Positions 1-64,000 of a stretch of 64,000 nt of DNA are shown in pieces; position 1 is the stretch's first letter, and each line of letters begins with the position of its first letter. The stretch spans positions 8,225,726-8,289,725 of the forward strand of contig NC_087074.1 in the NCBI RefSeq assembly GCF_026151205.1, in the 5' to 3' direction. The notes under the pieces were generated by a model, which worked only from the letters and a program-made list of their open reading frames with translations, made no database searches and was not told where the DNA came from. A program made the position numbers and the translations under genes. Source of the DNA: Bolinopsis microptera (lineage: Eukaryota > Ctenophora > Tentaculata > Lobata > Bolinopsidae).

Positions 1-1811
1 AAGTAATGCATAAGATATGAGAAGCTCAAAATCGCAGCACGACTGTGTATATTAGATTAAGATTTAATTGTCGGAGAGCTGTTAATTTTAAGATTTAAGT
101 ATCAAAAATAGCTGGAAATGGAAATTCCCAACCGTTTTATATGTTCAAAGATTCTGTTATATAAGTAGTTCTATTTAAAAACCTGATAAACAAACTAAAT
201 GAGCTAAACGATTAAACGAAGTGCGGCGACAGTGCCATCGGGATCCAACTATTTAACAAATGCTATTATTTTCTATTGGCTGATCTGCGAGCCGGACGAT
301 ATTTGTCGAGCTATGATTGGCTGAACTGAAAAGGATTACGTAGTTCAGCACAGTCCAATGATTCATGAATTTAGTTGTAGGATTCACTATGTTTCTGGTC
401 GTTATATAAGTAGTTCTATTTAAAAACCTGATATACAAACTAAATGAGCTAAACGAAGTGCCGCGACAGTGCCATCGGGATCCAACTATTTAACAAATGC
501 TATTATTTTCAATTGGCTGATCTGCGAGCCGGACGATATTTGTCGAACTATGATTAGCTGAACTGAAAAGGATTACGTAGTTCAGCACAGTCATTGATGA
601 TGATGAAGGGAGCTCAGAATTCAGGACAATTCAATTAATTGGGTCCTAGGATTCACTGTATCTTCGGCCATTTAGCGATTTAAATTTTCAGTGCTTTCTG
701 TCATGAAAAAAATGGTCCCCTTGTTCAGCTCCTTAGCATTTAAGATCCACGTCTTCAAAATTATTATTTCATGAGAGACGAGAGTTACTTAATTTGGCTT
801 ACTTGATTGTGCTTCACAATCAATTTTTTCTTTAGTCTTAACCTTTAAAGTTTCCTAACGTTTCCTAAATTTATATTTTCTGACAATATTCCATTTTCGC
901 TGATGAATTACCGAGGGAACATGTGTAAGGTGATATGAATGGGTCCCAATCCTCATCGACCGTCTACAATCTACATTCTTACATTGTAAAGGCTTCATTA
1001 TAATACATAATAACCGCAGTATCTTTATTGACTACAAGCATTAAAGAAAATACTACAGAATCCAGAAAACATGGGAGGAACGTGTAAGAAACTTTGATGC
1101 TCTGGATAGTGATTAAATAATCCCTGATGAGATCTGAAAGAGGGCAAACCGTATGTGTTGGTTGTGTCATGTGATAAGAATGACTCATTCCAGACTCATC
1201 GCGTATACTCTTGATTGAACCCCATAGGAAAAGATCAAAGGAAACACTTACAACTACCTTTTACCTCGAGCTTGAGTGGCAAGATATGAAACAGTAGTGT
1301 GAGTTTCCAATCCCAATATTTATCCATCCCCTCGGCCACCTTCCATGTACGTCATGTCCCTGGTGCTAATTTGCAAATAGTTGGTAACGTGTGCTCCATA
1401 CCCCCAAATGTTAGCCAGGTATTACTTAATTAATATAATATGAGGATCCATCAAGTAACCAGTTCCTATAAAAAGCCGGGAGTTTTTTAATGGATTGATA
1501 GTGCGAGTCAAAAAAAGGGGGACCGCAAAAACGGTAAAATTAAGATCAAAATACCGAATACCGATGTGCTGAAACATACTAATATAATTTATGGGCTCAA
1601 GTTGAAAGCTTTTTTCCATCATAAATTCTATATTTTCTCAAATACCAAAATGGAACAGGTTTATCATAGGATGAAGGATCCAATATTATCCATTGCGAAT
1701 ATTTTCTGATCCTTTTTAATTAAACCGCTAGACCGTGAAATCATTACTATGTATGTTTACACGAGAAAGATGTCGTTATTTGGAATTCTATAAACGATTT
1801 CTCCCTTTCAG
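1..1811. other. No exon recognised; 5' flank or intron of the PITPNM-type gene
   Basis: I find no convincing exon here. The first recognisable exon of the + strand PITPNM-type gene begins at 1812 in mid-codon, so this stretch is probably intron of a gene whose N-terminal PITP part lies outside the window. The only clear structure is a direct repeat (listed separately). Short open frames here have no family motifs. Confidence 0.5.
156..591. repeat. 245-bp tandem direct repeat, two copies
   Basis: The segment beginning GTTATATAAGTAGTTCTATT occurs at 156 and again at 401. The similarity continues for about 190 bases with small differences, such as a short deletion after GAGCTAAACG and single-base changes, and it ends near CAGCACAGTC. 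The high similarity suggests a recent local duplication. No coding content is seen. Confidence 0.85.
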
Positions 1812-4800
1812 GATAGAGATAAAGTTAGTTCAATGCCCACAAGTATGTGCCGATGTGGTCGCTTCTCTGGTTGGTTCACTGCCTTCTGTTGGACCAGGTC
1901 AGAAATCACACTCGGATTACGAGACATGTTTTACATTTTTGGTTTCTAAGTGAGCATTTACGTCATCTTGATTATATAACTTTCACTGGAGTAAATTTGT
2001 TCAATGCATGTCTATCCTATTATATTAGGGACGATAGTGTTCGTGAGAGGATGGGGACTTGTCCCATTGTGATAAACAATTTAATTTGTTGAGTTATTCT
2101 TTCTGGCCGTTGGAGCATACAAAACTTTGAGGTTAACATTGGTCATTAGAACCACCCGGGTACCGTCTCGGTTTACAATCAATCATATACAATCAACTAT
2201 TGGCCCAATAGTATTGGGTTCCTTAGATCGTTGGTGGGGTTCCCATGTTTTATGCAATGGCATAAAATGGCATAATAATTGGAGAATAAATCTCCATTTT
2301 TTCCATTTTCTCAATAGAAAAAGTCTCCATTTTATGCCATTTTATCCCATATAAAAAGTTTAAAATTAAAAAAACCCAATTTTTTACAAAATTTTGACCC
2401 TAAATTTCAACAAAAGACCAAATACCAAAGACTATTTGACCAGAAAATGTTAATCGTTTAAATAGGCGAGAATAATCTACAATGTAAATAACCCAAAGGT
2501 AGACGATCAACCTCCCCATATTAAACGTCTTAAACAGTTAAAGTTTTAAAATAGCACTTCTCAGATCGGTGGCAGAACGAATGTCTGGATCATGGTTACG
2601 GACTGAGCGGGGAGGTGGAGATACCCTTCGAGCTGATACCGGTGCTAACATGCCAGACCGCTAAATACCAGGAGGGACTCAAGACAGTGTGCAGGGAAGC
2701 TAACTCCGTGTTTAACGCTTATCGTGAGGAGGACAGTAGTTTCACTCATAACCAGGTGCCTAGTATAGTAGTATGGTTGTAAGATCTGGCATTTATCAAA
2801 CTTACTTAGCTTACTTTCTTGATATTTACTATATCTTCTGCTGGTTAACGAATGAGTCGACAGCCTTGACGGCTGTAGTATGCTCCAATACCGTGGCGAA
2901 TTCCTGTTAGGGCAAGTGGAATTTAGTAATTTTGACTGGAAACCAAATCTTGAACTGAACAGTGTACTGGAAAATGAGGGGGAATTGGGCAAGAACAGAC
3001 GTGGCCAAATAACTGCAACTGAATGGTAGTGAAGTAGTGAGGGAGACTAGTTTAGCTGGGAGCTGTGAATTGTGAAGGCTAAGAAATTCTGCTCTAATTG
3101 CATGTCTAGAAGGCTGGATCGTTTAAATTAGTCTAATTTATAATATTATATTCTATTACAGATCTCATGGATCTTTCATAAGAACAATGTCTATACTCTA
3201 TAGTGCTGTCAGTAGGAATATTTATGAAACATACGAATGACGAGCATGGTCAAGTTATACCATGAATGAAATACTATATCAGTATGCAGCTAAGTATGCA
3301 GATGTTTTTACAAACATTCATTGGAATGTAGGTATTCGCCACCCTGGTCGCACTGAGAGAGGAACTGGCGACTGGCGCCCAATTTCTCAGTGTATAGTTA
3401 ATTCTGGCCCGGCCTGTATTGTAATTAAACCATATCAATGTCGATATCTATTGTACTGGTTGGTAACTATAAGTGACTTGTCTCCAACATCGTGGGACTA
3501 CGCAATAGGACTGGAGTCTGGAATGTTGCAAGCCAGACTACCTGCCACCTGGTTATTATCTATTCTCATTTAATATAAGCTAATTTAGCTCCCAGTCTAC
3601 ATGGCTCCAAGGTACCTGGTATGATGGTAAGTAGTCTTTATATAATATAACTTCTACAAAATGAAACGACCGGTTGAGTCAGACAAATGTTTCAATCATG
3701 ATACAAAACCATGATATCATCAGTGACAATAATAATATAGTCTAGAAAGTTCCTAACACACTTCTCCTAGGTAACAGTGATAGGGGATGTAGTAGGCTCT
3801 ATCTTAGCCTACGATATCCTGTGTCATAGTGACGAGGAACTAGACCCAGGGTAAGTGACTTTTTAACGTGTCACGTGACTTTTCAGCTTTTCACGTGACT
3901 CTTTAATGTGTCACGTGACTTTTCAGCTTTTCGCGTGACTTTTAACGTGTCGCGTAACTTTTCAATTTTTCACGTAACTTTATTCAAAACTTGACAGAGC
4001 AACCTTTATTAATTGTTTTGTGGGATTGTTTTGTGAATTATTTTCATTTTTATTAAAAATTTTAACATTTTAACTTATTTGTCAGTGATTATATCGGGAA
4101 TCTGGTCCCAACGGTATACCATATAAAGCGTCTTCCTCAACCCATTCTTATGTTAAATGTTAATCTTGAATAAGTAACGTGGAATTTAGTCAGCATGTTT
4201 TATTTGTAAAGTTTTTTAGGTTCAGTAAAGTTTAACTGTGATAATTTTTATGTCTCTTCTATGCCATATCTCTATTACTAGGAAAAGTAAGCCAGATAAT
4301 GTGTGTCAAAGCCCGGGGGGTCGGTATGTCCTGTGATACCTCTGATTACTAATTGTATCCCAATCTTGTCTATAATGAAAAAATAATCACTTCTATTTTT
4401 GGTTCGAACGAATCTTTTTGTTTACCCGTTTTAAAGGATTGGTATCTTACTGGGTTAATTGTAAAATGATGAATTCCTGATAATAATAATTAGCATACCT
4501 GATATTTGAATGAATTCCTATAAATTGTCAATGGCTGAGATTGAAGCTGGCTAATCTCTCGGGCAAATTAAAAGGGCAAAATACTAGTTTCCCATTTTAG
4601 GTCGTTTAAATACTAAATTTTTGTCATCTCATCGAATGAAACCTGCAGAAACAACTGAACTAAAAACATTGATTTTTGCCCCAGCTATTTGCAACGAGAG
4701 CTCGTAGATGACAAGTTTTAAATTGCTTAAATTTTTCCGGTATATCCCTTGGGTGCATGATTCACTCATAATATGAAGTTTGATGACGACATTGTCTCAT

Positions 4801-7800
4801 TATAATAACTCATTTTTCTGCATTTTTTACGTTCCGGGGTAACTACTTATCTACTCGTTATCATTAAAATAACTTGCAATATTTCAGGTTTGACTTCCTA
4901 GTGGACAAGTTTTTCTCCTTCGGTTCTCCAATCGGGAACCTAGTCTTACATCGAGCACTCCAGAACAAGCCAGGTTGGAAACAAGCCAAGTTTTCTTAAA
5001 TAACTATCCAATAATTCCCAAAGTTGATTTTTCGTGTTATAGTTAAACCCTTCAGTGTTGTTCGTTCATAAAAACATTCTCAGTGCACCCAAAGAAGCTG
5101 GTGACCCAGTTCTACAACCTGTTCTACGCTTCCTCGCCGGGTGCTGTTAGAATTGAACCTGTTCTGGACGGACACTTCGCTTCATTTCCGCCCATCTGTA
5201 TCCCCCGCTTCAACAAGTACGTTCTTATCTTTATAGTTGATATCTTCATTGGCAAGGTGACTGATTGACCTCATTTAAATCACGAGAAAAAATATTACCC
5301 TTTCCTTAAGATGTTTATTTGCATAACAGAACGTTAGCAAATCTAGGACAGGACGTCGCTAACCCTAAATGTCAATGACACTACAATTAATCCTTCAGGT
5401 CTCCGTACGGAGCCGGAACAAAGTACAATATAAACTCTTTTCTAGAGCGGAACCACACGTTCTTACAGGACCCTATACACCCTATAAACCCTAGCATTGC
5501 TACACATGATCCAACTAGCACCTCTGCTAGTTTAGTTCGACCCATTACAACCTCTTCGTTAGGTAAACCTCGCTACAGAATTTTTCAATGCCGAATCTGC
5601 TCATTATATTGGCAAAAGCTCCGATTATAATATAAAGCCGCCATATTAACATCATAGCTAGTGTTAGAGAGTCTACCCTATTTTGATTTGTCGTTTTCAA
5701 TGTCGTTGTGCCATGACTCACGGAGTTGCAACCTTTACTACCTTTACCACCTTTACTACCTTTACCACCTTTACCATCCCAGGAATGTCAGGGGTATCAG
5801 AATGGTGGGGAACTAAACGTATAGACTACGCTCTCTACTACCCTGAAGCTCTGCGCTCTTTTCCTTCTCTCATCCTGCCAGCTCTTCTACACAGCAGTTA
5901 TTGGGAGAATTACGATGTGGCTGCGTTTGTTGTCCAGCAAGTAAGTTTAAAGTTATGGTTGTTAAATTTCCTTGAACTTCTATGTCCTATGATCTTGCTA
6001 AAGGCGTAGATATAGCGCGCATACGCCTACCGTATGATCAGCTGTTTGTCGAGACCGCAAAAAGAAATAACAGTCAACCAAATCTGACTGAGAAAAACTC
6101 GACTATATAGAGCAAGGGTGGAGTCTAATTGGTGCGCGTTGGTAGTAATGAAGTTTTGACACATGTTCCTAAAGCGATTTCATTTAATGAAGTTTTGATC
6201 GAAAGCAAGTCGACCACAAAGAATTACCCAACTCAGGCATGAAGCAATTCGTAACTCAAACTGAGAAATATACCCGCACGTGCCACGTTTGTATACTGAC
6301 CAGTCCACCACAAATGAACACATCAAGGGTGATCTGAAATTGAAACTAGTTTAATTTGCAATCTCTCGGTTCAACAGAAATGACGGTCACGTGATATAAA
6401 TTGTTCCGTGCAAAGCACAATTGAACTGCTTCCCGAATCCAACTATAATGAAGTATTTAATCTTGGTCCGTAGTCTTCGTGGAATTTGGACAGATCTTTA
6501 TAATTCAATTCGTGGTGGTCCCGTGACCTGTCAAAATGTGCAGCGTACTGCAACTTCCGATACCACTTATTTGCGTAGCAAAGTGCCAAGCGGTAGTGGG
6601 TGGTCGACAGGTTCCACTTAGTATCACCTCCTGTGATTAGATCTTTAGATGGTAAAATATGAATTTAATCGGAAATATCGAATTCTGTAGCTTTCAGAAA
6701 ACAATAAACTAAATATTAATCACCTACAAATACTTAAGGGTACTTAAGGGTAAGCACAGAGCGCGTTTAAGGGTACTTAACTGTTACCAGGTGCTAGGAC
6801 TGGACGAAGCCCTGCCCTCTACTCCCCACATAACACCCCGAAACACTGAGACGGATCTCCTTGCTGCTGCTCAGTCCGCCAGCTCCGCTAACAACACGGA
6901 GAAGTGGCTCAGACGGCGTACTAAGTTGAAGGTTAACAATTTGAACCCTAACCACCGCTGCTTCGATACGATCTATTTGGAGGGGCAAGAGCAGGAGATA
7001 TTTGCTAAGTTTTTCTACGGACCATTGGATGCGCTCAGCTTGGTCGGAGAAAAGGTGGGACAATTTTGAATTAATAATCATTTATTACAGAAAAGTACAT
7101 TTGACCAGCTTAAATCAGAATTTTTTCATTTCAGCATTTGTTTTTACTGCCTCCCGTGGAATGTACTTCTAATTTCAGGTGGATATTAGTATAATGGACC
7201 CACACCCCGGAGGAGAGTACAACTTTCTGGGGACCCAAGTAACCAGTCAAGGAGGCAGGATTAACTTCAAGATCCCGGAGAACTACAAATTTGGGACGGG
7301 GTTGTACCCGGTGAAATGTACGGTTCGAGGAGATAAATCCACTGCTGAGGGTTTTATGGCGGTGGTTCCTCCGGGGACGGAATGTGTTGTCTTCTCTATT
7401 GACGGTAGTTTCACTCTTAACATGTCGCTCATGGGAAGGGATGCTAAAATACGACCTGGTGCCGTCGAGGTTTGATGTGCTCAATTTTCACATTTCATTG
7501 CTTATGTGCAATAACGTTTGTAAAAGTAAAACTCGCCACAAGAAGGTCTCCCAATTCTCTTTTTTTAAATCTGTGAACAGTTTTTACATACTAATAAAGC
7601 TATCTCATACACACTTAATAATTAAATATCCTCTCCAGGTTGTTCGGTTGTGGCAGGAGCTGGGTTTCGTCATAATCTACATCACAGCCCGACCAGATCT
7701 CCAGAAGGAGAGCGTGTTGGAGTGGCTGGGTACCCACAATTTCCCGCACGGCATTGTGGCATTCAGTGATGGAATCAGTCCCACTGATCTCCTCAAGGAC

Positions 7801-8596
7801 AAGATGGAGTACTTGATTCGACTAAAAAACGAGGTAAATCATAGCCAGGACTTAAATCAGAATTCAGTTTTAGTAAATAAAGAAATCATGGCGGTATTTT
7901 TCGAACAAATTATAATATTTCATTTCGTTGGAGATGAGACTACATGATTCTACTGTTATTGATTTTATTTGTCTTTAATCCTCCGTCCATTTCAGTGCAA
8001 GTTGAACATTTACGCTGCATATGGAAGCTCCAAGGACATTAATGTATATCAATCAGCTGGAATTCCACTAAGTAAAATGTACATTGTAAAACCGAAGAAT
8101 CCAAAGCGAAAACATCAGGTTCGTTCACTCTTTCAATCAGCCGAATTAAGCCGTTTTGTTTTGTGTTTCGATGTTTCACGATTTATCGAGTGTTTCAATA
8201 ATTCATATTTCGCTGTAATTGTAAACTCTTCATTCCGATTTGATGTTACTGTTAGGGATGTAAGCACTGATTCTGATAATTTTTGTTCAAAAATCCGAAT
8301 CTACGATATCAGACGGAATATATATATTTCACCACCATTATAATGTTTCTGTTCACCTTGTGTCTTAGCTTGATGACGTTTTCACGATTGACTACGAAAC
8401 ATACGGCTCTCACTTGACAATGCTGAGACAACTTATGAAACGGCGAGCCAGCTCGACCCTCAAAGTCCCGCACCTCACATTTAAGGAACAAAAAGAGACA
8501 TCCCCAATCCTAGTGACTTCAAGGAGAATTTCTAAAGATAGGAGAGATTCTACTAGTCAGATCGGGGGTTCACGCAACGTCATATCTGAACAATAA
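1812..8596 (+). CDS. PITPNM: PITPNM/RdgB-type (Nir) membrane-associated phosphatidylinositol transfer protein, 3' part
   Basis: Twelve in-phase exons are visible: 1812-1897, 2565-2755, 3771-3850, 4888-4973, 5084-5216, 5399-5562, 5783-5940, 6791-7054, 7179-7469, 7639-7833, 7996-8118 and 8369-8596. They give 665 full residues and a TAA stop. The first exon starts inside a codon, so the 5' end, including the PITP domain, is missing. The DDHD region runs from LVQCPQVCADVV through VIGDVVGSILAYDILC and FFSFGSPIGNLVLHR to SEWWGTKRIDYAL. It is followed by the family-typical KWLRRRTKLKV and FYGPLDALSLVGEK. The LNS2 domain starts near 7179 (VFSIDGSF, AGAVE-like GAVE, IIYITARPD) and ends in YAAYGSSKDINVY and GIPLSKMYIVKP. 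Proteins of this family move phosphatidylinositol and phosphatidic acid at ER-plasma membrane contacts. The family assignment is firm; the orthologue number cannot be given. Confidence 0.93.
5734..5782 (+). repeat. Pyrimidine-rich 9/18-bp repeat forming a 3' splice site tract
   Basis: Repeats of TTTACTACC/TTTACCACC run directly into the acceptor TCCCAG of the exon at 5783. The repeat doubles as the polypyrimidine tract of that exon. Confidence 0.6.
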
Positions 8597-8805
8597 TAAC
8601 ATGTGAGATGCTCCACGTGATTTGCATATCACACGCGCACGTGCACGTGGCGCGCACCCCGTGCCGCTTAATTCATATATTATTCGCTTTGTAGAGTGAG
8701 ACATGGTGATGTTATTATATCTCATGAATACTTGTTGGCAAAGCAGCACTTTTTACTGAAATTTGGAATCAACTCCTGTGATTTGTCTTTTAAATGTTTC
8801 TTCTT

Positions 8806-8811
8806 AATAAA
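8806..8811 (+). terminator. Polyadenylation signal AATAAA of the PITPNM-type gene
   Basis: A canonical AATAAA lies 210 bases after the TAA stop at 8594-8596. It fits the 3' end of the transcript that uses the 8369-8596 last exon. Confidence 0.55.
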
Positions 8812-8983
8812 CTCTGTATAGTCTTTACCACTACCAATAACCAAAGCTACTAAGTACATACTCAACGTCCGAAAAAATGAACTAGTACTACTGAATATAA
8901 CTTTTGTTTACACATTACATTTGAATGAGCAATTTAATCATGAAATCTAGCTAGGACTCAATAACGTTCGAGCAAATTAATAG

Positions 8984-9075
8984 TCATTTGGTTACGAAAA
9001 ACCGGCCACAATGCGATCGCTCTACTAATTTTGCGGACGTTAGGTATTCCAGTTGGACGTATATTTCTCTGGCAG
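8984..9075 (+). pseudogene. Possible decayed copy of the LNS2 exon
   Basis: The frame reading GHNAIALLILRTLGIPVGRIF up to LWQ (9004-9075) resembles the LNS2/lipin signature in which a G-N motif is followed by R-x-x-x-[IV]-P-x-x-R-I-F. It also aligns with GIPLSKMYIV of the genuine exon at 7996-8118. It ends at a donor CAG|GTATTC in phase 0. No acceptor gives the right frame upstream, and the frame meets TAA at 8962. It may therefore be a broken duplicate rather than a used exon. The similarity is short and I judged it by eye. Confidence 0.3.
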
Positions 9076-10305
9076 GTATTCAGACTTGGTGTTAAATCTT
9101 CATATATTTATTCTTTATTCGTCATTAAAAATGATTTCTCCTTTATTTGTCACGAAAAGATAGTTGATACACAAGGCTTTCATATAAATGATGTTGCTTT
9201 GTATGCCCTTCATCCCAATTTCGTATTCATAGCTATATCTATGACAATTCCTGAATTCCTAGTTCATATGAATTGTGATCAATGTTATCGTAACGAATAC
9301 TTGCCTGAAAAATACCGTCCAGCTAATATTATCTCAATCTTATGTAAAATTGTGGTTGTGAATTCTTTAATTGTTATTTGTTGTGCCTATTGGAGCCCTT
9401 TTGGGGCGTACAATAGTCCGACAGTACTGCGACAGAACTGCGACAGTACTGCATCCACAAGTAGAGAGCTAGGCAAAAGCAAGGGACTCCGTGGTTCTTT
9501 GTCCACTTCTATCAAGTACAGCAGCTCTCTCAGCATGTGTCCAGGTCCCCTTTATCGTAGTGTAGAAATGTCGCATTTTAGTCTCTGTCACGTCAATATG
9601 CTGCCCGTGAAGCTGTAAAGTTCTCCGCAAAATAACTGAGAATAAGAATTAAGATCCTTCTGAAGCACACTGTTTAAGCTGCAGTTCTGTCACAGTACTG
9701 TAAGTTGTAACTGTAACCTAGTACTGTCGCACTAGTGTCACAATAATTTCGCAGTACTGTCGTCGACGAACTATTGTACGACCTCCTTTTGTCTTAGCCC
9801 AATTAGTCGCTCCAAAATATCAGATTATCAGCTTATATATATCTATGTGTGACTTCTAGTGAAAACAGATACAATTGATGTTTTATATATTTCTTTCTTT
9901 AAATCAATACAAAATGTACTATCAACGGCCCCTGTCAATAATTCAGGCAATGGGTTGATATACTGATCGACTATAGAAAAAAGCATGGAATTGAAATTTA
10001 CAGATTCGTAATAGCCTTAATTCTTATCATCTTTATAGCCACAGCTAGATATTATGTAAATTATAAATTCATGAATATGTTGGAGTAGAAGTACTTAACG
10101 AATAGCAGCAATGATTTTGCTATGAAATGTGATCAGCTGTTATTAAATTTTGCAGCTTTGCATTAATTTTAAACTTTGCATACAACTTTGCATAAACACT
10201 TTTCATATAATCTTACATAAAACTTTGCATAAAACTTTGCATAGAATTCATTGCAATGTTTTCGATTCAGTTCACAGTTTTATTTAATAGTGCTTTGTCT
10301 CTCAG

Positions 10306-10536
10306 GTAAACTGGATCAACAACAACCACTTCACGGATCATTACCAGTACCTGAAAGGCTTGGCACCTAAATCCTCATCCTGGACTCGAGTCCCAATCAG
10401 TGTTGACGTCTTCAAATTCCCCTCCGAAAAGAGGGTTTCTCGTTGTGGCACGATAAAGAGACAATTCTCCGCTACAAGGAGTCGGACAGATCTGTTACAA
10501 TTGCCCTCCACCTCAGAGTTGAGGGAGGACACGTGA
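10306..10536 (+). CDS. PITPNM: Candidate alternative last coding exon of the PITPNM-type gene
   Basis: After the acceptor TGTCTCTCAG, the frame runs from VNWINNNHF through FTDHYQYLKGLAPK and a basic, Ser/Arg-rich tail (RCGTIKRQFSATRSR) to a TGA stop, 77 codons in all. The FTDHYQYLKGL segment resembles the LSDGYAAHLA-type segment that follows the LNS2 core in this family. It occupies the same place as the 8369-8596 exon (ETYGSHLTMLRQL, also followed by a basic tail). The exon starts in phase 0, so it could be joined to the phase-0 donor at 8118 or at 7833. This suggests two alternative C-termini. Transcript data would be needed to show use. Confidence 0.55.
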   Translation, partial: VNWINNNHFTDHYQYLKGLAPKSSSWTRVPISVDVFKFPSEKRVSRCGTIKRQFSATRSRTDLLQLPSTSELREDT

Positions 10537-10763
10537 CAGGGCGCGCGTCACCGGGCGCACGTGCAACAGGGCCCCGGAGCTAGACTTTAATTTGTTTATA
10601 CTCGTCCAGATTTACATGTGCTATCAGATGTTTAGTTTTATGTTAGGAGACACTCTTGAGATGATATATGTTGAACCATATAATACATTTGGTGAAATCT
10701 GCTGATCTGCTGGGCTGTGCTGATCAGGTGATATCACATCGTTCTGATAAAACCAATGTTCGG

Positions 10764-10868
10764 GTTAACCTGTTAACCTGTTAACCTGTTAACCTGTTAA
10801 CCTGTTAACCTGTTAACTTGTTAACCTGTTAACCTGTTAACCTGTTAACCTGTTAACCTGTAACCTGC
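10764..10868. repeat. 10-bp minisatellite (GTTAACCTGT)n
   Basis: About ten head-to-tail copies of GTTAACCTGT with only one or two base changes. Each unit contains the palindrome GTTAAC. Confidence 0.9.
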
Positions 10869-11444
10869 TATTCTCGAGTATTAAAGGCTAGGGTATTAGA
10901 TTAAAATAAATTTATATACTGTCTGATAAAAGGGCAATGAGGCGTGCAGTTTATACCTTTGATTTCCTGCCTAGAACAGAAAATGTAGAAGTAGAAAATG
11001 TTTGTGTCACTCTCATTTTGATTTATTGAATATCAACATGCATATAATCTGTGTAATCTAACAATATTTGAGGGGGCATGCTGACGATTATTTTAATTTT
11101 TCGATGCAGCAAGCTTAATTTTTGATTAAGTTGTATTGTATGCCAGCTGTATTTAATATTTAATCTTTAACTGAAAACATAGTATTTAATAGTTGATTGA
11201 TTTCCCGTAACTAATTTAAAGTCCCACTCATTGAAAATTATTATTTTTGACCAAAAATATTATTTAAAAAAAGCTGGAATTATAATTGAATATTTAATTT
11301 TTCGATTGGTCGAAATTGTTGTCACTCCGATTAATTTGAATAATTTAATGAAGATGTACGTTTTGTTGAGTTAAATATCTTATTAGTACCGTAGTTTACC
11401 CGATTTATTGTAATTAGGTGTGTGATTTGCAGCTTGATTTTGTA

Positions 11445-12295
11445 TTACCTTATCGGACCTTATTTGGACGGACATTACATGAACGGACATAATTATGAAC
11501 GGACATTAATATGAACGCTCGAAGGCATTCAAAACCATCAAAAATTCGAATTTTTTTCAATTTTTTTGACGTTTTTTTAATTTCAGCAAATGATTTTTGA
11601 ATCCATTTTTTATACAGTAAGTAAGAAAAGCAGTCATTAAGCAGTAAAATGATAAAATATGTGTACATGATCAGTTTTTAATATCACATATCATCTTCAT
11701 CAAATGGGTTTTCGTGCATGAAATATTCCATGCTTAAAGCATCAGTGATTTCTAGCTTTATGGAAACCTTTTTTATCAAACTACCCCGCGGTCCTGCATT
11801 TCAGTGTTAACTTTTACAAGCCATTCGGCGTGAAGTGGTTTTATCTTAGACAACTTAAGGTTAACCTTAACATCACGTGGAGCTTTCCTAGCACTGTTTC
11901 ATTACCGCCCCTGAGTAATATGAGCTATAACAACGTCGGACAATGTCCTTTGCAACACGATTTACCGTAATATCTAGAGGCTGGAACAAGTTTGTCATGT
12001 TGGCGGGGACTAGTTCATGAACTATGTTGTTGAGTGCCATAATTAGAGTTTTCTGTGCCTCCGGCAGACCAAGGAGAACCTTTCCGTCGTTAACTTACGG
12101 CACAATAAAGTTCTCAAATATGTTGTCATATTCTGGACAAAAAGTTCGAAATGGAAAAATTTTTGAAAAAATTTCAACTGACTTTAACTTGGACGGACAT
12201 TAATTGAACGGACTTTATTTGAACGGACATTAAGATGAACGCTAGGGCCTCCAGCGTTCAAGTAATGTCCGTCCAAATAAGGTCCGATAAGGTAA
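11445..12295 (-). mobile_element. 851-bp TIR DNA transposon with decayed DDE (pogo/Tigger-like) transposase remnant
   Basis: The ends are about 41-bp terminal inverted repeats beginning TTACCTTATCGGACCTTA. The right end ends TAAGGTCCGATAAGGTAA, and the two differ at about one position. Subterminal direct repeats of GAACGGACATTA lie inside both ends. On the - strand, 11945-12001 reads NMTNLFQPLDITVNRVAKD, the pattern of DDE_1/pogo-type transposases (x-L-x-Q-P-L-D-x-x-V-N). Further on it reads KPLHAEWLVK after an in-frame stop. The element is internally deleted and dead. Confidence 0.75.
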
Positions 12296-12841
12296 TCCTT
12301 GTATTATTTTGTTTTTTTTTGATATTCCGTGTTTCTGTTTTGTCTCTGTTTACGGTGTAACTGAATGATTGAAAATGCAAATGACGATAGCTACTGACAA
12401 TGATCTACATTGATACTAAAAATGAATGATTATAACTGCGAATAAAAGATGAAACTACGAATAAAATATCGCTACTCGGAATATAATTAAAAGATTTTGC
12501 CGGTTAAGTCACTTAACCGTGCGAACTGCATAACACAGATTTTATTCTCAGTTCAGATCTTTTATTTATATTCCGAATAGCAATATTTTACTCGCAGTTT
12601 CTCTTTTGTCGCAACTTAATAAATTTCAAACAATTGTCATTGCAACATGAGACTTATAATGTATAAATAATGCTCCGATCCGGATACGTAAGTTAACTAT
12701 TTAACTGTAAATAAAAGCCGTTTCCCCTTTGTCACAACAATATAGATACAAGATATTTCGAACTGTTATCAACAACATGTCAAATTTCAATGAAAAATAG
12801 AGTAAATATATAATACAATTGAGGCAATATATTAAGTCAGG

Positions 12842-12925
12842 TAGTTACTAGTTACTAATACTAGTTACTAATACTAGTTACTAATACTAGTTACTAATAC
12901 TAGTTACTAGTACTAGTTACAGTAC
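12842..12925. repeat. 13-bp tandem repeat (ACTAGTTACTAAT)n
   Basis: Six or so copies of a 13-bp unit built on CTAGTTACTAATA. No coding role is seen. Confidence 0.85.
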
Positions 12926-13203
12926 ATATACACATTGAATCTGCGCTCTATAATAATAACAACACTTTTTGTTTACATAACGAGAGTTTACACTCAGGTG
13001 CTTTGGAAGAATGTGTTTATTTCACTTGCTACAACTGACTCCTGCTGCTGTTGTACATTTGGACTGTTACGCCTTTTAGAGATCTCAGATCATGTGATCA
13101 ACTTCGCCTTTCAGTTCGGTAAGTACGTACATATTATGTTGTAGTGAGAAGATGACCTCCTGATTTTCCATTGGTTAAAAACTAAAATTGCGAGTTTAAT
13201 AAT

Positions 13204-15382
13204 ATTATCACACTTTCGAGCCAAATTTGGCAGGAAAGCAGAATTGATATTACATGCCCCGATGGGGAGCACTGGCTCTCACCCGGGGGCATGAAATATC
13301 AATCAGTTGCTCAGAGAGAGTCCCGATAATCCCATAGAACAAGGAGCCCACTCTCAACAACTGTTCTACTACTGTGAGGTACTGATTTAAATAAAGATTT
13401 AAATCAACAACCTGAAGTAGTCTATGACCGTAAATGCAGTGATCAGATAAACTTTCCAGATTCAGGAAAAATATATATTTATACCTTGTTTTAAAAACAT
13501 TTCCTTGCGTTTGAGATGTGTTAAGCAAAATACAATTTTTTGTTGTAAAACTTTTTCAAGCTGTTGCTTTTTTACTGCACTTCATAGTTCAAAACTTAAT
13601 TAGGCTTCGGATGATGAAACAAAGTAAAAACTCCCTGGTCTGTACGAGTTTCAAGCGACTTAAGGTTACTGAAAACGAGATCAAAGTTTACAAGCAGACT
13701 TGAAAGTTGCACAAAGTTTTGGTACTTGTCAGCGATACAATCAATCAGGCTCATTAATTTCCTTAATCGCTTACTTGAAATTAAAAAGGAAGTATCATAA
13801 CAAACTACAGTCACCCTCACAAAAAGTAGTAAACACAGAAACGATGTTTGATCTATTCGAAGGAAGAAAACACACAAAACAATAATCTTGGTGTCAAGTA
13901 GTTATATTTGAAAGAAAATTATTGTCAAGAATTGATAAAGGGCTGGTCAGCAAATCGTAACGTAATAAATTGTGATACATTACGATATGGGATCATTCGC
14001 ATATTAATTTAGCCACATTTTAGCCATTTCAGACCTCACTTTTAACCCCCTCTGATCCCTTCTGTGAGCCATATTCCATATAGAAATTGTGCAGAAATTA
14101 TACTAGGCTTTTCCAAACCGGCTTCCCCTAGAATGGCTTGCGGAATTCGTGGCTGATATATAAAGAGACTTATAAATTCTGTACAATAAAGAGCGAAAAT
14201 TCTATCCCTGCACCAGTTTTAACTGAAGTTTAGTTAGTGCAATAAAAACATTCTATAAAATTTATTATGTATATAAAGATATCAAGGGACGAATGGCGTA
14301 ACTTAATCCGCTATAATCCGGTTATAAATTGGTCTGGTCGCTGGGGCAAATTTAGGTCCGATGATTGATATGCTGCCATTCTTTAGACCAATTCAATATT
14401 GCTAACAGTACGGGTGAACTGCCTGGCAATGACCAGGGTGGTTATAAAAGGCTGGTGAAGTGCGTTCTAAAATGGTATTACCAGGCCGATTATCGGGCTA
14501 TTAAGTCAAGAGTTACTTTCATAAACAATACTAAAGAGTACGGATGTCTGATATTAAAACAATCTAGAGTTGTATTGAAGAGATACATTATATTACGGCT
14601 GTTCTGATAATTTCTAGTGAAGCAAATAATGGCAAGATGAATATAAGCAGACTATTATAATACTCGATAAAATTCAATAAAAGTCAATGATTACAAGTTC
14701 CAGTGATAAATCATTCTGAAATAACAGACAATCAAGACGGGCGATAATATTGTTGATATATGAATTAGGGCGTGTAGTACAAGTACAACATGAACAGTTG
14801 AAAATTTGGACTTATGAATAGACAATCATGGCGCCACAGCCCAATTCAAATATAACAACCAGGAAATACTATCACCTTATCGCAGATTAGTATTACATGA
14901 TAAGGACTAGGATGTAATCAACACTAAAACAGATGTTCTATACATTATACATCTTCAGTTTTAATGACTCAAAATATATCTAATAGAAATAAAGTATAAG
15001 AATCACCCTCACATCGATTGATATGCAGGAAATAATTTATGATTAAAATACGCGCTCGTGGTGGAATATTCTAGAATGCAATAAGTACAAGACCCATAGG
15101 CGTGAATATATTGATATTCGATGCACTACGTATCAATAAAAAGCAAATTGGGCGCGGCATACAGCATTCACTGTGTCATAAATGTGGGAACGTGAGATCC
15201 TAATTTTACGTATTGTATCTTCGATATCTGAAATACTAACTTATCGAGAGCTATATATAGCTTGGACATTATGAACATAAATAAGTTCAACATGTCTAGT
15301 TTTGCTTTGGTGAGATTTATAACTAACGTTTGATCAAATTCTGCTTTCCCGGCCAAATTTGGCTCCAAAGAAAGTGTGATAA
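13204..15382. repeat. Inverted pair of a ~45-bp repeat 2.1 kb apart
   Basis: 13204-13246 (beginning ATTATCACACTTTCGAGCC, containing AGCCAAATTTGGC and GGAAAGCAGAATT) is found again in inverted orientation at 15337-15382 with a few changes. It could be the terminal inverted repeats of one 2.18-kb non-coding element, or two solo copies of a repeat family. The interior has no transposase motif that I can see. Confidence 0.5.
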
Positions 15383-15390
15383 AACATTAA

Positions 15391-15553
15391 TCACATGCCT
15401 TCTCATGCGATATCAACATTTTCAAAACTCGGCAAGCCTCGTGATTGAAAATGTCGATATAACCCTCGGCAATCCTCGGGAAATATCGAAACTTTCGCTA
15501 ACTCGGCAAGCCTCGTGGGCGAAAGTTTTGATATCGCATGAGAAGGCATGTGA
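15391..15553. mobile_element. 163-bp hairpin (MITE-like) element
   Basis: Arms 15391-15416 (starts TCACATGCCTTCTCATGCGA) and 15528-15553 (ends GCATGAGAAGGCATGTGA) are perfect inverted repeats of 26 bp. Inside them, shorter inverted and direct repeats built on ACTCGGCAAGCCTCGTG and GATATCG/CGATAT recur, so the whole element can fold on itself. This is typical of a small non-autonomous palindromic element. Confidence 0.7.
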
Positions 15554-17352
15554 TAAATGTATAATATCCAATTGCGATGATACAAGAAAAGATAATTTTA
15601 TAACCATTAACTTGATTGATCTATATGACGTATGATAGCAATAAAATCACAAAATTGGTTTAAGGAGTTTTTGAATGCTAGCATAATAAACTAATTTTAC
15701 TCACGACTTTAACTTAAAGGTTCAAATAAATGATAAAGTTCTGAAATCGTCGTGCTTGCTATGACGAAATGGGGTTCAAAGAAATGTGTCCGATACCACA
15801 CTTCAGCCAAACTTTATCATGGGATTATATTAATAGGTGATTAAGTATGGCCTCTAAACGGCCATTATACGGCTTCTACACTGTATTATCACAGTGCTGG
15901 CAAGCACGACCGTTAGTTGCAGGTTTATTTGCCCCTTTTAGTACTGTCAGTTATGCACATAAATCTGCACGAAGTGAGGTATAACTATAAATAACTCAAT
16001 TTCACTCGGAGACAACGTTCGCGTTTTTAGCTTGAGCAAATTATCCTACAGAAAGCTTTAAATTTGAGTGACCAAATCGCGATCGATGCGTACTTAAATG
16101 TGTCTAACTCGGCTTATGATTCATCATTGATTGATCAATTGAGGTTAATGATCCCGTCAAAATGACCATTAAGATCACATTGATAGGGGCGAATAAAGAT
16201 TTTATTATTAAGGTCCCAAACCCTTCAATTTTCGATTTATAAACCAAAAAATGTGTCGCTAAGCCAAAAATCAGAATTAGGTAACTTTGCATACTAAGGG
16301 TTTTAGAATATCAGGAAACCCATCAAAATGACCGGAATGAGCTGTACTGGAGTACATTAATGTAGGCGAATGAAGATTTCGAGGTCTCAAACCCTTTGGT
16401 CTTAGACTTTTCTAGAATTACACCCAGAAGTTCTGATACCGATTTGTAATCTTACACAAATGCAAATTATATTCTAACACATTGTGCATTTGTGGGTACA
16501 AGCTTAAATTGTTGCCAACTACAATATGTTGCCAACTACAATATGTTGCCAACTACAATATCTGATTGTGATGTGCTTAGAGCTAAAGTGACTCAATTTT
16601 AGTCTGTTGGGAGTACGCGGTCAACATGAGTTCTTCATCTGCAGTCACGTTTTACCCTCTCTTGTTGTATTCATTTGCCGCATTATCAGCTCACCACACG
16701 ATACTATCGATGATGAACTTTAGCTAGGTATCTATAGCATATAAGAAAATTATTCTACGTGTGTTTTTCCTCCTTTTTGACTCAACTTCTTCTTTTTATA
16801 AAGCTTATAACTCGAAAATCAAAGGATTTGGGACCTTAAACTTAACAAACTTGCTTAGTTATCTATTGTGTTTACTGTTTAGTGTTTACGTTGCAACGTT
16901 TTCTCAAGCGGCTGTCTTACTCCTAGTTTGCTCCAACAGTCTTATTCTTAGTCAGATCGTTTCGAAAACACTGGACCAGAAAGTTTGAACTTTCTACGAC
17001 AAGATGAGTAACCGAAACTCAAAAAAGAATAGCCGAATGGTTTCTACTCGACGCTTTGATCCACTAGGTGATTTTAATTCTATATTTGCATACCTCATTA
17101 TTCACCCGGCTGTCGTTATAAATCCTAGTTTGCCGATGTGATCTCCTTTTAAAACGTAGTATTTACTATTTAGTAAACATTTAAAAGCAGATAACGATCA
17201 ACTGAGTAGTGAGTAGAACCTCTGCAAAAATCAAGTATCTAATATCTACAGTATCCTGTTTAGTGTTTCAAATTTAATTTGTGATAATAATGTTATTCTG
17301 GCACTCTCAAGTTATTGTGCCATCAAAAAACGAATCCAACTCATATTCCAGA

Positions 17353-17508
17353 CTCAACAGACTCAACAGACTCGGACACTACTGAGTACTCCCGGACCTA
17401 CGGCTACTCTGAGTCAGAACCGGACCCACAGTTTGAGTACCTGGCTGCAATCACCGCACCCATAGCTCAGATTCCTTTCACCATTCTCCGGAGGAACGTG
17501 GAACAGGT
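17353..17508 (+). CDS. Possible orphan coding exon, Ser/Thr/Asp-rich
   Basis: After the acceptor CATATTCCAG, an open frame reads an acidic Ser/Thr stretch (STDSTDSDTTEYS), then FEYLAAITAPIAQIPFTIL and RRNVEQ. It stops at the donor CAG|GTTAGC in phase 0. No family is recognised and no partner exon could be linked. Its 3' end and the following intron are duplicated at 19057-19108, which is the main reason to note it. It could be a real exon of an unseen gene or a chance frame. Confidence 0.25.
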
Positions 17509-19056
17509 TAGCTCGAACATATTTATTATATAAGGTATAGAGGAGTATTTTTACACGAACATTAGCTTTTAGTTTTATTTAAATGGGTGATACCCGTTTA
17601 AGTTAAATATTTACGTGGAATGTGATCTAATTCTGCGGTGATGAGGTTTATAACCTAAAATTTTATTGCTTATAGTTAATTAAACCTACGCAATATTAGT
17701 TTAGATAGCACACTGCTAGACTCTTGCATTGTTAACTATGAAAATTTAATCCGTGCAAACGGATTATAAAAAGTAAAAACACCCAATTATCATAGATATT
17801 GACAAATGTATCCTCTTCTAATTAGATGTACATTGTACAAGCTGCTTGCAGTTGCAGGCACACTGCAAGCGATGGGTACGGACGTATGGTGATGTTAAAT
17901 TGGATGATAATTAGTCGATTAAAAGTGTATCGCTACCCTTCGCACTGTGGAAGGCATTATTCGGAAATACATCTTTAAACGTGCCATATTGCTAGCTATC
18001 GTGGACTCTTTACCATTCAATTTTGTTGACCGGCGATCATTTTACAGTGATTAAATCTAATCGACATGCGAAGTATTACATGTTTGATAGTGTTAACTTA
18101 AAGTAAAACTATGCGTTTTTCGTCGCTTATACTACATACCCTAAATAGAGCTGATCGGGTTGTGAGCACATGACAACTTGGCAACCGGCTAGTTTATAAT
18201 TGTATTTCATACCGTCTTCCTGGTTCTAAGACAAAGACGAGATTGTTTGTACTAACTAACAAAATGTATACCTAGTAAGCTAGTATACTGTACAGGCAAC
18301 TTACTAGCTGCGCCTACTTGCTTCTAGTGCAATTAGTGATTTGTAGATTTTAAATTCCTTTTTTAGTGATAACTAACGTATTTATATCATGTATAGAATC
18401 TTTGAGGTAGCGATGCAAACCTTTTTTATTGTATTCGTTTGTGGGAGAATATTTTATCGTTAAGCCTGCCACAGGGTGTTTCATATACACCATGTATTCC
18501 AACACAGATAGCCGCCGCCACTTATTTGATAAGGCCATAGCAACTGCACTTGGCCTTGAGCCCGCTCGTGGTGCTTGATTTTGAATACGGCTAGTTTGAT
18601 ATTTTGATAACGATATCAGAGGGAAAATACCAATTTCAGACTTTCAGGTTGTGATTAGAAATATTAGCTTGTTTGAGGTATAAAATGGTTAAAATGTTGT
18701 TAGAGTTAGAGATAATTGAGGTTATGTATTAGGGTGTGGGTGAATGATTGGATCGGAAGAGGTGACCAAGTAATAGTGTCCTGGCTAGTGAATAAATTAA
18801 TGCCCCTCCCTCGTTCCTAATTACTTTTACACCATCTTTAATTATTGCTTAAACATTAGTATAATAAGCCTTCATCTATCTAATTGGTCCCATAATTGCT
18901 TCACACCTTGTCTCGAGTAGCCCTGAGGGGATGTTTGATGAGGTTCTTGAATCACGTGACTTTATCCGAGTTTCACATGATTTTCAGATTACACGATAGT
19001 CCTTAGTACTACCGCAGTTGTTCCCCAGTTGTTCCTCAGTTATGTCGCAGTATTGT

Positions 19057-19910
19057 CAGATTCCTTTCACCGTTCTCCGGAGAAACTTGGAACAGGTTAG
19101 CGGGAATATACAGGGTGGGCCAAAAGTCAGTGTGCAAACGTTGGGTCTTATACCTCCGCCGTGTTTTATATTTGAGAGCTGTTGCTTTGCAAATGGCATA
19201 CTGTACTTACTGGTTCGAGGATTCCGTCGTCAAAATTTGAAAATTCGAATATTTTAGACCACGCCCATTCAATATTAAAACACCTATATTGTTTTCTCTG
19301 AACATGCTGAACGCCTAATTTTTTCAGAGACGGTAGATTATCAAATGTTGCATATGATCTGAAAACATGAGGCAAAACGGATTAGAAATGACGAAGTTAT
19401 CAAGAATTTTGTGTATCTCGTTAACAAAATTGACTGGGTGATTATGTGACACCGTGACACGACACCTTAATTGGGCACCCTTAACAATTCCCATAATGTT
19501 CAACGGGGTAGTTAACGGGGTCACCTTATCACGTGATTAGGTAAACCAATCACCTGATCACACGTAATGAATAAACTCGTTATGCTTCATATCTCGGTCA
19601 TCTGAGAAGCTACAGTTCTAATTCTTTCAGGACAAACGTAATTCGAATGGCCAAACACAATTCAATAACATTTAGCTTGAACCGACTATCCAAACTATCA
19701 AATAAATGTGAAAATGAACCTCCATTTGAAAAAAATGAACGCGAATATTTTTTGAGTTGACAAATTCCTCGAACCAGTGGTGGTACTAAGTCATACCAGA
19801 AGGAAGTATTTCAATTGGGCACTCATTGACTGAGCTATTAAGGCCAATGTTTGCACACTGACTTTTGGCCCACCCTGTAATATAGAGGAATATTTTTACA
19901 CGAACTAGTA
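19057..19910 (+). pseudogene. Partial duplicate of the 17466-17560 exon/intron segment
   Basis: 19064-19110 matches 17470-17520 (CAGATTCCTTTCACC, then RRNLEQ|GTTAGC versus RRNVEQ|GTTAGC). The match resumes at 19880 (ATATAGAGGAATATTTTTAC versus TATAGAGGAGTATTTTTAC at 17537). The gap is exactly the inserted mariner-like MITE. The upstream part of the exon is not conserved, so this copy is incomplete. Confidence 0.65.
19111..19877. mobile_element. 767-bp Tc1/mariner-like non-autonomous element
   Basis: Perfect terminal inverted repeats of about 29 bp begin CAGGGTGGGCCAAAAGTCAG. The element is flanked by TA on both sides (19109-19110 and 19878-19879), the target-site duplication of the Tc1/mariner superfamily. 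No transposase is recognisable inside. The empty site can be read from the homologous segment at 17517-17540. Confidence 0.8.
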
Positions 19911-20695
19911 CTACGGCTTAGATTTTATTCTTTATAATTGTATTTAAGGCATTTGAGGATTCCCACGATTCCACATTATTGTGCGTATCATTATTTCATT
20001 GTTCAAATCACCGCATAGTAAGTTAAGTCGAGATCATGCTGGATCGATTTAGGTGTAATAGTCCACCAGAGGTTTTAGTTTAAAGCTTGTTACGTCAGCA
20101 GTGGGTATGGTAATCAGTCACGAGATTTTACGACGTCCAACTCAACCAAAATGGTCTGATTACAATTTAATTGATAGTATACTATTCCACAAAAACATGT
20201 TTTCCACTAGTCAGAGACCAGAGTTTGGTGTTGAGCGCGTGCCACAACCGTATTGTTTTGTGTTTTAATTCTCTTGTCCATAATAGTCACCGTGAATTAT
20301 CATACCACCATTATCGTCAAATTAGTTGAACACGTTTCTGTGAGTTGAACTTAGCCACAAACCTCACTGTACTGTAAATCTCCCGAGCACCGTGCGCCTA
20401 ACTTCTTGAACATAGATGTTCTACGTTCAACATTTCCTCTGTGAATTCTGCCCCCATAGGTTTCTTTAATATGAAATACGAAGTGTAGGTAGAAGTAGGT
20501 ATGAAGTAGAAAACATTTTTTAGATTACAGATTTGGATTTGAAACTGTTGTCTGTGAACATTAATTACATAATTTTATATAGCATGCCGAGAGCTGCACC
20601 TATCTTGAGTCATATCCGTGTGACTCTTAATGTTTATACTGAGTAGTTAGGATAGTTTAATATGTTAGGATAGTTTAATATGTTAGGATAGTAGT

Positions 20696-20964
20696 CAGTG
20701 GCGTAATGTTGCCTGTTGGCGCCCCCCGCCGAAAATGCGCCTCCCTATTGGCGACCCCTCCCTTTTTGGCGCCCCTCGCTAAAATTGAACAAATTAGGCG
20801 ATTTTAGAGGATACGCCGGTAAAATCTTTTAAAAAGTGTGTTTCTAGAGCAAAACGCTTAGTCTTGCTAGTACCTCAGTTAAGTTTTTCAAAATTGTCCC
20901 ACATTTAAACGACGATTTTGCGCCCCCCCCCCCCCCCCCTAAGATGCCCTTCGTTACGCCACTG
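20696..20964. mobile_element. 269-bp hAT-type MITE with intact 8-bp target duplication
   Basis: Terminal inverted repeats CAGTGGCGTAA and TTACGCCACTG bound the element. The flanks are identical 8-bp direct repeats, ATAGTAGT at 20688-20695 and 20965-20972. An 8-bp duplication with CAGTGGCGTA-type ends is characteristic of hAT. The interior is C/G-rich (GGCGCCCC blocks and a long C run) with no coding content. Confidence 0.88.
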
Positions 20965-22103
20965 ATAGTAGTTAGGATAGTTAGGATAGTTTAATATGTT
21001 AGGATAGTTAGGATTGTAGTGATAGTTTAATATGTTAACTGTATCAAGCCGTCAAACTGTTTCGTCTGACCTTATCCTATTTGTCATTTGATGTTCAAAG
21101 ACAATCTCGATGAAAACGGTAGGAAGAGCGGTTCAAATTCTCGATCTGCTCATCTTGAAACTTGATTGGTATCCAGTTTCGGCCTAATTGGGTGTTTAGA
21201 TCCATATGCAAAGATATTACCATACATCAGACTGTGAAGACTGAATTTTGAGGATCATCTAGTGCCGAAACTAGAAACTAAATACTGATTTTTGCATACA
21301 ATCAGAACATTTCAGAACAACTTCTCGTGTGTCCTGCCTAATGCCTATATTTGGTAGTGTACAACTCTTCCAATCAGGCGGTACAATACACTTTTACCCG
21401 ATGGAGAATGTTCATGAAGCGACATTGTTATCTATAATACACAGCAGTGTACAGGAATTGTGATCGCAATTGTTACTTCTTGAGATTTAGTTTACAATAT
21501 TCATGATCGGTGCAGCTATTGTTGCTGCTCGAGATCCTACGTCTCTACGTAGACGTGATCTACTCGCGAGGAGCAAGTATGTATTTGAAAGTAGACGCTT
21601 CTAGTTATAATTGTTGGTATTTCTCTTTAAGGCACATACATCATATAGTATACATGTCGACCAAGGCATCAATTAGAGCCCTGTCGTGTATATTGTATGA
21701 ATGTATAATGTACAATGTATACTGTATATTTGGCCCACATCAGATCTTTCGGTGTGATCTGATATTGTGCTCCTTTGGGAAAGTTTTTATGATTGTGTTC
21801 CTAATAGGGCGGTAGCTTTTACAATTGACATATTTTTTTGGTGACATTTGAAGATAAGGACTAATGTTTATTCATATCTTGTTTGATCCACATTCACTCT
21901 GATGGTTGAGCCTGCTCTAGTTTTGCTCAAATATTCTTTTCATGATTAGCAATGTCTTAGCCTTACAGGTGAGACAGTTCAACTTAATGCGAGGTAACGT
22001 TATCTAACTACACCTTCCACACCCAGAACCATGGTTAATAATAATGAATAAGATGTTACAAATTACCCTGTGGCCATCCCAACACCTCTGATACTGTGTT
22101 CCA

Positions 22104-22286
22104 ATGTCTACTAACGATAACGTGACGAGTAACCGTGACGTGTGTTACAATGATAACGATATGACTGTGTGTGTGGAGGACGGTATGCATCTGGGAAGCA
22201 GTGTTATGCCCATTGCTTCAACTTTGAGGAGATTCCGGGTTCTGATGGGGAGTCATGAGACTGGGGACCATTTTCTTAGACATCCG
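22104..22286 (+). CDS. Possible first coding exon of unknown or alternative TRPM transcript
   Basis: An ATG frame (starts MSTNDNVTSNRD, contains MPIASTLRRFRVLMGSHE) runs 61 codons to a strong donor CCG|GTGAGT in phase 0. No acceptor precedes the ATG, so it would be a first exon. TRPM exon 1 at 26596 is preceded by a T-rich tract and CAAG, so an in-frame splice into it is possible but unproven. No domain is recognised. Confidence 0.3.
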
Positions 22287-22712
22287 GTGAGTTTGAAGGT
22301 TATATCCTAGCCTGGTCATCATCCGGTGAAGGTTATCTTTTAGCCTGGTCCAATTCCAAGTATAATATAATAGTATGTATATAATGGTTTCGTTTAAAAT
22401 TATGAATCCTCACTTTGATATAACCTGATATGATTAGGATAAACCTATGTCATTTTGCAATTTTAATGACGAAATCATCCTTGTCGGTAGTTTCGGGATT
22501 ACTGTTACTTGCCGTTATATGTCCTATGACTCATGCATAGTGCAAACTCATTATTTTTATTGGCCCTGCTTGCTAGGTTTGAACTAAACTTATTCCATAC
22601 AGCACCCTCCTGTCCCGTCAAGAAAATAATAATGTATAGTGTATATTTGTTAATTGTTCGACCACATCGAACATTTCGATGTGATCTGATGTTATGTTAC
22701 GGTTCACTTTAA

Positions 22713-25379
22713 CCCATTAGGGACGATAGGGTCGTTTACGACCCACCTTTTCTAGAGGCTATAGAGGACAAACCAAAATACTAAATGCCACGAATCTTTC
22801 GCACATATGCTCAAAATTTATTGGGCTACATTATTGACTTTCCAGTCGAGACCCAATTAATCACTAACAACTAAATAATTAGGCTAATTAGTCGCCATAA
22901 TTGGAAAATATTTCACTTAACTTCTTGCCTTGATTGGGACATTTAAACTTTATGTAGGCTTATTTTGTTGAGGACAAAATAGTTGCGGGCAACGATTCCC
23001 TTGAGACATATGAAAAGCCCGTGATAATCAGATGTTCACAAACAGAGCTAGACGCTGTTTACTAACTGCGGTCGCATACGACCCACTCGTCCGGGTCGCA
23101 AACGACCCATCACGGTTTTTCGGCTTTAACTTCTGAAACAAAGACGTTAGGATAAAATAAAAACTGTAGCATAAGTTTAAAAAATATGGTCAATACTGTG
23201 TGACTCTAACTTTTAAAAAATAACGAATTTGGGTCATTAACGACCCACTCGGCTCACTTGCTTATTACTACATATGTCCATGTTACTTCTTGAATTCAGC
23301 TTAAAACATGACATCATAAGTGCAAAATCGCCTCTCAGCAAGTGATAATCATCATAAACTACGAAAAATCGGTAAAATGGGTCATTAGCGACCCACTAGG
23401 ACCACAAAATTTATTAATTAAATATAATGTTGTCAAACTTTTACAAATATTAGTATAAAAACATGTTATATCTTGGTCATTACTCCTGTACGTTGATTTA
23501 ACTTTTAAAATCGATCAACTGGGTCAATATCGACCCACTTGGAAGTTGAACCACGTCATCAATTATCAGTATCATGCTGCTCCACCATCAAGAAAGACAC
23601 ACGTTGGTCTTAATTCCACGCAAACCACGGTGGCTGACAACTAGCCCTTCTGATATCCAGGGCCAACTGAAGGGCCGTCATCACTCATCAAAGAGCTGCG
23701 AGAATAACACTACTGCATATGCCTGGAGTTGCGTCCTGACTATGGTGCGTGGAAATCTGTACCGAAAGGACCGTGGCCGTGCCGCAAAAGAAAAGGAAAT
23801 CGGCCCTCGTTCCTAACTTGCTAGGTTAGCCATGCTGTTGTTGTTGCTTATTAGATTCTGTTACCTTTTTCGTCAATTTCGAATCTTGGTAAACGACCTG
23901 CTACAACCCACCGCTTGAGACCCAGGGTCCCACGGTGATCAGATCATGTCACTCAAGAAAAATCCCCTGAACGAAGTATACGAGATATGCTGTAACCTTG
24001 GGTAAATACTGAAAGACGAGTGGTTAAATTTCATAATCTAATCCAACATGCCAAACTGTTTGAGGTTCCTAGAAAGAACGAGAATAACTAAACAACTGAT
24101 GCATTCAGATTGCTACATCTACTCTGTAAAGGACAGGGAAAAAGCCCCCCCCCCCCCCCCATCTGGCTGGCGGTGCTGCAACCTGCAATCTCTCAGACCT
24201 CGTTGTGGGTAACAAACCCCGCAACAACGAAGCAGCTTTTAAAAAACGAAAAGAAGTATTACGTAATCGGCCGAGAGGGAAGGGGTCAAGGGGGGTTTCC
24301 ATATGATTACGCTTGTGTAATTTTGACATAATAGCTATGTGGTGGGGGGGGGGGGGCGTAAAAATTGTCCAATAAGTGATTACGCAATATATGAACGGCC
24401 CCTAAGAAGTAAAGAAAGGAAGCTGCGAAGAGAGTAGATGCAGCCATCTGAAATCTGAATCCAGCAGTTGTATAGTTCTTCTTGGACGTTCTAGGGATCG
24501 GGAAAAGATAGGCATGTTGTTTGCTGTCTCGCGACATTACGGTCGTGTTCTAACAGCTAATTAACTCGCCTACCTATCAATCCAATTCTGCCCATTATTA
24601 TATTTGTCAGTGATTAGGTGACGTGATCTGCAGATCACCGTGAGACTCCAAATCTCAGGAGGGCTAGTGGTCAACCACCCGTGGTTTGCGTGGAATTAAG
24701 ACCGACGAGTGTCTTTCTTGATGGTGGAATAGCATGATACTAATAATTAATAACGTGGTTTAACTTCCGAGTGGGTCGTTATTGACCCAGTTGATCGATT
24801 TTAAAAGTTAAATCAACGTACGGGAGTAATGACCAAGATATAACATTTTTTAACATATAACATACTAATATTTGTAAAAGTTTGACAACATTATATTTAA
24901 TTAATAAATTTTGTGGTCCTAGTGGGTCGCTAATGACCCATTTTACCGATTTTTCGTAGTTTATGATGATTATCACTTGCTGAGAGGCGATTTTGCACTT
25001 ATGATGTCATGTTTTAAGCTGAATTCAAGAAGTAACATGGACATATGTAGTAATAAGCAAGTGAGCCGAGTGGGTCGTTAATGACCCAAATTCTTTATTT
25101 TTAAAAAGTTGGAGTCACACAGTATTGACCATATTTTTTTAACTTATGCTACAGTTTTTATTTTATCCTAACGTCTTTGTTTCAGAAGTTAAAGCAAAAA
25201 AACCGTGATGGGTCGTTTGCGACCCGGACGAGTGGGTCGTATGCGACCATAGCTGTATCTTTTAAAGTAAACGAGATACAGATTAGCTTTTTTGGATATC
25301 TCATTTTTGCTGTAATGTGACCTAGTGTGTTAAACGGCATCAAAATCGGCAAACTTTAAAACTCGTCGTCCCTAATGGG
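22713..25379. mobile_element. 2.67-kb TTAA-flanked foldback element (piggyBac-like ends)
   Basis: The element is bounded by TTAA on both sides (22709-22712, 25380-25383), with ends CCCATTAGGGACGA and TCGTCCCTAATGGG. TTAA targets and CCC ends are the mark of piggyBac-type transposition. Long inverted arms cover roughly 23080-23665 and 24640-25240. They are studded with GGGTCGTTAACGACCC-like palindromes (GGGTCATTAGCGACCCAC and relatives). The left arm holds an extra 250-300 bases near 22760-23060. No intact transposase is recognised in the centre. Confidence 0.7.
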
Positions 25380-26595
25380 TTAAACTTCTTGATAATTGTT
25401 TTGCCTCTTTTAGGCGAGAACTTCCGACTGGCTAACTGTTGGTGTGGTTTGCAATAACTATTGTTATTATGTACGTATTTCCAATATAAACTACGAATAG
25501 TTCGCCTCTGGGAGCTGTCTTAGCCAAATTGTTAAATTCATGAACATACACATTTACTTTGTAATGGAATTTACAGCGTTGGCTTAATGAATTCGAAGGT
25601 AATTTAACGATTAACCCACCCTGCCTACTGCCTAGTTGATCTATAATGTAATCACCGTCTATTTCTCCCCGTATCATAATGTGAGCAGCTTTAATCTTGA
25701 GTATGGATACTTACAGACTATACCATAACTACAGACTTACTATAACTACAACAGTGCTGCTGGCGCAACCTAGCAAATAACCAACATAGTAAGTTTACAC
25801 CTGTGTCGAATATAAGAACGTGAATCTGAGACAGCATACCACCTGACCTATTAAATTGGATGATCAAGGTTCAATCCAGCTGGCCATCATTTTCTGAATT
25901 CACTTTTATTCGGTTACAGCTCCAGTGATCTATGTACCTAATGAACAGCGACGACTCGGCCATTGTCATATTCAATCCTACCCTGCAGGTAAGATGATCC
26001 TTTATCACAGCAACCTGAATTCTGTCTGAACCTTATCTAACTGCGTAATCGTGAGATCAGGGTCCGAAATTATCAGTTATATAATACGTTTTCAAAGTTT
26101 GTGGGATGCATGAGCAGAAAAAATGTGTGGTTTGAGTAGGAATGTGGTACCACTTATTCAGCGGAAAATAGCAAATAATAGAGTGTTATTTTACCGATAT
26201 TTGTATGCCTGCAAGGTCGTAGTAAAAAAAGTTGTATATCTTAATCTCAATCTTAATATTTCGGTTTATGCAACAGCGGTACGGTACAATGAAACCTGCT
26301 AATTAAAGGAGCCGAGGTATAATTAAAATTGTTTGCAAACTACGAAATGAATAGCTCAATAGTAACACTGCACTGTTCGTTGTTTATTACATCGGAGTTC
26401 TAAGATTCTAGTTCCTACTTTTAGTCCCTCTTTGTTTGTTCTGTAACCGTTAGTACTTTTTCTTATTCCTATCTCGAATTTCCTTGTTATTTGAAACTGT
26501 AGTCCTCTAGCGAGATCCCCCGATCTAGTGATCCAGAAGTTTGGTAGTCACTGTAGCAGCTCACAGCTGTTGTTGTTGGTATTGTTGTTGTCAAG
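25380..26595. other. Upstream region of the TRPM2-like gene
   Basis: No firm gene. One exon-like piece at about 25920-25988 follows the acceptor CGGTTACAG and ends CTGCAG|GTAAGA. Its frame from the ATG at 25935 (MYLMNSDDSAIVIFNPTLQ) ends in phase 0. It may be an alternative 5' exon, but nothing confirms it. GTTGTTGTT repeats precede the TRPM start codon. Confidence 0.35.
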
Positions 26596-29500
26596 ATGAA
26601 CGGCTGCGAGGAATTCCCTTACGACAGCGACGAAACCACGTCTTGCCAGGGTAACTCTGACTCGGAGTTGACTGTTGATGAGATAGAGTATAACGACACT
26701 ATAGTTAGAGGTGTTAAATGGAAAGCTGCACTGAAATACATGAAGGGGGACGAAGAGTTGGGTTTATTAAAACAGGTAATTTTCTAGATCAAGTTGGGTC
26801 GGCATATTATATTGACTTATTGTGATATTTTCTTGGGACAATTCGTTTAGAATACGGAATGACGGCCCCAGGCAGATCTCTTCGGGCATAAGTGTGATAC
26901 GAATGAGAAGTTGTTATCTGGACTTCTGTGAGGCCTTGGCAAGAATGTTGCGTACCTCAGTGCATTTCAGCTGGTCAGATACATAGATCAGATTACAACC
27001 ACCTGTACTTTGTATTAACAAATTTACCGTAATATTGTACGTTCAACACTGAAACTGGTTTCGTTTGTTTTATATTCTAGTTTGCTTAATAGTTAATTGA
27101 TTGTGAGGTTTTATTCTTTTATTTGCACGAATGTTCTCATGGTTCAATTCAGACCGCTTAACGTTAACGCTGGTGGGCGGTATTATATACTGATTTCGGT
27201 AAGGATCAGTTTTACAATCAGATTGATTATGCAAGCAAAAGTAGAATCGCTACTGTACTCATTTATCTTGTCTGACTGTATTTGCGATCGTATATGTTTC
27301 GTAAGGTCATCTCGCAAAAATTGTTATCCTCTAGATTTGGGTCTCAGTTCAATCTTCGATATTTCGTGCTTCCAATATTTTGTGCATCGCCACGAGCACG
27401 ATGTATCAGGTGCACTTTAGTTCAAATACCCATGCTGATGGAACCATGATGATGTTGATCAGAATACAAGAATCAATATTCATTATTATGATTATGATAA
27501 ACATCTAAATTCTGTAACATATTATTTTCAGGACGTAAAGGAATATTGGATCACGAAACATTTCAAGGGCGTGACCTGCAATAGATTTATAAAGGATCCA
27601 ACTGATTACAAAGACTCAACCTTGTAAGCAGTTCTTAGACAATGAGCAGATAAATTATGATCACCGATGAAGCTTAAACAGTACAACGAATTGCATGTTA
27701 TTCTAAACGTGGACCTATAATCGCTAATGAAAGCTCCATTTTCAGATGTAAGTGTGGACGTTACGACAAGGATCATGAGAAAACCAGGTTCCCCTGCACC
27801 ACGGAGACAGACTCCACCATAGCGTGGACTACTGAGACGTGCACTGCCTCCTTCACTACTAACGCTTTCGGGCACATAAACTTTACTAAAGTGGAAGCTG
27901 ATGTATTGCCAAAGGTAACTTCATGTCAGAGTAACACGTTTTGAAACCTTGTATTGTATTTCATTACTTTGGCTTGATGTTGACTTTCAAGAGTTTGTCT
28001 CAGATGTTGGAAATTCTTTGTTTAAATACGTCATCAAAATGTTCATTACTACACTATCAATGCCATAACGGCAGTGGGTTGTGATAAACTTTGATATATG
28101 ATAATCGTTCAGTACCTACGGTTCCAACATGACACGGATATAAAACTTATCAGAGAACTTATCAAAGACAAGTGGAACCTTCCAAAGACTTATCTTATCA
28201 TGGTCGTCATCGGAGGTAGAGTTGTTTGATATTGCTTTAATCTTATGAGAAGTTTAATTGGTTTTATTGTTCCTTCATTCAATTTTATTAACGAGGTTTG
28301 ATCGTAATCTTCTTACAGCGTTCGATGTCTAGGTAGAGGGTCCGCAGTAGTCCCATCACCTTAGTACTTTAGTATTGCTGTACAACTACTACATTCAATT
28401 TTATTCTTCAAAACACCATAAATGTTGATTTTCCCCCAAAATATTGGTTTCTTCATTTTAACATTCTGTTATAAAATCTTTATCGTAATAATCGTATCAA
28501 AGGTCTGAATTGCAAGGATAAAGAAAGCAATGTACACAAATCAAATCAGTGTAGGTTTTGTGCTATAACATCACTGCTAAGTGAATGTGATCATATGATA
28601 AATTACTTTGACGAAGAAGATTTGAAAATCATTGCTAAACTAATTCAATGAACCAGAGATACAAGGATACTGGTAGACAAGTGAACCATATTTGTTTTGA
28701 CACGTGACAGTGATTAATGCTTTTATTCGTTGATACTCAAAGCTGGTTGATTTATCAATAATCGCTGTTACGTGCCAGAAAATATGGTTCACCTCTTTAC
28801 CAATATCCAGATCTAGTGTTTTCAGTATGGATGACTTATCTTTTCTGTGTACTGTCACGAGATGATTTATTTGGTTTCCTCCTCTGCTTGAACTTTGCAA
28901 GTCGTCTTTCTTATTCTGCAACTTTGCCAACTTTGAGACAACTTCATAATTCTATCAGCATTTATTCTTTGTTATAAGCATTCTCGAAGCGTCGCTTTTG
29001 AATCACCCCAACTATATTTGATCTTATCTTCCCTCTAGGTCTTGGTGGATTAATCGTTGAGACTGATGCCGTAAACGATGCTCACGGTAAGTTCAATTAT
29101 TCATTCTTTGCAATGAACTCCGTGAACCATTTGCCAGCTAAATTTCTCTCATTAACATACTGATACATATTCTATATATAATTATAAAATGTTCAGGCAA
29201 CGGATTTAGGAGATATAGCCACAAAAAGCGTGAGCTGATTGAGAAGATAAAAGATGGATTAGTAGAGGCAGCTCTCTCTACTCAGGCCTGGATCATCACA
29301 AGCGGTGTTGATAGCGTAAGTTACCAGGGAAGCCAATAGAATTACACTAAAAGCTTGTAATTAAGAGGCCAGTTTTTCGTGGTGGTGGTATAAAGTCAGA
29401 TGTTTTCAACATCGTTTTTCAGAATATTTCATGTGTCTTCACCTAATATCTCAGGGTGTTTCCAAGTTGGTTGGTGAGGCGGTGGGAACACGCAGAACAT

Positions 29501-32500
29501 TTACTCAAACCATCCCAACTTTAGGAGTGGCTGCTTGGGGCACCATCAGGGATAGGAACCAACTTGAGTACGACAGTTGCGAGGTGAATAGGCTATAGAA
29601 CAGACCATAGAACAGACCATAGAACAGACCATAGAACAGACCATAGAACAGACCATAGAACAGACCATAGAACAGACCATAGAACAGACCATAGAACAGA
29701 CCATAGAACAGACCATAGAACAGACCATAGAACAGACCATAGAACAGACCATAGAACAGACCATAGAACAGACCATAGAACAGACTTTTAACAGACCATA
29801 GAACAGACTTTTACCAGACCATAGAACAGACTTTAACAGACCATAGAACAGACCATAGAACAGACCATAGAACAGACTTTTAACAGACCATAGAACAGAC
29901 TTTTACCAGACCATAGAACAGACCATAGAACAGACTTTAACAGACCATAGAACAGACCATAGAACAGACCATAGAACAGACCATAGAACAGACTTTTAAC
30001 ACACCATAGAACAGACTTTTACCAGACCATAGAACAGACCATAGAACAGACTTTAACAGACCATAGAACAGACTTTTAACAGACCATAGAACAGACCATA
30101 GAACAGACCACTGGTGATGTTAACTTATGAAGCTTGACACAACCAGTCTGACCTGTCTGATTATTGCCACTTTAAACTGATTTATTACAGGGTTTGTTCC
30201 CGGCTAACTACACCGTAACCGAAGGTTCCAGAATGTCTGGACAGATCGCTCTAGATCATAACCACACCGCTTTTCTTCTGCCTGACTTTGGTACACACCG
30301 AAGCTATCATGTTAACAAGGTAATTTATCCTATATTTCCAGTAGTTTTCCATAGTTTTCATTCGGATCATTTTAAATATCGTGGCTCGTCAGTATGCAAG
30401 TGTAAGTAGTGGTACAGCTGCCCAAAGTTTGGTTTTGTTCATGATTATTAGATTTTAGTAGATATTTGCAATATGTACATTTCAGATGTGTGATTTTAAG
30501 ATAAACCTTGAAAAAGAGCTCAAGGAAGCAACCAAGTCCAACCTCATTACCATTTTGATAGAGGGTTAGTTAGTAGTTAATACAAATTGAGTAGTAATCG
30601 AGATTAAAATTTACATTGTATTAATAAAAAAAGTTTTAATAACCATGCTTAACTTGCAATATTAATGTATAGTTCTTTGATAGTTTTAAGAATTATTAAT
30701 TTATAATTAATGACCAATGAATGAGAAACCCCTTCCCCTGCAGGAGGACTGTCCTCTCTGATTGAAGCGGGAGAAAGAGTGAAAAATAAGATCCCGATAG
30801 TGGTAATGAACGGGACTGGCAGAGCAGCAGATCTTATTGGGAACGCTAGACAGCTTTTACAACGACATAATGGGGTCGACGATCCAGAGTAAGTTTGAAC
30901 GCTTATCTCAAGTCGAGAAAGTATAATATTGTGAATCCTATTTCCAAAATGGCTCTCAACACCTTAATGTTATTCGAATATTCTTTTTAAAATTACAATC
31001 CCATGGCAAATGTTCTTCCCAGGTTTTTAGAAGAGCTGGAAAGGGAGTTTGATACTCACTTTACGAAATCTAGAGATCGGATTGGCAACTTAACACAAGC
31101 ATTTGATGCGATAAAGATAATATTAAAAAGTAAACATTTGGTAACAATATGGGACCCCTCCGTATCAGATGCTGGTAAGATAGACAAGGCAATACTGTTG
31201 GGTCTGATAAACTCGTTAGCAGAACCAGACTCCACGCAACTCTCCTCTGACCAGACTTCAGACGGTTCTGCTTCACAAGGTGACCGCAATTTTTAAAGCT
31301 TATAATGTTTTCTCTTCATCAGAAACTATCCCGCGATTTTTTTCAACCCAAACCTCCGTGTTCATATCTTACTCTTCACCAAGTGAACAATGAGATAAGA
31401 ATAAAAACTAAGAATTGAGAATAACACTATCTCCTATTTTAGAGGACACGGACACCTGTACTTCACGTCACGTGAGAGAGTTCAACCAGCTCGAACTAGC
31501 CATCAGATGGAACAGACTGGATCTGGCGGAGGAGCATCTCTTCAAGGGTAAAGACTTCAGTATGGAACAGCTCAACGAGCTGCTCTGGATTGCTCTCGAG
31601 CACAAAAATATTAACTTTGCTTCCTCTATTCTGACAAAAGGAGCTAATTTAAAGAGATACCTTACGGAGAAGAGGTTCTGGGATTACCTTAACTCAAAAA
31701 AACACCTTGCCAAGAGCCCACTAAAGAAGCTCATGAAAATGCATGTTTCAGTAAGTAGTCAGAAATAGTACCAGTACACAGTAGATATGTTTAATCTAAT
31801 GTATGTTTAATCTAATGTTTCAAATCCCTGTTTTCGAAGCCAGCTTTTTTTGGCATTTCATTTCGTATTTAAGCTGCAAACTAAATGACATCCATTATTA
31901 ATTTCAGCATAACATAAAGGAATTTAACGATAGCTTTATTTATGAGCATTTCTTCAAAGTCATCTATACGATCAGTCAGGGAGTTTACAAATGTCCTAAG
32001 AAAATGACCCCGTAAGTACAAGATTCCTACCTATTTAGACTCACTTTTTCGATTCCAAGAGGACCATTTTATTTTGTAATACTTGGAGAAAATCGTAAAA
32101 ATTTCAAATATACTGATTACGATACGTTTTAACTTAATGAGCTTATTCCTAACTTAATGATCAGTAATAAAATGTTATAACTCATAGTCCATCTATATAC
32201 TTGATTTCAGTTCAGAGACTTGCAATGCTGTTGTCTCCAAGAAAGGAATGTTGATGAAGGATATACTAAGCTGTGGGTTGGGATACAACCACATCAAGAA
32301 AGTAAACATGTCTAACTACTGCAAACGTACACTTGGGGACCTACCACCGGGCGTTTCTCCGCTACCTGACTTTGAGGTTTTTAACTGTAAAAAATTGAAA
32401 TACTCAATGAAATAAACAATAAAAGACGCAAAAAATGCTATAAAGTTAGTGATGAATAGCGGTTTTGTTTTGAGAAAATGATGGTAGTTGGAACCTTATA

Positions 32501-35500
32501 AAGCTGTAACGTAATTGTGACCAGCTGGTCATATAGAGAAAACACGGCGACTTAAAAGCATGGTGTCTTAAAAGCATGGTGTCTTAAAAGCACGGCGACT
32601 TAAAAGCATGGTGTCTTAAAAGCATGGTGTCTTAAAAGCATGGTGTCTTAAAAGCATGGTGTCTTAACATCTCATATCTTAATCTCTCCTGTACAGGATC
32701 CAGAGAATCTGCTGGTATTGTACTTTGTTCTGATCTACGAACACGATGTTGCTAAGTGTTTATGGAGGTACTCCAGAACTCCGCTCATGCTCAGCTTGGT
32801 AAGTGACATAATCATAAAGTTGGCAAGATCTTCGAATAATACCCTCGCTAGAAAATATTGGCTCAACTCCGACTAGTAAATGGTCTATGACTAGTGTTGA
32901 TAGCTGATAGTCGATATGAAATTCATATATTCGACATCTGTTATCTATTAGGCAGGCTTCCAGACGATTTTAATTTAACTCAGCAGCCAGTCTCGACACA
33001 ATTATTTGGTCATTAATCGGCTAGCGCGATTTTAAAAAATGGGATAATTAGAAATCTAAAAGCCCATGTTTTACAGATATGCGCTCATGTATGTGGTTGG
33101 CTAGCTGACCAAGAGAAACGACGAAAAGAAATCACCGGAGAAGACAAAGTCCAATTGAGAAAATGGAAATGGTAAGGCTACACTGATATATCACTATAGC
33201 TATACTACACTGATATATCACTATACTAATCTATACTCTATTTTGAAGTTGACGAAACCTCCCTGGCAACGACATAAAAACTAGGGAATACTTTGAACTT
33301 TATTTTTATCGTCGATAACTTATCGATAAATAAAAGTTTACATGTACATTGTACATGGTAAAAACTAATAGAAGTTGTTGAAAAGAAGTAAAATTCTACA
33401 TTTTTACATTTTGTAAGTGGGTTGATAGTTTGTTATAAATTGTGCGACTTTGCGTACACTGTTCATGTTGTTTTATCTAACATGCCCGATGATTGTTTTA
33501 TGGTCGCTAATTTCAATCGTTATTAAGTATTAACAACTAACAAGCTCCTACATGGAAAGTAAAACAACAATTAATGAGTCAACGTTTTTTTAAAAGTCAA
33601 TAATCAAATAACAAAACCAAATAATTTTACATAGTCATACATCAAATAAAAAAATCGTTTAGCTGTAAAAAAATCTATAGACAAAAAGATATTTTCAAAT
33701 AGAAATTTAGGGTAAAAAGTTCTTTAAAATTATTTCATAAAATCTTTCGACTTCATAAATTCAATCTTGCATCCTGTGCAATAAACTGAAATGAAAATCT
33801 CGAACGTAGTCAATATTATTCTTTAAATATAATGTAAAACTAAATAAAATGTTCAGATTATTCCAACTTGGCGTCTGCAAAGTTAGTGCTTAAATTCACT
33901 GTGTCAGTTTCTGGAAGGTTTGGAAAGTTTATTCGGTATCAAGGAAGGGAGGATCACCTTGAAGGGGACATCCTGAGTTATAGACAGCTTCCTGGAACTC
34001 TCGTTTAGACCCACATCCAATCTGCTGGAGAAAGTTCCTCGGGACTTTAAATCCAGCAACCTGACAGTGTTGCGCTATAGAGTTAGCGTAGGCACAGAGA
34101 GCTGATCCCTCATATCGCTCCACCTTAGCAGCACATCCATCCACTATGCAGGAGTCCCTGTAGAACTTAGTGCCGATAAGAGTTTCACATTCCGAGAAAG
34201 CTTCTGACTGTAGATATTATCGCAAGTCTCCTCCACCTCAGCTTGGTTGTCGCAGGTAACCTCTCCGACAGGTTCCTCTACTCTACACCAGTTGTATCTG
34301 TAGCCCCAGCTTGTTCCAAACTTGTTGGTATCGTCTCCTGTGAGTCCGAACCGTCCCTGGTACAAGTCATCTCCAGCCTCTCCGTTGTTGTTACCGCACA
34401 GTCCCATGGTGGCTACTCCAGGGCTGGCGATGATTTGAACTCCCCAGAACCCGTCAAACTGAAGTTTTATCCCGTGAACCATGCTGCTCAGCTCTATCGT
34501 TAATCCGGTGTAGCTCACGATCAGGTCGTCTATATCAACTGGCTTGTTCTTCTTGAGACGGAACTTCTCTCCGTTCTGTGCGACTATCCAGCCTCTGGTG
34601 ATTATCAGGGGTGCCTTGCTTCTGTCGTGGTGAATTGTGATCTGCTCCAAACAGGTTACTCCGTTTCCACATGGCATAAATCGACCTGAAATAAGTTGCT
34701 GTTAGTAAAGTGTACATCCTGAGATATATGGGAACTAATTTTACAATTTTGGTATGTCTGTTTGATATTGAGAATAAACATAGGGGTTCCGAAAGAATAA
34801 AATTATGATTTTAGAAGTTATAGGAAATCAGGCTTTGTATTTCAAACTTACCAACAATCATCCACGAGTGTGCAGTGGCATCCATTGCTAAGACGTAGTC
34901 GCACGCTCCCATGAAATCATAGGTCCTTCCATCAAATGTCTGCACATGGGGATCTCCGAAAACTTTGCAGACTTTTTCCGTAGGTTTAACAACGGAGTTA
35001 TCTTCTTCTTTGGGAAGTATGACTACTTCGACATCCTTGGAGATGACCTTGTTGTTGCATTGCATAGCAATTACCTTGTAGACTCCAGCGTCTTTCTCCG
35101 TTACTTCTTGTACAACGTGTTCGCTGTCTTCAGTCACCATCTTCTGTTTTCCGTTCTGCCTCATCTTGACCCATTTAAGAGATGTAGGTTTGGGACTACC
35201 AGTGTGGGAAACAGTTAAAGACAGGCTCTCTCCCTCGAACAGCTCAATCCTGGTGGCAGGTACAGTTAGTTCTAGTTCGTCGATCCTGCATTCTCCTTCG
35301 CTAACAAATGCCAGGGGGATGTTGTTCTCACAACTGTGAGTCTTCATGTGGCAGGTGTTGAAGTAGGTCTGACAGTCAGAAGCGCAGAGTGGTTTGTAGG
35401 TTGAATCTTCACAAGGTTTGCACCTGCATTCAGTGGTAAGAGTCTCGTAGTTGGCAGAACAGAACTTCCTTTTAGGGCACCTCACTCCCTTACACGGGTC

Positions 35501-38500
35501 CTCCTTAACGTCCAAGTAAGCTCTGCTGAAGGTAACTCCGTGTTGGTTGGATACGATGCAGACATACCATCCGGCATCAGTTCGGGCCACATTCTTGAGA
35601 GTCCTCTCGACGCTCACTTTGCTTTCCAGAGACCTAAAACCTGCTCCACCAACGTTGAACATGTTGAAGTCAGATATAGTGTCCTCTTTCACGATCATAA
35701 CGTTAGGAGTGGGGTTACCTTCTCCCTTGCAGAGGAAATTAGCAGTTTCTCCGACTCCTCTCGTCAAGTTGGCTGGTCCTTCCAGTATAACAGGCATGAG
35801 ATCCTCCAGAGCAGATGCTCCAACAAATAAACAGGCAATAACAAGCAACATGTTAAACAGTACGGTTAAAACTTTGTAGTAAATACTATCGAGAGAAGTA
35901 AACTAGATTGATGTTCAGCTCAGTGGAGCTCCCGCTATATATACTAGCTGCAGAATATCCGCCCTAAGATACGGATAATGTCGTGAGAGCTGGCTCCTCC
36001 TAGTTTGACGAGGTCGGGCTTCTATCACGTCGTCAGAATCCAACACTCCTAGAATTTAACACGTCCTTCAGTGTGACGTCTAGGGGAACTGCTTAGCCCA
36101 AATAAGGAAACGCTGTAGTCATAATCTTGTAGTTATTATGATCACGACGTAATGTCAGATATATCATATTATTCATTACATCATCCTAATACACTATGTA
36201 GTATGTATTAGCTTATTAGGATATGATAAGCTAACTTCTATTATTATCACAATTATGTTAATCAGGCAATTGATAGGCAATTACCTTAAATTTAATTAGT
36301 TAGTTAATTAATTACCTCTGTTTTGTTCAGTGAGTGGGAAGGTTTAGCGATAAAGATAGTTGACACAACTAACGAGAACTATGATGCTAACTGGGTACAG
36401 GATCTCATCAAGCACCGGTTCTATTCGTGGGGAGGCCGCTCTTCCATCGAGGTAATGTAACTGTGCGCAACGAGGGGAGCGTTGCTGTACTTTACTATGT
36501 CAATGACACGTGGCAAATACATAGTTATAATACATGGCTTATACAAATTCTGAAGGAAATGTTTCGCGTTCTTATTCGCAAATTGCCTCAAAATGGTCTT
36601 CATAATATAACTATCAAATCTAGAATATTTTATTTATTTATTTTTTCCAACCTCAACTCATCATGCACTATTTCAGATAGCTGCGTTCATGAACTCGCAC
36701 CTGTTTCTGGGGCACCCTGGAGTACACAAGTACGTTACAGATAGCTGGATGGGATCCTTGGATCCTGACACCAGCTACTCAAACATTCTGGTTGGGATTC
36801 TGTGTACCCCTATATTCATTGATATCAGGAGATTCAAGAAAATCATTCAACCTGCTATCTCAGAGGAGGAAATCGTTAGTTTGTGATCCGATTTTAAAAT
36901 GCTTTTGTAGTCTCTACTGTCTTCTTAAGATCGATACTTGATACAAAATCCCCTAACCGTTATTTTAAATTAAGATTTCTAAATTCCTGGCCGTATTGTT
37001 ATTTAACACTTATTTAACACTTATTTCAGAAAGAAAAACAGAAGAACGAGTTCATAAGCCAAAAGAAAAAGCTCACTAAAGGAGACACGGAGTTGGGTCT
37101 CAGAAAGAAGCGGTCATGGTCTCTAATGAGAAGCATTCATTACGCTTGTCTCAAGTTCATCTGGTTTCATCGGGCACCTGTTACCAAGTATTTCGTCAAT
37201 TTGGTAAGAAAATTAATACATTTTTATAATTTATCTAGCAAAGCTACACGCTATTTAGCTAATAATACACCATACAACCTCAACTCCTCTCCTCTGATCC
37301 TCTATAATGCTGTACTTTTATTTTTAGTTAAATTAGCTTGTGTTTGTGATAAGTCAAAGGGTTATGGTTGGGGTTAAATGCGCCTCATTATGATTACTGT
37401 AGAAGCTGAAATCTTATCATTACTCTGGGATTTGATTTTAACTTATTGCTTTGCTGTAAAACTTTCAAACACACATTTCAGCTGATATACCTCTCATTCC
37501 TGATGGTGTTCTTTTGCGCACTCGTTCTCAACGACAGCAATCAAAAATATCTCCTCGGATCCCGCTTTAAAGACTTCAGCATTCTAGAGTTGACAGTCAT
37601 TCTGTACATGGTATCGACGATTCCTCTTGAGATGCGGCAGGTAATACATCTCAATATCATATGATAATTGTTTTAGATATAGGAATGAATATTATACTCA
37701 CTCTCAGTGTCCATTCGTCCTATATCAAGTTTTAATCAATTCTCCATGAAGCTGTAGCATTTTTTCCAGTCTTAATCAAAGAAATACGTCGTAAGAAAAC
37801 ATTTTATATTAACCGTCTACCAGGTTTATCATAGCATGCCCTCGACGATAAAAGCAAAGCTCTTCTCTTACTGGTCCAATACGTATAACAAATACGACGT
37901 TTTCAGTCTCATCACTCTGCTTCTTAGTGTTATGACCAAGTTAGTTTTATTTCGCTATGCAACAAAAATATCGCATAATATAAATATTAAATATGAAGAT
38001 TTTAGAAGAATCCATAGCCAAATTTATCTTGCTATTAGCGCCAATGAATCTAAATCAATGGCGCCAATAATTGTCGTTTCCACATTGTTGCATATCTATT
38101 TGTTCCTCCCTCTCAGTGATTAATAATTTTTCAGGCAAGGGTATTTTACGCTTGGTAAAGGCGACAAATATCAGATGTACGATATGGTGGCATATAAATC
38201 ACTCATGGGCCTGACCTTCTCTCTTACTACTACAAGACTTCTTCAATTCCTTCAAATCAACTCGAAAATGGGACCCAAAGTAAGTAGAAAGTACAACTGT
38301 ACTTTCATGACCCAAATGTTGTCTCAATTGTCATACTTACTCGTCCTTTTCAAATCTCATAATGTCACCAAGACGTTTCTACTTTCTAATCTAAATATTT
38401 ATGTATTTTATTAGTGATACAAGTCTATTCCAGGTATCAACGATAACTCGAATGTTCATCGATTTACTCTTCTTCATTTTTATCATCGCCATCTTCATTG

Positions 38501-41339
38501 TCGCTTATGGCGTTGCTACTGAAGCGATCATCTTCCCCATCGGAAAGGAAGATGGTATTACCAACCTTTGGAACATTATCTGGAGACCGTACGTGCATTT
38601 GTTTGGAGAACTAGCGTTAGACACTCTTGATGATCAGTTGAATATTGGTTACTGCAAACTGAAAATCAAAGTACAGAACGGTGAAACAGCTGATGAAATA
38701 GACTATTCGTCCTGTTTGGGAGACGACAGTTTGTTCTCCTGTGACGAAGACAAGCCTTGTCAGTACGCTAGGATAGTTGTTCAAGTCTTCCTTGCCATAT
38801 ACATGATGTTAGCCGCTGTGCTCATGTTAAACCTGCTTATTGCTGTCTTCAGTAAGACCTATGAGACAATGACGGTGGAGAATCGGGACAATTTGCTGTG
38901 GAAATGGCAGAGGTATGATCTGATGATGGAGTTCAAGCAACGCTCGGCGGTTCCATTTCCGCTCAGTCTTATAGCGTATGTTCTGCGGTTGGTAAGGTGG
39001 TTGTGGAGGCGGTGTTGCTCGTGCGGTAGTGCACAATTTTTCGAACGGAGAGAGGCTCAGAAGAAGAACGACGAGTACAAGAAAGCTCAGATGTCACTGC
39101 TGGAGCGGGAGTGTCTGAGGAATATCATTAAGAAGATTGAGGTTGACGCCCAGAAAGAGCGTGGTAGTGATCCAGAGTGAGTATTTACGTTTTTATTCGG
39201 ATATTCTTAACTCGCTTGTGACCAGAATGGTATGTACATTTCCTTTTCTATCTTCTCCATGTCAGATAACATATTTTGATATTAGCAGTTTTCGCTAGAA
39301 TTTTCCTTTTCAGGACCGAGAAACATCGCAGGAACGACAGATCAGTTTCTCCTCTGAAGAGAGAAATTCCAAAACCGTTAGGATACGAGGAGGAACTAGA
39401 TGAGAATGAGATAGACGGCTTAATCGCTATAGCAGAGGATATCCAGATAACATTTACCTCCCCTACCACTCCCCCACCTTCCGGACGATTCAATCCTATG
39501 GAAAAATGTAGGCAACCAAATGTTTTATCAATGATGTATTGCTTTATTTCATCGGCTAAAAGTAAGACTGCGAATAATTATAATTAACTATCGATCATAA
39601 TTGTATCGTGAATCTTGAAAATGTTAGAACTAATTAGTAGTATTCCTTCCAATCATTTTCTCGCACAGATTTGGACGATATTCTTGAGAACACATGTTAT
39701 CCTCGAAGTGACAGTGTACGATTTCATTTGAACTCCGAGAAAAGAGACTGGAACATGAGTCTCCCTAACTACAAGCCGACCATTCTTAACCTCGACGTTA
39801 AAGGTTAACTTCTTAGTTTTTTTTTGTAATTTAACTTTTTATTTTATGATTCATACAGTTTAGTATGTGAATTAGAAATTAACAGTAACACAAACAGTAA
39901 CACAAACAGTAACACAAACAGTAACACAAACAGTAACACAAACAGTAACACAAACAGTAACACAAACAGTAACACAAACAGTAACACAAACAGTAACACA
40001 AACAGTTACACAAACAGTTACACAAACAGTTACACAAACAGTTACACAAACAGTTACACAAACAGTTACACAAACAGTTACACAAACAGTAACACAAACA
40101 GTAACACAAACCTCACACAGAGGAATTGGAAACCGACTGGAATGTGTCCGGAAAGAATGCAAGCTATGATGGTCACTACGCTGTCGAGAAGTCCTATCCT
40201 CGAAATCCACTAGGAAGAACTGGGATATTCGGGAGAGGTCATCTGCCCAGATACGGGCCCAACTTTAAATCTATTCCTATCCTGACAAGGTTTGACACAT
40301 TTTACATAAGAGATAAACTGGGAGAAGTCGATAAATGTGTATATTTGATTGATCCTTTGTAGCCATGATCCTCAAAAAAAATATCAATGTTTATTTTCTT
40401 TTTATATCGGATTTATTATTTAGAAACAAAAACACTATTCGTCTCAATATCCCGCAGGTTCAAGGTCCCCGAAGAAGCCCCTAAGTTGGACACGCCCTTA
40501 GAAGTGCTGGTTGAGTTTCCCGACCCCGCCAACAAGCGATATTATGATCTTCCTGAGGTACTGACTTTTGAATTAATACAGCTAGCAGCAACTATTATAG
40601 GATTAATGTAATCTGTCAGCGACGAATAACTTCTACCAGTCAAATATTGTGTTTAGTTTGCTGTTTACAGCGAGAAAAAACGTTAAGGGTCGAAATCATA
40701 ATTCTAGTTTAAACTTAAAGGCCGTTATCTTTATCATATTTTCTTATTTTTAGTTAGATTCGAAAGCTGATGAACCTCTGACAAGTGGATTTATCAAAGA
40801 GTTGTTCTCACATATCTCAAGCACAAATGCCTCAGCCAGAATTCAACTCAAGAAAATATTAAGAAGGTTTGAATTTTTGTTGATTAACACGGCATTGGTC
40901 TTGAGTCTTGACAGTAAGAATTTGTGGACGATTTTAACCTTGATTTTAAATTTATTCGTAATATAATCAGGGGTATATTGATCAAAAGAGGAGCTGTAGA
41001 TTCAGACTTAAACACGGATAATGCGTGGGTCGAGGTTTTCATAGCCAGTTACCATGACGACGAGGAACTGGCGCTCAGAGGGGTTCAGTTCCAGGTTAGA
41101 CTTTCTTTCTACTTTTATTGTCTTTTCTAAATTTAACAATCTGCCTACAAGTTACAAGTAAATCTTTATTTTAGTCTCACTTCTTAACACTGAATCTCCC
41201 TTTTCAGGCTGACAGCAAATACGGTTGGGTGACAGTGACAAAGGAGATGTTCCAAGATAAGATTCATGCACGTTACTTCGAGAGGGTCGTCTACAATCGC
41301 CGTGTATCGCAGTACGTTGGACACGACGTCAATATTTAA
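26596..41339 (+). CDS. TRPM2: TRPM2-like cation channel with C-terminal NUDT9-homology domain
   Basis: Thirty exons join in perfect phase to 1615 codons: 26596-26775, 27532-27623, 27746-27914, 28113-28215, 29039-29086, 29197-29315, 29455-29583, 30191-30319, 30486-30564, 30744-30888, 31023-31279, 31443-31750, 31908-32011, 32211-32376, 32697-32798, 33077-33171, 36331-36451, 36677-36874, 37030-37203, 37482-37640, 37824-37939, 38135-38279, 38434-39176, 39314-39507, 39669-39803, 40121-40289, 40458-40557, 40754-40866, 40971-41094 and 41208-41339. Residues 1-850 are the TRPM homology regions ([37 protein letters not shown]). S1-S6 span about 907-1185. EMRQ (956-959) and N981/D984 match the TRPM2/TRPM4 calcium site. 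The pore reads [13 protein letters not shown] (FGE 1103-1105), and the TRP box is LLWKWQRYD. Residues 1359-1615 are NUDT9-like ([24 protein letters not shown]), which in TRPM2 binds ADP-ribose. The Nudix box lacks its paired glutamates (KELFSH, 1508-1513). Intron 16 contains another gene. Confidence 0.95.
29593..30111. repeat. 12-bp intronic minisatellite (CAGACCATAGAA)n
   Basis: About 40 units of CAGACCATAGAA, with variants such as CAGACTTTTAA and CAGACTTTTACC in the second half, fill the intron between TRPM exons 7 and 8. Twelve is divisible by three, so the reverse strand shows a false (MVCS)n open frame. Confidence 0.9.
32551..32668. repeat. 16-bp intronic minisatellite (CTTAAAAGCATGGTGT)n
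   Basis: Seven tandem copies of CTTAAAAGCATGGTGT, one variant with CACGGCGA, lie just upstream of the acceptor of TRPM exon 15 (32697). Confidence 0.9.
33172..33928. other. TRPM intron 16 downstream of the nested gene
   Basis: Very AT-rich, with no exon recognised. A short duplication (CACTGATATATCACTATA) occurs at 33181 and 33210. An AATAAA on the - strand overlaps the nested gene's stop codon (33928-33933) and may serve its polyadenylation. Confidence 0.4.
33929..35851 (-). CDS. Secreted Ig-Kazal-Ig-VWD protein nested in the TRPM intron, with a frameshift
   Basis: This is a two-exon gene on the - strand: 35851-34852, then 34685-33929. The start [14 protein letters not shown] looks like a signal peptide (1-15). 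Next come an Ig domain (about 25-115; TANFLC, DAGWYVC), a cysteine-rich follistatin/Kazal-like domain (118-187; [21 protein letters not shown]) and a second Ig-like domain (190-280; DAGVYKV). A VWD domain opens with [19 protein letters not shown] (from about 293) and continues in exon 2 ([21 protein letters not shown]). Near 34180-34200 the frame breaks. The current frame runs to a stop at about 34144, while the cysteine-rich C8-like continuation ([20 protein letters not shown], stop at 33929) lies in another frame. This is either a real truncation or a one- or two-base sequence error. The role is unknown, probably an extracellular matrix or adhesion protein. The whole gene lies inside TRPM intron 16. 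Confidence 0.85.
35936..35943 (-). promoter_or_regulatory. TATA box of the nested Ig-Kazal-VWD gene
   Basis: TATATATA on the - strand lies about 85 bases upstream of the ATG at 35851, in a GC-richer context (TATATATAGCGGGAGC). This fits a TATA-type core promoter with a 5' leader of about 50-60 nt. Confidence 0.5.
39881..40110. repeat. 12-bp minisatellite abutting the 3' splice site of TRPM exon 26
   Basis: About 19 copies of CAGTAACACAAA or CAGTTACACAAA run to within ten bases of the acceptor CCTCACACAG of exon 26 (40121). The repeat takes the place where a polypyrimidine tract would normally lie. The - strand carries a false 112-codon (VCVT)n frame. Confidence 0.9.
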
Positions 41340-41368
41340 ACAAATGAAATATTACTTTGGACTTAATG

Positions 41369-41374
41369 AATAAA
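41369..41374 (+). terminator. Polyadenylation signal AATAAA of the TRPM2-like gene
   Basis: AATAAA 30 bases after the TAA stop at 41337-41339, in an AT-rich context. Confidence 0.65.
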
Positions 41375-41934
41375 CTTTTAAAAAATGTGTTACCAAGATT
41401 TATTATATATCCGGCTTTTACTGCGATTTTTGATTTTGTATCATTTATATTGATTATGCATAATCATTGCGTTGTCTGCTGCAATTATGATGTATGGTCG
41501 TGCGCATTTTGAGAGTTTTTAAAATTTAAGACAGTTTCCTCGTATTGGTAAAATTGTGTTTATTTTTGATATATTTGGGTATTTATTTTTAATTTGTAGT
41601 ATTATAATGTATTATTGATGCAATTGTGATACAATCAAAATGACTTCTTAATTCGATTAAATACTTATAATACTATGCGAAATTTGTCTACAATTACGAA
41701 TTATATTTATACCGTCATCCTTTTATTTGCCCCCCTACGCGTTAACTTTTTTCCGCACTTAATTCATAATTGCAATTAGACTCTCATCTGAAGATTTTTA
41801 ATTTTTTTAAACAAAAGAGCCCTAGTAAGTAGCATGTTCATGTATAAGTTTACCATGCATAATTAAACGGCAAATCTAACCTAGTTTGTTAGCTTATTGC
41901 TGATCGCTACTTTTATCTTTACTAATATAGTAAT

Positions 41935-44075
41935 ACTGGGCGGCGCTCAGCCTGTGATCATTCCGACGAATCTCGCGTCAAATTCAAAATTACGAATTTC
42001 GCCAAATTACGCGACTTTTACACCTACTTTTGCTCCAAAATATATATGAACATAATTGATAATATAATAGCCTGGGGTCCCCAGGTAAAGCTATGTGATC
42101 TGAGCTTAATAATAATATAATTACTAACAGACTTACAAAAACTGGAAAAACTTGGTGGATATCCAAACATCAAAAATTATGTCACGTTGACGGATGTTAC
42201 TCGTCTAAATTTCTTCGAAGTAGAGCGCGCCGCTTTTTACAAGTGCTACGAAGTAGCGCGCGCCGGGCCAAACCATTAACAATGGTCAAGTATTACGTCG
42301 TGATTTACTGGGCCGCGCTCAGCCTGTCATTCCGCCAAATCTTTATTATGTTAATGAACATAATAGCCTGGGGTCCTCAGGTAAGTCGTGATTAGCTAAA
42401 TGAGGGGTTATCGTTTGTACGATACAAGCGGGTCATACAACGTATGACAACTCAAAACAACAACTTTTAATTTTGCTCTATTTTCATTACTATTTTTGCT
42501 CTATCCAGAGCCCTTGCGCTTGCAGTAGCGCGCGCGCCCGCCTCACGGCGGTAAAAAGGGCTCTAGCCATGAACCCACCCAACGATTTTGGCACCACTCT
42601 ACAGTGGTGCCAAAATTACCCGCGCTTTTGTCCTCACTCCTCATATACGACGTGTGTAGCCTTTCAGACATTGATTGCGTAAACGAGGTGTCGTACGTCA
42701 TCTCAAGATCGGGTGACAGGGGGCTGACCATGCCCGAACCTAATTGATCATTGATTGGGTCTGAGGTCACGTGATTATGAGCCTATGAGGTCACGTGACT
42801 ATGACGTCACCAGACCTTGTCCTCCGTTTCCCGCTCATTGGACCAGGTGAGCTTGCATGCTTGTGAATGTAGGTGTAAGTACAGCTGTACTGTAGATTAT
42901 ACCTAATTAACTTGTAGCGCGATGCACTACTGGGTCGCGCGCGCGCATCCAATAATGCTTCTCGCAACCACGTATGCAGATCGGCGAGATGTTGATTCAC
43001 GATGTCAATCCTTCGCAGCTCGGTGAGGCAGTGGTGCATCTCGCCGATCTACCGAAGTGTGGTTGCGAGAAGCATTATTTGATGCGCGCGCGACCCAGTA
43101 GTGCATCGCGCTACAAGGCGAGATGCGAAGGCCGGATTGACATCGTGAATCAACTAATTAACCCCTATACACTGTCACTATGTACTATAGAAACCTGAAA
43201 AGTGGTTACTGCATACTGAAGGGAGAAGTGCCAAGACTACCTGCGATACATAGACGCTGTTGTCAGCACTGCGCACGAACCTTCCCATCGGGGTTCGTGG
43301 ATAGGTGCTTTTCTTGACTTGTGAAACAAGCGCAAGCGCGCCCGAAGTGGCGCGAAAGCACATGATTAGGTGAATTACTATTTCAACTCCGATATCAACC
43401 AAGTTTTTAAGTCCGATAAGAAGGTTTTTAAAAATTATACTATATCGTAGAAACTCTTGTATCACGTGGTGACCCCCACGGTCGCTTCACTATTCGACGC
43501 TACAGGGGGAGCCGCGCACTTCGTGCGCGGCGGGTCAAACAACGTATGACAAAGAAACTCTACAGTGAAACGACGCGACGATGGGGGTCACGACGTGATA
43601 CTAGTGTAAAGGCTAACACTCTTTTAGAAAACAATAATACAAAATTTTTTGCTCTAACCAGAGCCCTCTCGCTTGCAGTAGCGCGCGACCGCCGAAGGCG
43701 TCACGCAGTACGCGTATACACATTATGTGAACAAAACTTTTAAAAATCCGAGAAATCGATTTTTATCGAGCAATTCCTAATTATGTTATATAATATATAT
43801 TTATAGCTTGAATTAGCTGCTTTTGCGGCTACAAAACACGAAAGCCGCGCGCGCATCATTGAATAAGTCACTTACAAGACGAAACTCATCAATCAATCCA
43901 AAAAAGTGTTGCAAATTTGTTGTAGCGCGATGCGTTACTGTGCTGCGCCGCGCACTCAATAATGATTCTCCTGGCCTCGCTAGATCGGCAAGATGCGTTA
44001 CCTGGGGACCCAGGCTATTATGTTCTAAATAGAGCTAGAGATTCGGCGGAATGACAGGCTGAGCGCCGCCCAGTA
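41935..44075. mobile_element. 2.1-kb composite repeat bounded by 21-bp inverted repeats
   Basis: TACTGGGCGGCGCTCAGCCT at 41935 recurs as the perfect reverse complement (AGGCTGAGCGCCGCCCAGTA) ending near 44075. A second direct copy with one change (TACTGGGCCGCGCTCAGCCT) lies at about 42306. Each copy is accompanied by the motif AATAGCCTGGGGTCC or its complement (GGACCCAGGCTATT). Internal direct repeats include AGAGCCCT...CTTGCAGTAGCGCGCG at about 42497 and 43661. No protein motif is seen. It is probably nested non-autonomous elements. Confidence 0.55.
42915..43120. repeat. ~205-bp palindrome with GC-rich arms
   Basis: The arm TAGCGCGATGCACTACTGGG..., followed by AATAATGCTTCTCGCAACCA and GATCGGCGAGATG (42915-42996), is mirrored by CATCTCGCCGATC, TGGTTGCGAGAAGCATTATT and CCCAGTAGTGCATCGCGCTA (43037-43120). 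About 40 bases form the centre. It could extrude as a cruciform. Confidence 0.8.
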
Positions 44076-44149
44076 ACGAAATGCGCTACTGTGCCTCATC
44101 GAGCTGCGATGAATTGCGACATCGTCAATTAACCAAAATCTCTTCATGC

Positions 44150-44320
44150 ACTGTCTTTGAATGTGTTCAGCAGTATCTGTTATTAAATAATTTTACAAGA
44201 GCTGGCTCCAGAAGACCACTCCAGAAGACCACTACATAACATAAACCCTTTCTTTCCATTGTGTTACTTGTTCCTTAATATTTAACGGTCCTTGAATTTC
44301 ATTCATTTCCTGTGTTATCT
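44150..44320 (-). pseudogene. Decayed copy of exon 1 of the PhyH-family oxygenase
   Basis: 44158-44310 matches 46100-46245 (the 5' half of exon 1 and the leader of the oxygenase gene). Shared blocks include AGAGCTGGCTCCAGAAGACCA, split here by a short duplication CACTCCAGAAGACCA, GTTACTTGTTCCTTA and ACGGTCCTTGAATTT. Indels break the frame, so it is a fossil duplicate lying just downstream of its parent gene. Confidence 0.75.
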
Positions 44321-44816
44321 GAATCATGCATTATTCAGATTGCATTGATGAAACAGTTGCGTCTTTTTCCTGTTTGTTATATTATCATGGTTTCCTTAAT
44401 GATCCATTTTGTGACCATGAAATAACATGCACATCATGATCAATTTACTTCATGAAAAGTCATGACAAGTTTGTTCAAAATTTATTCCAATATTGCTACT
44501 GTATAGTATAATCCTCCAAAAGAAAATTTTTTAAATCAGAAAGAATGTTTAAAACTAGTGATGATGTTTATGTCATTATTCTTAATCTAATCTAATCTAA
44601 TCTATACAATCAAAATAAAATTAATAGATATTTCAGAATTATCAGTATCAGGAAAGATTGAAATAATATAAGTCATAGTTTTTAGAGTTCATTTATACTA
44701 ATGTCAATCAATTTAAGTAATCGTCAATGATCTTCAATTCACGTTCTCTGTATATAAATCATCAAACAACCTTTGTCATGAAAAATCAAAACTTTGAAGA
44801 TTTAATCCAAAAATAT

Positions 44817-46241
44817 CTAAAGTTTGAGAGCCTGCATGTAAGGTCTTATATCAAGTCCGGGATACCTTGCACCAAACCATTTGATGTTATCTTCGTTCCA
44901 GTACTCATGACCAGGTTTTGGAATGCCAAGCAGTGCTCTCTGTTTTGGTGACAACTTCATGAGCACACTTTCTACCTTACCATAATAATTCCATTTTGAC
45001 CAAGCAGGGTTCCAGGTTAAGTGCCAAAAACTGTCTCTCTTCTTCCATGCTATATTGATAACACTGCGTTTGTGTCCTACATTAACAGGTGTTCCTCGGT
45101 GCCAGACGTCGTATCTGTATAGCAAAACATCTCCAGGCTTATAAATTGGTATTACCTTGTAGGAAGAAGCTTTTATAAGTTTTGATATAATTAATTACAC
45201 ATTGTCAATTAGATCTACACCGTTACCAAAAGGTTGTTAATTCTGTCAACTTACCTCCCTGTCATAAATCTTTTTCCTGAATTGTGCAATTTGTGGGTGT
45301 TTTTCTTCAAAGTATCTTTCTGTATGACTCCGATCATTGTAAAACTCCCAGTGTCCACCGATTCCTGGCATGTTAATGTAGGGGGGTTTGTACAGTTCAT
45401 CATCTTCACCTTCTCTAAAACATACTGCAGTTCCTCCGCCAGTTATCTCTAATGGGATATTAATTAACTGTGAAACAGTGTACTATATGGCATCATTATT
45501 GATCGAAAGTCTGTATGATGCTACATATAATAAGGGGTGCCCATATTTAAAGCAAAGTTTGTGTTTAATGATAAGATGTCATAAAACTGTTGGGAAAGGG
45601 AAAATGTACCAGTATCTGCAAGGTAAGCAATAGCCGCCACATTTTCAGGCTGGTTCCAAGGTGTTGGATGTAGGAAAGTGTTATTGCCATAGTCCATGTG
45701 GAACCTCTGATCATTGTTCTGCTGTGCGCCAAAATCACTGTGTCCCGCTTTACACCACCCATCACTAAAATATATAGTTATAATTATGGAAATATTATAT
45801 GGCATGCTTGCTTTTGAACACATTTATTCAGTTTGTGCCAAATGCCAACAAATTTGTCAACAATTGCTCAGCCTTTCAAATATCTCAAGGCGAAAGGGAG
45901 GAACGGTTACTAATTATTAAATATGATTACTGGAATGATCATATTAGAAGATTTATTGAATACCTTTGTGCAAGGAGAATATCAGGAGTTCCCAGCAACT
46001 GTGATACAGCATCAATCAACTTTTCGTGAGTGGTGACATCATCCAGGTCATTACTAGTTGGAAATTCACATTTCCCATCCGATCCAAAATCTCTGCTGAC
46101 ACTGTCCTTGAATGTGTCCAGCATTATCTGTTTACATGATTCTACAAGAGCTGGCTCCAGAAGACCAGAGACGACTACATATCCCCTTTCTTGCCATTGA
46201 GTTACTTGTTCCTTACTTAACGGTCCTTGAATTTTATTCAT
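44817..46241 (-). CDS. Phytanoyl-CoA-hydroxylase (PhyH) family 2-oxoglutarate/Fe(II) dioxygenase
   Basis: Four - strand exons, 46241-45964, 45764-45610, 45448-45255 and 45155-44817, join in phase to 966 nt and give 321 residues plus TAG. The N-terminus reads MNKIQGPLSKEQVTQWQERG, with the GYVVVSGLLEP that opens the PhyH fold. The iron-binding triad is H115-x-D117 (FHMDYGNNT) and H228 (DVWHRGTPV), and R239 (GHKRSVIN) would hold 2-oxoglutarate. Length and motif spacing are normal for the family, so the enzyme should be active. Family members hydroxylate CoA esters or other lipids and metabolites; the substrate cannot be told. No peroxisomal targeting signal was recognised at either end (C-terminus MQALKL). 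The gene is head to head with the acyl-CoA ligase, with about 1.2 kb between start codons. Confidence 0.92.
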
Positions 46242-47446
46242 ATATCCTGGTATTTAATTCATGTGTTATTTGCGTGCTAAAGAGCTAGTATTTAAATATA
46301 AACCAATGTTTCTTTCAAATGGAGCGAATTTTACTACAATCAATAGAGGGTGAATCTTGGCAAATGAAAAAGTCCCTCAGGAAAACACAATTTTTTAGGA
46401 AATCACAATTTTTTAGGAAAACACAATTTTATTATTCATCACCAATTTAACACAAAGAGTTGAAATATGTTCAAAAACATATGAATTGCAAGCCTAACAA
46501 CAACATGAACAGTTTTCAAATTTGTCCCCATTTGGTTCCAAATTTATGGATTTATTTACTGGAACTGAGACGCCGCGCTGTTAACACAATTTAGCGAAAT
46601 TTAAACCGGTATATTAAATTTCATAATTGTATTACCGTATCAGGGAAGAAAAATAGCACTTAATTGTTTAATTCAATTTTTTTTCAATAATATTATGGCG
46701 GTTTTAAAAAACTGGTAATCAGCTATGGGGTTGTTCACATATTATTACGTAATCAATATTTTAGCAATTTTTTTACCCCCCCTCCCCATCCATAATTTCA
46801 TAATTGTATTACCGTATCAGGGAAGAAAAATAGCACTTAATTGTTTAATTCAATTTTTTTTCAATAATATTATGGCGGTTTTAAAAAACTGGTAATCAGT
46901 TATGGGGTTGTTCACATATTATTACGTAATCAATATTTTAGCAATTTTTACCCCCCCTCCCCCATCCATAATCAACTGTTATCAGTTGACTTTTTTCCCT
47001 AGAAAACACCTTTCTCGATACGTTTCATGCTACCCTGATCATGCTATCATGATGAGCCGAAATCATTGTTATGATATCCGGCCAAGCACCTTCTAAAGTC
47101 TAAACTACTTACTATTATAGCCGGATATTCGATCAATTTCTAAATTTTATCAGAGTGAAATTGAGTGGAATTTGAATTAAAATATTGGGTAAAAATGAAA
47201 ATGTTGATTACGTAATCCAAACCCCCCCACCCCCGTAATCAACTGTAAGGATTTGGAAACCCCTCCCCCTCGGCTAATTTTGCCAGGCCCCAATGCCTTG
47301 AGTGGAATTCTTCGGTTGCTGGAAATTGCATTCCTGTATAATCATACTTTGTATTATATTCTCGTATCTCCATTGTGCCTAAAGGCTCCTTGTGTAATAC
47401 TGTTTCTTCAAAATGTGAAATTAATATAACAACAATATTAAGCAGA
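46242..47446. promoter_or_regulatory. Shared divergent upstream region of the oxygenase and acyl-CoA ligase genes
   Basis: This 1.2-kb stretch separates two divergent start codons and must contain both promoters. It holds a 177-bp tandem duplication (46618-46971) and C-rich runs with GTAATCAA/TTGATTAC motifs near 46780, 46950 and 47225. No TATA box or named factor site could be assigned. Confidence 0.45.
46618..46971. repeat. 177-bp tandem duplication
   Basis: Two adjacent copies starting ATTTCATAATTGTATTACCG at 46618 and 46795 are almost identical over 177 bases, including a stretch CACATATTATTACGTAATCA and a CCCCCCTCCC run. The duplication looks recent. Confidence 0.9.
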
Positions 47447-50400
47447 ATGAGATTTCCACCACCAGCACTTCAAGCGTCAAAGATTCTGTCTAGAGGACTC
47501 CTGACATCAACCAGAAAATCCTTCCCCCCTCAAAATGCCCTACTTCACAAGTTCCTTCTTCCCTTTATGTCAGATAACGCTGAAAGAACTGCCATCGTAA
47601 GTAATTGAGTACGTGTTACAACTACTGAGACCTCGTATCTTTAGGTAGACTCATAGTACTAATTAAATTACAATTGAAAAAAGCAAGAACAGTTCTATGA
47701 TTTATATGCATATTCTCCATAACCCAGTTCACTCCCTAAATCCTTATGGTGATCATTCCAGATAGACTACGAGACCAAAGCCGAGCTTACCCACGGTGAA
47801 ATAGCAGAAAATGTGGGTAAAATAGCTCGCAGGATGATAGATTGGGGTGTAAAACCTGGTGATCACGTGGGACTGAGTTCGTTTAACCACTTGTACTACT
47901 TCCCCTTACAACTGGGCATCATGGCTGCTGGGGGTCGGGTGGCTCTGTGTAATCCTGGCTATACAGGTTAGAACAGTTTGTAGTGTCAACCTCTCATAGA
48001 ATCCAAAACGGACAGGACAGGACATGACATAGGCGGACATTGGCGGACGTGTCACTGTCACCCCCCCCCCCCCTTCTATTGCTCGACAAGTAAATTATGT
48101 GATACACTCTCCAATTCTCTCGATTTTGCCAGGTAGAGAAGTGGACCAACTGTTCCAGACTGCTGATGTCACCAGAGCTATTGGACATCCTAAAAATGCA
48201 GATGCAATAAAAGATACTTCTAAACGACAGGGTCTTCCAGAACCCCTAGGTATTTGTAGATTTTATTTATTGCTTATAACATCACAGAAGATCTGTAGCT
48301 GAGGAATCGTACATCTGAATGAATGACCTGAGATCCCAGTTATCGTGAATTTTCTATGACATCGAAATAAAAAATCACAACCTAATTGACCACACTTCCG
48401 CAGACATATCAAACATCATCGAAGAGAGCAAGCATTACTCCTCTGAACTACCCGACGTGGAGATGGGTATACACGATACCTGTGCCCTGTTTTACAGCAG
48501 TGGAACTACTGGCTTCCCCAAAGCGGTGGAGATTACCCATGATAACTTCGTGAGCCAGTGCATGTTGCTGGATGATCCGGGGTGCTTCAACTTTAGTATT
48601 GATACTGTTAATGTGAGTAGATTGTTCCTGGTTCGGTTATTGGTGTTGATAATCTTACCTAGGGTGTATTATTATATAATACAATAATATTACGTTTCGA
48701 AAATTTTTCAATGAATGTTATACGCTGATATTAATTGCTCACACTATTTGTCTACAGGTAGGCAATGAGTTTATTATCTATAAATCAAAACACAATTTAC
48801 CTGAACGAAATTATAATTTCCTAGTTTTTCCTTGTCATTTTACTTGAAAATATGTGCATGCATATTAAGGACTTTTGTTCAGAACGGATTTCTGCCCTCG
48901 TTTCACGTATTTGGAAGTGTTGTTGGTGCACATGTACTTCACAAAGGAGCAGCCTCTGTAATGCTCGATGGGTTTAATCCCCTGACCTTCCTTGGTGCTA
49001 CCCAGGATTACAAGGTATTGTCTGGAGATATTGTTTAAATTATATCTAATACATATCACACAGCATGGGTTTCTCCCTTCATTCCACCTGTGGGGCAATG
49101 CTGTTTTCATGCATCTTTTAATGAAGAGCGGACTCTCCGTTCAAATGGAATCTTTTCAACCGGAAGTGTTCCTTGAAGCAACACAACACTATAAGGTTAT
49201 AATAATTATCCGATATAAAGATATAATTTTATTTTTGCAGAATAAATACAGACCACAGATTCGGCTGTTTTTGCACTCATAATGAAGCTCCTCTACGCTA
49301 TCAGATTCTTAACACGTGGTATTTTCAATTACTCCTGCAAACATTAACCAATGTTTCATATCACTCTGAATGACAACTACTCTCTCTCTCGCCAGGTCTC
49401 CTTCGCAACGGTAGTACCCCCAATAATGGTATTCCTTGCCAAACACCCCCTGGTGGACAACTACGAGCTGTCCAGCCTGCGGGACCTGGTCTGTGCTGCT
49501 GCGCCGCTCTCTGAACAATTGGAGAATGAAGTTAGAACCAGGTTAAACAACGATAAGCTCAACTTCCGTCAAGGTATACTTCACTTTCAGATTCATTTTC
49601 TTTGCCTTATCAGCTATGTACTCAAAGACGGATTTTAAGATCTCAACATTTTTATCACGTGGACAGTTTGGAGGTACAGACTGAGACTAAGTAAATAAAG
49701 TAACGTAAACTACTAGCTATTAAAACTTTAGGTTACGGTCTCTCGGAAACTACAGCTGTATCCCACCACGTTAATAGAGACACGGGGAAGGCTGGTTGTA
49801 TAGGGGGCACTGCTAAAAACACTGTTTCCAAGGTCATTACCCAATACCCACTACCCAGACTATCATAGAATAATAATACAGACCTTGCTGGCATGGTGCT
49901 GTTCCCTTCTTTGTCTTTTAAAATATAAATTACACACATTCTTATGTGGAAATACTTGTTCAGTGTCTCATATTATATATTATTGAGTGGGCAAATAGGT
50001 ACAATACCGACCGGCTATAAACCAGTACAGCTGTTAGAGGGCTATTAGAGGGCTATTAGCCGGTTAATAGCTGGTCGGCATTGTAACTATTTGCCTATTG
50101 AGTGTATCATGCAATAATAATATTTGAGTGCTTGTGATCTTCAATTCTCAATTATGTGATCAAATGCCAAACGGCAAACTGTGAGATTAGGATAGGACCC
50201 TTTGTCATATTATGGCCATATTATAATTCTTTGGGTCATAATTTTCCAGAATAGCCATAAAACGAGCGCTTCGTCCCCTTAGAAATCTAAAATGGTTTAA
50301 AACTGCATGTCAATTTCGATCCAATCTAAATTAATTATTCATAGAAAACTGATCAAGCAACACTAAGATATAACAAATAATTTGAGCCTATTATTATGCA

Positions 50401-53400
50401 ATGAGGGCGACAAGCTTGAAGCTGGCTGGAGGTGGTTCGTAGTCCCCAGCATAGCAAACATGGGCTTCATTTGTTAGTGTTCTAGTAAGAAATCTTATAA
50501 CAGTTAATACAAATCGCTGCATGGTCGATTGTTTGACGATCAATTTTGAAGTTCATGCCATGCATATTATTCAGACTCAGAAATTTCGAATCTTAATAAT
50601 GCAGGGGGACTTGGGATTCAGTGGGCTGGAGATTTGGAAACTTAGGAAGAACTTTAGCCCATGGGAATCGGGAGAGGAAAAAACTTCAGGGTCTGCCGGG
50701 TTCAGGGTTGCATCCCCGAGGAAGCTATGCTTTCATAACCAATATCTGCTAAAAGATTGCTAGATTAAAAGTCTCGCATTCTGACAAGTTCGCTATTTTC
50801 TCAATAATATATTATCTCGGTTGTAACAAGATGTCACGTGCAGGTTATGGCCTAGGTGAGACAACGGCCATATCCCATTACATGACCCGAGGGCTGGATA
50901 AACCAGGATCCATTGGTGGTATTTGTAACAATTCTGAGACCCAGGTTACCGGTGTTATAATGCATGGGGTTGTCATGGCGTTGTCATGGAGCTGTCATGG
51001 GCCTGATTTTATATTACACGTGGTAAAATGGTCACAGCTCAGCAAGCCGCTGTCCCTGAAATAATGCAATGCATGATATCCTGAATTATCTGTACCAACT
51101 AGTGGGTGTAACATAAAAACCTATAATTTTTTAGCTTTTTTTGTGGCAGAATGTATCATGAAATATTATGTAGAAACCAAATGAAATGAAATTAAATGAA
51201 ATCAGTCGCATAGTTGAACTGTTTTCTTGGGTAATTTTCTATCGATCCCGTTTGATGAGACAAGGAAAAGGCTCTTATCAGGACCGGAATTATTCAACGT
51301 TTCAATGTGACAACATCGTATTCATGATGAATGGAGTTATGGATATTAGTATAACCGCAGTATTTAGTAATTAGTATAACCGCAGTAGGACTAACCCCCC
51401 TACAGCTAGTATAGTGCCTCGGCACAGAGTGGCTTAGGGTTACCGAAAAGGAGATACTGATAAGCACCTCAGGCCATTCCAACTTGTATCTTGTTGTTGT
51501 ATAACCGCAGTAAGTTGATAGTAGTAATTAGTAATTAGTATAATTAGTAAGTTGATATAATGAAGTAACAATACGTGCCCAGGGTACGGCCTGAGCGAGA
51601 CTACAGCAGCGTCACATTACTTAACTGCTGGCACAGTTAAAGCAGGAACTATTGGTTCTATAGGCAACAATTCTCTAACCAAGGTTACCCGTGAGGCTTC
51701 CTGATCGAGAGTGGTTAAGTTCATGAAATATTACGTCTTAGAACCTCTTTTCTGGCCACACTTAATTTAAATCATAAAATAAAATCATTCTTTAAATCTT
51801 TTCTTTCAGTTTGCCGGATTATACGATTACATGAAATAAATTCATATAGATTGGAGCATCTTTTTTTGTTGAGTACTTTTATAGTGTGTTTTGTGGTAAT
51901 CGACAGGGGGAGGGGGATGGTCTGAAAATCTGCGATTTTGGCGGACGTCCTAAGTAGATGGCCCCTTAAACTTTATATTTGGATGAAGTCTCTAGGATGT
52001 AAAGCTAGTCTGAATCGAAGATATTTGACTTACGACCAATTTGTTGGCTAAAAGCTATTTTATATGCCATATGGACCATACGCCATATATGGGCATTGTG
52101 TAGTTCCTCATAACACTGTAATCTCTTATAATCTAAACTCAGTGAAGGGGGTTTGTTACCCGTCAAGCCCTATCCTGTTGGTGAAGGTTGACCATTAGCC
52201 ACCACTAATGCTGATGTAAGAGAGGTGTACTCCAGCAATCTTGTACATCAGGCTATGCCAAATGTTAGGTTTAGCACTAACTCAAACTTCTTTACATAGT
52301 CGAACTAAGTTATAAATCAATTTAACCGAACTGAATTATACAAATTGAGTTTAGTAATTAATATAACCGTAGTAATTAGTAATTCTAGTATAATTAGTAA
52401 GTTGATATAATGAAGTAACAATACGTGCCCAGGGTACGGCCTGAGCGAGACTACAGCAGCGTCACATTACATAACTGCTGGCACAGTTAAAGCAGGATCT
52501 ATTGGTTCTATAGGCAACAATTCTCTAACCAAGGTTACCCGTGAGCTGCCTGCCAAATTACGTCTTAGAACCTCTTTTCTGGCCACACTTAATTTAAATC
52601 ATAAAATAAAATCATTCTTAAAATCTTTTCTTTCAGTTTGCCGGATTATACGATTACATTAAATAAATTCATATAGATTGGAGCATCTTTTTTTGTTGAG
52701 TACTTTTATAGGATGTTTTGTGTTAATTAAGAAATAAGCTTATTTTAGCCACACTTTGACATTCGATGAAGCATAATATGGAATGAAATGAGCTTTGAAA
52801 ATCATTATAAGGCCAGATATGTATCAAACGTTTCCCTATAAACCTAAAACTTTAAGCAAATGTTTTGAAAAGTACAGTTGTGTTAAATTAGGCAAATTAA
52901 GATATTGGCGGTTATTTATTGTATAGTAATTTAACCTGTCATTGCCTTGTTAGTGTATAGTAACTATCGCTGATACTTATAATATAATTTAAGGGAAATG
53001 TTCTACAATAATGCTGAATAAGTAAATAGCTGAATAACCTGTTAACCTGTATCCAGTCTAAGTAAGTTAAGTTCGTATAGTTATCCAAGTTGACATATTG
53101 TGCTCTGTGCAGGGTACGGCTTGACTGAGACAGGAGCAGCCTCACACATGCTGGTCCGTAAAGTTAAACCAGGATCTATTGGTTCATTATGCAGCAATTC
53201 TATCAGCAAGGTTATCCGTTTGCTGTCTAATGGAGAGCGGCCAAGTCCATGATTTGTTTTTAAATGAAAAACATATCTCATAGCTTCTTTTGTTTCCATG
53301 ATTTATTGAAATCATAAAAATATATAGCTTAAAACAGTTTCATTGCCGAGGTCACTTGTGGCTATCGAAAAAAATAAGCTTATTTCGACCGCATTACATT

Positions 53401-56159
53401 TTACACTAAAAAGGAATCAATGCAAGAGTGCTGTTAAAGTGCTGTTAAATCGATTGTTAATCAATCTTTTAATCACTGTTGGTTAATCAAAAAGAGATGT
53501 TTTTATCGGAAAATCGTAGTGTTTTTATTTCTAAGTGTTATTGCTTTTCTTTAACTTTATTGTCTGTTTCATGAACATTGATTACTGAATAGCATAAAAA
53601 ATTGCATGAAAAAAATGCATGACAAAATTGCTGCATTGTATATTGTACATGGCGTGGGTAATTACAGTAGACAGTACATTGTAAATATTACAATATTTTG
53701 ATTTTATAAGCTAACCTCTGCCTGCTTCACAATAGTAATTACAAGGCGAGCTAACTGATTTGCTGGGTCAGGTGGTAGATCCGGAGACAGGTAGAGAGTG
53801 CGGTGTAAACGAGCCTGGAGAGATCTACATCAAGGGACCCTGCGTTATGAAGGGCTACTACAAAAATCCTAAAGCTAATGCTGGTAAAACGCTTTTACAG
53901 TTTATTTTAACAGATGTCACGTGCCATGTTGTCACTGTTACGTTCAGAATTCATCAATCATCACGTGTCATTCTGAAATGCCCTATACTCAACGACGATT
54001 CACGTTTAAAAGCTCTTCAAACAGCTATATTACCGAGTCTTAGTTGCGTGTTATTTATAATTATATTAAATGTACTAAGTTTGACATAAATTTCCCAGAA
54101 ACTTTTACGGATGATGGTTTCCTAATAACTGGAGATATTGGGTACTACGACGAAGACGGCGATTTCTTTATCGTTGATAGGCTGAAAGAGCTTATTAAAG
54201 TTAAAGGCTTTCAGGTAAGTTAACTGAACGTATTTCTATCGTATTTTCATCGTATCCAAACTAAGTACTAACACTTACAAATTTATTGAGCTTATATCTA
54301 CTGGCCAATTATTAATTTGTAACATGATTAACAAGAAAGAAGTATGGGACCAATACTTGTTGCAGACTCTCTATTACAAGATTTTACAAACTATGATCTT
54401 ATCATTTATGTGTTTCAAGAACTCCCTCAGCTCCATACCATTTATTATCATACCAATCTGGAATCTGGGCTGTCTCCACTAGCAGCTCTATTGATTCGGT
54501 TCAGGGAAATTTTACATTTCTTGTTGAATCATTAGCCGACAGAAAATGTCCGGAAATGTGAGAGGCTACTTTATTTGTCATTAAACTCGTCGGGCCAGTG
54601 CCTACATTACACACTGATAGTGTTAATGTAATTATTCAAACTATGCTATGATAACATCCCATGAGAGCTTACGAACGAGGAATATTTCCAGGCGAGTGTA
54701 TGGAGTAGAATGTTCAGTGGTCACTACATATTATCCATAATATTTATGTGTGCCGTTCAGTAACAGTTCACACAAGAATTAAAATAACTTGAAATTCTAA
54801 TCTGCTCAACTGGATTTACTTGAATGCTAAGCCTCCCCATCCTTTTAAAATGATATACCACTGTATTATATTCACACAAAACAGGTATTTACTTCTGCCC
54901 CCTCATTTTAACAACCCCTCACCAACAGGTATTTACTTCTGCCCCCTCATTTTAACAACCCCTCACCCACACAGGTCGCACCGGCTGAACTAGAAGCACT
55001 TCTCCTAGAGCATCCCCTGATCGCTGATGCTGCAGTGATAGGCATACCCGACGAAAGAGCCGGAGAGAGACCTAAAGCTTTTGTAGTGAAACAACCGGGG
55101 GCTGATCTGGGGGAGGAAGGGGTGAAGAGTTTTATTGGGGAACACGCCTCGGATTACAAGATACCTGCCGAGGTTGGGAATACTTGATCAGCTGGTTTTA
55201 GTTTTCTGGTTTTATAAAATATGCCGTGGAGTAAAACGTGCTTATTGACCTTGGAAATTGTTATACTTATCATGATACCCATAATGAAATAATAGACGAA
55301 GTTACCTAAAATCAGGATTATATTACATGTTACCTAAAATCAGCATTATAAATCAAGAGGCTTGCATATAATGAACATATTGACATGGGTGCAGAGTTGA
55401 GTCTGTACGGAACCTAGTAGTTATATCATATTATGGAACAAGGCAATTTTAATTCACAAGGAAAACAAATCTTATAAGAAGATAAAAAACAGTTTAAAAA
55501 CGAAAAGTTTTACTTACAAAAAATCTGGAAGCAAATGTTTACCGGAAATAAAATTTCGCAAAGTCACGCACTTCACCGTGTCGTTATCAGTTATCAGGCA
55601 TCTTGAGATTCTACAGTTGTCTAATATTAGGCGGCATGAACAGATTGAACATGGGAAAAACGCGGAAATTTATAAAATTATGGAATGCATAATTACATTT
55701 GCAAAAAATGCAATGGGTCGAGACACTTAATGAACCGCAGGAAACGTACCGTAACAGTATATCGAGTTGGGGACCCCTACTCGCGGTGTCCTTAATCAGA
55801 TTACACAACTTTTTATTATCAGCTGGTGTAGGTTTCCAGATTATTGCATATTTTAATTTGGTGTCTACAAGGAACGTTGGACGTGCAACTGATTTGAATT
55901 AGAATTACATTGTTTTAACATTCAAATTTAGATACATATAGATCTCAAAATCATGTTAGATATTAATCCACAATCCACATAATATTTCAGTCTTGAATGA
56001 TTGGTTTTAGTTTAAAATGGGTTTGGTAAAGCTGTAGTTTAAAAACTCAAATTTCCCAAGGTGGAGTTTATTGACATGATCCCGAAGCTACCAAGCGGTA
56101 AAATACAGAGGAAAGTGTTGCGTGCAAGTGAACAAGCGAAACGGGACGCAAAGCAATAA
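47447..56159 (+). CDS. 4CL/luciferase-family acyl-CoA ligase with two arrays of mutually exclusive exons
   Basis: Constitutive exons are 47447-47596, 47762-47966, 48133-48249, 48404-48612, 49396-49573, 53772-53883, 54099-54214, 54975-55172 and 56061-56159. To these are added one of two A4 exons and one of five A5 exons (listed separately). Any choice with a 101-nt A5 exon gives 538 residues, the usual family length. Motifs: [10 protein letters not shown] (188-197, P-loop), FLPSFH (H235), GYGx[TSG]E (331-336), VVDPETG, TGD (414), [13 protein letters not shown], and PKLPSGK (K520, the catalytic lysine). It should form acyl-adenylate from ATP and then acyl-CoA. The N-terminus is basic and Ser/Thr-rich ([13 protein letters not shown]), perhaps mitochondrial. 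The C-terminus AKQ is not a PTS1 signal. The substrate is unknown. All splice phases agree. Confidence 0.94.
48883..49014 (+). CDS. Ligase A4-segment exon, version 1
   Basis: 132 nt, phase 0 to 0, reading [17 protein letters not shown], then [18 protein letters not shown] and the donor AAG|GTATTG. It corresponds to the luciferase/4CL segment around the conserved histidine that helps shape the acyl pocket. Version 2 begins only 49 nt downstream. Confidence 0.88.
49064..49195 (+). CDS. Ligase A4-segment exon, version 2
   Basis: 132 nt, phase 0 to 0, reading [17 protein letters not shown], then [18 protein letters not shown] and the donor AAG|GTTATA. It has the same length and boundaries as version 1 and keeps the FLPSFH and ATQ-x-YK anchors. 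It differs at about half of the other positions, so it is a diverged tandem duplicate and not a pseudo-exon. Confidence 0.88.
49732..49832 (+). CDS. Ligase A5 exon, version a
   Basis: 101 nt, acceptor AACTTTAG, donor AAG|GTCATT. It reads [18 protein letters not shown], then [15 protein letters not shown]. It enters in phase 1 and leaves in phase 0. It has Ser where the family usually has Thr before the Mg-binding Glu. The donor is the weakest looking of the five. Confidence 0.87.
50844..50944 (+). CDS. Ligase A5 exon, version b
   Basis: 101 nt, acceptor CACGTGCAG, donor CAG|GTTACC. It reads [18 protein letters not shown], then [15 protein letters not shown]. It has Gly at the position of the phosphate-contacting Thr. 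Phase 1 in, phase 0 out. Confidence 0.87.
51583..51683 (+). CDS. Ligase A5 exon, version c
   Basis: 101 nt, acceptor CGTGCCCAG, donor AAG|GTTACC. It reads [18 protein letters not shown], then [15 protein letters not shown]. It is almost identical to version d, in the exon and in the flanking intron, so this pair is the youngest duplication in the array. Confidence 0.87.
52433..52533 (+). CDS. Ligase A5 exon, version d
   Basis: 101 nt, acceptor CGTGCCCAG, donor AAG|GTTACC. It reads [18 protein letters not shown], then [15 protein letters not shown]. It differs from version c at two residues only (Leu/Ile and Thr/Ser). Confidence 0.87.
53113..53210 (+). CDS. Ligase A5 exon, version e
   Basis: 98 nt, one codon shorter than the others. 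Acceptor CTGTGCAG, donor AAG|GTTATC. It reads [18 protein letters not shown], then [15 protein letters not shown]. It is the only version with the canonical Thr-Glu pair, so it is likely closest to the ancestral exon. It is also the one nearest the common downstream exon 53772. Confidence 0.87.
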
Positions 56160-57923
56160 TATGGAACTTTCACAATTAAGATTTCTTTATCCCAAATCTA
56201 TCGGGATATTAAGATGGACTAATGTTATGAAACTAAATTATTGTTCAATTTTAAAAATATTTTCTGGAATGTGCATGTATGGGGTATCCTTTCATTCAAT
56301 TTAATGAGCAAGATAAAGGTAAGTAAGAGATCTATAATTCCTTACTTGAAAGCTTTATAACCTAAAACTAATTTTACGATGCCTTGTAAGGAAATGTTAA
56401 GTTTTTCAGATGGCGTGACAGTAATCACTCTCCGGGGCCATATAAACAAATTGCTTAACCCATCATCCTTACCTTATATAACATGGCACCGACTAAAGTT
56501 TTAAAATGTACACTTCAGTTTTAAATCAGACGTTTTTATTGCATTACTAGTGTAACCCGTGCCTTCGGCCGGGACATTACTGTCACAGTTGCAATGTAAA
56601 AGTATACAACCGCATTATATATTTGATATCACGCATAACGCTGTCTTATGAAAGTATGAAATCTCCCTGCAGTTGAAACAAAGCGGCCGCAAGAGTGAGC
56701 TCTAAGCTTATAGTATTACGTGGGGCTAAACTAATTACGGTACATGTTATCCTCCTCGTTCTCTCTCCCATCCATTTATGTCACATTTCTGGAACAAAAT
56801 CATCAATTAAACCACTTACCACCGGCCGATTTTTATAAAATTTGCTTATGGGCTTCGTCAGAGTTTTGTCAGCACTATACCGAAAAAACCAGTCCCGTAA
56901 CTATTACCGTTTTTTTTGTATAACCGTTCGGAAATTACACACAGACACACAGACACACAGACACACAGACACACACACATTCTGGTGTTATTAAGTTGAT
57001 AACATGGTTTTTACATAAGGATTTTATTAATTTGGCTTCATTAATGTAATGTATTTTAGTGTGTTTAACCTTTTAAACATATGACTCAAATTCCGGAATT
57101 GATAGACACTGACTAATAAAGTTTGCGTTAATCTTAATCTAATTTAATCATGACTAATTATATTTTACGACGTTAGTATTTAACGAGTTAAATAGAGTGA
57201 ATATCAAATATGTCATTCAAAATGAAAAAAATCTGATTTTTTTAATAACCCGTGGATTTGAGCCAAGGAGTTGATGTTGTCAATTAATAATCATGTGTTG
57301 TATAGAGAATGAAGAATGTTTTTCTGTCTTGAAATGTGTATCGTTAGCTCTAACTCAAGAATCCGGTGTTATGGCTTATCTCTTGAATAAACTTCATCAT
57401 AAATGTAAAGTAGACAACGTGTTGAACCTTGTAAGATATGGTCCCAATAAATAAACATAATAAATGTTATCAGCATGTTTATACGGTACGGGAGTTGCAA
57501 TTGTGATTAACGTATCTAGGGCGTGAGTAACTTTAACAGAAACTGAAATTGAAACAGAAACAGAAACAGAAACAGAAACTAAAAGCGAACATATGTTTTC
57601 GAGCAAGGCCAACTTTTCTTGTGGTAAGTTTCACGATATATAACATTACTAACCCTATTAATTAATTGCCAATGTAGTGTGGTTGAATGTACAATGTACA
57701 TACATTTGCTCCAGTTGACATAGTTATCTGATAGAAAATACTTCTTTCCCCGTTTATTTATATCACTTACCCTACTAATTGAAATTTAGTAAGACCTTGA
57801 TGTAAAACCCCAAAAAATGTCATATTATCAATTAAAATTATTCCACATTAAAAGATCATATTATTAAGATCTCTGTACAAGAAATAAAAGCCACCTCCAT
57901 CTAAACCACTACAACTGTGGCAG
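56160..57923. other. 3' flank of the ligase gene
   Basis: No gene was recognised. An AATAAA occurs at 57115-57120, nearly 1 kb past the stop, and none was seen closer. Microsatellites of the type ACACAG (56936-56980) and AAACAG (57540-57580) are present. Confidence 0.45.
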
Positions 57924-58120
57924 GTATACCAGGATGCAGCTACAAGTTCAAATCAGGGGTAGACCACATTGAGCACCTGACTGCCCACCACGGCTTCTCC
58001 TCCTCCCCCTTACCTCTCCTCCCCTCTACCTCTCCTGCTCGGCCTGCTCCTTCAACTCCTTCTGCTCCTTCCGCTCCTCCTGCTGAAGCTAGCTCTAGCT
58101 GTCCTACTGTTATTTTCCAG
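57924..58120 (+). CDS. Possible orphan exon with half a C2H2 zinc finger and a Pro/Ser-rich tail
   Basis: After the acceptor CTGTGGCAG, the frame gives IPGCSYKFKSGVDHIEHLT and AHHG, then a Pro/Ser/Ala-rich tail, to a donor CAG|GTGGGT. The spacing C-x12-H-x3/4-H fits the second half of a C2H2 finger whose first cysteine would be in an upstream exon. Phase 1 in, phase 0 out. No partner exons could be linked. Its last 40 bases recur at 59331-59362. Confidence 0.4.
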
Positions 58121-59042
58121 GTGGGTGGCGATTATAAGTAAGATGTCGTATTATAGAACTATTGAGGAGTCCTAACTCTCCTCACGTCCGTAAATGGAGT
58201 TTTCTTTGTATCATATTATATGGTATATCAAATGATGGAGTAGTTCGCTGTTTATTATTCTCATGTGTATGATCAGTATTATATGGTATAGTCGGAGTCG
58301 GGGAATGTTGAATACACCAGTTTATTTTTCTAAAATAAGATCGTTTTGATGGCATGGCGCCAAGTCGTACTGTTTGGGTTTACGTTAAAAGTGTACAGAA
58401 TTAATTAGATCTTGTGTTAATTTTTAAAAAGGTTAATCTTATTTGCCGAAAAATCGAACGTTATGGAAAATCAAAAAGATCCACAGCATGAGTCTCAGTT
58501 GAATAATATCGATGAATTGAAGTTTAAGTTTAGGGGAGCATGTTTTAGTGCTTTTGCTTTATCGAAAGTGCTGAAATTTCAAAAAAACGTTTAAAAGTTT
58601 CAATGAACCTGGTTAATTCTCCCCGTAAAAACCGCTTTCAATCGTTCTATTAGATCTCTAAGGGAACCAATTACCAAAGTACAAACAGTTACCATGACGC
58701 TAACAGTTACCATAGTACTAACAAATGGCCAGGGGGCCTAGGCGTGCTGCCACAAGACCTGAATCTAACTGATCTTTGGTTAATCATGTTAATAACTCCT
58801 GGCGATTTTTAAATCGAAAAATTTAATATCTGAACTTTGCTCTTTCTTTGGCTATGTGCGTTTTAACTTTTAGTAAATTTTTTTAGTCATATTTTATTCA
58901 ATATCTCTGTCGCATACAAGCGGGGTAGTAAGTACTGTGTTTCCTTTCCTTTCCTTCCTAACCATTTTCCAGCTTATTTGGTTTATCCCAGTTTTTGATG
59001 CTTACAAATCTGTTACAAAGTTATTTTAAAGTTTGTGAAGTG

Positions 59043-59109
59043 ATGGGCTGTGGTACCAGCAAAGGAGAAATTTTTGCGACAATGGATCCTCCAGCAACGA
59101 GTTGTCACT
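59043..59109 (+). CDS. Possible first exon with N-myristoylation signal
   Basis: ATG opens MGCGTSKGEIFATMDPP and continues to ATSCH with a donor ACT|GTAAGC. MGCGxSK is a textbook N-myristoylation plus palmitoylation start. The exon is short and no downstream exon was found before the repeat arrays, so its gene may continue outside the window. Confidence 0.4.
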
Positions 59110-59269
59110 GTAAGCAAAAGAGAGTGAGATTACTCGCGATAATATATTGTGTTTAAAGTCGGTCTGTTCAGTTATTTGCCTCCATAAAATAGCCGCAACA
59201 AATCTAATATTATTGTGATCGAGTTCTGATTATTTATTTTGAAGTAATTTGTTATTTCTTGCTCCCTGA

Positions 59270-59460
59270 CGTCCACTAGGACCAATACACAGATAACGCT
59301 GATCAGATGGAATTGTTTTTATATGCTGAAGCTAGCTCTAGCTGTCCTACTATTATTTTCCAGGTGGGTAGCGATCATAGACATAAGTAAGATGTCGTAT
59401 TATAGTTATTGAGGAGTCCACAGATAACGCTGATCAGATGGAATTGTTTTTATTATATGC
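59270..59460. repeat. Local duplications including a copy of the 58081-58165 segment
   Basis: GCTGAAGCTAGCTCTAGCTG and the following 70 bases of 58083-58165 are repeated at 59325-59418 with small changes. CAGATAACGCTGATCAGATG occurs twice (59290 and 59420). Confidence 0.8.
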
Positions 59461-59714
59461 AGTTGTTAAAAGAATGTCTTAAGTCTGATGATAGTACCCA
59501 AATGTAAGGTTTTTTTTTTACATATTTGATAGATTTACAGATCTGGCTTGACAAAAATTTTCAGAAAAAATCATGTTCGCAGGAAGCAAAAATCCGATGA
59601 GTTTTTTAGGGGGGAGGGGTAGGGGGTTGAGGGGGGTTGGGAAGGGTTGTCACATGACGAGAAATTTTTCGCAAAAATTAAACAATCTTTATTTGTTGAT
59701 ATTATTCACCCCTG

Positions 59715-62310
59715 TTGCCTAGAGTGGTGGGTCTGCACTTGAGAAGAGTGGGTCTGGTCGCTAGAATGGTGGGTCTGCAATCTAGAAGTGGGTCTGGCAA
59801 CCAGAATGATGGGTCTGTACCCTTAAAGAGTGGTCTGACGACCAGAGTGGTGGGTGTGCACTTGAGAAGAGTGGGTCTGGCAGCTAGAATGGTGGGTATG
59901 CAATCTAGAAGTGGGTCTGTTAACCAGAATTGTGTGTCTACACCCTTGAAGAGTGGGTCTGACAACCAGAATGGTGGGTCTGCACTTGAGAAGAGTGGTT
60001 CTTGCGGCTGGAATGGTGGGTCTGCAATCTAGAAGTTGGTCTAGCAACCAGAATTGTGGATCTGCATTCGAGAATAATGAGTCTTCACTCTAGAAGAGTG
60101 GGTCTGACAACCAGAATGGTGGGTCTGCACTTGAGAAGAGTGGGTCTGGCGGCTGGAATGGTGGGTCTGCAATCTAGAAGTTGGTCTAGCAACAGAATTG
60201 TGGATCTGCATTCGAGAATAATGAGTCTTCACTCTAGAAGAGTGGGTCCGGCAACCAGAGTGGTGGGTCTGCACTTGAGAAGCGTGGGTCTGGCCGCTAA
60301 ATGGTGAGTCTGCACCCTTTAAGAGTGGGTCTGACAACCAGAATGGTGGGTCTGGACTTGAGAAGAGTGGGTCTGGCAGCTGGAATGGTGGGTCTGCAAT
60401 CTATAAGTGGTCTGGCAACCAGAATGGTGGGTGTACGTACACCCTTGAAGAGTGGGTCTGACAACCCGAGTGGTGGGTCTGAACTTGAGAAGAGTGGGTC
60501 TGGCAGCTGGAATGGTGGGTCTGCAATCTAGAAGTGGGTCCGGCAACCAGAATGGTGGGTGTACGTACACCCTTGAAGAGTGGGTCTGACAACCAGAGTG
60601 GTGGGTCTGCACCCTTGAAGAGTGGGTCTGACAACCAGTGTGGTGGGTCTGCACTTGAGAAGAGTGGGTCTGGCAGCTAGAATGTTGGGTCTGCAATCTA
60701 GAAGTGGGTCTGGCAGTTAGAATGGTGGGTCTGCAATCTAGACGTGGGTCTGGCAACATGAATGGTGGGTCTGCACCCTTCAGGCTTAAAGAGTGGGTCT
60801 GACAACCAGAGTGGTAGATCTGCACTTGAGAAGTGTGGGTCTGGCAGCTGGAATGGTGGGTCTGCAATCTAGAAGTTGGTCTGGCAACCAGAATGGTGGG
60901 TCTGCACCCTTCAGGCTTCAAGATCAAGAGTGGGTCTGACAACCAGAGTGGTGGGTCTGCACTTGAGAAGAGTGGGTCTGGCAGCTAGAATGTTGGGTCT
61001 GCAATCTATAAGTGGGTCTGGCAACCAGAACGGTCGGTCTGCAGTCTGCACCCTTAAAGAGTGGGTCTGACAACCAGAGTGGTAGATATGCACTTGAGAA
61101 GAGTGGGTCTGGCAGCTGGAATGGTGGGTCTGCAATCTAGAAGTTGGTCTGGCAACCAGAATGGTGGGTGTACGTACACCCTTGAAGAGTGGGTCTGACA
61201 ACCCGAGTGGTGGGTCTGGACTTGAGAAGAGTGGGTCTGGCAGCTGGAATGGTGGGTCTGCAATCTAGAAGTTGGTCTGGCAACCAGAATGGTGGGTTTA
61301 CGTACACCCTTGAAGAATGGGTCTGACAACCAGAGTAGTGGGTCTGGACTTGAGAAGAGAGGGTCTGGCAGCTGGAATGGTGGGTCTGCAATCTAGAAGT
61401 TGGTCTGGCAACCAGAATGGTGGGTGTACGTACACCCTTGAAGAGTGAGTCTGACAACCCGAATGGTGGGTCTTCACTCTAGAATAATAGGTCTGGTGGG
61501 TCTACACTTTAGAAGAGTGGGTCTGGCAACTAGATTGGTGTGTCTGCAATCTATAAGAGTGGGTCTGGCAACCAGAATAGTGGGTCTGCAATCAAGGGAA
61601 TCAAGATGAGTGAGTCTGGCAATCAGAATGGTGGGGCTGCACCTTAGGGTAGTGGGTCTGGAAACAAGAATGGTGGGTCAGAATTCTTGAATTGTGGGTC
61701 TTCACTCTAGCTAAGAGTGGGTCTGGCAACAAGAATGGTGGGTAAGAATTCTAGAATAGTGGTTCTTCACTCTAGAAGAGTGGGTCTGGCAACCAGAATG
61801 GTAAGTCTACACTCTGTCAAGTGTCAACCAGAATTGGGGGTCTAAACTAGAATATAGGATATATGGCAACCAGAATTGTGCGTCTGGAGTCTAGAGTCTA
61901 GAATAGTGGGTCCGGCAACCCGAAAGGTGGGTGTTCACTCAAGAATAGTGGGTCTGGCAATCGGAATGGTGCGTCTACACTCTAGAAGAGTGGGGCTGGC
62001 AACCAGAATGGTAGGTCTTCGCCTTAGAAGAGTGGGTCTGGCAACCAGAATGGTGGGTCTGCATTTTAGAATAGTGGGTCTTGACTCTGTACCTACTAGA
62101 AGAGTGGGTCTCCTCTCTAGAAGAGTGAATCTGGCAACCAGAATGGTAATTCTTCACTCTGTCAACCAGAATTGGGGGTCTATGAACTAGAATATAGGAG
62201 ATATGACAACCAGAATTGTGGGTCTGGACTCTAGAATAGTGGGTCTGGCAACCAAAATGTTGAGTCTGCACTCTAATAGAGTGGGTCTGGCAACTAGAAT
62301 GCAGACACGT
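59715..62310. repeat. 2.6-kb GT-rich tandem array with ~33-bp subunits
   Basis: Hundreds of bases of related units, each close to AGTGGGTCTGGCAACCAGAA followed by TGGTGGGTCTGCA and TCTAGAAG. They are arranged as higher-order groups (CACTTGAGAAGAGTGGGTCT, GGCAGCTGGAATGGTGGGTC, GCAATCTAGAAGT...). The first two thirds are regular and the last third more diverged. Units are near multiples of three, so both strands show long false open frames (up to 207 codons on the - strand). Confidence 0.92.
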
Positions 62311-62499
62311 AGCCAAGGGGAAGACCCCCGGAAAAAAATTGAACCCCAAAAAAAATAAGCCCCCTAGTCCCCATGGTCGCCTGGTAAGTGGGCTGTGTTT
62401 ATGACTGTTTGATTAAACGACACGACAGGCAATCGACTTTAGCATTTCGTAAATTATTCCCAAATCCCACTATACAATATGTACTTATTCCATTCAATG

Positions 62500-63690
62500 T
62501 GACAAGTACTGAGTTCCCCCCTAGCCCCCAACTTTGTATTATTGTGATGTCTGAAATTACAAATTTCTAATGCCAAATGTCGTCTGAAACACCCTATTTC
62601 TCAAAAATTTTCCGGGTGCTGCACCCCCAACTTTGTATTATCGCCGTCCTACAAATTTCTTTAATGCCTAATGTCGTCTAAAACAAATAATTTCTAAAAA
62701 TTTTCTTGGGGGCTGCGCCCCCCCCCCCCCCAGTCCCCCAACTTTATATTATTGTGATGTCTGATTATTACTGCGCCCCCACAGCCCACTAATCTTGTAT
62801 TATTGTAATGTCTGATTATTGCTGTCTCACAAATGTCGTCTGGAACACCCTATTTCTCAAAAATTTTCCGGGTGCTGCACCCCCAACTTTGTATTATCGC
62901 CGTCCTACAAATTTCTTTAATGCCTAATGTCGTCTAAAACAAATAATTTTTTAAAAATTTTCTTGGGGGCTGCGCCCCCCCCCCCCCAGTCCCCCAACTT
63001 TATATTATTGTGATGTCTGATTATTACTGCGCCCCCCAGCCCACCAACCTTGTATTATTGTAATGTCTGATTATTGCTGTCCCACAAATGTCGTCTGGAA
63101 CACCCTATTTCTCAACAATTTTCCGAAGGCCAGGGCTGCGCCTGCCTAGCCCTCCAACTTTGTATTATTGTGATGTCTGATTATAATTACTGTCCTACAA
63201 ATTTCTTTAATGTCAAATGTCGTCTAAAACACATAATTTCTCAAAAATTTTCTGATTGGCTGCGCCCCCCCCCCCCTCCCTAGCCAACCAACTTTATATT
63301 ATTGTGATGTCTCAGGATTATTACTGCCCTACTAATTTCTTTAATGCCAAATGTCGTCTAAAACACATTATTTCTCAAAAATTTTCTGGGGGGCTGCGCC
63401 CCCCCCCCCCCGGCCCCCCAACTTTATATTATTGTGATGTCTGATTATTACTATCCCCAAATTTCTTTAATGCCAAATGCCGTTTTAATCACCCTATTTC
63501 TCAAAAATTTTCCTGGGGGTTCGCTCCCCTAGCCCACCAACTTTATATTATTCTGATGTATGATTATTGCTCTCCTACAAATTTCTTTAATGCCAAATGT
63601 CGTCTAAAACACATAATTTCTCAAAAATTTTCTGGGGGGCTGCGCCTTCCCCCCTCCCTAGCCAACCAAAGGAGCTTCGCCCCGGCTACG
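62500..63690. repeat. 1.2-kb array of ~110-150-bp units with poly-C tracts
   Basis: About eleven partial units share CAACTTTATATTATTGTGAT, GTCTGATTATTACTG, TACAAATTTCTTTAATGCC, AAATGTCGTCTAAAACA and TTTCTCAAAAATTTTC, followed by GGGGGCTGCGCC and a run of C. A roughly 250-bp higher-order block (62581-62830) is repeated at 62840-63075. The spaced open frames here are shadows of the repeat. Confidence 0.88.
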
Positions 63691-64000
63691 TGTCGTGTCG
63701 GGCTACGTGCCGAGAATCGAAAAAACTTAATCTTTAAATGAATAACGGAACCTTCATTATGAAGTTACGAGATGATAATATAATTGGGAGGCAAAGTGGG
63801 TATCGGGCTTGGGGCTCATAATGCGCAAAATTTGGCCGCTGTCGAGTGGGTCTGCCTAAAATTCACAGATCTAGCTATGGGTCTGAGACATTTGTAAAAA
63901 AAAAACCTTACCCAAATGATAGCAAAAAAAATAAATCGACTAAATTGAGCCAATGAATGTATAGTTACAACTGTCTCTGCGGATATTGTGCCATATACAT
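63691..64000. other. Window end, nothing recognised
   Basis: No exon or structured repeat is seen, apart from a stray GTGGGTCTG motif near 63846 that echoes the 59.7-62.3 kb array. Confidence 0.4.

Follow-up and report, generated by a model that had tools for sequence, protein, structure and literature searches.

Two clusters of predicted mutually exclusive exons at the substrate pocket of a ctenophore acyl-CoA ligase gene

A gene of the ctenophore Bolinopsis microptera, predicted to encode an acyl-CoA ligase of the ANL superfamily, contains two clusters of tandemly duplicated exons: a pair encoding the A4/gate segment and an array of five A5 copies. It is likely that mutually exclusive use of these exons would retune the pocket of this single, probably mitochondrial enzyme. 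The preliminary description of this DNA had read the A5 copies as a mutually exclusive array, and this reading is supported by the homology and equal phase of the tandem exons, by their intact splice sites and by a full reading frame on single inclusion, together with constraint on the protein in copies 1, 2 and 3/4 and, in each of two paralogs, one exon bordered in the same way. The A4 pair, located upstream of the A5 array, was absent from that description.

The gene is complete at 47447-56159 on the + strand of the window, i.e. the 64-kb stretch of DNA analysed, in which Rfam gave no match. All exons lie on this strand. Exon 1 (47447..47596) contains the start codon and a presequence-like N terminus, the first 41 residues having six R/K and no D/E, from which the enzyme is probably mitochondrial. 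It is followed by exon 2 (47762..47966; AG/GT sites), exon 3 (48133..48249) and exon 4 (48404..48612), the last carrying the A3 P-loop. The two A4/gate copies, exons 5a (48883..49014) and 5b (49064..49195), are each 132 nt long with phase 0/0. The common exon 6 (49396..49573) ends in phase 1 and the common exon 8 (53772..53883) starts in phase 0, and the A5 copies are located between them. Exon 9 (54099..54214) contains TGDIGYYD and is followed by exon 10 (54975..55172). Exon 11 (56061..56159), an addition to the preliminary description, completes the gene with the C terminus, the A10 lysine (PSGKIQRK) and the stop codon.

The five A5 copies were found where they had been described, as exons 7.1 (49732..49832), 7.2 (50844..50944), 7.3 (51583..51683), 7.4 (52433..52533) and 7.5 (53113..53210), with AG acceptors, GT donors and translations of the form GYGL[STG]E...SH...; the common exons likewise end (49573) and start (53772) as claimed. 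The copies are 101, 101, 101, 101 and 98 nt long, copy 5 being one codon shorter, and all enter in phase 1 and leave in phase 0. Fourteen residues are invariant across the five (GYGL, E, T, A, SH, K, G, IG, N). The claim that exactly one copy has to be chosen held over all inclusion patterns: a full reading frame was obtained with 5 of the 32, all of them single-copy (0/1, 5/5, 0/10, 0/10, 0/5 and 0/1 for 0, 1, 2, 3, 4 and 5 copies, with exon 5a in place), and copies 2-5 encounter a stop at codon 4 when spliced after another copy. Exactly one of the five would thus be taken per transcript, since all other combinations lose the frame, and out-of-frame transcripts would presumably be destroyed through nonsense-mediated decay.

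When the genome was searched with the copy 3 peptide (E up to 10), five places were returned, all in the present array; the search detects close copies only, since the A5 exons known from the C2 and C9 paralogs were not among its matches. The pattern AGGNTAYGGNNTNNSNGAR, an exon opening encoding G-Y-G-x-x-E after AG, has 20 matches in 264.65 Mb, five of which lie within 3.4 kb at the array, while the reversed pattern has 25 matches genome-wide. As the peptide matches all fall here and a quarter of the pattern matches are packed into so short a stretch, the array is not due to chance. Three scans for docking/selector RNA pairing, made in this one species, gave no signal beyond that of shuffled controls, the observed value being reached in 10, 10 and 7 of 12 shuffles.

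The spliced protein scored 236.3 bits with AMP-binding (cut-off 29.9) and 67 bits with AMP-binding_C (cut-off 24.5). Its closest solved chains are 4-coumarate-CoA ligase 2 (4CL2) and the fatty-acyl-CoA synthetase CG6178, with luciferases also among the nearest. The A3 P-loop, the A5 glutamate, the hinge/A8 region and the A10 lysine are all present, and all five A5 copies carry the A5 motif. We take the A8-region segment of the predicted protein to be the hinge; the motif roles follow passages of PMC8388817. As judged from these domains and motifs, the gene product is an ANL superfamily acyl-CoA ligase, 4CL/luciferase-like, with predicted ligase activity. The A5 segment had been said to contact AMP, Mg and the acyl pocket, and this agrees with A5 being an ATP/Mg motif plus a pocket wall.

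By alignment, eight of the nine firefly luciferase pocket residues named in PMC8268740 (245, 247, 251, 341, 343, 347, 348 and 351) map to the two exon clusters, and 313 is the only one outside both. Firefly numbering was obtained via 1ba3 (matched ranges 6-214 to 242-448), with a two-residue gap placed according to the ancestral-luciferase alignment. The clusters make up 78 of the 538 residues of the protein, and the enrichment (P = 1e-6, with residues treated as independent) can serve only as a guide, since pocket residues are clustered in sequence. The copies differ at positions 247 (F/W), 343 (S/G/S/S/T), 348 (V/I/A/A/A) and 351 (H/Y/Y/Y/M). Differences between copies were not enriched at the pocket: in the A5 exon 3 of 5 pocket positions vary compared to 17 of 29 others, and in the A4 exon 1 of 3 listed pocket positions varies, with 21 of 44 residues differing overall. 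In firefly luciferase, F247S altered the use of a substrate analogue, according to a passage of PMC6122825; passages of PMC4569036, PMC5818473 and PMC3098103 contain little on pocket positions.

Exons 5a and 5b encode proteins of 52 % identity (pS 0.87, pN 0.34; rough Fisher test 2.5e-7, from rounded counts) and are separated by an interval of 49 nt. For this pair the frame enforces nothing, as inclusion of both or neither 132-nt exon leaves it intact. Because the frame alone does not exclude such transcripts, exclusivity would need another cause, and we name the pair alternative exons that we infer to be exclusive. One of the two would be taken, the 49-nt interval perhaps keeping them apart. 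Two A4 and five A5 copies give up to ten predicted isoforms.

Among the A5 copies, 1, 2 and 3/4 differ pairwise by 0.62-0.83 synonymous compared to 0.22-0.29 nonsynonymous differences per site, with p = 2e-6 in a rough Fisher test of copy 1 against copy 3 (rounded counts). Based on this comparison, these copies are old and constrained. It is unlikely that the array is mostly a graveyard in which splicing uses one or two A5 copies, the others being decaying or neutral duplicates, some of them included only at noise level: besides the large synonymous and modest protein change in copies 1, 2 and 3/4, the frame, the splice sites and the invariant residues are kept in all five, and tblastn with exon peptides found no relic A5 copies in the introns between them. 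Such decay would nevertheless suit copy 4, which from its 2 differences to copy 3 in 101 nt, both nonsynonymous, is a recent duplicate of that copy. It would also suit copy 5, for which evidence of constraint is less clear than for the others: compared to copies 3/4 it shows dN 0.33-0.34 and dS 0.46-0.58, with no clear synonymous excess, and its exon is conserved no better than the neighbouring 40 nt; its sole length change, however, is a whole codon. Copy 2 carries Gly at the A5 position, at which Thr is found in 76 of 76 bacterial relatives; it may therefore be weak, and this unusual residue likewise fits the graveyard view.

A second alternative is that the exons are alternative but regulatory, skipped or doubly spliced transcripts being non-productive and setting the amount of enzyme, with equivalent isoforms. 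The 27 of 32 inclusion patterns that lack a full frame would fit this, as would the nearly identical proteins encoded by copies 3 and 4. However, such a switch needs no five distinct copies, and the proteins of copies 1, 2, 3/4 and 5 diverge pairwise by 32-50 %, with constraint in 1, 2 and 3/4; we regard this explanation as very improbable.

No array was found in the two multi-exon paralogs closest to this gene, located on C2 and C9; motif search and tblastn showed a single A5 and a single A4 exon in each. Their A5 exon encodes 34 residues and has the same borders, which indicates that an old exon was duplicated at the present locus. An HMM of six A5 exons, applied to 53 loci of the same genome, found no place with two A5-like exons outside this gene, a scan that could miss distant arrays since most loci span only ~3 kb and several AMP-binding loci gave no match at all. 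Near-identical matches to the common exons were confined to the present locus. An assembly artefact, whether by collapse of paralogs or by alleles falsely placed in tandem, has hardly any probability left: copies 3 and 4 do lie in similar blocks (51521-51900 and 52369-52727; 90.6 % over 382 columns), which counts for it as allelic false duplications can have this appearance, but the stretch between the blocks and the stretch beyond the second one have only short matches at chance level in common (best E 0.074), copies 1, 2 and 5 have diverged deeply, and the assembly searches described here yielded no further set of A5 exons. The comparison of these spacers thus leaves an allelic false duplication of copies 3/4 unsupported. 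Misjoined paralogous genes, named in the preliminary description as a possible refutation, likewise find no support, since the common exons have near-identical matches at this locus alone and these searches gave no further set of A5 exons. At most one A5 copy seems open to such doubt.

In the reading we favour, two exons of the active-site wall were duplicated in tandem and would be spliced as alternatives. The ten isoforms would have a common scaffold, ATP loop, hinge and catalytic lysine, combined with unlike pocket shapes and an unlike A5 residue beside the adenylate, and for this reason would vary in acyl substrate preference or rate. More tentatively, and at slightly less than even chances, we suggest that a 2 x 5 splicing code rewrites the A4 and A5 pocket walls and that one gene in this way provides enzymes acting on different acyl substrates, the choice depending on cell type, stage or diet.

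New substrates are usually acquired within an enzyme family by duplication of whole genes. Here exon duplication inside one gene seems to be used instead, at two pocket-shaping segments, with the remaining enzyme untouched. The predicted splicing also bears on the extent of mutually exclusive splicing in ctenophores, which according to the abstract of PMC10232365 are one of two candidates for the sister group of all remaining animals. If the isoforms differ in substrate, they would represent a naturally occurring series of swapped active-site cassettes.

ACSL enzymes form a separate ANL subfamily. The A4 pair resembles the ACSL gate switch, yet the gene is not classed as ACSL. According to passages of PMC1543647 and PMC2868784, human ACSL6 and ACSL1 are likewise acyl-CoA synthetase genes in which the exons encoding the A4/gate segment are mutually exclusive; in ACSL6 the exon switch at the A4 position changes activity (PMC2868784), and a gate-less form had no detectable activity. 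In those passages there are two copies of the gate segment only, of 26 residues, whereas here the segment has 44 residues and is accompanied by the A5 array. The ACSL gate motif given there is D-x4-(F,Y)-LPLAH-x2-E, while the present protein has GF-LPSFH and no LPLAH. At the position where the ACSL6 forms differ (F/Y), 5a and 5b both have Phe, the aromatic difference between these (F/W) being two residues after the His of FLPSFH. The preliminary description knew of no such array in an acyl-CoA ligase; alternative exons of an acyl-CoA synthetase, as a pair, are already known in ACSL1/ACSL6.

In the literature searched, no metabolic enzyme with more copies in an exon array came up. The clusters of Dscam1 are far larger than the present ones. 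Insect Dscam1, a cell adhesion molecule, likewise has several clusters per gene, from each of which one exon is chosen in a combinatorial manner; this choice is proposed to be under RNA-structure control (PMC8042237). In coq-2 of C. elegans and helminths, it is again the core of a metabolic enzyme that mutually exclusive exons, 6a/6e, remodel, and a switch of substrate is linked to them (PMC7434440, in part); that is a different enzyme with two exons seen in RNA, whereas the present exons are predicted from DNA. The Mhc2 cluster of Mnemiopsis leidyi, as described in an excerpt of PMC3912159, is likewise from a ctenophore and has predicted mutually exclusive exons near the ATPase nucleotide site, but it consists of two copies and belongs to a motor protein.

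The conserved ANL-superfamily motif A5 of the predicted acyl-CoA ligase is encoded by five exon copies, at window positions 49732-49832, 50844-50944, 51583-51683, 52433-52533 and 53113-53210 (copies 1-5, all on the + strand), and re-reading of the sequence bore out each exon as placed in the preliminary description. It had also been argued there that exactly one copy must be chosen, with two or none breaking the frame. When all 32 inclusion patterns from zero to five copies were enumerated with the upstream exon 5a fixed, only the five single-copy choices gave the full-length frame, which failed with zero (1/1), two (10/10), three (10/10), four (5/5) and five copies (1/1). Inclusion of four copies is excluded because copies 2-5, when placed after another copy, each run into a stop at codon 4, although the summed length alone would preserve the frame. 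As the non-single patterns all fail, both statements hold, and the choice of exactly one holds without exception.

The gene itself is complete, with 11 exons on the + strand (47447-56159) from exon 1 (47447-47596) to exon 11 (56061-56159), AG acceptors and GT donors being present at the internal exon borders. The spliced protein of 538 residues matches PF00501 AMP-binding (236 bits) and PF13193 AMP-binding_C (67 bits) in the Pfam search, and it contains the ATP loop SSGTTGFPK, the A5 glutamate, a 13-residue motif region and the A10 lysine (PSGKIQRK). The nearest solved structures are those of 4-coumarate-CoA ligase 2, presumably the tobacco enzyme, fatty-acyl-CoA synthetase CG6178 and luciferases. 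Residues 1-41 include six R/K and zero D/E, which suggests a mitochondrial presequence.

The exon encoding motif A4, upstream of the A5 cluster, is likewise duplicated, which had been overlooked in the preliminary description. Exons 5a (48883-49014, +) and 5b (49064-49195, +) are both 132 nt long, in phase 0 on both sides, and 52 % identical as protein. Their choice is not enforced by frame, which stays open when both or neither are included. A too-short intron between exons can make them mutually exclusive, and the interval between 5a and 5b is 49 nt, compared to 154-1011 nt for the remaining exon-to-exon intervals of the gene; this interval alone might hinder the joining of 5a to 5b. The coding capacity from both clusters is 2 x 5 = 10 proteins, the copy-5 forms being one residue shorter.

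In a review table, A4 is listed as an aromatic element of the acyl pocket, and A5 as the motif for ATP positioning and Mg binding (PMC8388817). Docking to firefly luciferase is reported to give nine pocket residues, His245, Phe247, Thr251, Ala313, Gly341, Thr343, Ser347, Ala348 and Ile351 (PMC8268740), eight of which map by alignment into the two clusters, with Ala313 in common exon 6. The earlier proposal that the A5 segment would contact AMP, Mg and the acyl pocket agrees with this table and alignment. In firefly numbering, position 247 is F or W among the A4 copies, while A5 copies 1-5 have S, G, S, S, T at 343, V, I, A, A, A at 348 and H, Y, Y, Y, M at 351; positions 245, 251, 341 and 347 are invariant among the copies. 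Bacterial relatives (76 of 80 fetched were used) have Thr at 343 in 76/76, Tyr (73) or Phe (3) at 247, and V (36), I (25), L (6), A (3) or others (6) at 348. Ser343 of copies 1, 3 and 4 is compatible with activity, since CG6178, described as a Drosophila fatty-acyl-CoA synthetase (PMC3098103), also aligns with Ser there. Gly343 in copy 2 and Trp247 in exon 5b are unusual. Variable positions were not enriched at the A5 pocket (3/5 pocket vs 17/29 other positions), which disfavours selection aimed only at the pocket.

Pairwise, A5 copies 1, 2 and 3/4 differ by 0.62-0.83 per synonymous and 0.22-0.29 per nonsynonymous site, and 5a and 5b by 0.87 and 0.34, respectively. When 49196-53771 was compared with itself, matching sequence outside the exons was confined to the copy 3/4 blocks, each preceded by a short repeat, to one inverted repeat and to short stretches flanking copies 2-5; copy 1 had no DNA match to the other copies. 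Because synonymous change is high, nonsynonymous change low and matches outside the exons few, these copies appear to be old, constrained exons that have kept frame, splice sites and core residues, with synonymous sites at or near saturation. A recent duplication gave copies 3 and 4, which differ at 2/101 exon and 13/256 aligned flank positions (p = 0.25, not significant). For copy 5 against 3/4 the purifying signal is not clear (dN 0.33-0.34, dS 0.46-0.58); its identity to copy 3 is 0.73 in the exon, and 0.69 and 0.74 in the flanks next to it. Compared with copies 1 and 2, however, copy 5 has clearly more synonymous than nonsynonymous change (0.93 vs 0.39 from copy 1 and 0.60 vs 0.33 from copy 2). 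Judged from sequence, there is a strong case for function in copies 1 and 2 and in the 3/4 pair, and a weaker one in copy 5.

The genome searched (264.65 Mb, 232 contigs) has at least 17 AMP-binding matches, some being pieces of one gene, with 14 candidates scored out of 62. Of the multi-exon paralogs, the two nearest, at 10.70 Mb on contig C2 and 2.71-2.73 Mb on contig C9, have one A5 exon each, of 34 residues and with borders as in the ligase gene, and the array thus arose within the ligase gene when a single old exon was duplicated repeatedly. No second A5 array was found elsewhere in the genome by peptide search, exon-start pattern or HMM. The copy 3 peptide gave five matches, all in the A5 cluster, and did not recover the exons of the C2 and C9 paralogs; only close copies are seen by this search. 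The exon-start pattern gave 20 matches genome-wide, vs 25 for the reversed control: five in the A5 cluster, one at the C2 paralog, two on contig C1 and twelve single. The C1 pair (C1:15343274-15347370, -) lies 4 kb apart on the same strand and reads GYGIGE and GYGMGE. The A5-exon HMM, run over 53 loci of this genome (most ~3 kb, several AMP-binding loci without a match), gave no other place with two A5 exons, although distant arrays may have escaped it. Beside the C9 paralog (~2731690, -) is a frame whose translation reads like enoyl-CoA hydratase. Elsewhere, over many contigs, the glutamate-receptor ligand-binding family has 32 matches; in 10 cases the match lies in one open frame of at least 900 codons and is apparently intronless there. 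At E up to 1e-10, a glutamate-receptor stretch of this genome has just four distinct PDB chains as matches, three named ML032222a iGluR, a Mnemiopsis receptor, and a fourth from Pleurobrachia; a ctenophore source is well supported.

A phytanoyl-CoA dioxygenase-like gene (44817-46253, -) and the ligase gene are arranged head to head, ~1.2 kb apart. With its exon pieces joined, the dioxygenase-like gene reached 24.8 bits for PhyH (cut-off 22); three pieces searched singly had no match in Pfam at E 0.001. The two genes may share a promoter, and the neighbour may hint at a branched-chain acyl substrate of the ligase. The presumed divergent promoter region contains two 177-bp tandem copies (46617-46972) with 97 % matches. 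The intron following A5 copy 1 contains an imperfect inverted repeat (49990-50095). It has 36 genome matches, some of them one place counted on both strands, and so is probably not a splicing element but a small palindromic repeat dispersed in the genome. The interval 59721-62301 consists of long tandem arrays, in which periods of 21/42 bp and of higher order occur, and the slice 60001-62000 has a GC content of 0.51 and a GC skew of 0.32.

Most likely, each transcript would carry a single A4 exon (5a or 5b) and a single A5 exon out of the five, as chosen by splicing; wrong A5 combinations would lose the frame, the transcripts presumably being degraded. The predicted isoforms would have a common chemistry with a different pocket wall and adenylate contact, and would thus differ in acyl preference or rate. 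Docking/selector RNA pairing, sought in this one species, did not exceed shuffles, 10, 10 and 7 of 12 of which reached the observed value.

Among the matches listed from open-licence PubMed Central, no title or opening of an abstract pointed to a multi-copy A5 array or to a two-cluster acyl-CoA ligase, in line with the earlier remark that no such array was known to be described in an acyl-CoA ligase. Within the same literature, an exon pair next to the nucleotide site is predicted in a ctenophore myosin gene (PMC3912159). In coq-2, a mutually exclusive exon swap can be tied to a substrate change of the enzyme (PMC7434440), and the likeness lies in an exon swap within an enzyme, there linked to substrate. 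In ACSL6 and ACSL1 the gate segment is described as encoded by two mutually exclusive exons, and exchanging them alters activity (PMC1543647, PMC2868784); this segment is the same stretch as the A4 pair here. The ligase clusters are classed as predicted mutually exclusive exons that parallel the ACSL gate switch in function without belonging to it.
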